A stretch of DNA of 64,000 nt from Pseudogemmobacter bohemicus. GTDB taxonomy: Bacteria > Pseudomonadota > Alphaproteobacteria > Rhodobacterales > Rhodobacteraceae. The stretch lies in NCBI RefSeq assembly GCF_003290025.1, contig NZ_QNHG01000003.1:584460-648459 (forward strand), read 5' to 3'. A program made the position numbers and the translations under genes. Positions 1 to 64,000 of this stretch are shown here, piece by piece. Position 1 is the first letter of the stretch; each line of letters opens with the position of its first letter. The notes beneath the pieces are model-generated. The model was not told the origin of the DNA. It ran no database searches and saw only the letters and a program-made list of their open reading frames with translations.

Positions 1-385
1 CGGGGAAGCGCGGGACAAGCCCGCCTTCCGCGCCGTATGGCGGCGCGGGCGGTGCCTGATCCCGGCAGGCGGGCTATAGGAATGGACCGTCCCAAAGAGC
101 GACAGGCAGCCCAACTTGATCCTGCCGGCGGGAAACAAGGAGACGCCCTTCTTTTCTGGGCTGGCGAGCCGCTGGTTCGCCAGCCTGACGCGCACCGCCA
201 ATGGCTGCGTCTCAGATCTGCATGACCGGATGCCGGTGGTCCTCAACGCCGAGGAGCGAGACGCATGGCTGGGCGGGTCCGAGGATCTGGGCCTCGGGGC
301 CGGGGCGCGGCTACGGCACTATCCGGTGCAGTCTTTCGGCATAGCCGACGAGGGCTGGGCCCTGATCGAACCCATCACCCCCTGA
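1..385 (+). pseudogene. SRAP (YedK/HMCES-like) gene remnant with in-frame stop
   Basis: Reading frame 2 from the window edge encodes a recognisable SOS-response-associated peptidase, the family that crosslinks to abasic sites in single-stranded DNA. Visible segments are EARDKPAFRAVWRRGRCLIPAGG, shortened here to its start EARDKPAF and end CLIPAGG, then GL-stop-EW where the family has GYYEW, then HDRMP at 221-235. The stop is TAG at 77-79, immediately before the conserved Glu codon, so a full-length protein cannot be made without readthrough. The frame then continues to the stop at 385. The segment before HDRMP is also poorer than usual for the family, which fits decay. The N-terminal catalytic Cys lies outside the window. 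A sequencing error at 77-79 is the main alternative. Confidence 0.72.
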
Positions 386-497
386 GGCGCGGGCTGCGCT
401 ATTCTAATTCGGTGCGCTGTGCTTGATCGCCACTTACGGCGACAATACAATCCTCTGGACATTTGAGTTGAAGCCAGCCTTGTATCTTACGGGGGGA

Positions 498-1442
498 ATG
501 ATGACGAAAAAGCGTATTGTCGCGCTGCTGGGCGGACTGGTTTTCCTCTCCGGCCTAATGACATTTTTTGGCATCCCGGGTGTCATTCCCGCAATATCAG
601 GGCTCTTAAAGCCAAAACTAGAAGATGTCGTCTTCTGCCGCGTCAAAGATCAGGACCGTTGCGGCGACGTACTGTTAAGTAAGGCTCCGAGTGCTGCTGT
701 CGTGACTGCAAACCGGCTCACTCTAGGTGACGACATCACGCTGCCGACCGGGACCGTTATCATAGCGAATGAGATTGATCTAGGGGGGCGCGTCTTGCGG
801 GCCGATAGTCCCTTAGCCATCTTTGCGCGTGAAATCCGAAATGGACAGGTTCGCGTCACTACACCGCCCCCGTCACGTTCTATAGGGCCGAAAGATGGCG
901 GCGACGGCGTGAACGGTGGGGTTGTCTTGTCTGCCTTCGGCACGGTGTCCTCAACAATCCGGTTTGAACTGGGCGGCGGTGACGGTACGCCCGGGAGCCA
1001 AGGACCTGCCGGCGCGGACGGCCGCGATGGCAGATGTGGCGCCGGGAGCTATCGAGGGGCACATACAGGTGGTGATGGCGGAAATGGGGGAGCCGGGGGC
1101 AACGCAGGCAGCGGAGGCGCAATAGACCTACTTTTTGGCGTGGGGCTCGTTAGCCGCGATCAGCTAGCTACCGCAGCAGGAAGCCCGGGCGCAGGCGGTG
1201 CAGGCGGATCGCAAGGTCGAGGTGGCGGTGGCTGTACTGGGCTGGGTGGATCACAAGAGAATGAAAACGATGGAAGGCCAGGTGCGACGGGGGCACAAGG
1301 GAGTGCCGGCTCAAGCGGAACAAGCAACGTTATAGGCCCAAACCTAGCAGCGGCCATCCGCCTCTCAGCGGCAATCATCGAGGCGCCTCCCAAGAGTTTT
1401 GACGACGCGCGTTTGGTCGTTGGCCGTTTCCTGAGCCATTAG
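498..1442 (+). CDS. glycine-rich collagen-like exported protein
   Basis: This 314-residue protein starts at ATG 498 (or 501) behind a GGGGGG ribosome-binding stretch. Residues 7-33 form a hydrophobic signal or anchor segment. A roughly 95-residue region with two cysteines follows, and residues ~130-285 are dominated by short Gly motifs such as GGDGVNGG, GPAGADGRDG and GRPGATGAQG, including two more Cys. The C-terminus is non-repetitive. The pattern is that of bacterial collagen-like or Gly-rich surface proteins, though Gly-X-Y periodicity is imperfect. The gene uses codons such as CTA, TTA and AGT that are rare in the rest of the window and lies among mobile-gene fragments, which suggests transfer. 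A longer start at 423 is possible but would put the hydrophobic segment internally. Function unknown. Confidence 0.7.
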   Translation: MMTKKRIVALLGGLVFLSGLMTFFGIPGVIPAISGLLKPKLEDVVFCRVKDQDRCGDVLLSKAPSAAVVTANRLTLGDDITLPTGTVIIANEIDLGGRVLRADSPLAIFAREIRNGQVRVTTPPPSRSIGPKDGGDGVNGGVVLSAFGTVSSTIRFELGGGDGTPGSQGPAGADGRDGRCGAGSYRGAHTGGDGGNGGAGGNAGSGGAIDLLFGVGLVSRDQLATAAGSPGAGGAGGSQGRGGGGCTGLGGSQENENDGRPGATGAQGSAGSSGTSNVIGPNLAAAIRLSAAIIEAPPKSFDDARLVVGRFLSH

Positions 1443-1579
1443 CCTCTCCGCATGAAAAAGCAAATTTGTGCCGTTGGACCTCCAAGGACACATAGTGTCG
1501 TCTCCAAATGGACGATAGGGGCGCTCATAGGTGCCGGGCCAATGCCGCGCATGACAGCCTGATTGCCTATGTCCGCCGA

Positions 1580-1753
1580 GCACAGGCCGACGCCCTCGTC
1601 GAGAACCTGCACCGCCGCGAGCTTGGAGAGATCGAGCGCGCCGAGCTTATGGCGAAGTGGGTCGATATCACCCAGAGGAAGTATGATGACGTTTCTGCGC
1701 AAGTTGCGCAGAAACTGTCGTCGCGCGGTCGTCCAGAAGGTCGCAAGGCTGGA
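1580..1753 (+). pseudogene. fragment of a ParB/Spo0J-domain protein
   Basis: About 58 codons match the middle of alphaproteobacterial ParB-like nuclease-domain proteins. The ENLHRRELGEIERAE block and the following KWVDITQ and VSAQVAQK segments are typical of plasmid or phage partition-type proteins. Neither the upstream catalytic (G)ERR/GHRR box nor the downstream helix-turn-helix can be found in any frame. The match ends exactly where the opposite-strand gene's stop codon begins (1754), which looks like a recombination junction. The open frame on this strand runs on to 2086, but beyond 1753 it is only the shadow of the opposite gene. Confidence 0.5.
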
Positions 1754-2098
1754 TCAGGCCCTGCACGTCGTACTCATGCGTTTAGGCAACTTCGCATCCA
1801 TCGGCACGAGAGCAGACGTAAGATCAGAGGCGAACACGAGATAACGGTCACGGAAGCTCTGGGGCGACTTTTCGCCGTGGAAGAGATTGCATCGAACCTG
1901 GTAGATGGTCCGCAGCAACTGCTCCCAGCTGGGATGGCCGCCGGCGATCCAAACGGCGGGCTGTTGCTTGACATTCTCCGCCGCGCAGAGTGCCAGCAGC
2001 GCAGCGCGGTCGTACTGGCGAAACGCGCCGAAGCCGAGCTTCGCCCTTACGCTGCGCACGTTGAGCACGGGCCAAGCCTGCCGTGAACTGCGCCTCAA
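1754..2098 (-). CDS. HEPN-like small protein, possibly truncated at its C-terminus
   Basis: The 114-residue product contains WEQLLRTIYQVRCNLFHG followed by K-S-P and R-D-R. This R-x4-6-H arrangement after a hydrophobic helix is typical of HEPN-type RNase or nucleotide-binding domains found in toxin and defence proteins. The start appears to be TTG at 2098, whose codon overlaps the TGA of the upstream gene by four bases, implying translational coupling. The last ~10 residues look foreign and end at the junction with the ParB fragment, so the natural C-terminus may be missing. The frame stays open upstream of 2098, so a longer product cannot be excluded. The HEPN assignment rests on the short motif only. 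Confidence 0.42.
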   Translation of the reverse strand: MRRSSRQAWPVLNVRSVRAKLGFGAFRQYDRAALLALCAAENVKQQPAVWIAGGHPSWEQLLRTIYQVRCNLFHGEKSPQSFRDRYLVFASDLTSALVPMDAKLPKRMSTTCRA

Positions 2099-2283
2099 GC
2101 ATCGCCGGACTCCGAATGGTTCATCCGTTGAGCCTTCTCGGCAGCGGGGGCGTGGTCGCCAAACTGGACCCCCGTTGCCTCTTTCAGCACCTCAGTGAGA
2201 TGAGCGTTGAATGTCCGCCCGGCGCGGATCGCCTGAATTTTTGCCTCGGTGATCAGTGCGCGAGGAAGGCGAAGGGTTGTCAC
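2095..2283 (-). CDS. ribbon-helix-helix (CopG/ParG-like) protein
   Basis: The 62-residue product starts MTTLRLPRALITEAK and continues with a helical segment containing AGRTFNAHLTEVLKEA. This is the strand-helix-helix outline of RHH DNA-binding proteins such as antitoxins and small plasmid partition proteins. It begins with GTG at 2283, and that codon overlaps the TGA of the preceding open frame by four bases. Its own stop overlaps the TTG start of the next gene by four bases. It therefore sits in the middle of a tightly coupled array. It could be an autoregulatory antitoxin for the downstream HEPN-like protein or a partition protein; the sequence alone does not decide. Confidence 0.5.
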   Translation of the reverse strand: MTTLRLPRALITEAKIQAIRAGRTFNAHLTEVLKEATGVQFGDHAPAAEKAQRMNHSESGDA

Positions 2284-2396
2284 AACAAGCCCGCAGGCTG
2301 TTCACCCGTGACCGTGCCCTGGAACACCGCAAGGTCGATCCCTTGGCGCATAATTTCAGCAAGGTCACGCTGCGGGATGCTTTCCAGCGTGGGGTT
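2280..2396 (-). pseudogene. 5'-truncated C-terminal fragment of an unidentified protein
   Basis: An open frame of 38 codons on the minus strand ends in GTVTGEQPAGLL and a TGA that overlaps the GTG start of the RHH gene. It has no start codon near its beginning and is preceded by TAG at 2397-2399. The GTGA overlap implies that this is the true 3' end of the first gene of the array, whose body was deleted at the junction with the GMC oxidoreductase region. A ParA-type ATPase would fit a ParA-RHH layout, but no ParA motif is left to support that. Confidence 0.35.
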
Positions 2397-2458
2397 CTAC
2401 CTGGGTCTGGGGCCTGGTATCTATGCGGTTCCTGCGACGATACCCCTCTGGATCAAGA

Positions 2459-4090
2459 TCAGCTTACTTCCGCGCTGTGCGCATCTGCGAGGATCATGCC
2501 GGCGGCTTTCTCTGCGATCATAACTGTCGGTGAGGCAGTATTGCCCGAGACGATTTTCGGCATGACAGAAGCATCCACGATCCGCAGTCCGGCGAGTCCG
2601 TTGAACCGCAGGCGCGGATCTACGACTGCCTCAGGATCTGTCCCCATGCGGCAGGTTCCGACCGGATGGAAGATGGTCGTGGCGATATCTCCGATTGCTG
2701 CCATCAGGTCGGCGTCGCTCCCGATCGCGGGGCCGGGGAGGATTTCGGTCGGGGTGAAAGGACGCAGCGCTTCTGCGGTCATGATTCTGCGCGCCTGCCG
2801 CACCGATTTCAGCGCCACCCGGCGGTCGCCTTCGGTCGAAAGATAGTTTGGCCGGATTGCCGGCGCCCGGGCCGGATCGGTAAGATGCACGGTCCCGGTG
2901 CTTTCGGGACGAAGGTTGCAGACCGATACGGTGATCGCCGGGAAGGGATGCAGCGGATCCCCCAGCCGGTCGGTCGACAATGGCTGCACATGATATTCAA
3001 GATCCGGCATGTCGAGCGCCGGGTCCGAGCGGGTGAACATGCCAAACTGACTGGGTGCCATCGACATCGGACCTTTGCGTTGCAGCAGGTATTGCAAACC
3101 GATCCGCATCTTGCCCGTCACGCTGTTCGCGAGGGTGTTCAGGGTCTGTGCATTGCTGACGCGGTAAACAGTGCGGATCTGCAGGTGATCCTGCAAATTG
3201 GCCCCGACGCCGCGCCGTTCCAGATGCACCGGCAGGCCAAGGGGATGCAGCACATCGGGATCACCAATGCCGGATAATTCCAGCAGTCGCGGCGAATTGA
3301 TTGCCCCGGCCGAAAGAATGACTTCGCTGCGGGCCTGCGCCTCCCAGCTCTGGCCGCCGCGGGAGAACCGGACCCCGGTGACACGGCGGCCATCAAGGAC
3401 CAGCCGCTCGACATAGGCATTGCGGATCACCCGCAGGTTTGCGCGCCCAAGGGCAGGGCGCAAGAACCCCCGTGCTGTGTTCCAGCGCAGGCCACCGCTC
3501 TGATTGACTTCGAAAAAGCCGGACCCCTCGTTGTTGCCATCGTTGAAATCGGCGCGGGGCTCTATGCCGAACTCCTGTGCACCGGCCTGCACGGCTTTCA
3601 GGATCGGCCAGTGCAGGCGCTGTCTGGCAACCCGCCATTCACCACCAGCACCATGCATCTCGCTGGCCCCGGCATAGTGCCCCTCGGATTTCAGAAACAG
3701 CGGCAGCACGTCGTCCCATCCCCAGCCGATATTGCCGAGCTGGCGCCAGTGATCGTAATCAGCCGCCTGTCCGCGCATGTAGATCATGCCATTGACCGAG
3801 CTGCATCCCCCCAGCACCTTGCCGCGCGGATAGGTCAGCGCCCGGCCATTCAGCCCTGGTTCCGGTTCGGTTTTCATCATCCAGTCGGTGCGGGGATTGC
3901 CGATGCAGTAAAGATAGCCCACCGGGATGCGCACCCAATGGTAATTGTCTGAGCCGCCCGCCTCGATCAGCAAGACGCGGGTTCGTGGGTTCACACTCAA
4001 CCGATTGGCCAGAACGCAGCCCGCCGTCCCTGCGCCAACGATGATGTAATCGTAATCCCCGTCGATCTGCACAGTTGCGGGATTGCTCAT
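2459..4090 (-). CDS. GMC-family FAD-dependent alcohol dehydrogenase
   Basis: This 543-residue protein has the full GMC architecture. The N-terminal FAD-binding GAGTAG motif is at residues 19-24, GMC signature 1 is around GGCSSVNGMIYMRG, and signature 2 is NSPRLLELSGIGDP. The C-terminal HPVGTCRMG and GNTASPT blocks carry the catalytic His and Asn. Family members oxidise primary alcohols or sugars (choline, sorbose, polyols), passing electrons to quinone or oxygen. It resembles choline dehydrogenase most, but no bet genes adjoin it. It is the last gene of the nine-gene operon and its ATG overlaps the kinase stop by four bases (4087-4090). The context points to oxidation of the imported sugar or polyol. 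Confidence 0.85.
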   Translation of the reverse strand: MSNPATVQIDGDYDYIIVGAGTAGCVLANRLSVNPRTRVLLIEAGGSDNYHWVRIPVGYLYCIGNPRTDWMMKTEPEPGLNGRALTYPRGKVLGGCSSVNGMIYMRGQAADYDHWRQLGNIGWGWDDVLPLFLKSEGHYAGASEMHGAGGEWRVARQRLHWPILKAVQAGAQEFGIEPRADFNDGNNEGSGFFEVNQSGGLRWNTARGFLRPALGRANLRVIRNAYVERLVLDGRRVTGVRFSRGGQSWEAQARSEVILSAGAINSPRLLELSGIGDPDVLHPLGLPVHLERRGVGANLQDHLQIRTVYRVSNAQTLNTLANSVTGKMRIGLQYLLQRKGPMSMAPSQFGMFTRSDPALDMPDLEYHVQPLSTDRLGDPLHPFPAITVSVCNLRPESTGTVHLTDPARAPAIRPNYLSTEGDRRVALKSVRQARRIMTAEALRPFTPTEILPGPAIGSDADLMAAIGDIATTIFHPVGTCRMGTDPEAVVDPRLRFNGLAGLRIVDASVMPKIVSGNTASPTVMIAEKAAGMILADAHSAEVS

Positions 4091-5616
4091 GGTGCGTCTC
4101 CCGACAGCTGGCCCCGGGCTGGTGGGGTGGCCTGCCAGAAGCCATGCATCCGTTCGCTCAGATCCAGAAAACGGGCGTATCTTTCATTGTAGAATTCCAC
4201 CTGTTTGGGGTCTGGCAGATAGGTTCGGGCCACCGATGTCATCGCCATACGACCGGCCTCGTAATCGGCAAAGAGCCCGACACCCACAGCCGCGCCAATT
4301 GCTGCCCCAAGGGCGCCGGTTTCGCGCGCCGTCGCAACGCTTATCGGCAAATTCAGCCCATCGGCAAACATCTGCGGCCAGACCGGGCTGCGCGATCCCC
4401 CACCTGACAGTGTCGCGTTTTCCAGCGGCAGACCCGCTGCGCGCAGCACGCCGATATGGCGACGATGCTCGAACATCACCCCCTCAAAGAGGGCGCGCAG
4501 GAGATGGCCTTCACCATGCCAGCCGGCCACACCATAAAAGCCCGCGCGAAATTCTGCGCCCTGGCCCGAACCATAAAGATAGGGGTGGAAGAATGGATCA
4601 TCCCAGGCGGGGTTCACGGATGCGACCCTGTCATTGCAAAAGCCGAAAGGATCTTCGTGATGGCCGCCGCGCTCGACAAATCCGCGCACATACCATTCGA
4701 GATTGGCGGCGGAGGTGGCACTGGATTCGATGTTCACGAAACGCTCCGGGCCAAAGCCGGAGACCATGAATACATCCGGGTGAGTGGCCGGGGCTTCGGA
4801 GAAGACCTGATTGATCCCCCAGGTGCCCGCGATGATCGAGGCTGAGCCAGGCGCCACGCTGCCCGATCCCATCGCACTGGCGATCACGTCGAAATAGCCA
4901 CCGATCACCGGTGTTCCTGCCGCGAGGCCGGTTTGCTCTGCCGCTGTCCCGGTGACATGGCCCGCGATCTCTGCCGGATCCACCAGACGTGGCAACTTCG
5001 CGAAGGCGTCCTCCAGCCCGTAAAGTGCCATCAGCCCGCGATCATAGACACAATCGGGCATCCGCAGGAGCCCCGCGCCGGACATGTCGGATATATCGCC
5101 CGTCCTCTCGCCGGTCAGGCGGAAATTGATGAAATCCTTGCTCATGCAAAGTGTCGCGGCGCGGGCATAAATCTCCGGTCGGTGCCGCTTTACCCAGGCC
5201 AGCAGCATCGGTGTCTGTGCCGGCCAGGGCTTTTGCAGGCACAGGGCATGCAGGGCATCGTCCTGTGGCGCAAATTCGGCCGCCATCGCTGCCGCCCGGG
5301 TGTCGAGCGACTGGATGCCCAGCAGTGGCGCCCCGGCGGCATCCGTCAGATAAAGGCCATTCCCATGCCCGGCGCAGCCGATGGCGGCAATCTGGCGCGG
5401 GTCTGTCCCGGACTGTTTCAGGCAGTCGCGGATCACCTGCCGGGCATTGGACCACAACTCGTCCAGATCGCGCTCGACAAAACCGGGGGCAGGCTGCGAG
5501 GACTGGCCGTCCATCGCGCTCATGGCAATCTGACGCCCTGTCAGATCGAAGAGCACAGCCTTGATGACGGTATTGCCCGCATCAAGGCCAAGAAGATAAA
5601 CCGGCGCATCAGCCAT
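4087..5616 (-). CDS. FGGY-family carbohydrate kinase, LyxK/xylulokinase-like
   Basis: The 509-residue protein begins GLDAGNTVIKA (the FGGY phosphate-1 motif) and has GHGNGLYL, DFINFRLTGE, GGYFD with the predicted catalytic Asp, and GGGSRSPVWPQM near the C-terminus. By eye its spacing and several blocks resemble the L-xylulose kinase LyxK more than glycerol kinase. It should phosphorylate a ketose or polyol in the cytoplasm. ATG 5616 is chosen because it overlaps the aldolase stop by eight bases; an upstream in-frame start at 5646 would add ten unconserved residues. Its place between the aldolase and GMC genes suggests that it supplies the phosphorylated substrate for the aldolase. Confidence 0.85.
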   Translation of the reverse strand: MADAPVYLLGLDAGNTVIKAVLFDLTGRQIAMSAMDGQSSQPAPGFVERDLDELWSNARQVIRDCLKQSGTDPRQIAAIGCAGHGNGLYLTDAAGAPLLGIQSLDTRAAAMAAEFAPQDDALHALCLQKPWPAQTPMLLAWVKRHRPEIYARAATLCMSKDFINFRLTGERTGDISDMSGAGLLRMPDCVYDRGLMALYGLEDAFAKLPRLVDPAEIAGHVTGTAAEQTGLAAGTPVIGGYFDVIASAMGSGSVAPGSASIIAGTWGINQVFSEAPATHPDVFMVSGFGPERFVNIESSATSAANLEWYVRGFVERGGHHEDPFGFCNDRVASVNPAWDDPFFHPYLYGSGQGAEFRAGFYGVAGWHGEGHLLRALFEGVMFEHRRHIGVLRAAGLPLENATLSGGGSRSPVWPQMFADGLNLPISVATARETGALGAAIGAAVGVGLFADYEAGRMAMTSVARTYLPDPKQVEFYNERYARFLDLSERMHGFWQATPPARGQLSGDAP

Positions 5617-6451
5617 TGTTGTAAACGTCCCATGCTGCCTGACCATCGGCGCCCTGATGGATGATCGCCATCAGCGCCGAGACCACGGCTTTCGGATTGG
5701 CATGCTGATAGATGTTGCGACCGTAGACCATGCCATGCGCGCCCTGAGCGATCAGCCGGGCGGATTTTTCCAGAACGATCCTCAGATCCTCCTTGCCGCC
5801 GCCGCGCACCAGAACCGGCACACGGGCGGTCTCAACAACCTTGTGGAAATCCTCGGGATCGTCGGTCGGATCAGCCTTGATGATATCCGCCCCCATTTCC
5901 GAGGCAAGCCGCACCAGCGTGATGATCTTTTCTGCGTCACCGTCGACCTGATAGCCACCGCGCACCGAATTGGGCAGCATGACCAGCGGCTCGATCATCA
6001 GCGGCATGCCATAGCGCGAACAGGCGGCGCGGACGCGGCTGATATTTTCCACACATTGCCGGAACAGCTCCGGTTCATCCGGCAGCATGAAAAGGTTCAC
6101 GACCACGCAGGCCGCATCCATTTCCAGCGCGCCGATGATCGGCTCATCGGCATTTTGCAGCATTGACCACATGACCCGGTGACGGATGGCATTATAGGGA
6201 TTGCCCATGTCGATGCGCATCACCAGCGCGGGCTTGTCCTTCTCGGGTCTGGATTGCAGCAGATCGGCCTGACCATAAGCCATCTGGATCGCATCGGGCC
6301 GGGCACCGATCAGCGTGTCGACCACGCGGGGCATATTCTCCAGCCCGACCAGAAAACCCGGCTCGTTGCAAACGCCGTGGTCCAGAGCCACGTCAAGGCA
6401 TTTGCCGTTGGTAAACATCCGGTTCATCCGGGCCTTGGGGCTAAGCCGCAT
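5609..6451 (-). CDS. class I DhnA/LsrF-type aldolase
   Basis: The 280-residue protein shows the FbaB/LsrF/LacD-type aldolase pattern. VALDHG lies near the N-terminus, GADIIKADP carries the likely Schiff-base Lys, PVLVRGGGK is the phosphate-binding loop, and GAHGMVYGRNIYQ is C-terminal. The family cleaves phosphorylated sugars or, for LsrF, performs a thiolase-type step on phosphorylated AI-2. ATG 6451 lies behind an AAGAAGGAAA ribosome-binding site and overlaps the end of the GlpD-like gene by 11 bases. Upstream in-frame starts (6469, 6520) are less likely. The context suggests it cleaves the product of the neighbouring FGGY kinase. Confidence 0.8.
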   Translation of the reverse strand: MRLSPKARMNRMFTNGKCLDVALDHGVCNEPGFLVGLENMPRVVDTLIGARPDAIQMAYGQADLLQSRPEKDKPALVMRIDMGNPYNAIRHRVMWSMLQNADEPIIGALEMDAACVVVNLFMLPDEPELFRQCVENISRVRAACSRYGMPLMIEPLVMLPNSVRGGYQVDGDAEKIITLVRLASEMGADIIKADPTDDPEDFHKVVETARVPVLVRGGGKEDLRIVLEKSARLIAQGAHGMVYGRNIYQHANPKAVVSALMAIIHQGADGQAAWDVYNNG

Positions 6452-8165
6452 GGTGATTTCCTTCTTCATTTCGGTTTTCAAGGGTTTCGGGGGAAACGCC
6501 GTGCCAAAGGGCAAGCTCACTGGTCAGCGCGTCAGTTTCGGCCTGGATGCGAGCGGCATCCCAGGACAAAACGCGGGCGATGCTTTCGGCGGCAGCGGTA
6601 ATGGTCGCGGCATTGAGGCGTCCGGTGATCGCGAGATCACTGCGGCGCAGGATCAGATCGGTCAGATGCTCAACTTGCTCCCGCGCGGCGATCCAGGCGA
6701 TCTCTGCTCCGGTCAGGGGGCAGCCTGGGGTGAGCGGAAGGTCGTCGCTGCGCGTACCGGCAAAGTGCAGAAACGCGCGGGCCGTGCTGCCATAGATTGT
6801 GGCGAGGCGCGAGGCGCGTTCAGCCGGAATGCCAAACTCATCGCGCAACTGCTGTGCCAGCGGGCCTGCACCGGGAAAATCGCGCCCGCCACCGATAGCC
6901 AGATTTTGGGTTGAGCAGAGCCTTTGACGGCCAAGCTCGATAAGAGCCGCATCGCAGACCTGTTCGGCGAAGGCGCGGAAGGTGGTCCATTTTCCGCCGA
7001 CCATGCATATCTGCGGCACCGGCCCGTCAATCCGGTGCTGGAAATGCCCGCGCGATATGCGACCGGTGAAATCCTGATCGCTTGCAGGCAGCGGGCGAAT
7101 ACCACTATAGCTGAACAGGACCTGTTCGGGCGTCACCTCAAGCCCTGGAAAGGTCAGGCGCAGCGATTGCAGAATATAATCCATTTCCTCTGTCTCGCAG
7201 CGGGTGCGACCGGCGTGATCGACACGGATATCGGTGGATCCCGCCAGCACACAGCCCAGATAGGGAAAGGTGACGCAGACGCGCCCATCGGTATTCTCGA
7301 AAAACACCATATGCCCGTCCAGCGCCTGAAAAAGCGCGGGATTGTCGAGGATGAGATGCGAGCCCTTGGTGCCCGAGACGAGGCGTTTGCTGCTTTCCTG
7401 CCCGGAAAGCTGTGAGATGGTTTCGTCAAGCCAGGCACCGGTCGCATTCACCAGCAGATCCGCTGTGACCAGCGCTGTCCGGCCATGCTCGCGGTCGCAT
7501 AGGTGGAAGGCGCGGTCCTCGGGGCGAAGCTCTGCGTAATTCAGCGCCACAGAGGCCGGGCTTGCCGCCTTTGTGTCGGCGATCAGCTCAATCGCCAGCC
7601 GCTCGGGATGCGAAATCCAGGCGTCGTGATAAGTCGCCGTCCAGCGCGCCCGGGGCGAAAGTGCGGGCCAGCGCTGCCGGGTTTCTTGTTGGGAATGAAA
7701 GCTGTGAACGGGCAGCAGCCGCCCCTTGCGGGTGATCAGATCGTAAAGCATCAGGCCAATGCGGATGGGAACGATGCCGCGCGGCCTGGGTTGCCGTTTC
7801 AGGCCCAGAAAGCTGAAAGCAGCATTGAAAATGCCGTTGAAACGCGAGGCAATCGGCACTGTGGTCGGCAATGGACGCACCAGATGCGGCGCATTGCGTA
7901 AAAGATTGTCCCGCTCCCGGAGCGACTCCTTCACCAGGCTGAACTCGCCATTTTCCAGATAGCGCAGGCCGCCATGGATCATCCGCGACGGCGCCGCACT
8001 GCAGCCCGAGCAAAAATCATCACGCTCCACCAGCAGAACCCGCAGGCCCTGGAGTGCAAGCTCGCGATAAACGCCGATGCCGTTGATCCCGCCCCCGATG
8101 ACGATCACATCGAAATGGCTGTCGGCTTTGATGCTGTCGAACTGTTCTGCGCGAAGTGAGGACAT
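6441..8165 (-). CDS. GlpD/EryB-like FAD-dependent polyol-phosphate dehydrogenase
   Basis: This 574-residue protein has the FAD dinucleotide motif GGGINGIG near residue 23, then SRMIHGGLRYLE and the long GlpD-type body with VNATGAW, GSTDIRVDH and SYSGIRPLP. A C-terminal helical domain starts near residue 420. The family oxidises sn-glycerol-3-phosphate, or erythritol phosphate in EryB, at the membrane with quinone. Glycerol use seems unlikely here because the kinase is LyxK-like and an aldolase is present. ATG 8165 is preferred, preceded by CGGAAACGTC; ATG 8189 is possible. It follows the aldo/keto reductase by 59 bases. Confidence 0.8.
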   Translation of the reverse strand: MSSLRAEQFDSIKADSHFDVIVIGGGINGIGVYRELALQGLRVLLVERDDFCSGCSAAPSRMIHGGLRYLENGEFSLVKESLRERDNLLRNAPHLVRPLPTTVPIASRFNGIFNAAFSFLGLKRQPRPRGIVPIRIGLMLYDLITRKGRLLPVHSFHSQQETRQRWPALSPRARWTATYHDAWISHPERLAIELIADTKAASPASVALNYAELRPEDRAFHLCDREHGRTALVTADLLVNATGAWLDETISQLSGQESSKRLVSGTKGSHLILDNPALFQALDGHMVFFENTDGRVCVTFPYLGCVLAGSTDIRVDHAGRTRCETEEMDYILQSLRLTFPGLEVTPEQVLFSYSGIRPLPASDQDFTGRISRGHFQHRIDGPVPQICMVGGKWTTFRAFAEQVCDAALIELGRQRLCSTQNLAIGGGRDFPGAGPLAQQLRDEFGIPAERASRLATIYGSTARAFLHFAGTRSDDLPLTPGCPLTGAEIAWIAAREQVEHLTDLILRRSDLAITGRLNAATITAAAESIARVLSWDAARIQAETDALTSELALWHGVSPETLENRNEEGNHHAA

Positions 8166-8224
8166 GACGTTTCCGTTCACCGGGGACATGCCCCGGCGTT
8201 GGTTCGGTGGAAGGGGTGTTTGGC

Positions 8225-9220
8225 TCAGCCGTCGAGGTCGGTCAGGTGCAGGGCGGCTGCGCGGTTCATCAGGGCAATCTCGTCAGCGGTCAGGCGCAGC
8301 CGGCCGGCAGCCGCATTCTCGCGCGCCTGATCGGGATTGCGCGCGCCGCAAAGCGAGAAGGTGATGCCAGGCTGTTGCAGCGTCCAGGCGATCACCACCT
8401 GGGCAAGACTGGCCTCATGCGCTGCGGCAACCGGGCCGAGCTCTGCCATGAGAGCCGCTACTTTGCGGCGATTTTCCTGCGAGAAACGCGGATTGTCCTT
8501 TCTCTGATCATCGCCGGAGAACACCCGGTCCGGCCCGATCCGCCCCCCCAGAAGCCCGAGCGCCAGCGAAGAATAGCTCAGCACCGAGACCCCTTCCTCG
8601 CGGCATTCAGGCAGCAGCGATGCCTCAATATCGCGCCGGACCATGCTGTACTCCTCCTGGACGGCATCCAGCTGACCCGCCGTGACATAGGCCCTGACAT
8701 CGGCCACCGAAGTATTGCTGGCCCCGATCGAGCGGATCTTGCCCATCCGCTTCAGATCTTCCAGCGCTGCCATCGTCTCGCCGATGGGGGTCGTCGGATC
8801 CTGCCAGTGGGTGATGTAATGGTCGATGTAATCGGTCTGCAGACGGCGCAGGCTTTCGTCGATCTCGTAGAAAACAGCGTCACGTCCCAGATAGCGGTGT
8901 ACGGGCGTTCCGTCATAGTCAAAGAAATGATTGCCCTTCTGCACATGCCAGACCAGCCCGCATTTGGTGGCCAGCACCACCTTGTCGCGGCGGCCCCGGA
9001 TCGCCTCGCCGACGATTTCCTCGGCCAGGCCCTGGCCATAGGCCGGGGCGGTGTCGATCAGGCTGACACCCTCATCTATCGAGGCCTGGATGGCGGCGAT
9101 AGACTGTGCGCGGTCGGTTCCGCCCCACATCCAGCCACCGATGGCCCAGGTGCCCAGACCGATGGCCGAGGCCTGGATTTCTGATCGCCCGATATTTCGT
9201 TGCAGCATTTCATGCGACAT
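8225..9220 (-). CDS. aldo/keto reductase
   Basis: The 331-residue protein is a typical TIM-barrel aldo/keto reductase. The catalytic tetrad residues are visible as Asp56 and Tyr61 (IDTAPAYG), Lys86 (LATKCG) and a His in YITHWQDP. The C-terminal region has the NADP(H)-binding type arrangement. It should interconvert an aldehyde or ketose and an alcohol in the cytoplasm. ATG 9220 is chosen because GGAAGG lies eight bases upstream; it overlaps the end of the SorC gene by 11 bases. GTG 9229 is an alternative. It is probably the NAD(P)H-linked redox step of the operon's pathway. Confidence 0.85.
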   Translation of the reverse strand: MSHEMLQRNIGRSEIQASAIGLGTWAIGGWMWGGTDRAQSIAAIQASIDEGVSLIDTAPAYGQGLAEEIVGEAIRGRRDKVVLATKCGLVWHVQKGNHFFDYDGTPVHRYLGRDAVFYEIDESLRRLQTDYIDHYITHWQDPTTPIGETMAALEDLKRMGKIRSIGASNTSVADVRAYVTAGQLDAVQEEYSMVRRDIEASLLPECREEGVSVLSYSSLALGLLGGRIGPDRVFSGDDQRKDNPRFSQENRRKVAALMAELGPVAAAHEASLAQVVIAWTLQQPGITFSLCGARNPDQARENAAAGRLRLTADEIALMNRAAALHLTDLDG

Positions 9221-10190
9221 GTCGCGCACCTTCCAGTCCTGAGATTACCGCTTCCACTGTGCGTTCATCCGTTACCAGCGAATTCAGAAAACCACCGCGC
9301 AAAACAGCACGGATCGGGTCTGCCTTATGGAGCCCGGAGGCCACCCCGATCACATTGCGGCATGCGGCCAGCTCGTCGGGTTGCAATGCCACCAGCCGTC
9401 CGTTCAGCGGGAAATCGGCCACCCGGCCATTCTGCCCGATCAGAAAAGCCATGAACTCCGCGGCGATCCCCAGATTGACCAGCAACTTGCCATCCGCCTC
9501 GGTCAGCGGTGCGAGGTCGTAATAGCTTGATCCGCGCGGCTCGATTGATCCGATGCCGGCCATCACCACATTCGCATGGCGTGCGATTTCAAAGACATCG
9601 CGGATCGGAGTCATTTCGCGCAGCATGTCACGCTGTGCGCGGTTCTCGGCCATCAGCGGCGCATGGATCAGCATCGCCCTGCCGCCCAGCCGCTCTGCCA
9701 TCCGGGTCACCAGGTGGTTGACATCCGTATAGTATTTTCCCTGTACACCGCCAGTCAGCGGCACCACCGTCACATTCATTGGCCGGTCAACCGAGAGGTT
9801 GTCGACAACCGCGCTGATCGCCTTGCCGCCGGTGATGGCGATCACATCGCCGTCGCGCAGTGATTCCACCAGCAGATTTGCCGCAGCACTTCCCACCTGC
9901 TGCAACTGAGTGTCGGATTTCTCAGACAGGGTAGGGGTGACAATGGCAGAGCGCAGGGTGGTCGCCCCGACCAGCCGGGTCTCAAGCTCAGCCAGCCGCT
10001 GAAAGGGGCTGCTGATGGTGATCTGCAGCATCCCCGCCCGCCGTCCCTGGGCAATCAGCCGGTTCACTTTCGAGGTCGAGAGATTCAGCCGGTCCGCGAT
10101 TTCAGACTGACGCAACCCTTCGATGAAATGCAGGAGAAGGACGATCTGGATCTGACGCGCGAGCGCGAAATCCATTGAAATATCTGCCAT
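9210..10190 (-). CDS. SorC/DeoR-type sugar-responsive transcriptional regulator
   Basis: The 326-residue protein has an N-terminal helix-turn-helix (QSEIADRLNLSTSKVNRLI, about residues 27-45). A SorC sugar-binding domain follows with DVIAITGGKAI, VVPLTGG and GIGSIEPR. This family includes LsrR, EryD and DeoR-like repressors that bind phosphorylated sugars. The open frame extends much further upstream, to 10910, but that part is only the shadow of the permease; ATG 10190 with GGGGGGGAAT upstream is the credible start. Because it lies inside the operon it likely controls, autoregulation is expected, with the phosphorylated substrate from the FGGY kinase as the natural inducer. Confidence 0.85.
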   Translation of the reverse strand: MADISMDFALARQIQIVLLLHFIEGLRQSEIADRLNLSTSKVNRLIAQGRRAGMLQITISSPFQRLAELETRLVGATTLRSAIVTPTLSEKSDTQLQQVGSAAANLLVESLRDGDVIAITGGKAISAVVDNLSVDRPMNVTVVPLTGGVQGKYYTDVNHLVTRMAERLGGRAMLIHAPLMAENRAQRDMLREMTPIRDVFEIARHANVVMAGIGSIEPRGSSYYDLAPLTEADGKLLVNLGIAAEFMAFLIGQNGRVADFPLNGRLVALQPDELAACRNVIGVASGLHKADPIRAVLRGGFLNSLVTDERTVEAVISGLEGARHVA

Positions 10191-10201
10191 ATTCCCCCCC
10201 T

Positions 10202-11197
10202 CTACTTGCGCTTTTTGTTCAGGTAGTGATCGACCGTCACCGCAGTCAGCAGGATAGAACCACGGATAATGTCCTGCCAGTAAACCGAGACATCCATCAA
10301 CGCGAGCGAGCTGGACACAAGCGACAGCAGGACACAGCCGAGGATCGCCCCGAAGATGGTGCCTGATCCGCCCTTCAGGCTGGCTCCGCCGATCACGGCG
10401 GCGGCGATCACGTTCAGCTCCATCCCCAGACCGAATGTCGGCTGGGCGGAACCGAACCGCGCCATGTAGATCACCCCGGCCACCCCGGCCAACGCCGAGC
10501 ACAGCGTCGTGGTCAGGAAGATCACCTTGCCGGTGCGGATGCCGGAATAGGCGGCAGCGCGCTCGTTCGAGCCGGTATAGAAGACGCGGCGGAACAGGGT
10601 GGAGCGGCGGAGCAGGAAATCCGCGATGACCACAACGACGAGGAAGATGATGATCACCACCGGGATCGGGCCGACAGATCCCTGACCGATGAATTTGAAG
10701 CTTTCCGGCAGAGCAAAAAGGCCAAGCGGCCTCCCGCCTGTCGCCAGCAGGCAGATCCCGCGCGCGATGACCATCACCGCCAGCGACACGATGAAATGAT
10801 GCAGGCCCACCCGGGTGACGAAAAAGCCCATGATCGCCCCGACCCCGGTGCAGGCCGCAATCGCGATCAATGATGCGAGCCAGGGATCGACCCCGTTCAG
10901 AAACAGCCATCCCCCGATCACCATGGCAAGCGCGGTGACAGAGCCCACTGAAAGGTCGATCCCGCCAGAGATCAGGAGGATGGTCATGCCGACCACAACG
11001 ATGCCCTCAACCGCGAAGGCCATCACCATGGCGCGAATATTCACCCAGGTGAGAAAATAGGGAGAGGCAAAGGTCATCACCACGCAAAGCACGAGAATGA
11101 TCGCGATCAGCCCCGCTTCGCGCATCCTGAACAGCCGGGCGATACGCCCAGGTGTGGCTTTGCCGTCATTCGCATTATTTGCCAGTGTCTGTTCCAA
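10202..11197 (-). CDS. ribose-type sugar ABC transporter permease (RbsC family)
   Basis: A 331-residue integral membrane protein with eight to ten hydrophobic segments and the family motif GGIDLSVGSV. A second conserved loop contains GSNERAAAYSGIRTGK, and the C-terminus is polar. The start is inferred to be TTG at 11197 because GAGGAGG sits eight bases upstream, after the ATPase stop. The ATG at 11239 would lie inside the ATPase gene. It forms the transmembrane channel, probably as a homodimer, with the ATPase and binding protein encoded upstream. It is followed 11 bases later by the SorC regulator. Confidence 0.87.
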   Translation of the reverse strand: MEQTLANNANDGKATPGRIARLFRMREAGLIAIILVLCVVMTFASPYFLTWVNIRAMVMAFAVEGIVVVGMTILLISGGIDLSVGSVTALAMVIGGWLFLNGVDPWLASLIAIAACTGVGAIMGFFVTRVGLHHFIVSLAVMVIARGICLLATGGRPLGLFALPESFKFIGQGSVGPIPVVIIIFLVVVVIADFLLRRSTLFRRVFYTGSNERAAAYSGIRTGKVIFLTTTLCSALAGVAGVIYMARFGSAQPTFGLGMELNVIAAAVIGGASLKGGSGTIFGAILGCVLLSLVSSSLALMDVSVYWQDIIRGSILLTAVTVDHYLNKKRK

Positions 11198-11210
11198 GCC
11201 TGTCTCCTCC

Positions 11211-12734
11211 TCAAGCGACCTGCCCGCGTTCGTCCCCAACCGAGGCGAGCCGCATGATGTTTTCTTCGGTCATGGCGGTGCCTTCGACCTCGCCGCTGAG
11301 CCTGCCCTCGCGGATCACCACCGCCCGGTCGCAAAGCCCGATCAGTTCCGGCATTTCCGACGAGATGACGATGATCCCCACGCCATCATTGGCCAGGTCG
11401 CGCAGAATACGGTGGATTTCAGCCTTTGCGCCGACATCCACCCCGCGTGTGGGCTCATCCAGAATGATCACCCGGGGATTGACCGACAGCATTTTGGCGA
11501 TCGCCACTTTCTGCTGATTGCCCCCCGAAAGCGACGAGACCGGGTCCACCAGCTGACCGCATTTCAGATTGAGCCTTTGCCCCAGATCGGCGGCCTGGCG
11601 CATCTCACGTGCGTCGCTGATCAGCCCGGCAGGCCCTGCAACGCGGCGGATATCCAGTGCCGAGACATTCGCGGCGATGGACATATCAAGAAAAACGCCG
11701 TCGCCCTTCCTGTCCTCGGACAGATAGACGATCCCGGCGGCGATGCTGTCCTGATAATCGCGCGGGGTAAGCTGCTCACCATTGAGCCGTATCTCGCCGG
11801 TGACGACCGGTTGCAGACGGCAGATGCCGCGCGCGATCTCGCTGCGCCCGGCGCCAATCAGCCCGCCGATCCCCAAAATCTCGCCCCGGCGCAAGGTGAG
11901 GCTGATATCGTGGAACCGGCGCCCGTCTCCGAGGCCGCTGACCTCCAGCACGGGCGCGCCTGCCAGGGTTCCTGCGGTGGCCTTGGGTGGATAAAGCTGA
12001 TCCATGACCCGCCCGACCATCGCATTGATCACGTCATCGGGCGTGATTTCGCGCGTCTCGAAAGTGGTGATGTACTGGCCATCGCGAAACACGGTCACCC
12101 GGTCGCAATTTCCGAAAATCTCCGCCATCCGGTGCGAGATATAGATGATGGCAATCCCACGGGCCGCGAGACCACGCATGATGCCGAACAGCACCTCGGC
12201 CTCGCGACTGGTCAGGGCGGCGGTCGGCTCGTCCAGGATCAGCACTTTGCAATCAAGCGTCAGCGCCTTGGCAATCTCGACCAGCTGCTGTGCCGAGATC
12301 GGCAGATCCCCGGCAAGGGTCGCGGGATCAATATCGCTCATCTGGCCCAGCACCTGCCGCGCCCGCGTCTCCAGCGCGCGATAATTCATAAACATGGATT
12401 GGCTGGCATTCGTGGCCATCATGAAGATGTTTTCGGCCACCGAGATATCGGGGCAAAGCGCAATCTCCTGATGCACGAGCCCGATCCCCAGCCTTTGTGC
12501 CGCGAGGGGCGAGGGGATGCGAACAGGGCACCCCTCCCACAGGATTTCGCCGCTGTCTGGTTGCAGGATGCCATTGATTATGTTCATCAATGTTGATTTT
12601 CCGGCCCCGTTCTCGCCGGCGAGCGCGTGAATCTCGCCCCGGCGCAGGGAGAGGTTGACGCCCTGCAGCGCGCGAACCGGACCGAAGGCCCTGGTCACGT
12701 TCCTGACCTCAAGAATGGGTTCGTTCTGTGTCAT
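11211..12734 (-). CDS. ribose-type sugar ABC transporter ATPase, two-domain (RbsA family)
   Basis: The 507-residue protein contains two tandem ABC domains. The first has Walker [10 protein letters not shown] and the DEPTAALT Walker B region. The second has a degenerate P-loop region ([10 protein letters not shown]) with the intact signature LSGGNQQKV and DEPTRGVD. This asymmetry is normal for RbsA/MglA/AraG. It powers the RbsC-type permease. It begins 71 bases after the binding-protein stop, a gap that contains GC-rich inverted repeats, and ends 13 bases before the TTG start of the permease. Confidence 0.88.
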
Positions 12735-12754
12735 GGGGGATCCGGAAATACAGG

Positions 12755-12792
12755 GAGATGGGGTGCCCCACCCCCCTGGAGGGGCTGGGGCA
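12755..12792 (-). other. GC-rich intercistronic stem-loop after the binding-protein gene
   Basis: The 71-base gap between the binding-protein stop and the ATPase start holds GGGGTGCCCC and CCCCTGGAGGGG inverted repeats. There is no T-run, so full termination is not expected. In importer operons such hairpins commonly stabilise the upstream binding-protein mRNA or cause partial termination, giving more binding protein than ATPase. That role is inferred here. Confidence 0.4.
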
Positions 12793-12805
12793 GGTCCGTG
12801 TCAGA

Positions 12806-13825
12806 TCAGGTGGGATCGCGCCCTTCCATATAGACATTCAGATCAAAGCTGTCGGCATTCTCCTTGGTGATGACCGAAAAGCCATTGTCGAGATAGGGGA
12901 TCTGCACCGGGTTGAATCCCGAGACCTTGTAGTCGTTGAACGGGTCGAAGACTTCGGAATGCTTGGCCAGGAACACTGCCATGAATCCCATGAACCCCTG
13001 CATCCCCTGATTGGGGTTGAGCGCCATGTGGATATTGCCGGCCTTGATATGCTCCAGCGTAGCGGGGGTGATGTCCGCCTGCATGATCAGCACATCTGCC
13101 TTCGCCTCCAGCACTGCCGTCACCGCCCCTTCGGCCGAGCCCGCTTCGGGGATCCAGATCGCCTTCAGGTTCGGATTGGCCTGCAGGATCGCCGCTGTGG
13201 CCCGATAGGCCGCAGTGGTGTCCTGGTTGGTGGCCTGACGTCCCACCAGCTTCATATTCGGATAGTGCTGCTCAAAATAGCTGATCAGTGCAGTGACACG
13301 CAGGTCATGGTTGGACTGGCCCGGGTTTTCCAGCACCGCATATTCTGCGCTGTCCCCCACCTGTTTCACGATCTCTTCGGCGGCGAACTTCGCCTCAGCC
13401 AGATTGTCTGAGGTGATATAGGCCGTGCGTTTCGACATCGGGCTGTCGGCGGCAAAGGTGGCGACCTGAATACCGCTGTCGATGGCGCGGTTGATCGGTT
13501 CAATGAAAGGATCGGATTGCATCGGGTGCAACAGGATGCCCGCTGGTTGCTTCACCAGATCCTGGTCGAACGACGCGATCTGCTTCGTGATGTCATAATC
13601 AGGGGTGCCGGAGAAGACAGTCTCGCAACCGAAGGCTTCCGCCGCCTGTTTGAAGCCCTGATAGACTGGAACCCAATAGGGATGTGATGAGACCATCACA
13701 TTCATAATATAGGTTTCGCCAGGTTCGCAGCGCAGGGTATCCTGTGCCTGGACAGCGGTTCCCTGCAGAAGGCAAGCCGCAACCGCTGCCGGAGCGATGC
13801 GCCCGGCCCAATTCTTCTGTTTCAT
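12806..13825 (-). CDS. periplasmic sugar-binding protein of the RbsB family
   Basis: The 339-residue precursor has a classic signal peptide with likely cleavage after AVQA (residue 26 or so). A two-lobed type I periplasmic-binding domain follows, with MVSSHPYWVPVYQGF in the first lobe and AIWIPEAGSAEGA near the hinge. It has several cysteines but no lipobox. The start is ATG 13825 behind GGGAGGAAAT. It is the first gene of the nine-gene operon and sets the substrate. By eye it does not carry the AI-2-contacting pattern of LsrB, so a sugar or polyol is the best guess. Confidence 0.86.
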   Translation of the reverse strand: MKQKNWAGRIAPAAVAACLLQGTAVQAQDTLRCEPGETYIMNVMVSSHPYWVPVYQGFKQAAEAFGCETVFSGTPDYDITKQIASFDQDLVKQPAGILLHPMQSDPFIEPINRAIDSGIQVATFAADSPMSKRTAYITSDNLAEAKFAAEEIVKQVGDSAEYAVLENPGQSNHDLRVTALISYFEQHYPNMKLVGRQATNQDTTAAYRATAAILQANPNLKAIWIPEAGSAEGAVTAVLEAKADVLIMQADITPATLEHIKAGNIHMALNPNQGMQGFMGFMAVFLAKHSEVFDPFNDYKVSGFNPVQIPYLDNGFSVITKENADSFDLNVYMEGRDPT

Positions 13826-13966
13826 ATTTCCTCCCATCCTGCGGTCTGCCGCAGCCCATTTCCCCTTGCAGGCCGGCTCCTCCCCGTCCTGCAAGAAATT
13901 TCAGTATGCGATTTTTGTGGCGCTGCCAGACACTGGCGGAGATTCGTTGCTCCGTCAAAATGAAAT

Positions 13967-13998
13967 GGGACTTATCCCTTATGTTGAAATTTATTTCA
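13967..13998. promoter_or_regulatory. candidate SorC operator: two adjacent palindromes upstream of the importer operon
   Basis: Two inverted repeats lie 142-173 bases upstream of the first operon gene. One is GGGA-CTTA-TCCC at 13967-13978. The other is TGAAAT-TT-ATTTCA at 13985-13998. A further TGAAAT half-site is at 13961 and GAAATTTCA lies at 13895-13903, closer to the gene. The local sequence is much AT-richer than its surroundings. The placement fits a regulator binding site, and the SorC protein encoded in the operon is the natural candidate. A -35-like TTGACG on the minus strand (13953-13958) is present but no convincing -10 follows. Confidence 0.4.
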
Positions 13999-13999
13999 T

Positions 14000-14455
14000 T
14001 TCGGACGTCGTCTATGATGAACTCCGCGCCCATAGTTCAGACGCTTTAAGACGCTCATTTCGTCCATACGGCCTGATCCTGCATGGCATCACGATCGACA
14101 GATTGTCAGTCTGTAAGCGTCTGCGGCATCCCGTGCGAAAGCATGATGGAATACCGCCTTCTGTGCCTGATGCTGCCAAGCGCAGACATGCAGGATGCTC
14201 CCGGACAGCCATCTCTGATCTGATATACGCGCACCGATTTCAGTCACGCCAACCGTAACTTCGATTTTCTCCTCACACTGACCATTGGCGAGCGGATCGC
14301 CTCCAGGGGTGCGGCCAGACATAGCATGCGGACCCGTATTATTGCGTGCCGCACGAAGGACGGCTCTGCGAATACTGCTGCGGCTGTCAGGCCGCAGTGC
14401 CGTCAGACAGCTTCTCGCCCCTTTTGTCGACACACGAGGATCCGTCGGCCGATAG
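14000..14455. other. intergenic stretch without a credible gene
   Basis: Between the operon's putative regulatory region and the tniB remnant no frame shows a recognisable protein. The longest open frames (for example 14089-14433, minus) have compositions typical of shadows. The region probably contains decayed transposon sequence continuous with the tniB and tniQ remnants that follow. Confidence 0.4.
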
Positions 14456-14790
14456 CAGGGTTCGCCGGTCAGCCATGCGCCGGATGTGGTGGGGCTTATC
14501 GAGAGTTATGCACGGCGCGCGGAATTGGGTCTGGCACCGGATACATTGGAAATAGCGCTGTCAGAGCGCCTGATCCACGCTGCAGCGTTCCAGTTTGGTC
14601 TGGTCATCGAGATCATCATTGGAGCGTTAGAAATAGCTCTGCTGGAGTGTGGGGATCATCTGGAATGGCGGCATTTCAAACTGGCATATGCGGTGCGCAG
14701 CTCCTGTGCCGATGCATTCAACCCCTTCGTTGTCGATGATGATCACCGCATCGACACCCGCAGGTCTATCAAACGGGAGGACGAACGACG
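14456..14790 (+). pseudogene. tniB-like transposition ATPase, C-terminal remnant
   Basis: After an in-frame TAG at 14453-14455 the plus strand encodes about 110 residues resembling the C-terminal part of TniB-type AAA+ ATPases. Visible are ARRAELGLAPDTL, RLIHAAAFQFGLVIE and, later, HFKLAYAVRS and NPFVVDD ending in HRID. The N-terminal Walker A and B region is absent, so it cannot be active. TniB is the NTP-binding helper of Tn402/Tn5053-type transposons. A tniQ-like remnant follows directly, the expected gene order. Assignment is by remembered family pattern and not by a search. Confidence 0.5.
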
Positions 14791-14970
14791 TTTTCGGCAT
14801 TGCAGTCCTTGCCCCTGCCGGTGCCGCCCATCGCGGGAGAAAGTTCGACCTCGCTGGCCACAAGGCTCGCACGGCGCAACGGCACGCCGAGGTTGATCAC
14901 TTTCTGCTCGGATAGGGGGCTGGACCATCGCAGCCTGACCAATGGCAGCGATACCGAAATATCCCGCCTC
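14785..14970 (+). pseudogene. tniQ-like N-terminal remnant
   Basis: About 60 codons encode SLPLPVPPIAGES followed by LATRLARRNG and a helical segment ending EISRL. This is the start of TniQ-family proteins, which take part in target selection or resolution in Tn7/Tn402-type elements. The frame is plausible from ACG at 14785, which could be a mutated ATG behind GGGAGG at 14776, or from TTG at 14800. Similarity stops abruptly near 14970, and the rest of the gene, including the zinc-finger segment, is missing. It follows the tniB remnant in the normal order. Confidence 0.5.
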
Positions 14971-14997
14971 CCGGTCCATCCAGCACCTGTGCGTGCG

Positions 14998-15302
14998 CTA
15001 TGCGGCCTCTGCGTCGTCAGCCTCGTCACGGCGGTAGCCTTCGCCATGCTGCAGCCGGACATATGCCTCCGCGAAGCGTTCCGGGCAGGCGGCGAAGAAA
15101 CCCAGTTGCGGTGCAGCTTGCAGCAGGTTTTCGCGTTTGTCGGCATCCTTGAGCATGAAGGGCACGGCCAGCGAGACAGCCTTGCCCACGCGCCAGTGGC
15201 CCAGAGGGGCACGTCCAGCCACGACGCAAAGGGATCAGGCAGCGGCAGGGCAGCCACGGTCTTGAGCCTGCCCATAATGTACCCGGCGGATGTGGGTGTC
15301 AT
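14998..15302 (-). pseudogene. small ORF split by a frameshift
   Basis: Two overlapping minus-strand frames appear to be halves of one protein. The upstream half starts MTPTSAGYIMGRLKT at 15302 and runs to DVPL near 15205. A shift near the CCCCTC run then continues as GHWRVGKAVSLAVPF, KDADKRENLLQAAP and ends EADDAEAA at 14998. Both halves have a protein-like composition that neighbouring shadows lack. The family is not recognised. Either a decayed small gene or a sequencing indel in a C-rich run explains it. Confidence 0.4.
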
Positions 15303-15360
15303 CGCCCGATCCTCCTGCCGGCAACCTGCGCTCTGGCCGGGGTTCGGGCAAGTGGAATGG

Positions 15361-15385
15361 GAAAGGCCCCGCCGAAGCGAGGCCC
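15361..15385 (-). terminator. Rho-independent terminator of the entericidin gene
   Basis: On the minus strand GGCCTCGC-TTCG-GCGGGGCC (15365-15384) forms an eight-pair stem with a TTCG tetraloop and is followed by TTTCCC. It lies 25 bases past the entericidin stop codon. Confidence 0.65.
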
Positions 15386-15409
15386 ATTTCGTCCGGCCGC
15401 TTGTCCAGA

Positions 15410-15544
15410 TCAAAGATCCTGCTGGACCTTATCGGCTTCCTTGGTGATCGCATGGCCTGCGCCCTGCATGTCGCGCCCCGCGCCTTTGACCGTCTCGCAG
15501 GCAGTCAGGGCGGTCAGGGTAAGAAGGATCACTACGGTCTTCAT
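15410..15544 (-). CDS. entericidin A/B-like small lipoprotein
   Basis: A 44-residue ORF encodes MKTVVILLTLTALTACETVK and continues GAGRDMQGAGHAITKEAD to a C-terminal QQDL. The LTAC lipobox places the lipidated Cys at residue 16. The GAG-D-GAG-I pattern of the mature peptide is that of the entericidin family, tiny envelope lipoproteins linked to stationary-phase and stress physiology. AAGGAG lies seven bases before ATG 15544, and a terminator follows. Length matches the family. Confidence 0.85.
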   Translation of the reverse strand: MKTVVILLTLTALTACETVKGAGRDMQGAGHAITKEADKVQQDL

Positions 15545-15735
15545 GGCGGGGCTCCTTGATGGTTGTCATTGAGAAAACGCGCTTTGATCTGGATGGTTCC
15601 TTGTGCCGTCTGCGCCTGGCGGAAATCCGTCAGGCGCGCTCAGTTCTTGCAGCCGATCCTCCCGCTTTCGCCCTGCGCCTGGGGGGGATGCGGGCAAGCG
15701 CGCCACGCTGTCATCCACCCTGCATGGATACCGCC

Positions 15736-15900
15736 ATGATCACACTCTACACCAGACCCTCCGGCGTCCAGTGCGATACCACAAAGCGCCCTTCGATCAG
15801 GCAGGGCTCCAGCACCGGGTAATAGGGCGCCGAGGCCATGGGCTATGTTCAGAGCTTCGGTAACCAGCAGGCCCCGGTCGTGGTCTCCGGTGGTTGGCTC
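15736..15900 (+). pseudogene. nrdH: nrdH (glutaredoxin-like protein) pseudogene
   Basis: The start MITLYTRPSGVQCDTTKR corresponds to the N-terminus of NrdH, the electron donor of class Ib ribonucleotide reductase. A shift then moves to FDQAGLQHRVIG, and a second shift to AMGYVQSFGNQQAPVVV, which is the NrdH C-terminal half. At least two frameshifts separate the pieces, so no full protein is made. The redox motif is also damaged: the family has C-V-Q-C and this copy has G-V-Q-C. No nrdI, nrdE or nrdF gene follows, so the rest of the operon has gone or lies elsewhere. Confidence 0.68.
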
Positions 15901-16220
15901 AGATGCTCTGCGAGGTTAAAGCGGGTCTTCTGCGAGAAATGCGTCAGGGTCGCCTCCGGGCGGCGAGGGGCCGCAGTTCCACCCCGTCACAGTACCGTCG
16001 GAAAGTTCTGCCAAATGCAGAAGCGCCCGGAAGGATCTCTCCCCCGGGCGCCAATCTGTCTTCCGACCTTCCACCATTTTAATCGCGATGCGATCCGGCC
16101 CGAGCGGTAAACGCCTGTGAGAGCGCAGGATCGGTGATCTCGGCTGTTCAGCTTGCCGTTTCAGGATGGGCCGTGGTTCGTCCGTTTCGATCTGCGCATG
16201 TTTCGCAGATCAGAAGGTGA
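15901..16220. other. non-coding stretch with a terminator-like inverted repeat
   Basis: No credible gene is seen between the nrdH remnant and the cold-shock gene. An inverted repeat GCGCCCGG/CCGGGCGC with a 13-base loop lies at 16023-16051. A second hairpin GATCTGCG/CGCAGATC (16189-16211) lies just downstream of the minus-strand cold-shock gene. Neither has a proper T-run, so termination is uncertain. Confidence 0.4.
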
Positions 16221-16427
16221 TCAGGCCAGCTTGATGTTGATAGCCGATTCGCGGCCATCGCGGCCTGCTTCGATATCGAAGGTGACAGCCTGGCCATCAT
16301 CAAGACCACGGATGCCCGCGCGCTCAAGCGCCGTGACGTGAACGAACACGTCCTTGCGGCCACCTTCGGGCGCGATGAAGCCGAAGCCCTTGGTTGCGTT
16401 AAACCATTTCACGGTGCCATTAGCCAT
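16221..16427 (-). CDS. cold-shock protein, CspA family
   Basis: The 68-residue protein is a single cold-shock domain. RNP1 is KGFGFIAP and RNP2 is VFVHVTAL, preceded by GTVKWFN. It should bind single-stranded RNA or DNA and act as an RNA chaperone. The start is ATG 16427 with AAAGGATC upstream. A second, very similar copy is encoded at 27173-27379 on the plus strand. The two differ mainly at a few positions such as NATKGF versus NETKGY and GLDDGQ versus GLKDGQ. Confidence 0.92.
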
Positions 16428-16622
16428 CGTGAGATCCTTTTCTGGAAATGCCGCCCACAGAAGGTGACGGCCCGGCACAAGCGATAATCGAAAACTGCGC
16501 CGAAAGGATCAGGGTCGAAAAGCGAGGATGCCATACACTGATAGCAGGTATCGCAGGGAATAGCAAATTAGGTAGGCCAACCTTTGCTTGCAAACAGGCG
16601 GACCAGTGACCATATGGGGCGC

Positions 16623-16877
16623 ATGATAGAAACAGACTGGGGCAAACCCCTGCATATCGCCGTCACCTCGGAGGGTGACATTCAGAAATTCACGACAATC
16701 GAACAGGCGCGTTACTGGCTGCGACGGAAGTGGCCAGTGGATGACCCTGCGCGAGTGATAGCACTCGACCGCATCGAGGCAGCCATGGACTGTCTCGGCA
16801 GCATCGGTGCCGCTCGTCGGGCCTTCCTCGCGGCTGTGAGGTCGGCGGGCTTCCGTCAGGAAGGGCTGGTCTCCTGA
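16623..16877 (+). CDS. DUF982 domain protein
   Basis: The 84-residue protein has the DUF982 outline. A strand-rich N-terminus is followed by TIEQARYWLRRKWP, then an ALDRIEAAMDCL helix and AARRAFLAAVRSAGF at the C-terminus. This family of small proteins is abundant in Rhizobiales and Rhodobacterales and often sits on plasmids or islands. Its function is unknown. ATG 16623 with GGGGCGC just upstream is preferred; ATG 16614 would add three residues. Confidence 0.7.
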   Translation: MIETDWGKPLHIAVTSEGDIQKFTTIEQARYWLRRKWPVDDPARVIALDRIEAAMDCLGSIGAARRAFLAAVRSAGFRQEGLVS

Positions 16878-17554
16878 AGTCGGCCACATGACCCCTGGCA
16901 TTTGCCCGGGGTTTTGCGTCCCGGGGGATCCGGATTTGGATCAACCCCCGACCAGGCACCGATTTCGGGGTTTTTCCTCCGGAACGGCGGGAGCAATCAA
17001 AGCTTCCGAAGGTAAGCCCATGAGACGAAGCCGCGAACAGACCGGCGTTCCTGAGCGAGACCTTGCACCAGCGTATCCCGCCGCTTTGCTCACAGCTGTG
17101 AACGCGCAGTTGGGACCCATTCGGCAGGCCGCGAATGATCTTGAGCCGATACCCGGGCCGGCACGCATCTTGAGCATGTCATCCGTCTCAACGCCTGCGA
17201 CCTCATAGGACCGGTTACCCCTGCGGCGGCAGGATGCCCTCCGGCAAGGGCAGAGATCACCACCGCCGCCAAGACAGCCGAGCCTGGCGCGGCGTTTCTG
17301 CGCGCCGATCTGGCTTTGACGCCGGAGCCGAGCGCAGACCACTCCACCTGTATCCAAGGCTGGCTTACCGCGTTGATGGGCGACAAACGGGCGATTTTCA
17401 CCGCAGCCGCAGCCGCAGCCGCAGCCGCAGCCGCCCACGCCCGACGCGCCGCCTATTGCCTGCACGGCCTGCAAAGCCCGAGCGGTTCAGGCCAACTCCC
17501 TACGGGAAGGGTCTGCCGCGTCAGCGGCACATCCCCCGAGGGAGGGCAAGGCGC
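16878..17554. other. stretch without a credible gene, containing a hexanucleotide repeat
   Basis: Open frames exist on both strands, but their products are arginine-, cysteine- or alanine-rich and low in complexity, as expected from GC-rich non-coding DNA. A plus-strand frame from an ATG at 17020 gives about 62 residues without recognisable features. The only clear element is the repeat at 17401-17430. Confidence 0.4.
17401..17430. repeat. (CCGCAG)5 hexanucleotide tandem repeat
   Basis: Five perfect CCGCAG units are followed by a partial CCGCC. It would read as poly-Ala or alternating Cys-Gly depending on frame, but no supported gene covers it. It could vary in copy number between strains. 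Confidence 0.8.
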
Positions 17555-17674
17555 ATGGAAACCCACAGCATCACATGGCGCGGTATCGCGCTGCACATCA
17601 ACGTTACGCCTGAGGCATTCGGTCTGGTTGACCACATAGAACTGCGCAGTAAGGGCAAGGCCGAGCTATTCCTC
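17555..17674 (+). pseudogene. 5' fragment of a small conserved protein
   Basis: ATG 17555 follows a good GGGAGG site and encodes METHSITWRGIALHINVT and later GLVDHIELRSKGKAEL. This matches the beginning of a small family whose members open with ITWRGI and have a strand carrying HLE(I/V)RS. The family's usual continuation (PLPITETGYRSHF-type) is missing; the frame instead runs on into the opposite-strand oxidase gene. It is best read as a truncated remnant. Function of the family is unknown to me. Confidence 0.4.
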
Positions 17675-17787
17675 CGGGGATCCCTTTGGTCTTCAAAACA
17701 CCAGCGGGCGGGGCTTTTGCGGCGTGGTCTCACAGTCAACCGGCATCAGGGGGCCTGTCACCGCGAGCATGAATGGAGGAACCCCGA

Positions 17788-18876
17788 TCACTCTTTCCAT
17801 ATGATCGTATCGTCGATTGCCGCAAGGTTTTTGCAGCCGGTCAGGGCCATCGCGACCTCCAGCTCGGCGCGCAGGATGGTCAGCATATGCGCGACGCCCC
17901 GTGCGCCGCCGGTGGCCAGCGCATGGAGTTGCGGGCGACCGAGCATCACCGCATCCGCGCCAAGCGCAAGGGCTTTCAGAACATCGCTGCCCCGGCGGAT
18001 GCCGCCGTCACAAAGGATCGGCAACCGGCCTGCAAGCGCCTCCGCGATGCGCGGCAGCAGGTCTGCGCTGGCGGGCATCGTGTCAAGCGCGCGGCCGCCA
18101 TGGTTCGAGACGACAAGGCCGTCCACCCCGTGCTCCAGCGCAAGAAGCGCGTCGCCAGGGGTGGAAATGCCCTTCACGATCAGCGGCAGCCTCGTGCGGG
18201 CGCGCAGCCAGGCGATGTCTTCCCAGCGGGGCTGGCTGTCGAGAAGGCCAAGAAACGCAGGGCTGCGGCCCGGCTCTGCCCGGATCTCTGGCCCGGCCAT
18301 GCCGGCGGTGTTGATGGCGGAGACGTCCTCGGGCAGGCGAAAGCCGATCCGCGCCTCGGTATTGCGCAGCTTTACCGGCGCATCGACGGTGACCATGATG
18401 GCGCGGAAGCCTGCGGCCTCGGCACGATCAGCCAGGGCCGCACTGTCTTCGCGCCGCGCCTGCATATAGAGCTGGAACCACAGCGCCCCTTGCGCGCCCC
18501 CGGCCACCTCTTCGATCCGCGTCGAGGCGAGCGTCGAGACCGTCATCACCGTGCCGGTCGCCGCCGCGCCAAGCGCGGTCTCGGCCTCGCCGCGCGGATG
18601 GGCGAGATGGTGATAGGCGACGGGGGCGAGGATCAGCGGATGCGCCAGCGCCTGACCGAACAAACTCAGCCCGGTCGAGGCGCCACGCATATCCGCCAGG
18701 ACCCTGCCTTGCAGACGGATGCGGGACCAGGCGGCAAGGTTATCCGCATGGGTGATGCCATCTGCCGCGCCGCCATCCAGCCAGGCCGAGACCATTTGCG
18801 GCAGGCGATCCCGCGCCACCCGTTCGTAATCGCACAGCGCCACCACATCGGAGGGGATCTCATAAGCCTCTGACAA
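17788..18876 (-). CDS. FMN-dependent alpha-hydroxy-acid oxidase/dehydrogenase
   Basis: This 362-residue TIM-barrel protein belongs to the lactate oxidase/glycolate oxidase/LldD family. PVAYHHLAHPRGE lies early, Lys235 is in LIVKGI, SNHGGR carries catalytic His259, and ILCDGGIRRGSDVLKALALGA is followed by the FMN phosphate site. It oxidises an L-2-hydroxy acid to the keto acid. It starts three bases after the piuC stop, so the two are surely co-transcribed. Partnership with an iron-regulated hydroxylase is unusual, and its substrate is not evident. Confidence 0.85.
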   Translation of the reverse strand: MSEAYEIPSDVVALCDYERVARDRLPQMVSAWLDGGAADGITHADNLAAWSRIRLQGRVLADMRGASTGLSLFGQALAHPLILAPVAYHHLAHPRGEAETALGAAATGTVMTVSTLASTRIEEVAGGAQGALWFQLYMQARREDSAALADRAEAAGFRAIMVTVDAPVKLRNTEARIGFRLPEDVSAINTAGMAGPEIRAEPGRSPAFLGLLDSQPRWEDIAWLRARTRLPLIVKGISTPGDALLALEHGVDGLVVSNHGGRALDTMPASADLLPRIAEALAGRLPILCDGGIRRGSDVLKALALGADAVMLGRPQLHALATGGARGVAHMLTILRAELEVAMALTGCKNLAAIDDTIIWKE

Positions 18877-18879
18877 CGC

Positions 18880-19563
18880 TCAGATCTCCGCCCAGTGGCG
18901 GATCATATTGTGGTAATGCGCCGTCAGCCCCGTCACTGCCGGATCATCATCGGGCAGGAGCGTGCGGATACGCATGATCGACTGGTCGAGATCATAGAGC
19001 ATATGGCGCTGCCAGTCGTCGCGAACCATTGACTGCGCCCAGAAGAACGACGCCCAGCGGGAGCCGCGCGTCACCGGTGTCACCGAATGCAGCGAGGTGG
19101 CGGGATAGACCACAGCATGGCCCGCCGGCAGCTTCACCTTATGCTCACCATAGGTGTCGTGAACGACCAGCTCGCCGCCGTCATACTCCTCGGGGGGGGT
19201 CAGGAAGATCGTGGTCGAAACATCGGTGCGGATGCGCTGGCCGGTGCCGGGGATCACCCGGATCGAGCCATCGACATGGGCGCCGAAGGTCATCCCCTCA
19301 TCATAGCGGTTGAACATTGGCGGCAGCAGATGCAGCGGCAGTGCGGCCGAGGAATAGATCGGGTTGCGGCCAAGCGCCCGCGCGACGATCTGCGCCAGCT
19401 CGCGGCCGACCTGGCTGTCGGGGGGGACCTGGAGGTTTTTTTTCACCTGGGCGGCCTGATCGCCGGCGGTGCTGCGGCCATCGACCCAGTCCGTGCCCTC
19501 CAGGACCTGGCGGATATAGGCGACTTCTTCCGGCGTCAGAAGATCTGGAATGGTGACAAGCAT
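18880..19563 (-). CDS. piuC: PiuC/YbiX-type Fe(II)- and 2-oxoglutarate-dependent dioxygenase
   Basis: The 227-residue protein matches the PKHD-type hydroxylase family. Iron ligands are His96 and Asp98 (GAHVDGSI) and His159 (LHSVTP), and Arg169 (GSRWASFFW) is positioned to bind 2-oxoglutarate. In other bacteria piuC lies beside a TonB siderophore receptor and is induced by iron limitation, as here. ATG 19563 gives the usual length; the open frame extends 29 residues upstream without conservation. It lies between the receptor's terminator and the hydroxyacid oxidase gene, so it probably has its own promoter or depends on read-through. Confidence 0.87.
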   Translation of the reverse strand: MLVTIPDLLTPEEVAYIRQVLEGTDWVDGRSTAGDQAAQVKKNLQVPPDSQVGRELAQIVARALGRNPIYSSAALPLHLLPPMFNRYDEGMTFGAHVDGSIRVIPGTGQRIRTDVSTTIFLTPPEEYDGGELVVHDTYGEHKVKLPAGHAVVYPATSLHSVTPVTRGSRWASFFWAQSMVRDDWQRHMLYDLDQSIMRIRTLLPDDDPAVTGLTAHYHNMIRHWAEI

Positions 19564-19651
19564 TTGCGGCTCCGTCCTGAACCTGGTGAGGATAACCCGG
19601 CGACCGGGAAAAGTTAAGAATTTCCGTCGGGAAATATCCGGATGCGGCATG

Positions 19652-19676
19652 AAAAAAGGGCGGCATTTCGCCGCCC
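19652..19676 (-). terminator. Rho-independent terminator after the siderophore receptor gene
   Basis: GGGCGGC-ATTTC-GCCGCCC at 19658-19676 is bordered by AAAAAA on its plus-strand left side, so the minus-strand transcript gets a seven-pair stem followed by six U residues. It lies 38 bases past the receptor stop and 89 bases before the piuC start. Confidence 0.8.
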
Positions 19677-19713
19677 CTTCGCGTCAGATGGTCCGAGCCT
19701 CAGAATCTGAGCC

Positions 19714-21912
19714 TCAGAACCGGTAGTCGATCTTGGCGGTGACCGACCGGCCCGGCGCGCGGTTGGCGAAAAGCCCGACATGCGAGGCGTCATAGAGGCG
19801 CTCGTCAAACAGGTTGTTCACATTGACCTGCAGCAGGGTGTTTTCGGCCACCTCGTAAGAGACCATCGCATCAAAGCGCCATTGCGACGGCAGGATCAGC
19901 GTGTTCGCCGCATCCAGCCAGCGCTTATCGGTAAAGGTCGCGCCGCCGCCGACGGTCAGCTTGTCATTGACCGCATAGGTCGACCACAGGCTGAAACTGT
20001 TCTTGGCATTGAACTGCATCTCCTTGTTATCAAGGGTGGCGGGACGACCGCCACCCTTGACGACTTCGGCATCGGTATAGGCATAGCCGAACGAGACGCC
20101 CCACTGGTCATTGATCTGACCGGCGACGCCGATCTCGATCCCCTGGGCAAGGCTTTCACCTGCAAGGGCCACACCGACGCCCGAGATCGGATCGGTCACA
20201 CGGGCGTTTTTCTTCTCGGTCCGGAAGATCGAGGCAGAGAACAGCAGACGGTTTTCGAACAGCTCCCATTTGGTGCCGAGCTCGAAGCTCTTGCTCTTTT
20301 CCGGCTCCAGATTGACGTTCGCGGCAGTCAGCGTGCAGGCGCCGGCGCCGTCAGCGCCACCCGCCATGCCCGCACATTCGCCCGAGGGGTTCGACGAGGT
20401 GCCGATGGCGAAATAGACGGTGCCGTTCTCGGCAGGCTTATAGACCAGTGCCGCCGAGTAGTTCAGCATGTTGTCTTTGCGTGTCCGGCTGGCATCTGCG
20501 ACTTCATATTTGTCGTAGCGCAGCCCCAGATCCAGCGACCATTGCGGGTCGAACTGGATGGTATCAAAGACATAAAGCGCTTTGGTCGTAGTTTCGATAG
20601 GTGCGCCCCAGCCCGTCCAGACGATGGAACCGGTCACCGGACCATAGGGATTCGGATTGATGATCGGGGTCGTCGTCACCGAAGGTGCACCGGTTGAGGT
20701 CGCCGAAGCGATCTTTTCTTTCGAATATTCGAAGCCGATTGCGAAATCATGCTTCAGCGAACCGGTCTCGAACGAGCCGTTCAGCCCGGTCTGGAAGGCC
20801 GCCGCACGGTTCTTCTTGCCACCCGACCGCAGATCGCGCACCACATTGCCGGCCGCGTTCACGGTCGGACGGGTCACCGCGTAATACTGTTCCGAACCGA
20901 TCCATGCCAGCGTCGTGTTCCAGCTGAGACTGTCGCTGAATTCATGTTCGAATTTCAGCGAGGCAGCCTGGTTCTTCACATCGCGGAAATCGCGATAGGC
21001 CGAGCCGAAGAACGCGCTGGCATCCATCACCTCGATCGGGCGGCCCGGATTGGTGGTTGTCAGGGGGCTGCCGCGCCATGCGGCGGTATCCATCGGCACG
21101 CCCAGATCCGGGATGCCGCTCGTCTCGTCATGCGAAAGGCTCAGCGAGAGTTTGCTGGCGCCGAAGCCTTTGGTGAACGAGAGCGCGATACCCTTGCGGT
21201 CATCCTCGATCACGTCGCGGCCCGGAACGCCGGAATCCTGCGCCATCAGGTTGAGACGCAGCGCCATATCCTGGCCAAGATCGAAATTGCCGTCATAGGT
21301 CAGGCGCTTGTGCTTGCCATTGCCGATGGTGGCCGAGACATGGTTGAAGCTCTCGCCCAGATGCGCCTGCTTGGTCACGAGATTGACCGAACCACCGGTC
21401 GCACCACGGCCGGAATAGGCGCCGCCGGGGCCTTTGACGACCTCGACCGATTCCACATTGAAGGATTCGCTTGAGGTGCGGCCCAGATTGCGCACGCCGT
21501 CGATCATCATATCGGTCGCAGCCTGGTAGCCCCGGATGAAGAAGCGGTCGCCCATCGGCGTGCCGCCTTCGCCCGAACCGAGCGTGACGCCCGGCGTGGT
21601 GCGCAGCACTTCGAGCACCGAGGTCGCATTGCGCTCTTCCATCTGCCGCTGGGTGACGACGGTGATGGTCTTGGGCGTGTCGACCAGCGGGCCGGTGAAC
21701 TTGTCAGAAGAGGCTTCGGTCACCGTATAGCTGTTGGCCGCCTCGCCCTGCTCGCCACCGGCATGGAGAACAACCGTGCCGAGGTTTTCGCCTTCAGCCG
21801 TGGTCTGCGCATTGGCCTCACCGGCAACGGCTGCGGAAATGGCAAGCACCGGCAACAAGCCCAGCGTTGGCATCATATGCGACTGGTTGGTCGCGGTTTT
21901 TTTCAGTGTCAT
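19714..21912 (-). CDS. TonB-dependent siderophore receptor (Fiu-like)
   Basis: The 732-residue precursor has a signal peptide (cleavage near GEANAQ). A plug domain contains VDTPKTITVVTQ, LEVLRTTPGV, GDRFFIRGY and VEVVKGPGGAYSGRGATGG. A beta-barrel follows, ending in the conserved terminal aromatic (KIDYRF). It imports ferric siderophores across the outer membrane, using TonB energy. Coupling to piuC is the classic pattern of catecholate receptors of the Fiu/PiuA type. Local AT content is higher upstream, but no convincing Fur or RirA box was found by eye. Confidence 0.9.
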   Translation of the reverse strand: MTLKKTATNQSHMMPTLGLLPVLAISAAVAGEANAQTTAEGENLGTVVLHAGGEQGEAANSYTVTEASSDKFTGPLVDTPKTITVVTQRQMEERNATSVLEVLRTTPGVTLGSGEGGTPMGDRFFIRGYQAATDMMIDGVRNLGRTSSESFNVESVEVVKGPGGAYSGRGATGGSVNLVTKQAHLGESFNHVSATIGNGKHKRLTYDGNFDLGQDMALRLNLMAQDSGVPGRDVIEDDRKGIALSFTKGFGASKLSLSLSHDETSGIPDLGVPMDTAAWRGSPLTTTNPGRPIEVMDASAFFGSAYRDFRDVKNQAASLKFEHEFSDSLSWNTTLAWIGSEQYYAVTRPTVNAAGNVVRDLRSGGKKNRAAAFQTGLNGSFETGSLKHDFAIGFEYSKEKIASATSTGAPSVTTTPIINPNPYGPVTGSIVWTGWGAPIETTTKALYVFDTIQFDPQWSLDLGLRYDKYEVADASRTRKDNMLNYSAALVYKPAENGTVYFAIGTSSNPSGECAGMAGGADGAGACTLTAANVNLEPEKSKSFELGTKWELFENRLLFSASIFRTEKKNARVTDPISGVGVALAGESLAQGIEIGVAGQINDQWGVSFGYAYTDAEVVKGGGRPATLDNKEMQFNAKNSFSLWSTYAVNDKLTVGGGATFTDKRWLDAANTLILPSQWRFDAMVSYEVAENTLLQVNVNNLFDERLYDASHVGLFANRAPGRSVTAKIDYRF

Positions 21913-23303
21913 TAAATGGAGGTTCCCAAATTAGGCGCTGCGCCTGCGGGACTGCCGGCACAGGGAGGTTGACACAGCTGGCTCGGGATCTGGCTTGCTG
22001 GGGGCTGAGCGGCTGGCGCGACAAGGCGCGACAACTATGAGCTGTTTTCCGGTTTCAACACCTGACGAAAATGGTCAACATGTCGTGGCGGCAGTCCTCC
22101 CAAAAGCCAGACAAATTGCGACAATTGCGCAACGATATGGGAGAATGCCGGCGCAAAATCAGGCTCCGGCCTCATTCGCCTTTTCAGCCGGTCAGGCCGG
22201 TAAAGGCTGACTGCAAGGCGATGGGGCATCTGTTGCGATCTGCCCGCCGGTCGTCCCTCGGTCACAACGGAAGCCTTTGGGGATCATGTTCTGCTCCCCG
22301 GCTCTGATACGCGGCGGGCTGGTCGTGCCAGCGGGACTATGTGGGGTGATCAGCCTGTTGTGACCGGTCGCGCCCTGGCGGCGGATCTGGTTGGGGTCTG
22401 GGTGCCAGGCCTCCGGTTTTTCGCAGGCCTCCACCATATTCCTGAGCCAATGGGCGAGCCGGTCATCGCCGCCCTCTCTGGTCAGGACATTGTTTTCGGC
22501 CGCGAGCCGCAGACATGCCGAAATACCGATCGCGCACCGCCGCGCCGGTATTGGCGCGGATGGAATCCCGCGCGAGATCACCGCCCCGGCATTGCGACGG
22601 CGAGCAAGTCGGCCCGGTCGTCGCCGTTGATGATCCAGGTCTCGGTCGGGGTGAGGCTGAAAATGTCCGTGCCAGCCCAGGGATCAAAGGCGCCGCTGAT
22701 CTGTCCGCGATTGAGCAGATACCGCTGACAGAGCGCGTGGGGTCACTGTGGCCACAAGGTGCCAGGGGTAAACAAGCCGCCTGATGCCTCACTGTCGCCA
22801 GTCAGGCTCCGTCACCCGAACAGCTCAGGCAGGCGGAGCGGGGGGAGATTGCACGGAGCTCTGTTCCGCGGATGATGGCCAGCCCAGGGGGCGCTTGCGT
22901 AGCGACAGGTGCCCCGATCTTCCGGTCGGGCGGGGCGGGGCGGGGCGAGAGCGCGGGTTCGCCGGTCGGGATAGCTATTGCCTCCTGGGCGAAGACGCCT
23001 GCGGTTTGGAGAGGTTTTGCCTTGTCGGCCATCGGCCCGCACACAGATGCGGCCAACCCTGACCTGGAGGCGGTGTCGGTTTGGCTTTCAGGCTCCGGGG
23101 CACTGTCTACGGGGGGCTCAGCCCGCAGCATGGCAGTGCCAGCCCATGGCGGACCCGTAGCGGTCGGCGCAACCAGGCTGGTGTCTGCAGGCCCGGCATC
23201 CCGGGCTTGCAGGATGCGACATTGCTCCCGCCCCGAGCGCCGCCCCGCGACAGGGGGCGGTCATTCGGTCCGCTCATTCGGCTCTGGGCAGGGCGTGCCT
23301 GGG
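21913..23303. other. 1.4 kb without an intact gene, probably decayed coding DNA
   Basis: The first ~150 bases should hold the siderophore receptor promoter. Beyond that the open frames are mostly low-complexity shadows. Two minus-strand pieces look like former proteins: 22578-22742, listed separately, and a frame at 22400-22520 containing AENNVLTREGGDDRLAHWL and MVEACEKPEAWH. A minus-strand 109-codon frame (22802-23131) is proline-rich with no recognisable domain. I see no transposase or RNA gene. Confidence 0.4.
22578..22742 (-). pseudogene. fragment of an unrecognised protein
   Basis: Bounded by stops on both sides, this 54-codon frame reads LCQRYLLNRGQISGAFDPW then GTDIFSLTPTETWIING and ends LLAVAMPGR. 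The composition is that of a folded protein and unlike the shadows around it. It has no start codon in a useful place, so it is probably an internal piece of a decayed gene together with the frame at 22400-22520. Family unknown. Confidence 0.3.
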
Positions 23304-24962
23304 TCAGCGGGTGAATTTCTTGTATTTCACCCGTTTCGGTGCAGCGGCATCGACGCCCAGACGACGGATCTTGTCGGCCTCATAGGCGTCGAAATTGCCC
23401 TCGAAGAATTCGACATGCGCGTCGCCCTCGAAAGCCAGGATATGGGTGCAGAGACGGTCAAGGAAGAAGCGGTCGTGGCTGATGATCACCGCGCAACCCG
23501 CGAAATCCTCGATTGCCGCTTCCAGCGCCTGCAGGGTTTCGACGTCGAGATCGTTGGTCGGCTCGTCGAGGAGCAGCAGGTTGCCGCCCGATTTCAGCAG
23601 TTTCGCGAGGTGGACGCGGTTGCGCTCCCCCCCCGACAGGAGGCCGACTTTCTTCTGCTGATCGGTGCCTTTGAAGTTGAAGGCACCCACATAGTTGCGC
23701 GACGAAATCTGCGCATCGCCGAGATGGATGATCTCTGCCCCGCCCGAGATTTCCTCCCAGACGTTCTTGTCGGAATCCAGCGCGTCGCGCGACTGGTCGA
23801 CATAAGACAGTTGCACCGTCTCGCCCAGCTTCACCGTGCCGGCATCGGGCTGTTCCTGGCCGACCAGCATTTTGAACAGCGTCGATTTGCCGGCGCCGTT
23901 CGGGCCGATCACGCCGATGATACCGCCCGGCGGCAGCGAGAAGCTCAGATCCTCGATCAGGAGCTTGTCGCCCATCGCCTTTTTCAGGCCCTCGACCTCG
24001 ATCACCTTGCCGCCAAGACGCGGGCCGTTCGGGATGACGATCTGGGCCTTGCCGACGCGGTCTTTAAGCGATGCCTCATCGACCAGCTTGTCATAGGCCT
24101 GGATACGGGCTTTCGACTTGGTCTGGCGGGCTTTCGCACCCTGCCGGATCCATTCGAGTTCCTTCTCCATGACCTTTTGCTTGGCCTTGTCCTCGCGGGC
24201 CTCCTGCGCCATGCGCTTGGCCTTGGCTTCCAGCCAGGAGGAGTAGTTGCCCTCATGCGGCAGGCCGCGGCCACGCTCGAGTTCAAGAATCCAGGTGGTG
24301 ATGTCGTCAAGGAAGTAACGGTCGTGGGTGACCGTCAGGATGGTGCCTTTGTACTCGATCAGGTGCTTTTGCAGCCAGGCGATGGTCTCGGCATCAAGGT
24401 GGTTGGTCGGTTCGTCAAGAAGCAGCATGTCCGGCTCTTCGAGCAGGAGTTTGCACAGGGCCACGCGGCGACGTTCACCCCCGGACAGGCTTGAGACGTC
24501 GGCCTCATCGGGCGGGCAGCGCAGGGCTTCCATCGCTATGTCGATCTTGCTTTCCAGATCCCAGAGGTTTTCCGCGTCAATCTCGTCCTGGAGGCGCGCC
24601 ATTTCCTCGGCGGTCTCGTCGGAATAGTTCATCGCCACTTCGTTATAGCGGTCGAGTTTCGCCTGTTTCTCCGCCACGCCCAGCTTGACGTTTTCACGGA
24701 CATTCAGCGTCTCGTCGAGCTGCGGCTCCTGCGGCAGATAGCCGACTTTCGCGCCCTTGGCGGCCCAGGCCTCGCCCTGGAAATCCTTGTCGATGCCGGC
24801 CATGACCTTGAGCAGCGTCGATTTACCGGCACCGTTGACGCCGACCACGCCGATCTTGACGCCGGGCAGGAAGTTCAGGCGGATATTCTCGAAAACCTTT
24901 TTCCCACCGGGATAGGTCTTGGACACGCCGTCCATGTGATAGACATATTGATAGCTGGCCAT
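23304..24962 (-). CDS. ettA: energy-dependent translational throttle protein EttA (ABC-F)
   Basis: The 552-residue protein has two ABC domains without membrane segments. Walker A sequences are GVNGAGKST and GPNGAGKST. Signatures are LSGGERRRV and LSGGERNRV, and both Walker B regions read LLLDEPTN. A charged linker of about 80 residues, rich in Lys and Ala, carries the P-site tRNA interaction motif region, and the arm segment of the first domain is present. EttA gates entry of 70S complexes into elongation according to the ATP/ADP ratio. The length is standard for the family. It is transcribed alone. Confidence 0.93.
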   Translation of the reverse strand: MASYQYVYHMDGVSKTYPGGKKVFENIRLNFLPGVKIGVVGVNGAGKSTLLKVMAGIDKDFQGEAWAAKGAKVGYLPQEPQLDETLNVRENVKLGVAEKQAKLDRYNEVAMNYSDETAEEMARLQDEIDAENLWDLESKIDIAMEALRCPPDEADVSSLSGGERRRVALCKLLLEEPDMLLLDEPTNHLDAETIAWLQKHLIEYKGTILTVTHDRYFLDDITTWILELERGRGLPHEGNYSSWLEAKAKRMAQEAREDKAKQKVMEKELEWIRQGAKARQTKSKARIQAYDKLVDEASLKDRVGKAQIVIPNGPRLGGKVIEVEGLKKAMGDKLLIEDLSFSLPPGGIIGVIGPNGAGKSTLFKMLVGQEQPDAGTVKLGETVQLSYVDQSRDALDSDKNVWEEISGGAEIIHLGDAQISSRNYVGAFNFKGTDQQKKVGLLSGGERNRVHLAKLLKSGGNLLLLDEPTNDLDVETLQALEAAIEDFAGCAVIISHDRFFLDRLCTHILAFEGDAHVEFFEGNFDAYEADKIRRLGVDAAAPKRVKYKKFTR

Positions 24963-25192
24963 GAGGGCGCTCCGAATGAAACTTCCTTGCGGGATTGGCC
25001 CTCATGTAGCGATCCAGGGGCGCGGGGGCAAGGCGGCGGCTGCCGGCGGAGGGCGCCCTGGCCGGTGATTTTGCGGGGAAAGGCCCCCCTGGCCGGGGGG
25101 CGGGGCCATGTGGGGCGCGGTGCAAAGCCCGGTTGCGCCTCAGCGCCGCGCCCGGCAGGATCAGGGCAGGTGATGGTTAAGCGGTCCGGATC

Positions 25193-26203
25193 ATGTGGCG
25201 CGGTGGTGACGACGGGAAAGCAGGGGGCGGGAAAGCGGGGGGCAGGGCGCGGTTTCTGACCGGGATCGCTCTCGCCATGGGGCTGATGCTTGCCGGATGC
25301 GGCCCGGCGCGCCAGCCATCCGAGGTGACGCCGCCGGCCCCGCGCGCGGAGCAGATGGCGGAGACCCCGAAACCCGTCACCCTGATCCATGAGGTTGCGC
25401 GCGGCAAGGGCCGGCCCGGGCGCATCACCTATCTGATCCCCGGCGCGCTTTCGACCGCGCAAATTTTCGGGCGGTTGCGCAAGCCGTCAGGCCCTGGCCA
25501 TCTGGTGATGGAATACCGCTTTCCCGGGCTGGAGGGGCAGCCGCTGGATCCGCCGATGCGCGTGGCCCAGGTCGCCGCTGCCATTGCCCGCCATGCTGCG
25601 CTTTATCCGCAGGCCGATATCGAGATCCTCGGCTTCTCTACCGGCGGCGCCATCGCGATCGAGGCCGCGGGCCTGATCGGACCGGCGCGCAAGACCCGTG
25701 TTGTGGTCCTTTCGGGCGTGACGCCCTTTCCCGGCGCCTACGAATCGGGCGCGCGCGGGATGGTTGCGGTCGGCGCTTCGGCGCTGGCGGCAGGCTCGCT
25801 GACGGCGCGCGCGGTCTGGGGCGAATATTACAAGGTGCTGCTTTACGGCTATGGCTGGCGCAAGGATCCGACCATCCGCCGCCTGGCCGAGCGCCGCGCC
25901 GCGCGGGACCGCGATTACCTGATCCTGCCGGTCAAAGGGCTGGGGCGGGCGCATACCAGCGATCTGCTGGGTTGGACCCTGTCGCAAGCCGCGCGCTCTT
26001 CCGGCGCTGAGATCCTTTTCCTGCATGGCAGCGAGGATCCCGTCTTCTCGCCCGGCGGCGTGGCACGGCTGGCGCGCAGGCTGGATGCCACGCTTTGCGT
26101 GGTGCCCGGCGGCGGCCATCTGATGCTGGTCACCCATCCGCAGATCCTGTTGCGGATCGAGGATTTCCTGCGCGGCCGCTGGCAGGCACAGGAATGCCGC
26201 TGA
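25193..26203 (+). CDS. alpha/beta-hydrolase lipoprotein
   Basis: The 336-residue protein has an N-terminal signal with lipobox LAGC (Cys at residue 36). An alpha/beta-hydrolase fold follows: nucleophile Ser in GFSTGGA, probable acid Asp in HGSEDPVFSP and His in GGGHLML. It should be a lipid-anchored periplasmic esterase- or lipase-like enzyme with an unknown substrate. It is divergent from ettA with 230 bases between, and appears monocistronic. The early residues before the signal (Gly/Lys-rich) suggest the true start could be later than ATG 25193. Confidence 0.75.
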   Translation: MWRGGDDGKAGGGKAGGRARFLTGIALAMGLMLAGCGPARQPSEVTPPAPRAEQMAETPKPVTLIHEVARGKGRPGRITYLIPGALSTAQIFGRLRKPSGPGHLVMEYRFPGLEGQPLDPPMRVAQVAAAIARHAALYPQADIEILGFSTGGAIAIEAAGLIGPARKTRVVVLSGVTPFPGAYESGARGMVAVGASALAAGSLTARAVWGEYYKVLLYGYGWRKDPTIRRLAERRAARDRDYLILPVKGLGRAHTSDLLGWTLSQAARSSGAEILFLHGSEDPVFSPGGVARLARRLDATLCVVPGGGHLMLVTHPQILLRIEDFLRGRWQAQECR

Positions 26204-26286
26204 GACGGGACCCGGGGCTGCGGGGGAACCTTTTGCGACCGAAGGCGTTGGTTAAGTCCCTTGAACACAACATGAAGGAGGTCGCC

Positions 26287-26364
26287 ATGAAAGGTATCGG
26301 CGCCTGGCTGCTGGGCATTCCTATCCCGATCATCATCCTGTTGTATCTGTTCGACGTTTTCTGA
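26287..26364 (+). CDS. 25-residue membrane peptide
   Basis: A short ORF encodes MKGIGAWLLGIPIPIIILLY and ends LFDVF. It is a single hydrophobic helix with a positively charged N-terminus. The ribosome-binding site AAGGAGG lies six bases before ATG 26287, and a strong hairpin terminator follows eight bases after the stop. These signals argue for real expression despite the size. Function unknown. Confidence 0.65.
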   Translation: MKGIGAWLLGIPIPIIILLYLFDVF

Positions 26365-26371
26365 CCGGGTG

Positions 26372-26393
26372 CCGGGGGTATGCCCCCGGTTTC
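26372..26393 (+). terminator. Rho-independent terminator after the 25-residue gene
   Basis: CCGGGGG-TATG-CCCCCGG (26372-26389) is a seven-pair stem followed by TTTCG. Another long inverted repeat, GGCCCGCGCCC/GGGTGCGGGCC (26408-26440), lies just beyond and could serve the opposite strand. Confidence 0.6.
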
Positions 26394-26595
26394 GAATTCA
26401 AAAGGCCGGCCCGCGCCCCGGAAACCATCGGGTGCGGGCCGAATCACGAGCCTGGCCAGACCGCAAGCCAGGCCAGGCGGGGGCCGCGCAGGCAGAAGAT
26501 CCTGCCCTATGATGACCCTCTCACTGCCCCATTTCCGCCCGAATTCGCCGCGATTCACTATGATGCAAATCTGGGCTGAAAAGCAGGAGCGGATC

Positions 26596-26781
26596 ATGGC
26601 TGTCGTGACAATGATCGTTGGCGGGATGCTGGGTTTCCTGTCCGGGCTTGTTGCACTGATCCTTGGTTCGGGCGCCATTGCCGCGCTGTCGCTGTGGTTC
26701 TCGGTTGCGGCAGGGGCGGTGCTGCTGGCCGGCCTCTTCGCGCTGCTGCCGCGCCGCAATCTGGCGACCGCCGACGTCTGA
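26596..26781 (+). CDS. small two-helix membrane protein
   Basis: The 61-residue product consists of two hydrophobic segments (about residues 3-27 and 30-52) joined by a short turn. It ends in a short basic-polar tail (LLPRRNLATADV). GCAGGAGC precedes ATG 26596. A longer frame from 26380 exists, but its extra part is proline- and arginine-rich and unlikely to be translated. Function unknown. It is followed by a 14-bp-period repeat and then a terminator-like hairpin. Confidence 0.6.
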   Translation: MAVVTMIVGGMLGFLSGLVALILGSGAIAALSLWFSVAAGAVLLAGLFALLPRRNLATADV

Positions 26782-26786
26782 GCCTC

Positions 26787-26898
26787 TGCCCGGCGTCCGG
26801 GGCCTGAATCCGGGGGCCTGAACCAGGGTCTCTGAATTCGGGACCCTGAACCGAAGACCCGGAATCCGAGGCCCAGAATTCGAAGCCCAGAATACACC
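26787..26898. repeat. degenerate tandem repeat with 14-bp period, 8 units
   Basis: Eight consecutive 14-base units align with the approximate consensus R-CCCTGAATCCGGG. Examples are GGCCTGAATCCGGG (26801-26814), GGCCTGAACCAGGG (26815-26828), TCTCTGAATTCGGG (26829-26842) and GCCCAGAATTCGAA (26871-26884). The core CTGAA/CAGAA is kept at fixed spacing. The period is not a multiple of three and no gene covers it, so it is not a protein repeat. Confidence 0.75.
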
Positions 26899-26916
26899 GA
26901 AAACACCCCCCTGACC

Positions 26917-26948
26917 GGCCGGTGCCAGCGAGGCTTCCGGCCGCTTTT
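26917..26948 (+). terminator. terminator-like hairpin after the 14-bp repeat
   Basis: GGCCGG (26917-26922) and CCGGCC (26937-26942) can pair around a 14-base loop and are followed by GCTTTT. It is a reasonable end for the transcript of the small membrane protein gene. Confidence 0.45.
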
Positions 26949-27172
26949 GCATGGGGCATGGCTACGCCGCGCCCATCCTCCCCGCATCCCGCGCAAACCG
27001 CATGAAATCAGAGCTTTCGCTTGCCCTTTCACAACTTTCCGGGCATAGGACGGGGGCGACGTTATCTTCTTTCGACCTGTCTCCGCCTTCCGGCCTACAG
27101 CCATCGACCAAAAAGCTGACAGCGCCAGTCCGCCACATAACGTGGGCGGAGATACGATCAGGAGAACTCACG

Positions 27173-27379
27173 ATGGCCAATGGCACCGTGAAATGGTTCA
27201 ACGAAACCAAGGGTTACGGCTTCATCGCCCCCGAGGGTGGCAAGAAAGACGTCTTCGTTCACATCACCGCTCTGGAGCGCGCTGGTCTGCGTGGTCTGAA
27301 AGACGGTCAGGCTGTGACCTTCGACATCGAATCCGGCCGTGACGGCCGCGAATCTGCGATCAATATCTCTCTGGCATAA
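27173..27379 (+). CDS. cold-shock protein, CspA family
   Basis: The 68-residue single cold-shock domain has RNP1 KGYGFIAP and RNP2 VFVHITAL. CAGGAGAACTCACG precedes ATG 27173. The leader between about 27050 and 27172 is long, as is usual for cspA genes whose 5' UTR acts as a thermosensor, but no specific fold was worked out. A perfect terminator follows. It is a paralogue of the gene at 16221-16427. Confidence 0.92.
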   Translation: MANGTVKWFNETKGYGFIAPEGGKKDVFVHITALERAGLRGLKDGQAVTFDIESGRDGRESAINISLA

Positions 27380-27408
27380 GCCGGGGCGGGTATCGCCGGA
27401 ATTGAAAA

Positions 27409-27434
27409 GGGCGGCCCCTGAGGCCGCCCTTTTT
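27409..27434 (+). terminator. Rho-independent terminator after cspA
   Basis: GGGCGGCC-CCTGA-GGCCGCCC (27409-27429) is a perfect eight-pair stem preceded by AAAA and followed by TTTTT, so it can work in both directions. It separates cspA from the convergent receiver-like gene. Confidence 0.85.
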
Positions 27435-27456
27435 CATGCCGTCCGGGCCGGAGCGG

Positions 27457-27888
27457 TCAGGCGGCGGCCCAGCGGGTCAGGTCGCGCAAGGCATGTTCGC
27501 AGCCGATGCGCAGGCTCAGATCCGAGACCGGCGCGCGCAGGCAGATCGGTTCTTCGCGGGATTCGGGGAACAGATGGGACGGGAAGCCGGCGCTGATCAG
27601 CACCACCGGCAGGCGCGAGTCCACAGCGCGCAGGGTGCGGGTGACCACCTGCGCCACATCTTCGCCGCCCAGCGTGTCACAATCCAGCACCAGCATATCG
27701 CAGCCACCCGGATCGTCGATCACACCTGACAGCGCGGTGTAAAGCTCGGATTCGGTTTCGATCCTGCCACCCAGGGCTGCCAGCCGGTCAGCCATCGGGG
27801 CACCGGCGGTTGCCGTCACGCAAAGAACCCGGAAGGAATGGCCAATTCTGACGGCGCCACCAAAATCGAAGGAATGATATGCCTGCAT
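27457..27888 (-). CDS. receiver-like (CheY-fold) protein of unknown role
   Basis: The 143-residue product looks like a response-regulator receiver fold. LCVTATAG opens the first strand, MLVLDCDTLGGED provides the phospho-acceptor-like Asp region, and LPVVLISAG is strand four. The usual Lys of strand five is not in an obvious place (CLRAPVS), and the acidic pocket after strand one is replaced by T-A-T-A-G. It is therefore probably a pseudo-receiver. There is no output domain and no kinase gene nearby. Confidence 0.5.
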   Translation of the reverse strand: MQAYHSFDFGGAVRIGHSFRVLCVTATAGAPMADRLAALGGRIETESELYTALSGVIDDPGGCDMLVLDCDTLGGEDVAQVVTRTLRAVDSRLPVVLISAGFPSHLFPESREEPICLRAPVSDLSLRIGCEHALRDLTRWAAA

Positions 27889-28069
27889 GCCGATGCTCCG
27901 GATTTGAGGATGAAGCAGTTTGTTTTTCTCTTAATTTTTATCTTCTGCTTCGATTGTGCTCATTCCAGGGGGGGATTCGGGAATTTCCGCGTCATCACCG
28001 CCTTCTTGCTGCCATCTTGATTGAACCGCGGGCGCGGTGCAGGCTGGGGGCAACGACATGGAGAGAGCG

Positions 28070-28816
28070 ATGAACCAGCACAGCAATCTGACCCATGAGA
28101 TCCAGCGCTGCGATCTGGCGGCGGCCTTTCGCTGGACGGTGCGGCTGAATATGCATGAGGCGGTGGCGAACCATTTCTCGCTGGCGGTAAATCCGGCCGG
28201 AACCCGCTTCCTGATCAACCCGAACGGGCGGCATTTCTCGCGCATCACCGCCACTTCGCTGGTCGAGATCGACGCCGATGACCCCGATACGATGCAGCGC
28301 CCCGATGCGCCGGACCCGACCGCCTGGGGGCTGCATGGTGCCATTCACCGCGCCTGTTCGCATGCGGTCTGTGTCATGCATGTGCATTCGATCCATGCGA
28401 CCGTTCTGGCCGCGCTGGAGGACTCGCGCCTGCCCGCCATCGACCAGAATTCCGCGATGTTCCATGGCCGCCAGGTGGTGGATGGCGAATATGGCGGCAT
28501 GGCCTTTGAGGAGGAGGGCGCGCGCTGTGCCGGGCTGCTGGCGGATCCGAGGATCCACACGATGATCATGGGCAATCACGGCGTGCTGGTGATCGGGCGG
28601 ACCGTGGCCGAGACCTTCAACAGGCTTTACTATTTCGAGCGCGCCGCCGAGACCTATATCCGCGCGCTCTCGACCGGGCGGCCGCTCAGGGTGATGTCGG
28701 ATGCAGTGGCGGAAAAGACCGCCCTGGAATGGGAGGCCTATCCCGGTTTTGCGGCGGCGCATCTGTCGGAAATCCGCGCGATCCTTGATCGAGAAGAGCC
28801 CGATTACACCGGCTGA
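28070..28816 (+). CDS. class II aldolase/adducin-family protein
   Basis: The 248-residue protein has the class II aldolase/adducin fold. NHFSLAVN lies near the N-terminus, HVHSIHATVLA carries the zinc-binding His pair, and MGNHGVLV contains the third His. An acidic residue follows NQNSAMF-type sequence. It lacks the phosphate-binding features of a specific known member, so the substrate is open. ATG 28070 has GGAGAG five bases upstream; ATG 28058 is an alternative. Its end overlaps the convergent channel gene by 13 bases. Confidence 0.75.
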   Translation: MNQHSNLTHEIQRCDLAAAFRWTVRLNMHEAVANHFSLAVNPAGTRFLINPNGRHFSRITATSLVEIDADDPDTMQRPDAPDPTAWGLHGAIHRACSHAVCVMHVHSIHATVLAALEDSRLPAIDQNSAMFHGRQVVDGEYGGMAFEEEGARCAGLLADPRIHTMIMGNHGVLVIGRTVAETFNRLYYFERAAETYIRALSTGRPLRVMSDAVAEKTALEWEAYPGFAAAHLSEIRAILDREEPDYTG

Positions 28817-30099
28817 GTGGCTTTCGGCGCCTGGCGCTGTGCCGCATCCTCCATCGCCTGGCTCATGGCGGCCTCAATCGGGCCGGCAAGGGCGCGGATA
28901 TCGCCGCCTGAAGGGGATTGCAGCACGGACAGCCCGAATTCCGGCATGATCGCGATCAGATGGTCGAAAATATCGGCCTGAATCGCCTCATAGTCGCCCC
29001 AGGCGGTGGTGGCGGTGAAGCAATAGATCTCAACCGGCAGCCCGTTCTGATCGGGGGCAAGGTGGCGCACCAGCAGGGTCATGTCCTGGCGGATGCGGGG
29101 ATGGGCCTTGAGATAAGCCTCCACATAGGCGCGGAAGCTGCCGATATTGGTCAGGCGGCGGCGATTGCCCGCGACTTTTGCCGCCTCGCCCAGTTCCGCA
29201 TTCCAGGCCTCCAGCTCTTTGTGTTTGCTGTCGAAATAAGGTGTCAGCCGGCGCAGCGTATGCAGGCGGCGCAACTCATCCTCGCCGAGAAAGCGGATGC
29301 TGCCCTGATCGACCAGCAGCGAGCGTTTGATCCGCCGCCCGCCGGATTCCGTCATGCCGCGCCAGTTGCGGAACGGGTCGGTGACCAGTTTGCGGATCGG
29401 GAAAGTGGCGTAGGTCATATCCCAGTTGCGCACGGTGACATTGTAAAGCGCCAGATCAACCACCTCGCCATCGGCCTGCATCGAGGGCATTTCCAGCCAG
29501 TCTCCGACCCGGACAATGCCGGTCGACGAGATTTGCAGGCTGGCGACCAGCGACAAAAGCGTGTCCTGGAAGACGAGGATCAGCACGGCGGACAGCGCCC
29601 CGATCCCCGAAAGCAGGATGACGGGCGAGCGGTCCAGCACCGCCGCGATCATCAGGATCACCGCCACGATATAGACCGCGATCACCGCGATCTGCACGAA
29701 ACCCTTGACCGATTTGCCACTGCCGCCATGACGCCGGCGCCAGATGGTCTCGGCCAGGTTCAGCGCGGCGGCAATGGCCATGGCGACGAAGAGGATGGTG
29801 ACCGCATTGGCGACATTGCGGATCACGGTCGAGATGGTGAGGGGCAGGCCGGGCACCGCCATGATCCAGCTTGAGATCACCAGCGTCGGCGCGGTATTGG
29901 CCAGCCGCGCGATGACACCGGATTTCACCACATCCGGCCCGTTCAGCGCGGTAATGCCGGCAATCAGCCGGTTCAGCAGCCTGACCAGCGCCACTTTCAC
30001 CACGAAATTCACGAAAAGCGCCGCCAGCGTCAGGGTGACAAGCCAGAACAGGGTTTCGGTCCAGGGATAATCGCTTGCCAGGTGCTGTATGGTCTCCAT
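28804..30099 (-). CDS. MscS-family mechanosensitive channel (YbdG-like)
   Basis: The 431-residue protein has about five N-terminal transmembrane helices (to residue ~170) and then the MscS pore helix and beta domain. FQDTLLSLVASLQI, VRVGDWLEMP and VDLALYNVTVRNWD are clearly the MscS signature region. A C-terminal extension of over 100 residues resembles that of YbdG (MscM). It is expected to open on membrane stretch and release solutes during hypo-osmotic shock. Confidence 0.85.
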   Translation of the reverse strand: METIQHLASDYPWTETLFWLVTLTLAALFVNFVVKVALVRLLNRLIAGITALNGPDVVKSGVIARLANTAPTLVISSWIMAVPGLPLTISTVIRNVANAVTILFVAMAIAAALNLAETIWRRRHGGSGKSVKGFVQIAVIAVYIVAVILMIAAVLDRSPVILLSGIGALSAVLILVFQDTLLSLVASLQISSTGIVRVGDWLEMPSMQADGEVVDLALYNVTVRNWDMTYATFPIRKLVTDPFRNWRGMTESGGRRIKRSLLVDQGSIRFLGEDELRRLHTLRRLTPYFDSKHKELEAWNAELGEAAKVAGNRRRLTNIGSFRAYVEAYLKAHPRIRQDMTLLVRHLAPDQNGLPVEIYCFTATTAWGDYEAIQADIFDHLIAIMPEFGLSVLQSPSGGDIRALAGPIEAAMSQAMEDAAQRQAPKATQPV

Positions 30100-30264
30100 C
30101 CGCCTCGTCTCTCATCGTTTCTGGTTCCGCCGGCAAAGATGCGGCGGTTTGCTGCAAAGGAACCGGCCCGTCTGTCCTTGCGGGCAAACGGGCCGGCGGG
30201 TCTCCTGGGGGACAATGCCTCAGACGCGGCACGGTTCCATGACAAGGGGGCAGTTGCCGGGCGC

Positions 30265-31929
30265 TCAGTTGCCGGCGCCGGCTCCGATCCCGGTCTGGCG
30301 GCGATGCTCCAGCACAGCTTCCAGCCAGCCCAGTTCCATCTCGGGAACCGAGGAGAGAAGCAGGTCGGTGTAATCGTCGAAGGGGGGCGCCAGCACATCG
30401 CTTTTCTGGCCGTAGCGCCGCACCTCGCCCTTATACATCACCGCGATCTTGTCGGCGATGGCGCGCACGGTGGCCAGGTCATGGGTGATAAACAGGTAAG
30501 CCATCTGCGTCTCGGCCTGCAACTCCAGCAGAAGTTTCAGAATTCCGTCCGCCACCAGCGGATCCAGCGCCGAGGTGACCTCATCGCAGATGATCAGCTT
30601 CGGCTTTGCCGCCAATGCGCGGGCGATGCAGACGCGCTGCTTCTGGCCGCCCGACAACTCGGCCGGGTAGCGGTCGATGAAGCCCTTGCCCATCTCGATC
30701 TGATCCAGCAACTCCTGCACCCGCTTGTCGCGGGCGACACCGCGCAGGCCGAAATAGAATTCCAGCGGCCGTCCGATGATGGTTCCAACCGTCTGGCGCG
30801 GGTTCATCGCGGTATCGGCCATCTGATAGATCATCTGGATCTGGCGCAGATCATCGCGGGACCGCCCCGGAAAGGCGCTGGAAAGCGGGCGCCCGTCAAA
30901 GGTGATCCGGCCTTTCGAGGGCGGCAAAAGCCCGGTGATCGCCCGCGCCAGCGTCGACTTCCCCGAGCCGCTTTCCCCCACCACCGCCAGCGTCTGCCCG
31001 GGCGGCAGCTCGATCGAGATGTTTTTCAACACATCGAATGTGGTGCCGGAATAGCGGGCGGTGACGTTCTCGATTTTCAGAAGCGGGGCTGCTTCGGGCT
31101 TTTCGGCATGGTCGATGCTGCGCACCGAGACCAGCGCCCTGGTGTAATCCTCGGCGGGGCGGTTGATGATCTGATCGGTGGTGCCAAGCTCGACCTTGCG
31201 GCCATGGCGCAAGACCATGATCTCATCGGCGACCTGGGCGACTACGGCCAGATCATGGGTGATGTAAAGCGCCGCGACGCCGGTGTCGCGGATGGCCTCT
31301 TTGATCGCCGCCAGCACGTCGATCTGCGTCGTCACGTCGAGCGCGGTGGTGGGCTCGTCGAACACCACCAGATCGGGTTTCGGGCAGAGCGCCATCGCGG
31401 TCATCACCCGCTGCAGCTGCCCGCCCGAGACCTGGTGCGGATAGCGGTTGCCGATGGTTTCGGGTGAGGGCAGGCCCAGTTTGCGAAACAGCGTGACCGC
31501 CCGCGCCTCGGCTTCGGATTTCGACATGATCTTATGCGAGAGGCAGGTCTCGATCACCTGATCCATCAGCCGTTTCGACGGGTTGAAAGATGCCGCCGCC
31601 GATTGCGAGACATAGGTGACCTCTTTCCCCCTGATTTTGCGCAACTGCCCCGGCGATGCGGTGCGGATCTCGCGCCCGTTCAGAAGGATTTCGCCCCCGG
31701 TCAGCCGCACTCCGCCGCGCCCGTAAGACATTGACGAAAGCCCGATGGTGGATTTCCCGGCGCCAGACTCGCCGATCAGCCCCAGCACCTTGCCCTTTTG
31801 CAGCGTGACATCAACCCCATGCACCAGGGTGACGTTTTTCGGAGGCTCGCCGGGCGGGTAGGAGGTGGCCTCGATCACGAGGCCACGGATTTCCAGAAGC
31901 GGCCCGCTTTGGGTTGGTTTGGCACTCAT
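30265..31929 (-). CDS. fused DppD-DppF-type ABC transporter ATPase
   Basis: The 554-residue protein carries two ABC domains of the peptide/nickel class. Walker A motifs are GESGAGKST and GESGSGKST, and signatures are VSGGQLQRV and LSGGQKQRV. Each domain ends with the extra segment typical of OppD/OppF. The open frame extends upstream to 32622, but that part shadows the permease. ATG 31929 overlaps the upstream permease stop by four bases. It powers the importer formed with the two permeases and the Tat-exported binding protein. Confidence 0.9.
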
Positions 31930-32738
31930 CCGCGGCCTCCTTTCAGGCTGGAGGTGCGCGAAAGCACCCAGTCGGCCACCAGGTTGACCGAGATCGCGAG
32001 CGCGGCAATCGCCAGCGCCGGCACCATTGCCGCCGAGATCCCGTAGGTCAGCCCGTCCTTGTTCTCTTTCACCATGCCACCCCAGTCCGCCAGCGGCGGC
32101 TGCACGCCAAGGCCAAGGAAGGACAGCGTTGAGATGAAGAGCACCGCGAAGATGAACCGGAGGCCGAATTCCGCGACCAGCGGCGAAAGCGCATTGGGCA
32201 GGATCTCGCGAAAGATCACCCAGCCGCCCTTTTCGCCGCGCAGACGTGCCGCTTCGACATATTCCATCACCGCGATATCCATCGCGACCGCGCGGGCGAG
32301 ACGGAAGACGCGGGTAGAATCGAGCACCCCCATCACGAGGATCAGCACGGTCAGGTTCAGCGGCAGCACCGAAAGCAGCACCAGCGCGACGATCAGTGAG
32401 GGGATCGCCATCATCAGATCGCAGACCCGGCTGAGGATCTGATCGGTCCAGCCCCCTTGCACGGCGGCGAGGAAGCCAAAGAAAGACCCCATCGAAAAGG
32501 AGAGGATCGAGGCGGCCAGTGCCACGAAGATCGTGATCTGGCCGCCCTTGATCAGACGCGAGAGAATGTCGCGGCCAATGGTGTCGGTGCCGAACCAATG
32601 CGTGGCCGAGGGGCTCTCCCACTGGCCTCCTACGGGGAGGTCATAGGCATAGGGCATGATCAGATCGGCAAAGACCGCCGAAAAGATGAAGATGCCGGTG
32701 AAGACGAGGCCAATAAGGGCTGAGGGCGGTATTCTCAT
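31926..32738 (-). CDS. peptide-type ABC transporter permease (DppC family)
   Basis: The 270-residue protein has the six-helix DppC topology and the N-terminal THWFGTDTIGRDILSR motif. The EAARLRGEKGGWVIFREILPN coupling loop, quoted here only by its ends EAARLRG and ILPN, faces the ATPase. Both ends overlap neighbours by four bases (31926-31929 and 32735-32738), so the genes are translationally coupled. Confidence 0.9.
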   Translation of the reverse strand: MRIPPSALIGLVFTGIFIFSAVFADLIMPYAYDLPVGGQWESPSATHWFGTDTIGRDILSRLIKGGQITIFVALAASILSFSMGSFFGFLAAVQGGWTDQILSRVCDLMMAIPSLIVALVLLSVLPLNLTVLILVMGVLDSTRVFRLARAVAMDIAVMEYVEAARLRGEKGGWVIFREILPNALSPLVAEFGLRFIFAVLFISTLSFLGLGVQPPLADWGGMVKENKDGLTYGISAAMVPALAIAALAISVNLVADWVLSRTSSLKGGRG

Positions 32739-33691
32739 TTCGGATGCCTCAGCCTGGGGTTGGCGATGATCGCGGTCACATCGGCGATGATGTTCAGCCC
32801 GATATAGACCGTGGCAAAGATCAGCCCGACCGCCTGCACCACCGGCAGGTCACGTTTCGTCACATGGTCGACCAGATACTGGCCAAGCGCGTTGTAGGAG
32901 AACACGACCTCGACCACGACAACGCCAACCACAAGATAGGCGAGGTTGATCGCGACGACCGAGATCACCGGCGCAATGGCATTGGGGAAGGCATGTTTCC
33001 AGATGATCGTCATGGGCGAGAGGCCCTTGAGCTCGGCCGTCTCGATATAGGCCGATTGCATGACGTTAAGGATCGCGGCCCGCGTCATCCGCATCATATG
33101 CGCCAGCACCACCATCACCAGAACGATCACCGGCAGGGCAACGGCCTGGAGTTTGGCCCAGAAGCTCATCCCCGGAAAGACGATGGCGACCGGCTGGAAG
33201 ACCGGGAAAACGATGGTCAGCAGGTAAATCACGAAATAGGCGGCAACGAATTCCGGCAGCGAGATCGTGGTCAGCGTGACCGCCGAGATCACCTTGTCGG
33301 GCCAGCGGCCGGCATAGCGGGCTGCCACCGCGCCAAGGATCAGCGCCAGCGGCACCGCGATGGCGGCGGCGCATCCGGCGAGGAACAGCGTATTCCCCAG
33401 CCTTTGCCCGATGGCCTGGGCTATATCGACGCCATTGGTGAGAGCCTTGCCCAGATCGCCGGTCATCACCCCGCCGAGCCAGCTAAAATAGCGCGTCAGC
33501 GCGGGCTGATCGAGGCCCATCTGTGCGCGCAGGTTCTCCAGCGCCTGGGGGGTGGCGGACTGGCCGAGGATCGCCTGCGCCGTATCACCCGGCAGCGCCT
33601 CGACGCCAAGAAAGATCACCGCCGAAACCGCCAAAAGCAACAGGAGGCCCAGCGCGATGCGCTGGACCAGGAGTTTCAGGATTGGATGCAC
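32735..33691 (-). CDS. peptide-type ABC transporter permease (DppB family)
   Basis: The 318-residue protein has the DppB topology with a first helix near residues 9-30. A conserved LRAQMGLDQP segment follows, and the cytoplasmic TAELKGLSPMTIIWKHAFPN region forms the EAA loop. It starts 10 bases after the binding-protein stop and overlaps the DppC start by four bases. It is the second half of the membrane channel of the importer. Confidence 0.9.
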   Translation of the reverse strand: MHPILKLLVQRIALGLLLLLAVSAVIFLGVEALPGDTAQAILGQSATPQALENLRAQMGLDQPALTRYFSWLGGVMTGDLGKALTNGVDIAQAIGQRLGNTLFLAGCAAAIAVPLALILGAVAARYAGRWPDKVISAVTLTTISLPEFVAAYFVIYLLTIVFPVFQPVAIVFPGMSFWAKLQAVALPVIVLVMVVLAHMMRMTRAAILNVMQSAYIETAELKGLSPMTIIWKHAFPNAIAPVISVVAINLAYLVVGVVVVEVVFSYNALGQYLVDHVTKRDLPVVQAVGLIFATVYIGLNIIADVTAIIANPRLRHPK

Positions 33692-33701
33692 CGGGCCGTC
33701 C

Positions 33702-35288
33702 TCAGACCAGCCAGCACTTGGAGGGGGCGCGGTAGTTCATCATCTCGGCATTCGGATCGTCGATCCAGCCACCGATTTCCGCCGCCCGGATACCGGCGAC
33801 GAATTCGTTGAACATCGGCAGGATCAGACCGCCCTCGTCGCGCACGATATACGCCATTTCCGAGTAATCCGCCTTGCGCTTGGTGTCGTCCAGCTCGGCG
33901 CGGGCCTTCATCAGCAGCTCGTCGAATTTGGCATTCTTGAACTTGGTGTCATTCCACTCTGCGGTCGAAAGATAGGCGGTGGAATACATCTGATCCTGGG
34001 TCGGGCGACCGCCCCAATAGCTGGCGCAGAAGGGCTGCACGTTCCACACATTGGTCCAGTAGCCGTCATCGGGTTCAAGCTGGATCTGCAGCGGGATGCC
34101 GGCCTCTTTCGCCGAGGCTGCAAAGAGGTTGGCGGCATCCACCGCGCCCGGGAAGGCACCAGGGGCTGTGCGCAGGATGATCGGGCTGCCGTCATGGCCG
34201 GATTTGTCATAGGCCGCCTTGGCCGCCGCCGCATCATATGTGCGCTGCGGGATGGTGTCGTCGAACAGCGGATAGGCCGCGTTGATCGGGAAATCGTTCC
34301 CGACCGAGCCGAGGCCCCCCAGCACCTTCTCGACCATCTCGTCGCGCTTGACCGCCAGTTTCAGCGCGGTGCGCAGGTCATTATTGTCGAAGGGCGCCTT
34401 GTCGACATGCATGATAAAGACGTAATGGCCACGGCCCACCGCGCGGCGCACCTCGACCCCCGGCGCACCGGCCAGCAGCTGTGCGATTTTCGGGTCGATC
34501 CGGTTCATCATATGAACCTGGCCCGATTGCAGCGCGGCGGTGCGGGCGGTGTTATCGTTGATCGACAGGATCTCCACCGTATCGGCGTGACCCATATTCG
34601 GATCCCAGTGATTCGGATTCTTTTGCAGGACGTAGCGCACGCCTGGTTCGAAGGTTTCCAGAATATAGGGGCCGGCGCCGATGCCGGCATTGGGGTTGTC
34701 GTAACCGCCGCCGGGCTGGATTATCAGGTGATAATCGGTCAGAAGGTAAGGAAGGTCGGCCGAAGGCGCGTCCAGCGTCAGGGTCAGCTTGTCGCCTTCC
34801 GCCTTCATATCGGTGATGCCCTTGACGATGCCAAGCGCGCCCGATTGCGCGTTCTCATCGGTGTGGCGCTTGAAGGTCGCCATCACATCTTCGGCGGTGA
34901 CGGGTTTGCCATCCGAGAAGGTGACGCCCTGGCGGATCTTGAAGGTCCAGACCTTCGAATCCGGGCTGGACGAGACTTCCTCACCGATGCGGAAGTCGAT
35001 GGTCCCATCGGGATTCATATCGACCAGCTGCTCGCCCCATTGCGCATTGCCGACCTGCGGCACGACCGAGGCCGCCAGCGCCGGATCCAGCGTATTGGTG
35101 CTTTCCCCGCCGGCGAGACCGACGCGGATCGTACCGCCCTTTTTCGGCTCGGCCATGGCGGCTTTGGTGAACAGCGCCGAAGCCAGCGCGGCAGAGACCC
35201 CCATCGCGGTGGTCCGGCCGATGAATTCGCGGCGGCTCATCTTGCCGGCGCGGGCACGGGCCACCATCCAGTCGAGTTTCTCGGACAT
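33702..35288 (-). CDS. family 5 extracellular solute-binding protein, Tat-exported
   Basis: The 528-residue precursor starts with a twin-arginine signal (SRREFIG at residues 18-24, hydrophobic stretch to about 44, then AMAEP). A family 5 peptide/nickel-binding body contains VTFSDGKPVTAEDV and the YILETFEPGVRYVLQKN-like segment. Family 5 proteins bind peptides and also opines, glycosides or quaternary amines. It heads the four-gene importer operon. Divergent placement opposite a choline-sulfatase-like gene, with a palindrome in between, hints at a sulfated or quaternary-amine ligand. This is inference. Confidence 0.87.
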   Translation of the reverse strand: MSEKLDWMVARARAGKMSRREFIGRTTAMGVSAALASALFTKAAMAEPKKGGTIRVGLAGGESTNTLDPALAASVVPQVGNAQWGEQLVDMNPDGTIDFRIGEEVSSSPDSKVWTFKIRQGVTFSDGKPVTAEDVMATFKRHTDENAQSGALGIVKGITDMKAEGDKLTLTLDAPSADLPYLLTDYHLIIQPGGGYDNPNAGIGAGPYILETFEPGVRYVLQKNPNHWDPNMGHADTVEILSINDNTARTAALQSGQVHMMNRIDPKIAQLLAGAPGVEVRRAVGRGHYVFIMHVDKAPFDNNDLRTALKLAVKRDEMVEKVLGGLGSVGNDFPINAAYPLFDDTIPQRTYDAAAAKAAYDKSGHDGSPIILRTAPGAFPGAVDAANLFAASAKEAGIPLQIQLEPDDGYWTNVWNVQPFCASYWGGRPTQDQMYSTAYLSTAEWNDTKFKNAKFDELLMKARAELDDTKRKADYSEMAYIVRDEGGLILPMFNEFVAGIRAAEIGGWIDDPNAEMMNYRAPSKCWLV

Positions 35289-35361
35289 TCATTATCTCCC
35301 TGTCGGTTTTCTGTCAGTCTCTGCGGCCTCGCCTGGCGGTCCGGCCGGATTCTGTTCTTGA

Positions 35362-35376
35362 TTATTGAGTCAATAA
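35362..35376. promoter_or_regulatory. 15-bp perfect palindrome, candidate operator
   Basis: TTATTGA-G-TCAATAA is a perfect inverted repeat 74 bases upstream of the importer operon, in an AT-rich pocket of an otherwise GC-rich region. The size and symmetry suit a dimeric repressor of the TetR or GntR type. No regulator gene adjoins, so the protein is unknown. Confidence 0.5.
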
Positions 35377-35971
35377 AAGCGCGAAGCGCGGCGGTGGGCA
35401 AATGTTTTCGTTGCGGGCAAATCCTGCGGATGCCCGTTGAGACCAGACAGGGGCAGCGCCGCCCCGGAAAGCATCAGTCTCTGGTTGCCCATACGGGGCG
35501 CGCCGCTGTGGCACCGCCCTGCACGGAATGAAAGATGAGATGGGACAACGCTGTCCCCGGGCATGGCCCGCCTGCCTTCAACCATATCGCGGTAAGGATA
35601 GACGCTGCGGTGCAGGAATTGCAACCCATTGACAGGAAAAGCTTTCATTCGGGTGGTTTCGCCAATGCAGCAGGGCCGCTCTGCGGCGTGCCGGTCACAG
35701 GGCCGCCCGGGCCTCCACCAGGGCATGGCGGGTGATCCGACCCGTTGGATTGTCGTGATACTGTCCTGCCCGGGGTGATCCATAGCTGCCTTTCGAAGGG
35801 AGCGTGTGAAGACCGAGTAAATCGACGATTTTTGCAAAAAACAGCCTGAAAGCGGCAGGTCTGTGTCTGAGAACGTAATCCGGGCGGTGTGATCGGTGAA
35901 ACCGTCTTGCGCAGTGCCGGATCTCCCGGCACCAAAACGCGCAAACACCACGGTCTTGCAGGGGAGCGAAG
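35377..35971. other. long intergenic region between divergent importer and sulfatase genes
   Basis: Apart from the palindrome at its left end I see no gene here. The minus-strand frame at 35370-35951 has a composition unlike real proteins in the window and no recognisable domain. The region should hold both promoters. AT-rich patches occur near 35810-35860, before the sulfatase. Confidence 0.45.
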
Positions 35972-37477
35972 ATGAGCCGGCGTCCGAATATCCTGATCCT
36001 GATGGTTGATCAGCTCAATGGCACATTCTTCCCCGATGGCCCGGCCGACTTCCTTCATGCGCCCAATCTGAAGAAACTGGCGGCACGGTCTGTGAGATTC
36101 GCGAACAGCTATACCGGCAGCCCGCTTTGTGCGCCGGGGCGGGCGTCGTTCATGTCGGGACAGCTGCCACGCCGCACCCGGGTCTATGACAATGCGGCCG
36201 AGTTCACCTCGGATATCCCGACCTATGCCCATCACCTGCGCCGCGCCGGCTATCAGACCGCGCTTTCCGGCAAGATGCATTTCGTCGGCCCCGATCAGAT
36301 GCACGGGTTCGAGGAACGCCTGACCACCGACATCTATCCTGCCGATTTCGGCTGGACCCCGGATTATCGCAAACCGGGCGAGCGAATCGACTGGTGGTAT
36401 CACAATCTCGGCTCCGTCACCGGGGCAGGGGTGGCGGAAATCACCAACCAGCTGGAATATGACGATGATGTCGCCTTCCAGGCGGTGCAGAAGCTTTACG
36501 ACCTCTCGCGCGGCGGCGATGCCCGCCCCTGGGCGTTGACGGTCTCTTTCACCCATCCGCATGACCCCTATGTGGCGCGTCGCAAATATTGGGATCGCTA
36601 TGAGGGTGCCCCGGAATGCGAGCCGCCGGCGCCGATCCCCTTCAACCAGATGGATCCGCACTCACAGCGGCTGATGGAGGCCTGCGACTTCCGCGCCTTT
36701 GACATCACGCCCGACCATATCCGCCGCGCCCGTCAGGGCTATTTCGCCAATATCTCTTACATCGACGACAAGATTGGCGAGATTCTCGCGGTGCTTGAGA
36801 CGACCCGCCAGGAGGCGGTGGTGCTCTTCGTCTCGGACCATGGCGATATGCTGGGGGAACGTGGCCTCTGGTTCAAAATGAACTTCTTCGAGGGTTCGGC
36901 CCGGGTACCGCTGATGCTGGCAGCACCTGGTCTGGCGCCTGGCCTCGTGGAAACCCCGGTCTCGACCATCGACGTGACACCGACCCTTTGCGCGATTGCC
37001 GGCATCGACATGTCTGAGGTGATGCCCTGGACCGCCGGAGTTGATCTTCTGCCTGTCGCGACGGGGGCGCCGCGCGGGCCGGTGGCGATGGAATACGCGG
37101 CCGAGGGCTCGGTCACGCCGCTGGTCTGCCTGCGCGAGGGCGCCTGGAAATATATCCGCTGCATGGCTGATCCCGAGCAGCTCTATGACCTCGCCCATGA
37201 TCCGGGCGAGCGCCGCAATCTTGCGGAAGACCCGCGCGCGGTCGAGGTGCTCACCTGGTTTCGGGCAGAGGCCGACAGGCGCTGGGATCTCGCCGCCTAT
37301 GATTCCGAGGTGCGCGAAAGCCAGGCCCGGCGCTGGGTGGTTTATGAAGCCTTGCGCAACGGCGCCTGGTTCCCCTGGGATCACCAGCCGCTCCGCGCTG
37401 CGTCTGAACGGTACATGCGCAACCATATGGATCTGAACGTGCTGGAAGAATCGAAGCGCTTCCCGCGCGGCGAGTGA
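35972..37477 (+). CDS. betC: choline-sulfatase-like type I sulfatase
   Basis: The 501-residue protein is a type I sulfatase. The formylglycine motif is CAPGR (Cys53 to Arg57), the metal-binding Asp is near MVDQ (residue 13), and a further metal site is SDHGDML. The blocks YDNAAEFTSDIPTYAHHLRRAG (here named by YDNAAEF and IPTYAHHLRRAG) and KMHFVGPDQMHGFEERLTTD, plus the C-terminal domain with NHMDLNVLEESKRFPR, resemble choline-O-sulfatase BetC. The motif's fourth position is Gly where BetC usually has Ser. It would release choline and sulfate in the cytoplasm. GGGGAGCG precedes ATG 35972. No betABI genes are nearby. Confidence 0.78.
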   Translation: MSRRPNILILMVDQLNGTFFPDGPADFLHAPNLKKLAARSVRFANSYTGSPLCAPGRASFMSGQLPRRTRVYDNAAEFTSDIPTYAHHLRRAGYQTALSGKMHFVGPDQMHGFEERLTTDIYPADFGWTPDYRKPGERIDWWYHNLGSVTGAGVAEITNQLEYDDDVAFQAVQKLYDLSRGGDARPWALTVSFTHPHDPYVARRKYWDRYEGAPECEPPAPIPFNQMDPHSQRLMEACDFRAFDITPDHIRRARQGYFANISYIDDKIGEILAVLETTRQEAVVLFVSDHGDMLGERGLWFKMNFFEGSARVPLMLAAPGLAPGLVETPVSTIDVTPTLCAIAGIDMSEVMPWTAGVDLLPVATGAPRGPVAMEYAAEGSVTPLVCLREGAWKYIRCMADPEQLYDLAHDPGERRNLAEDPRAVEVLTWFRAEADRRWDLAAYDSEVRESQARRWVVYEALRNGAWFPWDHQPLRAASERYMRNHMDLNVLEESKRFPRGE

Positions 37478-37622
37478 TCTTCCCTGCATCCGGATTTCCA
37501 TAGGCCCGCGCCGGTTTTCAGGATTTCTTCACTATGCTGTTATCAGCTGAGCGAATTCCGGCGGGTGGGAGAGCCGCGCCGGATAAGGTAAACACGCTCA
37601 GGATAACCGGGGGAATCGGGCC

Positions 37623-39116
37623 TTGACGTCAGGACGCGGGATTTCAAGACGAGGATTGCTTGCGGCAATGCTCGCCAGTGCGGCGCTGCCAGCCTGCGGT
37701 CAGGTGATGAATTCCTCGCCCCGGCCCAAGGTCAGGGGCGATGATACGCCCACGCAAAGCCGTAAATCCTCTGTGACGAATGATGCGGGGGCGCTGATCC
37801 GCGCCGCCGATCTGACCGGGGCGGTCGGCTTCGTGCTGATGGATGCCGCGACGGGCGCGGTGCTTGAGGATCACGATGCCGATGCGGCCTTGCCGCCGGC
37901 CTCGGTAACCAAGGCAGTGACCGCGCTTTACGCGCTGGAAAAGCTTGGGGCAGGGCGGCGCTTTGCGACGCGAATCCTGGCCACAGGCCCGGTGCAGGGT
38001 GGTGTGGTTCAGGGTGATCTGGTGCTGGCGGGCGGCGGCGATGCGACGCTTCAGACCGATCAGCTGGGCGATCTGGCCGCACGGCTGGCGAAACGCGGCG
38101 TCAGGGGGGTCTCGGGGCGCTTCCTCTACTGGGAGGGCGCGCTGCCCTATGCCGCGCATATCGCCGGGGACCAGCCCGAGCAGGTCGGCTATAACCCGGC
38201 GCTGTCCGGGCTGAACCTGAATTTCAACCGCGTCCATTTCGAATGGAAAAAGGCGGGGGCTGACTGGACGGTCGCGATTGATGCACGGGGCGAGCGCTTT
38301 GTGCCCAAAGTCTCGATGGTGGGAATGAAGGTCGCCAGCCGCGAGACACCTTTATACACCTATAAAGGCGGCGCCGCGCGCGAGGACTGGACGGTTGCCT
38401 CCGGTGCGCTTGGCAAGGGGGGCTCGCGCTGGCTGCCGGTGCGGCTGACCGGGCTTTACACTGCCGAGGTGTTCCGCACACTGGCAAAGGCCCAGGGTGT
38501 GACTCTGCCCGAGGGCCAGGCGGTCGCGGCCCTGCCGCGCGGCGATGAGCTGGCCCGGGTCGAGAGCCAGTCGCTGCCCGAGGTCCTGCGCGAGATGCTG
38601 CGCTGGTCGACCAATATCACCGCCGAATGTTCGGGGCTCAGCGCTTCGGGGGCAGGCTCGATTGCGGCATCGGGCCGCGAGATGACCGCCTGGGCGCGGC
38701 AGAGCTTTGGCATTGCCGCAAGTTTCGCCGATCATTCCGGCCTCGGCGGTGCATCGCGGATCTCTGCCCGGGATATGGGGCAGCTGTTGGTCCGGGCGCA
38801 GCGAGACGGGCGCGGGCTGAAGCCGATCCTGCGCGATGTCGGCATGAAGGACAGTGAGGGCAAGGTGATCAAGGGTCACCCGGTCAAGGTGATGGCGAAA
38901 TCCGGTACGCTGAACTTCGTCTCGGCGCTGGCAGGCTATATCACGCCGCCTGGCGGGCGCGAGATGGTCTTCGCGATCTTTACCGGCGACACGGCGCGAC
39001 GCGATGCGGTACCGGTCGCCGCGCGGGAAAATCCGCCCGGGGCCGAGGCCTGGATCCGCCGTTCGCGCAAGCTGCAGGGGCAGCTGATCTCCCGCTGGGC
39101 CTCTCTTTACGCCTGA
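37623..39116 (+). CDS. dacB: penicillin-binding protein 4 (D-Ala-D-Ala carboxypeptidase/endopeptidase)
   Basis: The 497-residue protein has the PBP4 order of motifs: SVTK (Ser94, Lys97), STN later, and KSGTLNF near residue 425. The large inserted domain between SVTK and STN is characteristic of class C PBPs. The N-terminus has both a twin-arginine-like SRRGLL and a lipobox ending LPAC (Cys25), so it may be an anchored lipoprotein. The start is TTG 37623 behind an AACCGGGGGAATC stretch. It trims or cleaves peptidoglycan cross-links in the periplasm. A long terminator follows. Confidence 0.85.
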   Translation: MTSGRGISRRGLLAAMLASAALPACGQVMNSSPRPKVRGDDTPTQSRKSSVTNDAGALIRAADLTGAVGFVLMDAATGAVLEDHDADAALPPASVTKAVTALYALEKLGAGRRFATRILATGPVQGGVVQGDLVLAGGGDATLQTDQLGDLAARLAKRGVRGVSGRFLYWEGALPYAAHIAGDQPEQVGYNPALSGLNLNFNRVHFEWKKAGADWTVAIDARGERFVPKVSMVGMKVASRETPLYTYKGGAAREDWTVASGALGKGGSRWLPVRLTGLYTAEVFRTLAKAQGVTLPEGQAVAALPRGDELARVESQSLPEVLREMLRWSTNITAECSGLSASGAGSIAASGREMTAWARQSFGIAASFADHSGLGGASRISARDMGQLLVRAQRDGRGLKPILRDVGMKDSEGKVIKGHPVKVMAKSGTLNFVSALAGYITPPGGREMVFAIFTGDTARRDAVPVAARENPPGAEAWIRRSRKLQGQLISRWASLYA

Positions 39117-39130
39117 AATATCAGTACTTT

Positions 39131-39170
39131 AACGTGAAAGGCGCGGGGCAGGCCCCGCGCCTTTCACGTT
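39131..39170. terminator. bidirectional terminator between dacB and the VWA gene
   Basis: A 19-base perfect inverted repeat (39131-39149 and 39152-39170) has AACGTGAAAGGCGCGGGGC as its left arm and only AG between the arms. The CTTTCACGTT tail is only weakly T-rich. Lying between convergent genes, it can stop both transcripts. Confidence 0.75.
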
Positions 39171-39180
39171 CGCGCCGTGC

Positions 39181-41310
39181 TTACTTCGAGAGGCTCTGTG
39201 CCAGCCGCATCAGGTTCACCGCCTCGATCCGATAGCCGTAAGGATCGCTGCCGCGCGAGGCCAGAGCGAGGTCGATCGCCTCTTGCCAGCCCCAGTCGCC
39301 GGTATAGACCGAGCCCTGCAACAGCTGACCGAAACCGGCCATCGCGGCGGCGAAACGGGTCTCATCCGAGGCGGGTTCCGTGCCGGTGATCGGGGTTTCT
39401 TTCAGCTTCGAGACGCTTTCCCCCGGCTCTTTCCAGCGCAGCCGCAGGAAGCCCAGCTCGCTGTTGACATCCCCTGCTGCCGCTGCCTCGCCATAGCGCA
39501 GCGGGTCGTTTTTCAGCCCGGCCGAGCCTGGTGCTGTGACCTCATAGATCGCCGTGACCTGAAGCCCGGCGCCTATCTCTCCGGCATCGACCTTATCATT
39601 GTTGAAATCCTCGCGCGCCAGCGCCCGGGTCTCATAGCCGATCAGCCGGTATTCCGCGACCTGGGCCGGGTTCCACTCGACTTGCACTTTTACATCATCC
39701 GCGATGGGGAAAAGCGCCCCGGTCAGCTGGTCAACCAGCACTTTTCGCGCCTCGGACAGGCTGTCGATGTAAGAGGCCGTGCCATTGCCGTTCTGCGCCA
39801 GCGCCTGCATCGTGGCATCATCCAGGTTGCCGCGCCCAAACCCCAGCACTGACAGATAAGTGCCGCCGGCGCGTTTCTTCGCGACATAGGCCTCCAGCCC
39901 TTCGGGGTCGGAAACACCGACGTTGAAATCGCCATCGGTGGCCAGCAGGATGCGGCTGACCTCACCATCCCCCGCCATTTTCGCGGCCAGCTGATAGGCG
40001 AGTTCCAGCCCCTCGGCCCCGGCTGTCGAACCGCCCGCCGACAGCCCGTCCAGCGCGTTCAGGATCTTGTCACGCTCGCCCGCAGGGGTCGGCTCCAGCA
40101 CGGTGCCGGCGGAACCGGCATAGGCGACGATGGCGACCTGATCCTCGGGGCGCAGCTCGGGCAGCATCAGCGCAAGCGACTGTTTCAACAAGGGCAGCTT
40201 GTTCATATCCTGCATCGAGCCGGAGGTATCGACGAGGAAAACGAGGTTCAGGGCCGGGCGGTTGGCGATTTCTGGCAGCGCGCCTTGCAGGCCGATGCTG
40301 ACCAGACGCGTCTCCGGATTCCATGGCGTCGGCATCACCGAGACCGTGGTGGCGAAGGCCTCGCCTGCCTCGGGCGCGGCATAGCTATAGGGGAAATAAT
40401 TCACCATCTCCTCGACCCGCACCTGTTCGGGCGCGGGCAGCAGACCTGCATTCAGCGTCGAGCGGATCACCGACCAGGAGGCGGTGTCGATATCGGTCGA
40501 GAAGGTCGAGACCGGCTCTTCGGCGGTCACCTTGACCGGATTGGCCGCCGCATTGGCATAGTCTTCGGTCGAAGGGGCGGGGGCGGGAAGATAGGTCATA
40601 TCCCCGGCGGGCATGATGCCGTTCGAGACCCGCAGACGTGCATCATTCATCGGCAGCGGAGGGGCCTCCGATACAATCACATCACCGGAGATGTCCGCTG
40701 CATATTCAGCCTTATCACCGCCGGCGGCTTCTGTCGCCTTCCGCACCGGTGCCTGTGATTCCGGATTTTCTGGCCGGGACGCTGGTCTGACGGATGAATT
40801 CAGGCCAGGAACCTCATCGGCAGCAACCTTTGCCGCAGCCTCCGGAGCGGGTTTCGGCGTGGCTGCGGTGCCCATAGCGGTGTTCGCGGGTTCATCCGCC
40901 GCACCAGCCGCCGGCGCTGCCGGTTCTGCCGGCGCGGGGTTGGTCGTGACCCATTCGCCGGTCAGGTTCGACTCGCGCATATCCTCCTGCGAGCCCTGGC
41001 CGATCCCCGGAATAGTGCCCAAAGGCAGCACAAACGCCAGGCCGACCACCAGCGCCGCCGCCGAAGTCGTCGCCAGCAGCGCCGGCTTTGCGGTAAGAAA
41101 GTTCATCATCTGTCGCACTCCGCCAAAGAAGCCCGCCCTCCGGGGCGTATCTGCCCCCGGGCGGTCTTCCTTGTGACGCGACTGATCCGCCGATCCCTGG
41201 ATCCGGTCGAAATTTTCCATCGCCAATGCCAGCGCGCGGGCGCGGGCTTCGGGGTCAGAGGCGGGGGCGCTTTTCAGAGCGGCGCGCAGATCGTTCAGGT
41301 CATCGGTCAT
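39181..41310 (-). CDS. VWA-domain protein with N-terminal anti-sigma-like region (YfbK family)
   Basis: The 709-residue protein has a cytoplasmic segment of about 70 residues and one transmembrane helix (76-98). A disordered Ala/Pro/Glu-rich stretch comes next, then a YfbK-type N-domain (STFSTDIDTASWSVIRSTLN) and a VWA domain with the MIDAS motif DTSGSM. A DUF3520-like C-terminus carries VEWNPAQVAEYRLIGYE. Its ATG overlaps the stop of the ECF sigma gene by four bases. The layout suggests that the cytoplasmic part restrains the sigma factor while the VWA part senses something in the periplasm. That function is inferred. Confidence 0.8.
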   Translation of the reverse strand: MTDDLNDLRAALKSAPASDPEARARALALAMENFDRIQGSADQSRHKEDRPGADTPRRAGFFGGVRQMMNFLTAKPALLATTSAAALVVGLAFVLPLGTIPGIGQGSQEDMRESNLTGEWVTTNPAPAEPAAPAAGAADEPANTAMGTAATPKPAPEAAAKVAADEVPGLNSSVRPASRPENPESQAPVRKATEAAGGDKAEYAADISGDVIVSEAPPLPMNDARLRVSNGIMPAGDMTYLPAPAPSTEDYANAAANPVKVTAEEPVSTFSTDIDTASWSVIRSTLNAGLLPAPEQVRVEEMVNYFPYSYAAPEAGEAFATTVSVMPTPWNPETRLVSIGLQGALPEIANRPALNLVFLVDTSGSMQDMNKLPLLKQSLALMLPELRPEDQVAIVAYAGSAGTVLEPTPAGERDKILNALDGLSAGGSTAGAEGLELAYQLAAKMAGDGEVSRILLATDGDFNVGVSDPEGLEAYVAKKRAGGTYLSVLGFGRGNLDDATMQALAQNGNGTASYIDSLSEARKVLVDQLTGALFPIADDVKVQVEWNPAQVAEYRLIGYETRALAREDFNNDKVDAGEIGAGLQVTAIYEVTAPGSAGLKNDPLRYGEAAAAGDVNSELGFLRLRWKEPGESVSKLKETPITGTEPASDETRFAAAMAGFGQLLQGSVYTGDWGWQEAIDLALASRGSDPYGYRIEAVNLMRLAQSLSK

Positions 41311-41852
41311 TGTCCGACCTCTCTCGCTGCGATCACGCGCAGCCGTTTTTTCACCTCAGACATTCGCCAGCTGATGGTGCCCTCGGTCACGCCCAGCACT
41401 TCGCCGGCCTGAGCCTGGGTCAGCTCTTCGCCGAGGACCAGGGCGACGGTATCGCGCAGTTCCGGCGAAAGCTGCGCCATCGCCTGATGCAACCAGGCCT
41501 CGGCCTCGCGCCCGGTTTCGATCTCATCCTGGCGCGCCAGTTCCCAGTCGCCCCAGCCCTCTGCTGCCTTTGAGCGGGTGGCCTGGCGGCGGCGCTGATC
41601 ATGGGCGGCATTGACCACGACACGGTAAAGCCAGGTGGTGAAGCGCGCCTCGGCCCGCCAGTGACGGAGTTTTACCGGCAAAGCGGCACAGATGTCCTGG
41701 GCCAGATCCTCGGCATCCGACCGGTTGCCGCTGAGCCGCCAGGCAAGGCCGAAAATCCGGTCATAATGCCGTGCAACCAGGGTTGCAAAGGCCGCGCGGT
41801 CACCATCGGCCGCAGCACTGGCAAGGGTCTCGTCGGGCGTATCCATCAGCAT
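41307..41852 (-). CDS. ECF-type RNA polymerase sigma factor
   Basis: The 181-residue protein has region 2 (FATLVARHYDRIFGLAWRL then DAEDLAQDI and FTTWLYRVVVNAAHD) and region 4 (QLSPELRDTVALVLGEELTQ and GEVLGVTEGTISWRM). The open frame continues far upstream, to 43661, but that is the shadow of the divergent gene. ATG 41852 or 41846 are the two reasonable starts; neither has a strong ribosome-binding site. Coupling to the downstream VWA membrane protein suggests that protein is its regulator. Confidence 0.85.
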   Translation of the reverse strand: MLMDTPDETLASAAADGDRAAFATLVARHYDRIFGLAWRLSGNRSDAEDLAQDICAALPVKLRHWRAEARFTTWLYRVVVNAAHDQRRRQATRSKAAEGWGDWELARQDEIETGREAEAWLHQAMAQLSPELRDTVALVLGEELTQAQAGEVLGVTEGTISWRMSEVKKRLRVIAAREVGQ

Positions 41853-42044
41853 GGTGCTAATGAGACGCAGCCCGGCTGGCAATCCCTGGAGGCGGTTGGA
41901 ATTTTTTGCACCCGCCCGCCTTCCGCCAGGGGTTTGCCGACTTGTGGCTGCGACGCGTTTCCCGCAGGCTCGGCGCGGCGGCGGGCCGGCGGGGGCCTGG
42001 CGCCCCGGGTTTCCCCTTTCCCGCCTTGCCCTCCGGAGAGCCCA

Positions 42045-44066
42045 ATGTGCCGCGTCGCCAGTTTCGCACTCGCCCTGATTCTGTACCTCTTTGCGGCGCT
42101 GCAATCCGCCTTGCCCGCCCTGGCCGAGGATACAAGGCCCCAGACGGTGCCCCAGACGGTGCCCCAGACGGTGCCCCAGACGGTGCCCCAGATGGTGCCG
42201 GTGCCGGACTGGGTTGATTACCTGCCCGAAATCACGACGCTTTCCGGCCTTGGCAGCGGCGAGGATGACGGGCTGCGTCACCTCCTCCGCGATGTGCAAT
42301 TCGCCTGGCCCGACGGCCAGCGGCAGATCTGGGAACGTCAGGTGATCGAGATCACCACGCCGGAAGGCGCGGTCGAGGCCGGGGTGCAGATTTTCAGCTA
42401 TTTCACCACCAACGAGGATTTGGCGCTGACCGGGGTTTCGCTCTGGCGCGATGGCGAGGAGCGGCAACTCGCGGGCACGCCGCAGCTGGTGATGGAAAGC
42501 TTCAATGCCAGCGAGGATCCGGCGCAGGGGGATCAGCAGCGTTTTGTCCTGCTGAATGTCTTTGAGCTGCGCCCCGGCGATGTGCTGGATTTCTCTGTCC
42601 TGCGCCGCTCGGTCTCGGGCCTGCCGGAGCTGGAGCGCGAGGCGGTGGCGCAGCTGGGGTTCGAGGGTCGTGTCACCCTGGCGCGGGCGGTGGTGAACTG
42701 GCCCGAGGGCTGGGCGCTTTCCTATCCGCCGCTGCCCGACAGCGTGACGCGGATCAGCGGGCCGCGCCCTGGCGGCGGCACCCGCCATGAATTCCAGTCT
42801 TTCGACGCGCCCCCGATGATGCCGGTGGAACTGGTGCCGGCCTGGGTCGATGAATTCACCACGCTGCGGCTGAGCGCCGGGCCGGACTGGGGCCATATCG
42901 TGACCGCGCTGGCGCCGCATTACACCGCCGACTGGCCGCTTGGCGCCTGGGAGGCACGGCTGGATGCGCTGCGTCCGGAGGAGGGCGGGGCGCTCTCGAC
43001 CCGCGAGATCGCGGCGGCACTGCGCATGGTTCAGAGCGAGATCTCGGACAGCGGCGCCCCGTTTGTCGCGGGGCAGGGGATGATGACGCCGCCGGCTCTG
43101 GTGGTGGAAAAATCCGCGGGTGCCCCTTCGGAAAAGGCGCTCTTGCTGCGCACCCTGCTGCGCCGGCTGGGCTTTGAGGCCGATGTCGCGCTGTCGGGCT
43201 ATGATTACGGCCGCGCGCTGGATCGGCTGCCCCCTTCGATGATGTTTCTCGACAAGCCGCTGGTGCGGGTGCAGCTGGAGGGGAGGGTCTGGTGGCTCGA
43301 CCCGTCTGCGATGCCGCAAGAGGCCCGGCTGGAGGCAGCCAGCCCGCCCGATTTCGGCTTTGCACTGCCGCTGACCGCCGGGACGCTGGTGCCCGAGGCG
43401 ATGAACACCGATCCCGCCGCGATCTGGGCGACCGATGTGAAGGAAAGCTGGCGCATCACGCCGGCGGGGCTGTTCCTTGATGTGGTCTCGGAACATCGTG
43501 GGGAAGCCGCCGATGATCTGCGCTACCGCAACAGCGAATACGGGATCGAAGAGATCTCGTCCGAGCTGCACAGCTATTACCAGATCGTGTTCCCCGGTAT
43601 GGTGATGATCCGCGAGCCCGATTTCACGGATGAGCCGCTGAACAATGTGGTGATGCTGCATGAGCGCTATTTCCTTTCATCCGCCGCGCTCCGGGAGGGG
43701 GGGCTGCTGGTCGGCTTTCCGGTCGCGGCCGAGGATTTCGCCGCCGATCTGCCCCAGGGCGGCGCAGTGCAGCTGAAGGCGGTCCCGCGCAAATTCCCGA
43801 TGATCGGGCTTTCCCCTGGCCAGTACCGGCATCGCACCGAGGTGACGGGCCGCTTTGGCCTGTTGCAGCCGCCCCAGGCGGTCACGCTGGACAATGCGGC
43901 CTTCCGTTACGCGCTGCAGGGCTCGGCGCCGGGGCCGGGCCGGCTGGTGGTGGAATGGGATTTCCTTGCCCGCGCCACCGATATTGCGCTGGCCGATCTG
44001 CCGCAGGTGCTCGATGACGCGCAGATCGTCAATGAGACAACCTGGTTCACCTATGATCTCGACTGA
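42045..44066 (+). CDS. DUF3857/transglutaminase-like exported protein without a visible catalytic Cys
   Basis: The 673-residue precursor has a signal peptide (cleavage near LPALA, residue 28). A short PQTV repeat is followed by a DUF3857 domain, a transglutaminase-like middle and a C-terminal DUF2569-type beta region. In the middle domain the family usually has GDCKDKA before the LL helix, while this protein has GAPSEKALLLRTLL. The nucleophile Cys appears lost, so it is probably a non-enzymatic envelope protein. CCGGAGAG precedes ATG 42045. It is divergent from the ECF sigma gene. Confidence 0.72.
   Translation: MCRVASFALALILYLFAALQSALPALAEDTRPQTVPQTVPQTVPQTVPQMVPVPDWVDYLPEITTLSGLGSGEDDGLRHLLRDVQFAWPDGQRQIWERQVIEITTPEGAVEAGVQIFSYFTTNEDLALTGVSLWRDGEERQLAGTPQLVMESFNASEDPAQGDQQRFVLLNVFELRPGDVLDFSVLRRSVSGLPELEREAVAQLGFEGRVTLARAVVNWPEGWALSYPPLPDSVTRISGPRPGGGTRHEFQSFDAPPMMPVELVPAWVDEFTTLRLSAGPDWGHIVTALAPHYTADWPLGAWEARLDALRPEEGGALSTREIAAALRMVQSEISDSGAPFVAGQGMMTPPALVVEKSAGAPSEKALLLRTLLRRLGFEADVALSGYDYGRALDRLPPSMMFLDKPLVRVQLEGRVWWLDPSAMPQEARLEAASPPDFGFALPLTAGTLVPEAMNTDPAAIWATDVKESWRITPAGLFLDVVSEHRGEAADDLRYRNSEYGIEEISSELHSYYQIVFPGMVMIREPDFTDEPLNNVVMLHERYFLSSAALREGGLLVGFPVAAEDFAADLPQGGAVQLKAVPRKFPMIGLSPGQYRHRTEVTGRFGLLQPPQAVTLDNAAFRYALQGSAPGPGRLVVEWDFLARATDIALADLPQVLDDAQIVNETTWFTYDLD
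42141..42200 (+). repeat. 12-bp in-frame tandem repeat (5 units) encoding PQTV
   Basis: Four perfect CAGACGGTGCCC units and one variant CAGATGGTGCCG lie just after the signal peptide of the DUF3857 protein. The period is a multiple of three, so copy number can change without loss of frame. It encodes a short linker. Confidence 0.85.
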
Positions 44067-44105
44067 CGGCAGGCACCGGGCTTTGCGCCGGCTGTAAAGG
44101 CAAAA

Positions 44106-44131
44106 CCCCTTCATCCGGCGGGATGAAGGGG
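44106..44131 (-). terminator. terminator downstream of the peptidoglycan-binding gene
   Basis: CCCCTTCATCC-GGCG-GGATGAAGGGG is an 11-pair stem. On the minus strand it is followed by TTTTGCC, so it fits the end of the minus-strand transcript. It also lies 40 bases after the plus-strand DUF3857 gene and may act for both. Confidence 0.65.
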
Positions 44132-44265
44132 CGGGCGGCCGCATATGGTCTTATGGTTTGCGGCGCGCCTGTCGGTCGGGGGGCTATACCGGCCGGAGCG
44201 CCTGCCATTTCTGGTCCGCCTGTCAGTGTCGCCCGCCCGGAGGGCCGGGGGCGATCAGAGCCGGT

Positions 44266-44784
44266 TCAGAACAGCAGCCCGTCATAGACGGCAAAGGCGC
44301 CACCGGTGGTCCTCAGATTGCCGCCGGCACCGGTATCGCGCGCCCAGGAAGCCACCGCATTATAGGTGCCATTGCCGAATACACCGTCGATGCCGCCTTG
44401 GTAATAACCGGCGCGACGCAGCTGGCGCTGGATCGCCTTGCGTTCGCTGAGACTATAGGTGTTGAACGCCTGGGCGGCCGGGGTCGAATAGACCGAGCTG
44501 TAGCTCTTGGTGCTGCGGCGGGTCTCACGATAGACCGGCGCCGGCTCGTAATAGCGCGGCTCTTCATAATAGCGCGGCTGACGCTCTTTGCGGTGCTGGC
44601 CGTTCTGGATCAGCTGGTCGATGACGATCGCGGTGGCGACGCCGGCGACGAAACCCTGCTCCTTCTTGCCCCAGGCCAGAGCGGGCATCGAGGACAGAGC
44701 GACCGAAGCGGCCGCCAGAGCGGCAACAGCGCCGGTGCGGAATTTACCAGTGCGGATCGTGGTGGAGCGGGATGCGGGCAGCAT
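44266..44784 (-). CDS. exported peptidoglycan-binding-domain protein
   Basis: The 172-residue precursor has a long basic N-terminus and a signal ending MPALA (residue ~39). A Tyr/Glu/Arg-rich linker (PRYYEEPRYYEPAPVYRETRR) is cited here only by its start PRYYEEP. A PG_binding_1-type repeat follows with LSERKAIQRQLRRAGYY and GIDGVFGNGTYNAV. It should attach to the cell wall. AAAGGAA precedes ATG 44784. There are no obvious catalytic residues. Confidence 0.7.
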   Translation of the reverse strand: MLPASRSTTIRTGKFRTGAVAALAAASVALSSMPALAWGKKEQGFVAGVATAIVIDQLIQNGQHRKERQPRYYEEPRYYEPAPVYRETRRSTKSYSSVYSTPAAQAFNTYSLSERKAIQRQLRRAGYYQGGIDGVFGNGTYNAVASWARDTGAGGNLRTTGGAFAVYDGLLF

Positions 44785-44950
44785 GGCGGTTCCTTTCCTG
44801 GAGTGAGCCAGCGTTCCGGAACAGGATCGGCAGAAGACCGGTTCGGAACGCGATGAGGCAAATCTGGGAGGAAGCGCCATGCCAGGCAAAAACGCCCGGT
44901 TGATATCAGATAGCAGGCGTTATTTCAGGGGGTTAGCGGGCAAAGAAAAA

Positions 44951-44968
44951 GGGGGCGCTCGCGCCCCC
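44951..44968 (-). terminator. terminator downstream of gabD
   Basis: GGGGGCGC-TC-GCGCCCCC at 44951-44968 gives an eight-pair stem; on the minus strand it is followed by TTTTTCTTTG. It lies about 135 bases past the gabD stop. Confidence 0.7.
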
Positions 44969-44992
44969 TCTGAGCCTTGCGGCTCATTCACC

Positions 44993-45054
44993 CCCTGAGG
45001 ATATTTAGAGACAGATGAAATCCGCTTTCTCCTGTCCTTAAATATCCCCGGGGG
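44993..45054. repeat. inverted-repeat element with GGATATTT/AAATATCC arms
   Basis: The arms CCTGAGGATATTT and AAATATCCCCGG flank about 33 bases containing ACAGATGAAATCC. A related element lies on the other side of gabD (46720-46778) with arms GGGGAGTATTT and AAATACTCCC. The shared layout suggests a dispersed intergenic repeat family. Confidence 0.55.
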
Positions 45055-45103
45055 GAGGCCCGCTTGCGGGCCCGGGGGGCAGGCGGCCCCCCGTCTGCCC
45101 CCA

Positions 45104-46582
45104 TCACAGGCTCAGGCAGATATATTTCATTTCCAGATAGTCTTCGGTGCCGTGATGGCTGCCTTCGCGGCCCAGCCCCGATTGTTTGACACCGCCAAAC
45201 GGTGCCTCGGCGGTCGAGATCAGCCCGGTATTGACACCAACAATGCCATATTCCAGCGCCTCCTGGACCCGGGTGATCCGTCCGATATCGCGCGAGTAGA
45301 AGTAAGAGGCGAGGCCGAAAATGGTATCATTCGCCATCGCAACGACCTCTTCCTCGGTTTCAAACCGGAAGAGCGGCGCCAGCGGGCCAAAGGTCTCCTC
45401 GGTGGTCACCAGCATATCCGGCTTCACATTGGTGAGAATCGTCGGCTGGAAGAAGGATCCACCCAGCGGATGCCGCTTGCCGCCAAGCGCCACCACGGCG
45501 CCTTTGGAGGTGGCATCTGCGATATGCTCCTCGACCTTTTCCACCGCAGCCACATTGACCAGCGGCCCGAACTGCACCGGCTCGGAGAGCCCGTCGCCCA
45601 CTTTGGTCTTCGCGACGGCCTGGGCGAGTTTCTCGGCAAAGCTGTCATAGACGCCGGCCTGGACATAGATCCGGTTCGCACAAACGCAGGTCTGGCCGTT
45701 ATTGCGGAACTTCGACAGCATCGCGCCTTCGACCGCCTTGTCGAGATCGGCATCATCGAACACGATGAAGGGCGCATTGCCGCCCAGCTCCATCGAGCAT
45801 TTCATCACCTGATCTGCCGCCTGGCGCAGCAGGATCCGCCCCACTTCGGTCGAGCCGGTGAAGGTCAGCTTGCGCACGATGGGGTTCTCGCAGAACTCCT
45901 TGCCGATATCCGAGGAGCGCTTCGAGGTGATGACCGAGAAGACGTCGCCCGGGATGCCGGCACGTTCGGCCAGAACCGCAATGGCCAGCGCGGAAAGCGG
46001 CGTCTCGGCGGCTGGACGGGCGACGAAGGCGCAGCCTACGGCCAGCGCAGGTCCACATTTGCGGGTGATCATCGCGTTCGGGAAGTTCCAGGGCGTGATC
46101 GAGGCGACAACGCCGATCGGTTGCTTGATCACCGTGATGCGCTTATCGGGCTGGTGGCCGGGAATGGTCTCGCCGTAAACCCGCTTCGCCTCCTCGGCAA
46201 ACCATTCGATGAAGGAAGCGCCGTAAGCGATTTCGCCCTTGGCCTCGGCCAGGGGTTTGCCCATTTCGGCGGTGAGGATGGTGCCCAGGTCGTCCTGGTT
46301 CGCCATCATCAGATCGAACCATTTCCTGAGGATCTGGCTGCGCTCTTTTCCGGTGCGCGCGGCCCAGGCCTTCTGACCCTTTTCGGCTGCTGCAATGGCG
46401 CGGGCGGTCTCGGCGCGGCCCAGATTGGGGACGCGGGCAATAACATCGCCGCGCGCCGGATTGATCACCTCGAAACTCGAGCCATCATCGGCGTCGATCC
46501 AGGCACCGGCGACCCAGGCCTTTTCGACCAGAAGCGAGGGGTCTTTCAGAAGCGAGCGCAGATTGGTGACGGAATCAAGCAT
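45104..46582 (-). CDS. gabD: NAD(P)-dependent succinate-semialdehyde dehydrogenase
   Basis: The 492-residue aldehyde dehydrogenase has [11 protein letters not shown] in the cofactor region, [16 protein letters not shown] with the general-base Glu, and [13 protein letters not shown] with the catalytic Cys. The C-terminal EEYFGPL-type block ([11 protein letters not shown]) is also present. This set and the length match GabD, which oxidises succinate semialdehyde to succinate in GABA catabolism. No gabT or permease is adjacent, so other semialdehydes are possible substrates. The gene stands alone between two inverted-repeat elements. Confidence 0.83.
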
Positions 46583-46719
46583 GGGAACCTCCGCAGATGG
46601 GTTTTCCCTGAGGTGGCATCCGTAAGGCCACTTGTCCAGTTATATGCTTGTGACCAGTCCAGTTGCCGCATGAATCGAGACAGGGCTGGCGGCATCTTCC
46701 CAGGCTGCCGGGCCGCTCC

Positions 46720-46778
46720 GCGGGGAGTATTTCAGTCAGGGGAAATGCCGTCTTCCTCTTGACCCAAATACTCCCGCC
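46720..46778. repeat. inverted-repeat element with GGGGAGTATTT/AAATACTCCC arms
   Basis: The arms at 46720-46732 and 46766-46778 are near-perfect complements, separated by about 33 bases containing GGAAATGCCG. It lies between gabD and the coiled-coil gene and mirrors the element at 44993-45054. Confidence 0.55.
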
Positions 46779-46811
46779 GGAGGCATCCGGCACGGGCCAG
46801 AGGCGGTGGGA

Positions 46812-47141
46812 TCAGCTGTTCGCATGCATCCGTTCGATATAGGCGCGCATTTCTTCGGCCTCCTGGCGGGCCTCGCGCAGGCCTTCCATCGCGGCGCGCA
46901 ACTCCGCTTCGGTCTGGCTGATCTGGTTGCCCAGCTCGGCCTCACGGCTTTCGAGCCAGACGATGGCCTGATCGCGCATTTCTTCGGTTTCATGCAGCGA
47001 CTGCGCCAGCCGTTCGAGCTCGCTCAGATCATCGCCGGCATTGCGCGAGAAACGGTGCAGCAGCCAGTGGCAGAACCAGCCAAGCCCGAAGGCGAGCAGC
47101 AGGATGACCGATGTGGCGATTATGAATTCTGTCCGGTTCAT
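46812..47141 (-). CDS. membrane-anchored coiled-coil protein
   Basis: The 109-residue protein has one N-terminal transmembrane helix (residues 7-29). The remainder is nearly all Glu/Ala/Leu/Arg-rich helix with heptad-like spacing, as in LSELERLAQSLHETEE and LREARQEAEEMRAYIE. This predicts a coiled coil. It follows the OmpA-family gene by 87 bases and may be co-transcribed with it. Function unknown; a scaffold role at the membrane is possible. Confidence 0.7.
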   Translation of the reverse strand: MNRTEFIIATSVILLLAFGLGWFCHWLLHRFSRNAGDDLSELERLAQSLHETEEMRDQAIVWLESREAELGNQISQTEAELRAAMEGLREARQEAEEMRAYIERMHANS

Positions 47142-47228
47142 TCAGATCTTCTTTCCTCGTCCTGCCGGCGCCGCCCTTACGGCGCAAACGGCAATTGTCA
47201 TTCTTCCGGTGGCCATTCTTCCGGTTGG

Positions 47229-49436
47229 TCAGTCGGCACTGGCCGGGCGGGTTCTGGGGCGGATGGTCTGGTCTTCAGGGGCAAGCGAGGGGCCGTCATA
47301 GGGGTAGAGGATCGTGGCCGCCCCATCGGAAGGCGGCGGGGCTGCGGTTCCTGCGGCAGGGGCTGGTGTTGCCGGTGCCGTTTCGGCCGCGATGGGCTCT
47401 TCGCCCTGACCATCAGCCTCATCGGGGTCGATTGAGCCCAGAACGACGTCATCCATCTCATCGCCGGGCTCAGAGCCACTGTCCAGAGGCGCGGCGGCGG
47501 AGCCCGGCGCGGCTTCTGTCGTGGGCTCTGCGCTGGCGCTTTGCGGAGTGGCGACCGGGCTGGCCTCTGCGGCGGTCCCGGCCGGCGGCGTGGGTGTCAC
47601 CTCGCCGGTCAGCCGGAACTCGATGCGCCGGTTGGCCTCGCGGCCGGCCTCTGTCGCATTATCGGCGATGGGGGTGCTTTCACCATAACCCACCGCCGTC
47701 ATATTCGAGATATCCACGCGGCGCCCCTGCAGCGCCATCATCACCGCCTCGGCCCGGGCCTGGCTCAGCGCCGCATTGCCGCTTTCCGACCCCTGGGAAT
47801 CGGTATGGCCCGCGATCTCCATCGCAAGTGCCGGGCAGCGTTTCAGCACTTCGGCGATCTCGTTCAGCACCGGTCCGGCCTCGGAGGCGATCTCGGCCGA
47901 TCCGGGCGTGAAGGCGATTTTCGCCTTCACCATGATCGCCGCCACATCCGCCGCGCATTCCGCAGGAGTGGGCAGCGCCGCCAGCGGGTCGCGCTTTTTG
48001 TCATAGGTGACCTCGACGCGGAAATTCTGCCCCTGGCCCAGTTTCGACGACAGGATCCGGGTGATGCCGGCGCGCGCATCCTGGCTGCCGGTCACGCCGC
48101 GCAGCTCGACCGTATCGGCGCGCACGACCAGAGTGCCCTCGCTCAGCATGGACAGCGATTCGAGCCCGGCCAGCACCCGGGTCGGCCAGCCATCGGGCAG
48201 GTTCGGGTCCAGAAGCGTCGCCACATAGACATTGGCCGCACCGAAAGAGGCCCGCGCATAGGCATCGACCGCCGCTTGCTGCACCTCATCGACAAGGCGC
48301 CCGCGCAGCTCGGCCCGGCCGCCGGCCTGGAGGCGGGCGGTGAATTCCTCGGGGCCGCGGATCAGGGTCTCGGTCGCGGGCGGCACCGGTTGCAGCGAAA
48401 ACACATCCGGCAGAGCGGCGCGCAGATCGCCAAGCGCATTGTCGAATCCGGCCTGGGTGACGCCTTCGCCGGCCTCAAAGGTGATATCGGCATCCGAGAA
48501 GGTCACGCTGCCCTGGCCCATGGCGCCAAGGGTGCGGATCGCCAGCGCCGCCGCTTCGGACCAGCGCGGGGTGGGTGTGCCAAGGCCCACGGTGCAGATC
48601 GCCGGCCCCTCCATTCCGGCGGCGCCGGCGGCGGCGAGGATCAGACTGCGGGCGCGTTCGGTATCGGCCGAGCAGGCATCGAACCGCGCGCCGCTGCCAT
48701 CGATCACAAAGCGCAGGGTGAAGGGGGTGATCACCGGGCGCGGCGCCGAAATCGCGGCATCCAGCCGGACCGAGGCCGGCTTGCGCTTGCTCAGTTCGGC
48801 CTCGAAACGCCGCTTCTCGGCCGGGCTGTCGGCAATGGCGGTCACCCGCACCTCACCCGCCGAGACCGAGATTTTCGAGCGTTTCAGCAAGGACAGCGCA
48901 TCCAGCCCAAAGCGCAGCGAGGCATCCCAGCTCTCGGGCGCCGGCCAGTTGGCGGTTTGCAGCATATTGGCGGGCGGGCTGTCTTCGGCGGTAAAGCCAT
49001 TGGCCGCCGCCACAAGGCCATCGGCATCCAGCGCGCCCTCTTCGATAATCGCGGGGATCAGGCCGATCAGCTGAATCCCGTCATCGTTTCTCAGCATCTC
49101 GACCGAGAAGCGCGGCGCCTCGATGGCGGTGGTCGGCGCGACCTCAAGCCCGTCGCGGATCCGCGAGGCATCGACGAGGCTCCCCACCAGGTTCAGCGCC
49201 CGGAACCGCGCTGCCTCATTGGGTGCGGTGCCGGTCAGCGCGACCTGCATCCCGTCGGTCGCGACGCTGACCCAGTCCATCCGCGATTCAGTCAGACCCT
49301 CTCCCAGCACGGTCTCAGTGCGGTTCTCGATCACCAGCACCGTGCAAAAGGCGATGCCGATCATCAAAAGCCCGGCAAGTGCGAAGGCAAGGGCACCGAG
49401 GACGGCGCGGGGCAGGGTGAGCAGGCGTTTCGGCAA
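47229..49436 (-). CDS. large OmpA-family envelope protein with BON-like repeats
   Basis: The 735-residue protein has an N-terminal transmembrane anchor (residues 13-36). Several domains of about 80 residues resemble BON or stator-type repeats, such as VATDGMQVALTGTAPNEA. An OmpA peptidoglycan-binding domain near residues 500-620 contains MEIAGHTDSQGSES and SQARAEAVMMAL, with TAVGYGES and ANRRIEF. A ~110-residue acidic Ala/Pro/Glu-rich tail follows. It likely spans from the inner membrane to the cell wall. The tail is unusual for an OmpA-terminal protein. Confidence 0.8.
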   Translation of the reverse strand: MPKRLLTLPRAVLGALAFALAGLLMIGIAFCTVLVIENRTETVLGEGLTESRMDWVSVATDGMQVALTGTAPNEAARFRALNLVGSLVDASRIRDGLEVAPTTAIEAPRFSVEMLRNDDGIQLIGLIPAIIEEGALDADGLVAAANGFTAEDSPPANMLQTANWPAPESWDASLRFGLDALSLLKRSKISVSAGEVRVTAIADSPAEKRRFEAELSKRKPASVRLDAAISAPRPVITPFTLRFVIDGSGARFDACSADTERARSLILAAAGAAGMEGPAICTVGLGTPTPRWSEAAALAIRTLGAMGQGSVTFSDADITFEAGEGVTQAGFDNALGDLRAALPDVFSLQPVPPATETLIRGPEEFTARLQAGGRAELRGRLVDEVQQAAVDAYARASFGAANVYVATLLDPNLPDGWPTRVLAGLESLSMLSEGTLVVRADTVELRGVTGSQDARAGITRILSSKLGQGQNFRVEVTYDKKRDPLAALPTPAECAADVAAIMVKAKIAFTPGSAEIASEAGPVLNEIAEVLKRCPALAMEIAGHTDSQGSESGNAALSQARAEAVMMALQGRRVDISNMTAVGYGESTPIADNATEAGREANRRIEFRLTGEVTPTPPAGTAAEASPVATPQSASAEPTTEAAPGSAAAPLDSGSEPGDEMDDVVLGSIDPDEADGQGEEPIAAETAPATPAPAAGTAAPPPSDGAATILYPYDGPSLAPEDQTIRPRTRPASAD

Positions 49437-49535
49437 AGGAGGACCCGGGAATTGCGGAACGGTGCGATTCCGCAGCCGGGAAACCGGGGCTTCGGGATCG
49501 TTCCTCTACCTAGGCCCTCAGGCGGCAGGGATCAA

Positions 49536-50594
49536 TCAGAGGAAGGCGGCTGCGGCAAGAAACAGCACAGGGATCAGCCCGGCATCGCGGTTCGCCAGAA
49601 AGAGCCGCAGGCAGGTGGCGGGATCATCGGCATCCAGGTGCCGCAGCTGCCAGAAGAGATGCAGCCCAAAGGCCCAGATGCCGCAAAGCGCCATGAGAAG
49701 CGGCCAGAGCCCGCGGCTGCCGGGGATGGCAAGGATCACGGCACCGGCGAACAGAAGCACCGAAATCGCAAGGAAACCGGCCAGCCACTGACCGGTGCGG
49801 CCGGCAAACAGCCGCGCGGTGGATTTCACCCCGATCAGCGCGTCGTCTTCCTTGTCCTGATGGGCATAGATGGTGTCGTAGAACAGGGTCCAGGCGATGC
49901 CCGACAGCCATAAAAGCACCGCTGCGACCGGCACGGTGCCGGAATGCGCGGCCCAGAGAAGCAGCGCCCCCCAGTTGAAGGCAAGGCCCAGAAACACCTG
50001 CGGCCACCAGGTGAAGCGTTTCGCAAATGGGTAGATCACCACCAGCGCCAGCGAGGCGATGCCCAGCGTGATCGCCAGCCGGTTATAGGTCAAAAGGATC
50101 AGCGCCGCGATCAGCGTCTGCACCGCCATCCAGATCACCGCGCCCTTCACCGTCACCTGGCCCGACGGCAGCGGGCGCGATCTCGTCCGCGCGACCGAGG
50201 CGTCGAAATCGCGGTCGGTGATGTCATTCCAGGTGCAGCCGGCGCCGCGCATCAGGAAGGCTCCGACCCCTGACGAGGCCACCAGCCACAGATCCCACCA
50301 GCCAAAGCCCGCCCCGTCATTGGCGGCCAGCGCCAGCGCCCAGAGGCAGGGGATCCATAAAAGCCAGGTCCCGATCGGGCGGTCGGCCCGGGAAAGCCGC
50401 AGAAAGGGCCGCGCCCGGGGCGGCGCCAGCCGGTCAACCCAGTTGCCCCGCGGCGCATCGGCCACCTGGCCCGCACTGACCATGCGCGCGGTGGCCTCCA
50501 GCTGATCGGCAAGCCGTGCCGCCTCGACCGGCGAGAGGGTCTTCTCCCCCTCCGGCGCGTCGCTTCCCTCTGGCGTTCTCTCTGTGGGCGCCAT
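49536..50594 (-). CDS. ubiA: 4-hydroxybenzoate polyprenyltransferase
   Basis: The 352-residue protein carries the UbiA motifs: NDITDRDFD with RTRSRPL following, and YDTIYAHQDKEDD, both Asp-rich for Mg-prenyl diphosphate. It has eight to nine membrane helices. It attaches the polyprenyl chain to 4-hydroxybenzoate in ubiquinone synthesis. The N-terminal ~60 residues are an extra soluble extension; starts at 50594 or 50483 are both possible. The wider open frame to 51314 shadows rsmE. The start lies 12 bases from the divergent rsmE start. Confidence 0.9.
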   Translation of the reverse strand: MAPTERTPEGSDAPEGEKTLSPVEAARLADQLEATARMVSAGQVADAPRGNWVDRLAPPRARPFLRLSRADRPIGTWLLWIPCLWALALAANDGAGFGWWDLWLVASSGVGAFLMRGAGCTWNDITDRDFDASVARTRSRPLPSGQVTVKGAVIWMAVQTLIAALILLTYNRLAITLGIASLALVVIYPFAKRFTWWPQVFLGLAFNWGALLLWAAHSGTVPVAAVLLWLSGIAWTLFYDTIYAHQDKEDDALIGVKSTARLFAGRTGQWLAGFLAISVLLFAGAVILAIPGSRGLWPLLMALCGIWAFGLHLFWQLRHLDADDPATCLRLFLANRDAGLIPVLFLAAAAFL

Positions 50595-50606
50595 AGTTTC
50601 GCCTCC

Positions 50607-51332
50607 ATGGCAGGGCCGAAAGTCAGACTTCATGTAGATCAGCCCCTGGGCGGGGGGCAAGCCGTCGCCGTGACCGAGGGCGCCGCGAATTACCTTTTTG
50701 CCGTGATGCGGCTGGGGCCGGGCGCCGAAGTGCACCTCTTCAACGGTCGGGACGGCGAATGGCTGGCCCGGGTGGCCGAGGCGGGTAAGCGCCGTGGTGT
50801 GCTGGTCTGCGAGACACAGACGCGCGACCAGGATTTCCCGCCTGACCTGTGGCTTTTGTTCACCCCGGTCAAAAAGGAACGCACCAGTTTCATCGTAGAA
50901 AAAGCGGTGGAGCTGGGGGTGGCGCAGCTTTTGCCGGTCTCGACCCGGCGGATGAATGCCGAACGGCTCAGGCTCGACAAGCAAGAGGCCCATGCGGTCG
51001 AAGCTGCCGAGCAATGCGGCGCGACCTCTGTGCCCGGGATCCAGGAGGTGCAGCCGCTGGACCGCCTGCTCTCCGCCTGGGATCCGGCCCGCCGGCTTTA
51101 CTGGGCCGATGAGGGGCGGGCGGGGGCGGACAGCCGCTGGCCTGGCGCGCCTGGCGAACCGGCGGCGATCCTGATCGGGCCAGAGGGCGGCTTCACGCCC
51201 GAGGAACGCGCCTGGCTCGACAGCCTCTCTTTTGTTACGCCGGTAGCGCTTGGCCCGCGCATCCTGCGGGCGGAAACCGCCGCGCTGGCGGCGGTGGCTT
51301 TGTGGCAAAAGCAATTCGGGGATTGGGCATGA
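50607..51332 (+). CDS. rsmE: 16S rRNA m3U1498 methyltransferase RsmE
   Basis: The 241-residue SPOUT methyltransferase shows the family's signatures. LFTPVKKERTSFIVEKAVELGV lies in the middle (quoted by its end EKAVELGV), then AAEQCGA, and the knot region IGPEGGFTPEE with LGPRILRAETAALAA. It methylates U1498 of 16S rRNA using SAM. It is divergent from ubiA with only 12 bases between the start codons, so the promoters must lie inside the opposite genes. Its stop overlaps the next start by four bases. Confidence 0.92.
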   Translation: MAGPKVRLHVDQPLGGGQAVAVTEGAANYLFAVMRLGPGAEVHLFNGRDGEWLARVAEAGKRRGVLVCETQTRDQDFPPDLWLLFTPVKKERTSFIVEKAVELGVAQLLPVSTRRMNAERLRLDKQEAHAVEAAEQCGATSVPGIQEVQPLDRLLSAWDPARRLYWADEGRAGADSRWPGAPGEPAAILIGPEGGFTPEERAWLDSLSFVTPVALGPRILRAETAALAAVALWQKQFGDWA

Positions 51333-51874
51333 TCCGCCCCGAGGTGGTCGCCGGTTTCCGCCGCTGGCAGGGCGTGACCGAAGGGCTGGCGCTGGTTCTT
51401 TTCGGTGGCTGGATTTTTTCCGGCGGCACGCTTGTGTGGCAATTGCCGGGCCTTGCGGTGATCGCGCTTGGCCTTGGATGGGCGGTCAATGGCTGGCGCC
51501 GGATGCGCTTTCAGGCCGATCCTTCGGCGCCCGGTCTGATTGAGGTCGATGAGGGCCGCATCCGATTCCTCCATCCGGTGATGGGGGGCGAGATCAGCCT
51601 CAATGACCTTTCCGAGCTGAAACTGGTCACCCTGCGCGGGCGCCGGCTGTGGCAGATGCGCGACCTTTCCGGCGCGCGGCTGATCGTGCCGCTCGATTCG
51701 GCAGGGGCCGGCGATCTGGTCGATGCCTTTGCCAGCCTGCCCGGGCTCAGCGCCTCGGATCTGGTCGCGGCGCTGGATGCGCGCGAGGCGCCACCGGGCA
51801 GCACTCTGCCCGCCACCGGCCATAGCGAGCACCTGGTCTGGACGCGGCCGGGCAGCGGCATCAGGCCGGTCTGA
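51329..51874 (+). CDS. two-helix membrane protein coupled to rsmE
   Basis: The 181-residue protein has two hydrophobic segments near residues 20-55. A soluble domain follows with LIEVDEGRIRFLHPVMGGEISL and a DLSELKLVTL strand, cited here as IRFLHPVMGG and DLSELKLV. It resembles small membrane PH-like proteins. ATG 51329 overlaps the rsmE stop (ATGA). The pairing of rsmE with such a gene is common in Rhodobacteraceae by my recollection; function unknown. Confidence 0.7.
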   Translation: MIRPEVVAGFRRWQGVTEGLALVLFGGWIFSGGTLVWQLPGLAVIALGLGWAVNGWRRMRFQADPSAPGLIEVDEGRIRFLHPVMGGEISLNDLSELKLVTLRGRRLWQMRDLSGARLIVPLDSAGAGDLVDAFASLPGLSASDLVAALDAREAPPGSTLPATGHSEHLVWTRPGSGIRPV

Positions 51875-51983
51875 CGCACCGCCGTCACGGGTTCTGTGCA
51901 TCCGGTGGGCTTGACAATATCCCTCGCGGCAGGACAGGTCATGTCGCCTGAGACCTGATGACAGCGAAGCCGGAGCCAGCCCC

Positions 51984-53330
51984 ATGTCGATACCCCAGTC
52001 CGGAGGCGGCCCGATCGAGAGCTTTGACCAGCTCGCGGCTTTGCTGGAAAGCGGTTGCAAGCCGAAAACCGACTGGCGCATCGGCACCGAGCACGAGAAA
52101 TTCGGCTGGCTGACCGATACCAGAGCGCCGCTGCCCTATGCCGGCCCGCGCTCGATTTCCGCGATTTTCGCAGGGCTTGAAGCCCGTTTCGGCTGGGAAG
52201 CGGTGGTCGAGGGCGAGAATGTGATTGGCCTGACCCGCAATGGCGCCAATATCAGCCTTGAGCCGGGCGGCCAGTTTGAACTCTCCGGCGCGCCGGTGCT
52301 GACCATCCAGGAGACCGCGGCCGAGCTGGATAATCACCTGGCCGAAGTGGCTGCGGTGACCGGGGGCATGGGCGTGCGCTTCATGGGAATCGGGGCGGCG
52401 CCGGAATGGACGCATGACCAGATGCCGGTGATGCCGAAAGGCCGCTACCGGCTGATGACCGATTACATGGGCCGCGTCGGCACCCATGGCACGCAGATGA
52501 TGTATCGCACCTCGACGGTGCAGGTGAACCTCGACTACGCGTCGGAATCCGACATGGTCAAAAAGCTGCGCGTGGCGCTGGCTTTGCAGCCGGTGGCGAC
52601 GGCATTGTTCGCCTCTTCGCCCTTCTTCGACGGCAAGCTGAACGGGCATAAGTCCTGGCGCTCGCGCATCTGGCGCGGGCTGGATGACAGCCGCACCGGC
52701 ATGCTGCCTTTCGTCTTTGACGAAGGCATGGGCTTCCAGGCCTATGTCGACTGGGTGCTCGATGTGCCGATGTATTTCGTCTATCGCGACGGCAAATACA
52801 TCAACGCGCTTGGCCAGTCGTTCCGCGATTTCCTTGCGGGCAAACTGCCGGCGCTGCCGGGAGAAAAGCCGACACTCTCCGACTGGGCCGACCATCTGAC
52901 CACCGTGTTCCCCGAGGCGCGGGTCAAGAAATATATCGAGATGCGCGGCGCCGATTGCGGTGACCGGGCGCATCTGATCGCGCTGCCGGCCTTCTGGACC
53001 GGCCTGACCTATGACGAGACCGCGCTTGATGCCGCCTGGGAGCTGGTCAGGAATATCGACGCAGAGACGCGCGAGGGGCTGAGGGTCCAGGCCTCGGTCG
53101 CGGCGCTGCAGGGCGAGGCGAATGGGGTGAAGCTTGCCGATCTGGCGCGTGCGGCGCTGTCGCTGTCGCAGGCCGGTCTGGCGTCGCGCGGATATGGCGA
53201 AGAGGCCTACCTCGCGCCGCTGGTCACCAGCCTGAAAGCGGGCCGGGTGCAGGCCGACCGCTGGCTGGAGCTTTATCATGGCGACTGGGCCGGCAGCCTC
53301 GCGCCGGTCTATGAGGCGGCAAGCTACTGA
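51984..53330 (+). CDS. gshA: glutamate-cysteine ligase (plant/alphaproteobacterial type)
   Basis: The 448-residue protein belongs to the GCS2-like plant-type ligases. GTEHEKFGW opens the active site, ISLEPGGQFELSGAP and the TDYMGRVGTHGTQMMYRT region bind substrates, and MRGADCGDR is near the C-terminal third. It makes gamma-glutamylcysteine, the first step of glutathione synthesis. Its last seven bases overlap the end of the convergent NYN-domain gene. Confidence 0.92.
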   Translation: MSIPQSGGGPIESFDQLAALLESGCKPKTDWRIGTEHEKFGWLTDTRAPLPYAGPRSISAIFAGLEARFGWEAVVEGENVIGLTRNGANISLEPGGQFELSGAPVLTIQETAAELDNHLAEVAAVTGGMGVRFMGIGAAPEWTHDQMPVMPKGRYRLMTDYMGRVGTHGTQMMYRTSTVQVNLDYASESDMVKKLRVALALQPVATALFASSPFFDGKLNGHKSWRSRIWRGLDDSRTGMLPFVFDEGMGFQAYVDWVLDVPMYFVYRDGKYINALGQSFRDFLAGKLPALPGEKPTLSDWADHLTTVFPEARVKKYIEMRGADCGDRAHLIALPAFWTGLTYDETALDAAWELVRNIDAETREGLRVQASVAALQGEANGVKLADLARAALSLSQAGLASRGYGEEAYLAPLVTSLKAGRVQADRWLELYHGDWAGSLAPVYEAASY

Positions 53331-53863
53331 GCCGCCCGCCGGCCCGGTTTTCTGGCCGGGTTTGCAGCGGCGGGCAGGTCAAGCCAGAGCCCGTCCTGTC
53401 GGCAGCCGCCCCGGACCAGCCGGCCCGGGCCTGCCATCAGCGGGAAATCGGCGATACGGTCGCGAAAGCGGTCATTGCTGACGATCACCGCATTGCTTTT
53501 GCTGGCAAAGCGCAGCAGGAACGGGTCGGCCTGTTCGCCCTTGGGCACGACAAGAACCCGGCTGCCGGTCAGACCAAGCTGCTTGCGGAACTCATCGGCG
53601 TTCATATAGCGATCCGCCAGCAGGTAACCTGCATTGGCATCAAACACCACGCCGCTTTCATAGCCCAGCCGGTCCAGCAGCCGCAGCACCCCGATCACGG
53701 TGTCGATCTGCGGCTTGCCATCCTTCCAATGCATCACATTGGAGCCATCCAGCACCGCAAGCGGCCTTTGCCGCTGCCTTAGCCGCCTGACCCCGGCAAT
53801 GGCCAGCAAGAGCCAGGACAGCAGCACCAGGACGGCAATCGCCGCAAGGGCAAGCTCAGCCAT
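53324..53863 (-). CDS. membrane-anchored NYN/Zc3h12a-type ribonuclease domain protein
   Basis: The 179-residue protein has one N-terminal helix (residues 3-25) followed by a PIN-like NYN fold. AVLDGSNVMHW provides the first acidic residue, VVFDANAGYLLADRY the second region, and VIVSNDRFRDR the third Asp. This acidic set is that of the MCPIP1-type RNases. It is likely a cytoplasm-facing RNase tethered to the inner membrane. It follows plsY by six bases, so co-transcription is likely. Confidence 0.7.
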   Translation of the reverse strand: MAELALAAIAVLVLLSWLLLAIAGVRRLRQRQRPLAVLDGSNVMHWKDGKPQIDTVIGVLRLLDRLGYESGVVFDANAGYLLADRYMNADEFRKQLGLTGSRVLVVPKGEQADPFLLRFASKSNAVIVSNDRFRDRIADFPLMAGPGRLVRGGCRQDGLWLDLPAAANPARKPGRRAAQ

Positions 53864-53869
53864 TGCGGA

Positions 53870-54520
53870 TCAGGCCTTCTTTTCCCCGATCTTCGGCTCT
53901 GTCCCTGCCTTGATCCGCGCCAGATTGGCGCTGTGGCGGATATAGATCAGCACCGTCAGGGTCACGACAAGGATCAGCATCCGCCCGGCACCCGGCGCGG
54001 CCATCCAGCCCGGCACATCCTGCACGCCGGTCAGCAACACCCAAACAGGTGTCAGCGCCGCCGCGATCAGCGCCGCCGCCGAGGACATCCGGGTCACGAA
54101 CGCGCCGACAAGCCAGCTCAGGCAGGCCGCAACCCCGACAGGCCAGGCCAGAGCCAGCAGGATGCCAAGAAAGGTCGCGACGCCTTTGCCCCCCCTGAAC
54201 CCGCTCCAGACCGGGAAGAGATGGCCCAGAAAGGCCGCCAGCGCCGCGATCTGGGCAGCGTCTTCCGCCCCGGCCCACCACCGCGCCAGCAAGACCGCCA
54301 CCGCACCCTTGCCACCATCCAGCAACAGGGTCGCAATCGCCGCGCCCTTATTGCCCGTCCTCAGCACATTGGTCGCACCAATATTCCCCGAGCCGATCCG
54401 GCGCAGGTCACCCAGACCCATCGCCCTGGTGATCAGGACGCCAAAAGGCACCGATCCCAGCAAATAGGCCAGCACGGCCACCAGGATCAGCGTCTCGCGC
54501 GCGGTTACGAAATCCGGCAT
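53870..54520 (-). CDS. plsY: glycerol-3-phosphate acyltransferase PlsY
   Basis: The 216-residue membrane protein has about five helices and the three PlsY loops: GSVPFGVLI with GSGNIGATNVLRT, LDGGKGAVAV, and GHLFPVWSGFRGGKGVAT. It acylates glycerol-3-phosphate from acyl-phosphate in phospholipid synthesis. It lies 21 bases after the pyrX stop. Confidence 0.92.
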   Translation of the reverse strand: MPDFVTARETLILVAVLAYLLGSVPFGVLITRAMGLGDLRRIGSGNIGATNVLRTGNKGAAIATLLLDGGKGAVAVLLARWWAGAEDAAQIAALAAFLGHLFPVWSGFRGGKGVATFLGILLALAWPVGVAACLSWLVGAFVTRMSSAAALIAAALTPVWVLLTGVQDVPGWMAAPGAGRMLILVVTLTVLIYIRHSANLARIKAGTEPKIGEKKA

Positions 54521-54541
54521 CTTCCTCTCCCCTTCAAGCGG

Positions 54542-55819
54542 CTATTCGGCCGCCCGGAACACTTCGCGCCCGCCGACCCAGCTGGCCAGCACGCGCCCCT
54601 CCATCCGCGCCCCGTCAAAGGGCGTATTCTTCGATTTCGAATGCAGCGTAAAGCGGTTCATCAGGAAAGGCGCATCCGGATCGAACAGCACCAGATCGGC
54701 CGGGGCGCCAGGCGAGAGCCGCCCCTGCGGCAGCCCCAGCCGGTTCGCGGGGTTCAGCGCCATGGCGCGGAAGATCTGCGGCAGGCTCAGATGGCCGGCA
54801 TGGTAAAGCCGCATCGCAGCCGGCAGCAGGGTTTCCAGCCCCACCGCGCCCGGCGCCGCCTCTTCAAAGGGCAGCCGTTTCGATTCCTCATCCGCCGGCG
54901 TGTGGAAGGACGCGATCACGTCGATCAGCCCATCTGCAAGCGCCGCGATGATCGCCTGGCGGTCTTCTTCCGAGCGCAAGGGCGGCGTCAGTTTGAAGAA
55001 GGTGCGGTAATCACCAAGATCCAGCTCGTTCAGCGTCAGATGGTGGATCGAGGTGCCGGCGGTGACATCCAGCCCCGCCGCTTTCGCCCGCGCCAGCGCC
55101 GGCAGGGAATGCGCGGTGGTGATCTGATCGGCGTGATAGCGGGCGCGGGTCATCTCGACCAGCGCGAGATCCCTCTCCAGCCCCATGCGTTCCGCGATCG
55201 GAGAAACCGCCGGAATGCCGCGGAAACTGGCGAATTTTCCGCTCGTCGCGGCGCCGCCTTTCGACATCACCGGCTCTTGCGGATGACCCATCACCAGCGC
55301 GCCAAGCGAGCGGGCATAGGTCAGCGCGCGCGACAGCGCGCGGGTATCGGTCGAGACATGGAACGCATCGGTAAAGGCCAGCGCGCCGGCATCCAGCAGG
55401 AAGCCGATCTCGGTCATCTCATGGCCCTCGCGCCCCTTGGTCAGCGCGGCCATATGGCGGATGCGGACGGGGGCGGCCTCGGCTGCGCGGCGGGTGACGA
55501 ATTCCAGCACCTCGGGCGTGTCGATCGCCGGAGCCGTATCGGGCCGCGCGATCACCGTGGTGACGCCCCCTGCCGCCGCCGCAAGGCCCGCCGAGCGGAA
55601 GCTTTCGCGATGCCGCTCGCCCGGCTCGCCGATCTTGACGCCCCAGTCGACGATCCCCGGCGCAAGGCATTTGCCGCCGCAATCAAGGGTGACAGCGCCT
55701 TTCGGCAGCTTCCTGGCGGGTTCGGCGATGATGCCATCCACCACGGTCAGGCTGCCAACGCTGTCCGTCAGCGTTTCGGGGTCGATCAGGCGGGCATTGG
55801 TGTAATGAAGGATGGTCAT
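54542..55819 (-). CDS. pyrX: dihydroorotase-like protein lacking metal ligands (PyrX type)
   Basis: The 425-residue amidohydrolase-fold protein aligns with dihydroorotase. At the PG-V-D-x-H-x-H metal site it reads PGIVDWGVKIGEPG, so both His are gone. Later the DVIATDHAPH block reads DVIASFHTPADEE, with the catalytic Asp replaced by Phe. This is the pattern of non-catalytic PyrC' subunits that stabilise aspartate transcarbamoylase, and pyrB is encoded upstream in the same direction. A separate active dihydroorotase gene should exist outside the window. The start overlaps the previous gene by four bases. Confidence 0.8.
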   Translation of the reverse strand: MTILHYTNARLIDPETLTDSVGSLTVVDGIIAEPARKLPKGAVTLDCGGKCLAPGIVDWGVKIGEPGERHRESFRSAGLAAAAGGVTTVIARPDTAPAIDTPEVLEFVTRRAAEAAPVRIRHMAALTKGREGHEMTEIGFLLDAGALAFTDAFHVSTDTRALSRALTYARSLGALVMGHPQEPVMSKGGAATSGKFASFRGIPAVSPIAERMGLERDLALVEMTRARYHADQITTAHSLPALARAKAAGLDVTAGTSIHHLTLNELDLGDYRTFFKLTPPLRSEEDRQAIIAALADGLIDVIASFHTPADEESKRLPFEEAAPGAVGLETLLPAAMRLYHAGHLSLPQIFRAMALNPANRLGLPQGRLSPGAPADLVLFDPDAPFLMNRFTLHSKSKNTPFDGARMEGRVLASWVGGREVFRAAE

Positions 55820-56457
55820 CGGTGATCCGTCTCGGGCCGTGATCTGGCCTGCGTTATTTTGGCCTGAATATCGAGGATCAGCTGCAGCACATGCTCTGCA
55901 TCCGCGATACGCTCAAACCCGGTGCGGGTGTAAGTCTTGTCGCCGTCGCTGTCCACCGTGACAAGCATCGCCAGATGCAGCGAGACCGGTTCGCGGGCGG
56001 GATTGCCGGTCATCTCGATCATCGTCTGCGACAGGATCGGCCAGGAGGTCAGTTTCGGCGTGGCAAAGCGCGGTGGGGGGGCGGTCAGCCGCATCAGCGC
56101 GCGCCGGTCGGTGAGGGCGTAGAATGCGCGTTCCAGATCACGCTCGCGCCGGAGCCAGCCGCCCCAGAGGAGCCATCTGGCGGCAAGGAGGCTCAGCGCT
56201 GCCACAAGGCCACAAAACACCATGACCAGACCCAGCAGCGGTGCCTGCGGCGCCATTGCCGGATCATTGAGCATGGTGACGGCAAAGAGGATCCACAATG
56301 CGGCAAAGAGCGCCACCATCCCACCCAGAACCGACATGCCGAAATCGCTGCGGCTGTAGCGCCGGCCTGGCTCGGGCCGCCCGGTCCAGAGCAGCCGCTC
56401 GCCGGGGGCAAGGTCCTGGCTCCAGTCCGGGGGCGGGATCGGGGCGGGTTCAGACAT
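55816..56457 (-). CDS. two-helix membrane protein with LWxGRP motif (paralogue 1)
   Basis: The 213-residue protein opens with LAPGERLLWTGRP, then two transmembrane helices (about 45-65 and 75-98). A soluble domain follows with AFYALTDRRALMRL and a C-terminal GFERIADAEHVLQLI helix. The same plan occurs in the two genes upstream, so the three are tandem paralogues. It resembles bacterial PH-like membrane proteins. ATG 56457 is chosen; the longer frame only adds a Pro-rich segment. The stop overlaps the pyrX start (55816-55819). Confidence 0.65.
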   Translation of the reverse strand: MSEPAPIPPPDWSQDLAPGERLLWTGRPEPGRRYSRSDFGMSVLGGMVALFAALWILFAVTMLNDPAMAPQAPLLGLVMVFCGLVAALSLLAARWLLWGGWLRRERDLERAFYALTDRRALMRLTAPPPRFATPKLTSWPILSQTMIEMTGNPAREPVSLHLAMLVTVDSDGDKTYTRTGFERIADAEHVLQLILDIQAKITQARSRPETDHR

Positions 56458-56494
56458 CGGGGCGGGTCTCTTGCGGGGGGGGCAGGGCTGGGGT

Positions 56495-57103
56495 TCAGGA
56501 TTCGGGCAGGGCGGCAATGGCCGCGCGCATCATCGCGGCGATATGGGGCGCGTCGGGGATCTGTTCGAACCCGATGCGGCGCCAGCGGATATTGCGGGGC
56601 GCGAGGCCCAGGGGGGCAAACCGCCGCGCCGGCTTGTCGCCGGCAATGGCTTCGGTGCGGAACCAGACCGAGCCGTGCAGGGTGCCAGATCCGCCGCCGG
56701 CCCCGGCCTCCTCAAGGGTGATCTGCTGGCCGGCGACCAAAGCAAAAGACCGGGTGCCGGTAAAGGGCGTGTGGATGATGGCAAAGTGTCGGCTCAGCGC
56801 ATAGCTGCGAAACCGCAGCCGCGTCCAGGGACCAAAGACCGGCCAGAACGTATGGTAAAGCCCGCCCGCCACAAGGGCCGCGCCCGACAGCGCCACAAGC
56901 GCCCCGCCGAGACCCGGGAACCGGCGCCCCCTTACGGTTTGCATACCCTCGATCCCGGTGGTCCAGGCCCAGGGCGCAATCGCGACCCCGATCACGACAA
57001 GCACGAGGCCGATTGCAACCCGGGACAGGCTGGTCCGTCGCCATTGCAGGGCGACACGCGGCCTGCCGCTCCAGATCAGCCCGTCGCCTGCGCCCGGCCT
57101 CAT
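56495..57103 (-). CDS. two-helix membrane protein with IWSGRP motif (paralogue 2)
   Basis: The 202-residue protein contains GLIWSGRP, two transmembrane helices (about 28-50 and 62-85), YALSRHFAIIHTPF and a final GFEQIPDAPHIAAM helix. This matches the plan of its neighbours on both sides. Its ATG overlaps the stop of paralogue 3 by four bases (57100-57103). The open frame further upstream is a shadow. Confidence 0.65.
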   Translation of the reverse strand: MRPGAGDGLIWSGRPRVALQWRRTSLSRVAIGLVLVVIGVAIAPWAWTTGIEGMQTVRGRRFPGLGGALVALSGAALVAGGLYHTFWPVFGPWTRLRFRSYALSRHFAIIHTPFTGTRSFALVAGQQITLEEAGAGGGSGTLHGSVWFRTEAIAGDKPARRFAPLGLAPRNIRWRRIGFEQIPDAPHIAAMMRAAIAALPES

Positions 57104-57702
57104 GGCGCGGCCCTGCCAGGGCCTGCCACCGCGTCCAGCATCAGCCGATAGACGCGCCGCGCCTCGGGGATCTCTTCGAACCCGATCCTGTCGCTGACAA
57201 TCCCCATGATGTAAGCCGTGCCGATAAGGCTGTTCTTTGACAGGTTCTGCATGGTCCAGCCCCGGGTCGCGAACCAGACCGAGCCGGGCAGACCTTCCTC
57301 CAGCGCCGGATAAAGGCGTGAGTTCAGCGGGAAACGCTCCAGCCGGCGGCGGCCGAGGATCTCGGTTGCGATAAAGGCATTGCGGTCGGTCAGGGTGTAA
57401 AAGCTGCCCCTCAGCCGCAGCCAGCGCCCCAGCGGCGCGCCAAAACACATGGCGAGGCCGGTGGCCGCCAAAGGCAGGCCGAAGAGGATGAAGATGATAT
57501 TGACCGGAAAGGGCGGCCCGCTTTTGACGCCCGAGACAAGGACGATCCAGAACAGCGCGAAAACCGTATAGGGGATCGCGAAGAGCAGCCGGAAATGGAT
57601 CAGCGAGGACCAGTCGAACCGCGCCCCGGGGCGGCCTTGCCAAAGGATCACCTCGCCCGGGTCGAGAATGTCCTCCCAGCCTGGCGGCGGCGCCCCGGTC
57701 AT
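57100..57702 (-). CDS. two-helix membrane protein with LWQGRP motif (paralogue 3)
   Basis: The 200-residue protein contains LDPGEVILWQGRP, two or three hydrophobic helices (about 35-60 and 68-92), FYTLTDRNAFIATEI and GFEEIPEARRVYRLM. It is the clearest link between paralogues 1 and 2. It starts three bases after the stop of the 41-residue peptide gene and overlaps paralogue 2. Confidence 0.65.
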   Translation of the reverse strand: MTGAPPPGWEDILDPGEVILWQGRPGARFDWSSLIHFRLLFAIPYTVFALFWIVLVSGVKSGPPFPVNIIFILFGLPLAATGLAMCFGAPLGRWLRLRGSFYTLTDRNAFIATEILGRRRLERFPLNSRLYPALEEGLPGSVWFATRGWTMQNLSKNSLIGTAYIMGIVSDRIGFEEIPEARRVYRLMLDAVAGPGRAAP

Positions 57703-57705
57703 GGG

Positions 57706-57831
57706 TCAGCCTCCGACCCAGACGAAGATCACGGTCAGCGCCACCAGCACCAGCAGGACGGCGGTGGCGACCATGCCGCCCTGGCGCATCTCGGCTTTGG
57801 TCGGTTTGCGGTTGGGATCGGGTGTGGTCAC
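57706..57831 (-). CDS. 41-residue single-helix membrane peptide
   Basis: A GTG-started ORF encodes [19 protein letters not shown] and then a hydrophobic helix ending VIFVWVGG. The GTG codon at 57829-57831 overlaps the TGA of the upstream gene, and its own stop lies three bases before the next ATG. Placement inside a fully overlapping array makes translation very likely. Function unknown. Confidence 0.65.
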   Translation of the reverse strand: MTTPDPNRKPTKAEMRQGGMVATAVLLVLVALTVIFVWVGG

Positions 57832-58469
57832 GGACAGGCTCCTTCTGGCAGGGCGGCGCAGAGCGCCTCGCGGTCACGGCGGGGCAGGAAGAGGAGCGCG
57901 CCACCTGTCCAGCCGTCATCGGGGCTGCGAACCGTAAGCCGCGCCCGGCCCGGGCGATGGATCCGCAGCCCGTCAACCGGGATGCTGCGCCGGCGGCGCA
58001 GCCCCGGCAGCCGGGTCTCCAGGGGCAGCGCCGTTCTGGTCAGCCGGTCTTCCGCGCGGATGGCGCCAAAGGGGATGATCACCAGCAGGAACAGCGCCCC
58101 GATGCCCATGACCAGGCCAATGGTGATCACGGCAAAGAGCATGGCATTGGCGGCGATTCCCGCTGGCAACTCACCCGCAGCGATCCTGCGGACGAGTTGC
58201 GGCACCATCACGAACGATGCCGGGAGGAAGATAAGGCCGGGAAACAGCGCCGCAGGCCTGATCAGCCATGGCGACTGGCGGCTGCGCCAGATCACCGCAT
58301 CTGTCGTGTCGCCGCTGCCCGAAGCGCCGGTGGCGGCAGGAAAGGGCAGATCTGCCCCCCGCGCCCCTGTCGTGGACGGGCCTGTCGCGGTCGCCCTTGT
58401 GATTGTCCCTGTGGTCGCCCCTGTGGTTGCCCCTGTGGTTGCGAGGAGAGCGGTCTCCACCTTATACAT
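57828..58469 (-). CDS. two-helix membrane protein with Thr/Ala-rich N-terminus (paralogue 4)
   Basis: The 213-residue protein has a Thr/Ala/Gly-rich N-terminal stretch of about 50 residues, encoded by a 12-base DNA repeat near 58410-58440. Then come [12 protein letters not shown], two transmembrane helices (about 72-95 and 106-130), and a basic soluble tail. The membrane part resembles the three paralogues downstream, although the LWxGRP box is degraded. It overlaps the pyrB end by eight bases and the next start by four. A later start without the Thr-rich segment is possible. Confidence 0.55.
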
Positions 58470-59424
58470 AGCTTTCCGCGATGCGCCGGCCGCGCTCGGC
58501 GCGCAGGTTTCGTGCCAGCAGATCCATACAGGCCATCCGCACCGCGACGCCCATCTCCACCTGGTCCTGGATCACCGATCGGTTGATGTCATCGGCGATC
58601 TCGCCGTCGATCTCGACGCCCCGGTTCATCGGCCCGGGATGCATCACAATGGCGTCGGGTTTCGCGAAAGCCAGCTTCTCGGCATCCAGCCCGTAGCGGT
58701 GGTAATATTCCCGCATCGAAGGGATGAAACCGCCATCCATGCGTTCCTTCTGGAGGCGCAGCATCATCACCACATCGGCGCCTTTCAGCCCCTCGCGCAT
58801 GTCATCCACGACGGTGGCGCCGAGTTCCGCAAAGCCCGAAGGCATCAGGGTCGGCGGCCCGATCAGACGCAGATTATTGCCCATCTTGCCGAGGAGGATC
58901 AGGTTTGACCGCGCCACCCGGCTATGCGCGACATCGCCGCAGATCGCGATGGTCAGACGGTCGATCCGCCCCTTTGCCCGCCGGATCGTCAATGCGTCCA
59001 GCAGCGCCTGGGTCGGGTGCTCGTGCCGCCCGTCGCCTGCATTCAGCACCGCGCAATTCACCTTTGACGCCAAAAGGTTCACCGCGCCCGAGGCCCCGTG
59101 CCGCACCACCAGGAGATCGGGATGCATCGCGTTCAGCGTCATCGCGGTGTCGATCAGCGTCTCGCCCTTTTTCACCGACGAGGTCGCCATATTCATATTC
59201 ATCACATCGGCGCCAAGACGCTTGCCGGCGATCTCGAAACTCGACTGGGTGCGGGTCGAATTCTCGAAGAACATGTTGATCTGCGTCATCCCCGCCAGGG
59301 TATCCGACTGTTTGACCGTGCGGCGGTTCAGATCGACATAGCGGTCGGCGAGATCGAGGATTGTGGTGATCTCCATGGGCGAGAGCGGCTCGATCCCCAG
59401 AAGATGGCGGGCATGGAAAGCCAT
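58462..59424 (-). CDS. pyrB: aspartate carbamoyltransferase catalytic subunit
   Basis: The 320-residue protein has the carbamoyl-phosphate site STRT (residues 56-59). [25 protein letters not shown] and a C-terminal [11 protein letters not shown] are also present. It catalyses the committed step of pyrimidine synthesis. ATG 59424 gives the usual length; the frame's extra upstream residues are not conserved. It heads an operon that ends with pyrX and plsY, with five small membrane-protein genes in between. Confidence 0.93.
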
Positions 59425-59546
59425 GATGTGATCCCTGTCATTTTGCCCTTTGCTTATGGCAAACCGGGGGAAAAGGGGCAAGCGCTGGCAGGACAGGGGC
59501 GGGCGCCGGCTTGTGGCGCGGCATTACAGGCACTACCCTCGGCGCC

Positions 59547-60425
59547 ATGGGAATCGAGACCGGCATCACGGCAGAAACACCGGCGGAGGGGGAAGACCTC
59601 GCCGCCCTGATCGTGGCCGACTGGCATGCGGCTTATGCGGCGCTGGACTGGCAGCTTGATTGCGGCATCGACGAGGTGATCGGCGAGGTTCCGGTCAACC
59701 GCTATGAGGTGGTGGTCGAAAAGCCTGCCCGCCCGCAACCCGCCGCCTCCAGCCCGCAAGCGCCTGCACAGCCGCGCGCGCCATGGCCGGATGTCCAGGA
59801 GCAGCCCGCAGTTCCCGGGATCGACCCGGTCGCCGTGGCCCGCGCCACGGCTGCCGGGGCTGCAACGCTTGAAGCCCTGGCCGATGCGATCCGCAGCTTT
59901 GATCTGTGCGATCTGAAACGCGGCGCGCGCAATACCGTCTTTGCCGATGGCAATCCGAAGGCGCGGCTCCTGATCCTTGGCGAGGCGCCGGGGCGCGACG
60001 AGGATATCGAGGGCCGCCCCTTCGTGGGCGAGGCGGGCCGCCTTTTGGACCAGATGTTTGCCGCCATCGGCCTGTCGAGGCAAAGCCCCGATCCGGCGGC
60101 GGCCTTCTATATCACCAATGTCATGCCCTGGCGCCCCGAAGGGAACCGCGATCCGACCCCGGCGGAAATCGCGATGATGCGCCCCTTTGTCGAGCGCCAT
60201 ATCGCGCTGGCCGACCCGGATGTGATCGTCGTCATGGGCAATACGCCGCTGGTCGCTCTGACCGGCAATCGCGGCATCCTGCGCGCGCGCGGCAACTGGA
60301 CGACTGCGCTGGAAAAGCCGCTCTTGCCGATGACGCATCCGGCCTATCTTTTGCGCACTCCCGGGGCCAAACGTGAGGCCTGGGCCGATCTGCTCGCGCT
60401 CAGGGCCTTTCTCGACAAGGAATAA
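59547..60425 (+). CDS. family 4/5-type uracil-DNA glycosylase
   Basis: The 292-residue protein has the UDG motif GEAPGRDED with EGRPFVGEAGRLLDQM following, then NVMPWRPEGNRDPTP, and a C-terminal HPAYLLRTPGAKREAW. The N-terminal ~80 residues are a Pro/Ala-rich extension. Family 4 enzymes use four Cys to hold a 4Fe-4S cluster; here only one Cys is seen in the expected N-terminal region (DLCDLKRG), so the cluster may be absent. It should remove uracil from DNA. It is divergent from pyrB. Confidence 0.78.
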   Translation: MGIETGITAETPAEGEDLAALIVADWHAAYAALDWQLDCGIDEVIGEVPVNRYEVVVEKPARPQPAASSPQAPAQPRAPWPDVQEQPAVPGIDPVAVARATAAGAATLEALADAIRSFDLCDLKRGARNTVFADGNPKARLLILGEAPGRDEDIEGRPFVGEAGRLLDQMFAAIGLSRQSPDPAAAFYITNVMPWRPEGNRDPTPAEIAMMRPFVERHIALADPDVIVVMGNTPLVALTGNRGILRARGNWTTALEKPLLPMTHPAYLLRTPGAKREAWADLLALRAFLDKE

Positions 60426-60428
60426 TCC

Positions 60429-60995
60429 ATGCGCCTCGCCGTGATCCTTATGCTGCTGCCGCTGCCTGTCTTCGCGCAGGACTGGATAGATTACGGCCTG
60501 TTGATGCGCGAGAATGCCGACAGGGTCGAGACCATGACCGATGCGAATGGCATGACGGTGCAGAGCCTCAATCTCGGGGACGGGGTGTTGGTGCAATGCT
60601 CGGACGGGAATTGCTACGGCACCGATGCGGGGGGCGCGCTTGGCTGCACCTTTGCGATCATGGCCGATATGACGGCGCTGAATGCGACCTGCCCGGGCAA
60701 TCTGGATGCCGGGGAGGAGGCTCGGCTTAAGGCCGCTTTCGACCGGATGGGCCGTTTCATCGAGGAAAATGCGGTGCCGCCGCGCCCGGCAGGCTATGCG
60801 CAGGGGCTGCTGGAAAAGGCGATGGCGGACCAGGCGGGTGAAGACGAGGCCGCGCGGCAAAAGACCTGTGAGCGGCTGAAACCGGGCGGCGATCTGGCGG
60901 AGATGCTCGGCTATCTGTCGGGCGAAGACTTTCCGGGCGAAATGAACCGTGTGCTGGCCACGCCGCGCCTGCCCGTGATGAATCCCTGCCTGTGA
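60429..60995 (+). CDS. exported cysteine-containing protein of unknown function
   Basis: The 188-residue precursor has a short signal peptide (MRLAVILMLLPLPVFAQ) and a mature domain with about six Cys. These include VQCSDGNCYG and LGCTF, then NATCPG and a final MNPCL, which suggest disulfides. It follows the UDG gene by three bases. No family recognised. Confidence 0.6.
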   Translation: MRLAVILMLLPLPVFAQDWIDYGLLMRENADRVETMTDANGMTVQSLNLGDGVLVQCSDGNCYGTDAGGALGCTFAIMADMTALNATCPGNLDAGEEARLKAAFDRMGRFIEENAVPPRPAGYAQGLLEKAMADQAGEDEAARQKTCERLKPGGDLAEMLGYLSGEDFPGEMNRVLATPRLPVMNPCL

Positions 60996-61037
60996 AGCCT
61001 TCCGTGATCCACGCCTTGCAACCCCCAGGTGCCGCCG

Positions 61038-61667
61038 ATGTTTCCAATTGATGCCGTCACATTGCTGGCCTTTCTTCCCGCCGCTCTGGCGCTGAACCTG
61101 ACGCCGGGGGCGGATATGATGTTCGTGCTGGCCCAGGGGCTGAAAGGCGGGGCAAAATCCGGGATGGCGGCCAATCTCGGCATCGCCCTGGGCTGTTTCG
61201 TGCATGTTCTGGTGGCGGGGCTGGGCCTTGCGGCGCTGTTGAAAGCGCATCCGATGGCGTTTGAGGTGATCCGCTGGGGCGGTGTTGCCTATCTTCTGTG
61301 GCTTGCGGTGAAGTCCTGGAATGCCGGCCGGCCCGAGATCGCCCCGGTCACCCGCGCGCCGGTTCTGCGGGTGTTTCGCGAGGCGCTGGTGGTGAACCTT
61401 CTGAACCCGAAAGTGGCGCTGTTCATCCTCGCCTTCCTGCCGCAATTCGTAAGCGCTGCGCGCCCGGTGCTGCCGCAATTCCTGGCGCTCGGGCTGATCA
61501 TCTGCGCAGGGGGCCTTGTGATCAATGGCGCGGTCGGGGTGTTTGCCGGGCGCCTCGGGCGGGCGCTTACCGGGTCTGACCGGCTGGCCAGGGGGATGAA
61601 CCGCGCGACCGGCGGCATCTTTGCAGCCCTCGCTTTGCGCCTTGCCGTGATGGAGCGTGCCGCATGA
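61038..61667 (+). CDS. LysE/RhtB-family amino-acid exporter
   Basis: The 209-residue protein has the six-helix RhtB/LysE plan. LNLTPGADMMFVLAQGL lies in the first loop, ANLGIALGCFVHVL follows, and NPKVALFILAFLPQF is in the central loop. It would export amino acids or related metabolites by proton antiport. ATG 61038 is preferred; a GTG at 61029 is possible. Its stop overlaps the moaB start by four bases. Confidence 0.85.
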   Translation: MFPIDAVTLLAFLPAALALNLTPGADMMFVLAQGLKGGAKSGMAANLGIALGCFVHVLVAGLGLAALLKAHPMAFEVIRWGGVAYLLWLAVKSWNAGRPEIAPVTRAPVLRVFREALVVNLLNPKVALFILAFLPQFVSAARPVLPQFLALGLIICAGGLVINGAVGVFAGRLGRALTGSDRLARGMNRATGGIFAALALRLAVMERAA

Positions 61668-62194
61668 CCGACCGGGAATTCATCCCGACCCGCATCGCGG
61701 TGCTGACGGTTTCCGACACCCGCAGCCTCGCCGAGGACCGCTCGGGCGATACCCTGGTGGCGCGTCTGACAGGCGCCGGGCATCTCCTGGCCGCCCGTGC
61801 CATCGTGACCGATGACCGGGACGGCATCGCCGCGCAGCTCAGGGCCTGGATCGCCGATCCGGGCGTCGATGTGGTGATCTCGACCGGCGGCACCGGTCTG
61901 ACGGGCCGGGATGTGACGGTCGAGGCGCATCACGACGTCTATGAGAAGGAAATAACCGCCTTTTCCACCGTCTTCACCATCGTCTCGATGCAGAAGATCG
62001 GCACCTCTGCCGTGCAAAGCCGCGCCTGTGCAGGCGTTGCGGGCGGGACATATCTTTTCGCGCTGCCAGGCTCGACCGGCGCCTGCAAGGATGCCTGGGA
62101 CGAGATTCTTGTCAAACAGCTCGACTACCGGCACGGGCCCTGCAATTTCGTGGAAATATTCCCAAGGCTTGAGGAGCACAAGCGACGGAAGTGA
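61664..62194 (+). CDS. moaB: molybdenum cofactor biosynthesis protein B
   Basis: The 176-residue protein has the MoaB/MogA fold. VLTVSDTRSLAEDRSGD lies at the N-terminus, the molybdopterin-binding loop is STGGTGLTGRD, and LPGSTGACKDAW comes near the end. It adenylates molybdopterin. It is translationally coupled to the LysE-type exporter (ATGA overlap), a pairing with no evident functional link. Confidence 0.88.
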   Translation: MTDREFIPTRIAVLTVSDTRSLAEDRSGDTLVARLTGAGHLLAARAIVTDDRDGIAAQLRAWIADPGVDVVISTGGTGLTGRDVTVEAHHDVYEKEITAFSTVFTIVSMQKIGTSAVQSRACAGVAGGTYLFALPGSTGACKDAWDEILVKQLDYRHGPCNFVEIFPRLEEHKRRK

Positions 62195-62276
62195 GGCCGA
62201 TATGTCTGTCTCCGGGTCGCGCCATTGCCCGGAAACGGCCTCAGAATAGCCGCGCCATGGCGCTACACCCCCCGGC

Positions 62277-63611
62277 ATGAGACGCCGTTTCCCCCGCTCG
62301 CTCCTGTTCTTTCTGCCATCGCTGTTCGCAGCGGTGAACGGCACATCCTTACCCTATTACGCCCTGCACCTGCCGGTGCCACCCTTGCTGGCGGTCTTCC
62401 TCGCCTGGTTGCTCGCGGTCGCGATCTTCGCCTGTCTCTGGCTGGGGATGATCGGCATCATGGTCGAGGTTGCGGGCGGCAAGATCCATGCACTCTGGCT
62501 GACGCCGGTGATTGCGGTTTTCTCGGGCTATTACCTTCTGTACGCGGTGGAAAACCTTCGCTATGCGCAGGAATTGCGCGAGCGAGCAGTGGCAAATGCC
62601 GGGCTGCGGGTGGAATTCGACCCAACCCGCCAGGCGCTGGTTTTGCCGCTGTTCCCGGCGGGCTCACTGCTGTTGGATTACGGAGTGCCGGTAACATATA
62701 CCTTCAATCCGTTGGATCCTTCCTCGCCGACAAGGGCGGGGCGCTTTATCGACGGCACCCTCTGCGATGAATTGCTGGAACGACTGCCGAACGGCTGGAT
62801 ACCGGGGATCGATTTCGGCGGCGCTTATCACCCGGGGCGACAGGAGATTTGCCTGCTGACCATGCCCGAAGTTCCGGATCTGCCGGCGATCCGGATACAG
62901 GCACCGCCAGAGGGATCGCCGGGGCGCGGGGCCAGTCTTGCTGACCGGGGTTATCTGATCGAGCCGCCCGGGGGAGCCGCGCCGGTGATGTTGCGCGATC
63001 CGGCGCCGGGCTGGCTGCCCCTGCCCTGGTGGCCGGATCTTGGCGCGTTTTGCGGCCGGCTGCTGGGGCGCAAGGCGATGACCATTGGCTGCATGCGGCT
63101 TGATACCCGCATGGAATGGGCCACGGCGCCGAATTCGCTCGAGGCGCTGGCAAGGGTGCTTGGGCTCGAGAAAGTCGGGCCAGAGGGGCGGATTATGGCA
63201 GATCCGGACCTCGTCCGCCGGAAATTCGATGCGGCGCTGGCGGGGCTGGTGGCGGAACAGATCAGGCTGGCCGATCTCTGGATTGCGGGCCGCCAGCAGG
63301 ATCACGGGCTTGACCATCGGCAGATGCCCCGGCCGCTTGCGGAGCATCTGGCGCTGGATCCTGCTGCGTTAAGCGGTCGGGCAGAGCAGATCATGGCAGC
63401 CCTGGAAGACGAAGCTGCCACCGCCGCGCCCGACCAGTCACGGGTCGCCAACCTGTACATCTTGCTTTCAGCGCTGGATGAGGCCGAAGTGATGCCGCTC
63501 CTGCCGCGCCTTAAGCAGCTGGAAACCCTGTACTCCTGGCAATCCGGCGATGAGCTGCTCCGCCGGCTCCGGGCCTTCGAAGCGCGCCGGAGTGAACCGG
63601 CGCGCGATTGA
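62277..63611 (+). CDS. membrane-anchored protein of unknown function
   Basis: The 444-residue protein has three hydrophobic helices in the first ~95 residues and then a large soluble domain. That domain is rich in Pro and Trp in the middle (GWLPLPWWPDLGAF) and has an all-helical C-terminus. I see no catalytic motif or known domain. Its codon use matches the neighbouring core genes. It is convergent with the amidinotransferase-like gene, six bases away. Confidence 0.6.
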   Translation: MRRRFPRSLLFFLPSLFAAVNGTSLPYYALHLPVPPLLAVFLAWLLAVAIFACLWLGMIGIMVEVAGGKIHALWLTPVIAVFSGYYLLYAVENLRYAQELRERAVANAGLRVEFDPTRQALVLPLFPAGSLLLDYGVPVTYTFNPLDPSSPTRAGRFIDGTLCDELLERLPNGWIPGIDFGGAYHPGRQEICLLTMPEVPDLPAIRIQAPPEGSPGRGASLADRGYLIEPPGGAAPVMLRDPAPGWLPLPWWPDLGAFCGRLLGRKAMTIGCMRLDTRMEWATAPNSLEALARVLGLEKVGPEGRIMADPDLVRRKFDAALAGLVAEQIRLADLWIAGRQQDHGLDHRQMPRPLAEHLALDPAALSGRAEQIMAALEDEAATAAPDQSRVANLYILLSALDEAEVMPLLPRLKQLETLYSWQSGDELLRRLRAFEARRSEPARD

Positions 63612-63617
63612 TCGGCT

Positions 63618-64000
63618 TTACCCCTCGCGTTTCAGCGCCTGGGCCATGCAATGGATGCCACCGCCGGTTTTCGAGATTTCCGCCGTATCGACCACGGCCA
63701 CGTCGAATCCGCGCGCTTTCAGCTGGCCGATCAGGGTTTGCGAGGCTTTCGGCGCGATGATGCGGTCGCCGCCCAGAGACATGAAATTGCACCCGAGTGC
63801 CATCGTGTCCTGGAAGGGCACGTCGATGATCTCATGGCCCTTCGCCTTCAGCCAGTCGACGATGGCGGGCTCGGTGCAGGCGAGGCAGACGGCGGTGAGT
63901 TTCTCGGCGATCGGCACCACCATCAGGTCGATATGGACGTAATACTCGTCGATAAAGGCGAGGCGGACCTCCCAGCCTTCGGCCGCGAACCAGGACGCCA
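63618..64000 (-). CDS. amidinotransferase/dimethylarginine-dimethylaminohydrolase-like protein (partial)
   Basis: The gene's 5' end lies beyond the window; about 127 C-terminal codons are present. YVHIDLMVVP holds the HxD pair, and GGGIHCMAQAL holds the nucleophilic Cys of the guanidino-modifying enzyme superfamily (arginine deiminase, DDAH, amidinotransferase). The short tail after the Cys is typical of DDAH-like enzymes. It would hydrolyse or transfer a guanidino-type group of arginine or methylarginine. Confidence 0.72.
   Translation of the reverse strand, partial: ASWFAAEGWEVRLAFIDEYYVHIDLMVVPIAEKLTAVCLACTEPAIVDWLKAKGHEIIDVPFQDTMALGCNFMSLGGDRIIAPKASQTLIGQLKARGFDVAVVDTAEISKTGGGIHCMAQALKREG

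Follow-up and report, generated by a model that had tools for sequence, protein, structure and literature searches.

Two described systems come closest to the locus reported here. The lsr operon for uptake and processing of autoinducer-2 (AI-2) has in common with it a SorC regulator, an FGGY kinase, a DhnA-type aldolase and a CUT2 importer, and the ery (eryABCD) locus of Rhizobiales an FGGY kinase together with a GlpD-like dehydrogenase, a SorC-type regulator and ABC import. In the available parts of one study, the use of erythritol, adonitol and L-arabitol by S. meliloti is tied to the ery locus and strains unable to use these compounds are mentioned (PMC3599248); on our own reading of these parts, such strains are ery-locus mutants. 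We analysed a 64,000-nucleotide stretch (the window, positions 584460–648459) of the Pseudogemmobacter bohemicus genome (5,607,742 bases in 16 contigs), which contains an operon of nine minus-strand genes resembling both systems in part.

The operon runs from position 13825 down to position 2459 of the window, with the binding-protein gene first and the GMC gene last. The importer is of the CUT2 type and consists of a substrate-binding protein (SBP; 12806..13825, Peripla_BP_4, 339 aa), a fused ATPase with two ABC domains (11211..12734, two Pfam ABC_tran stretches) and a BPD_transp_2 permease (10202..11197, Pfam E-value 2.6e-36, starting at TTG 11197 or ATG 11125). These genes are followed by a SorC-family regulator (9210..10190), identified by its sugar-binding domain PF04198 (200.1 bits against a cut-off of 27), an aldo/keto reductase (AKR; 8225..9220, PF00248 at 1e-66, start at 9220 or 9208) and a GlpD-like FAD dehydrogenase (6441..8165, start at 8165 or 8189) carrying the DAO and DAO_C domains (PF01266 and PF16901). 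A DhnA-type class I aldolase (5609..6451, PF01791 at 2.1e-53), an FGGY carbohydrate kinase with the general FGGY domains (4087..5616, PF00370/PF02782) and a choline-dehydrogenase-like GMC oxidoreductase (2459..4090, PF00732/PF05199) complete the set. The nine families and the extent proposed in the first-pass annotation were confirmed: the best Pfam model of every gene reaches E ≤ 2.6e-36, AGGATGGGAGGAAAT precedes the SBP start codon (ATG at 13825), and position 2459 is the last base of the GMC stop codon. The same annotation described most gene ends as overlapping. The tight packing holds, but overlaps occur at only three of the eight junctions (GMC/kinase, 4 bp; kinase/aldolase, 8 bp; aldolase/GlpD, 11 bp), or at four if the AKR starts at 9220, which gives an 11 bp overlap with the SorC gene instead of the 1 bp gap obtained with 9208. 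The four remaining gaps are 11, 13, 59 and 71 bp long; choosing the upstream GlpD start shrinks the 59 bp gap to 35, and with ATG 11125 as the permease start the 13 bp gap widens to 85. A promoter and terminator scan returned 1 and 5 candidates, compared with shuffle means of 3.6 and 8.3. Upstream of the operon (17788–21912) lie apparently unrelated genes for an FMN-dependent dehydrogenase, a PKHD-type hydroxylase and a TonB-dependent receptor.

Conservation was evaluated in several collections. In an order-level sample of 390 genomes searched with the aldolase (threshold E 1e-40), 24 genomes gave a match: the source genome itself, 15 others at 81–85% identity and 8 at 51–55%. The GlpD, aldolase and kinase genes are adjacent in all 15 close relatives, which possess the same operon with some exceptions: four (L034, L037, L039 and L042) have a two-permease importer instead of the usual one, the GMC gene is absent from L033 and a fragment in L042, and the SorC gene is displaced in L038. 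A named collection with one genome per species contains 461 stretches coding for an aldolase relative, the closest being those of Paracoccus (90%), and the best 80 of the 461 were analysed. These loci were chosen by their aldolase match and the sample is thus biased to close relatives. By tblastn, SorC, AKR, GlpD, aldolase and kinase were found in all 80, GMC in 72, the permease in 70, and the binding protein and ATPase in 69 each. All nine genes are present in 62 of these best 80 loci, and in 61 they keep the same order and strand, which indicates that the arrangement is not due to chance. The single-operon layout described in the first-pass annotation is upheld. The AKR-GlpD-aldolase-kinase block is ordered and close in 80 of the 80, and SorC precedes it in 79. 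The exception is L111, where SorC lies after a second importer and not before the AKR gene. In this genome (Shimia abyssi / G256; L111:20420-20839 and L038), the usual SorC place is empty and a SorC match stands behind the second importer, cut by the end of the stretch. Distance correlations among seven proteins in 45 loci were moderate (0.43–0.80, uncorrected for species relatedness).

Among plasmids, 193 records match the aldolase. The nine genes occur in identical order in S. meliloti 1021 (pSymB), S. meliloti R28 and R. etli IE4771; we take the S. meliloti locus numbers to be SMb20496–SMb20504. A Photobacterium plasmid carries every gene except GMC in the stretch read. The L151 locus of G745, a genome of the same phylum, has the importer, AKR and aldolase, and its FGGY kinase (30%) and GlpD (49%) are placed divergently; neither SorC nor GMC gave a match there, and the ORF after GlpD resembles a GntR regulator by eye. 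In the distant aldolase clade (about 50–55% identity), L055 alone was scanned in full, and L054 and L153 show similar ORF layouts. In L055 (9554-16773), the DhnA aldolase is accompanied by a GFO/IDH oxidoreductase, a D-lyxose-isomerase-family protein, a PfkB kinase and an ABC importer with its binding protein; the proximity of the isomerase-family protein and the PfkB kinase fits a ketose 1-phosphate as substrate. The operon is widespread, mainly alphaproteobacterial in the collections searched, and no rarity of the window.

A perfect palindrome, TGAAATTTATTTCA (13985..13998), is situated 160–173 bases ahead of the SBP start and is a predicted SorC operator. The pattern TGAAATWWATTTCA has a single exact match in the 5,607,742-base genome and two more places with one mismatch, and the reversed-pattern control gave zero matches there. 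Upstream of the SBP gene in 67 related loci, TGAAATNNATTTCA is found exactly in 31, with at most one mismatch in 51 and with at most two in 66, while the other 1.17 Mb of these loci contain 30 sites when up to two mismatches are allowed and three when the limit is one. These three all precede a second, two-permease importer (L087, L111 and L115). The palindrome is exact in S. meliloti, R. etli, G728 and G508, and has one mismatch in Photobacterium. At the level of whole genomes, exact TGMAATWWATTTCA is present in 13 of 23 related genomes and absent from 10, including G745; by coordinates, 13 of its 15 distinct sites are at the operon or at a second importer and two are near other genes. The exact extra sites in G038 and G367, where nearby ORFs look transporter-, thioredoxin- and transpeptidase-like, were taken as chance. 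A half-site stands 85–110 bases beyond the palindrome in 34 of 66 loci, 33 of them at 91–98 (raw count). As judged from these patterns, the SorC protein would bind the palindrome, and the operon probably belongs to a single regulon.

The two-permease importer was found in 14 of the best 80 loci of the 461, in four of them alongside the usual importer, and a site with at most one mismatch lies upstream of it in 10 of the 14. Where it is the sole importer (ten loci), SorC is 45–56% identical to that of the window, compared with 52–77% where the usual importer is present. Since similar palindromes precede both importers, both probably feed one pathway and belong to one regulon. The PDB neighbours of the SBP were also considered as a guide to its ligand; many monosaccharide binders were among the matches listed and the ligand was not fixed by them.

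When the nine proteins were compared with curated NCBIfam equivalogs, no cut-off was reached among the matches listed (for the ATPase, the best 25 of 191). GlpD scored 279.3 against 360 with NF008899, the kinase 235.8 against 380.25 with the xylulokinase model XylB, and the GMC protein 457.6 against 732.1 with the choline dehydrogenase model betA. The putative active-site residues are conserved in the sequences compared. R68, Y69, R357, R372 and K392 of GlpD were found in all 81 sequences compared and align with R54, Y55, R317, R332 and K354 of 2qcu, which we take to be E. coli GlpD, these positions presumably being substrate contacts. This conservation suggests that the enzyme probably oxidises a phosphorylated substrate and hence acts after the kinase, which backs the earlier proposal of oxidation after phosphorylation. 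The EryB copy of the ery-like locus keeps all five residues and a second GlpD copy there keeps four, so that they give no substrate identity. In the aldolase, K192, presumably the Schiff-base lysine, is present in 76 of 76 sequences and aligned with the lysine of LsrF and MJ0400, which together with PF01791 places the protein among the DhnA/class I (DeoC/LacD) aldolases; E154 is conserved as well, its role being a guess. D56, Y61, K86 and H138 of the AKR (80/80), D243 of the kinase (78/78) and H475 and N517 of the GMC protein (71/71) are likewise invariant, and we assume active-site roles for this tetrad, this aspartate and this His/Asn pair.

Three of the eight loci without the GMC gene end at most 240 bases from the kinase match and four extend 3.4–8.5 kb beyond. 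A GMC match at E ≤ 1e-150 was detected in all 24 genomes searched, including G745, G728, G189 and G162. In G745, G728 and G189 the operon stretch is devoid of GMC and matches of 58–61% lie elsewhere in the genome, in G745 on the same contig, suggesting that the operon copy may be dispensable or that a gene outside the operon may supply its function; in G162 the operon copy is a fragment only. Six other GMC contexts that we examined were varied and gave no clue to the role of the enzyme. The operon GMC gene is flagged with one in-frame stop in G360, G071 and G432, and in Alloyangia pacifica (L148:12778-13850) it is annotated in two pieces. Two neighbours were considered as clues in the best 80 loci of the 461. 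In 15, the kinase and GMC genes are separated by a gene for an MDR alcohol dehydrogenase; the one scanned matched TIGR02817 (401.6 against 284.05) and was regarded as accessory, giving no substrate. Aldehyde dehydrogenases, a group of neighbours found in 6, were dropped as a sign of a released aldehyde because the three scanned differ in kind (BADH-like below cut-off, MMSDH and BADH).

We give an even chance to the reading that the nine genes, judged by their families and residues, form one SorC-controlled catabolic operon in which a kinase, GlpD oxidation and aldol cleavage would lead to dihydroxyacetone phosphate (DHAP) and a short aldehyde. The CUT2 importer would bring a small sugar or sugar alcohol into the cell, the FGGY kinase would place a phosphate onto a terminal hydroxyl, and the GlpD-like flavoprotein would oxidise the carbon adjoining the phosphate ester to give a ketose 1-phosphate, delivering the electrons to a presumed acceptor, the quinone pool. 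Oxidation of a polyol 1-phosphate at C2 yields a ketose 1-phosphate, which is what DHAP aldolases usually act on, and the DhnA-type aldolase would cleave such a compound, through a Schiff base on Lys192, to DHAP and the short aldehyde. We infer this reaction order and these intermediates. The placement of the AKR and GMC, enzymes with opposite usual redox directions, is guesswork: the AKR would most likely reduce an incoming aldose to the alditol used by the kinase, or else the released aldehyde, GMC would be a near-constant accessory alcohol oxidase, and together they would adjust free intermediates. More specifically, and tentatively, the operon may encode an isomerase-free route for a rare aldose or alditol, in which reduction by the AKR with NADPH would be followed by phosphorylation at a terminal position, quinone-linked GlpD oxidation to a ketose 1-phosphate and retro-aldol cleavage by the DhnA enzyme, all within a nearly single-operon SorC regulon served by two interchangeable importers.

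Other readings were weighed against this one. The first-pass annotation had drawn a parallel with lsr, and an AI-2 uptake and processing operon would account for the types of regulator, kinase, aldolase and CUT2 importer as well as for the best PDB sequence match of the kinase, an autoinducer-2 kinase. The family types in common stand, but the parallel is superficial: all seven Lsr models matched fall under their cut-offs, among them LsrF (108.4 against 297), LsrK (201.1 against 528) and LsrR (138.3 against 486), and one permease gene is present where lsr has two (LsrC, 129.6 against 388; LsrD, 100.3 against 500). The binding protein had been judged unlike LsrB by eye, in agreement with its score of 46.4 for a cut-off of 384. 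We regard the AI-2 function as very improbable. A C4 polyol route, in which a DHAP aldolase would replace EryC and the isomerases of an ery analogue for erythritol or threitol, appears rather unlikely, threitol being the candidate that remains within it. It would explain the kinase, GlpD and SorC types common to ery loci, and 21 of the 24 genomes having the aldolase region show no EryA match at E ≤ 1e-100. Neither EryC nor isomerase families, which the ery locus has, occur among the nine genes. Against the C4 route, the source genome carries a separate ery-like locus, whose copies are only 28% (kinase) and 28–29% (GlpD) identical to the proteins described here, values that do not support EryA and EryB orthology and that uphold the contrast with ery loci drawn earlier. 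In addition, C4 cleavage would yield formaldehyde, and S. meliloti also has the nine-gene operon, although its erythritol use is tied to the ery locus in the available parts of PMC3599248. Next to the ery-like locus of the source genome lies a second set, FGGY-DeoR-GlpD, in which DeoR was assigned by eye (L177:3396-7373, contig C2); its GlpD and kinase are 62% and 65% identical to a Rhizobium ruizarguesonis pair.

The last alternative concerns the order of the reactions. The kinase could act on a ketose made by GMC (and/or re-reduced by the AKR, with epimerisation) and the aldolase cleave the ketose phosphate directly, leaving GlpD to handle only a by-product, for instance glycerol 3-phosphate or a polyol phosphate. 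GMC lies in the fetched stretch of 72 of 80 loci, at least three of the eight absences being contig ends; the distant L055 aldolase has an isomerase-family protein and a PfkB kinase as neighbours, and the PDB relatives of the AKR include a deoxynivalenol 3-epimerase chain. However, the Photobacterium and G745 stretches keep GlpD without GMC (with a GMC match elsewhere in G745), and GlpD adjoins the aldolase in 80 of 80 loci, more than a side enzyme would predict. We consider this order unlikely, if less so than the C4 route, and retain the sequence kinase, GlpD, aldolase.

As to the substrate, S. meliloti 1021 possesses the operon, and together with the ery-locus genetics this suggests that the operon alone probably does not sustain normal growth on erythritol, adonitol or L-arabitol, unless it is uninduced. 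The earlier term "polyol" is thus one option: common polyols are unlikely in view of the published S. meliloti genetics, as far as available, and an aldose on which the AKR would act as a reductase fits equally. L-Lyxose, D-arabinose, D-psicose and D-allose appear among S. meliloti carbon sources in the accessible Table 2 of PMC4207669, from which xylitol is absent, and these four are open candidates. The accessible parts of PMC3245297, PMC5507952, PMC11005471, PMC12542648, PMC8844928 and PMC5929573 contain no matching pathway; PMC12542648 gives SMb20504 as a sugar-binding protein. We found no paper in the open-licence literature describing the nine-gene operon, including the S. meliloti copy, and no known pathway matching it, as the first-pass annotation had supposed. 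A conserved operon in a tractable model such as S. meliloti represents a gap in the understanding of carbon metabolism that experiments can address directly. Should the proposed order of kinase, GlpD and aldolase hold, it would provide an isomerase-free entry into DHAP and a new annotation for many genes, homologues being currently annotated as glycerol-3-phosphate dehydrogenase/oxidase or class I fructose-bisphosphate aldolase.

Among sequenced counterparts, the S. meliloti pSymB operon (L146, L147) matches the window in its nine genes and their order and has the exact palindrome upstream, but its proteins are only 48–74% identical to those of the window. Sagittula sp. P11 carries on a plasmid (L173:650-6947) an unusual mixture of lsr and ery traits, SorC-GlpD-FGGY-LsrF-class II aldolase; as a sister cluster that again combines SorC, GlpD, an FGGY kinase and an aldolase, it speaks for the proposed pathway. 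Its GlpD (46–47%) and kinase (45%) are similar to ours, whereas it has a true LsrF, above the cut-off (499.9 against 297), and a class II aldolase, and the annotation of this stretch lists neither an AKR nor a GMC gene. Compared with the described systems, the nine-gene operon differs from lsr by its single permease, the lack of LsrG and the addition of GlpD, AKR and GMC, and from the ery locus by its DhnA-type aldolase, AKR and GMC.
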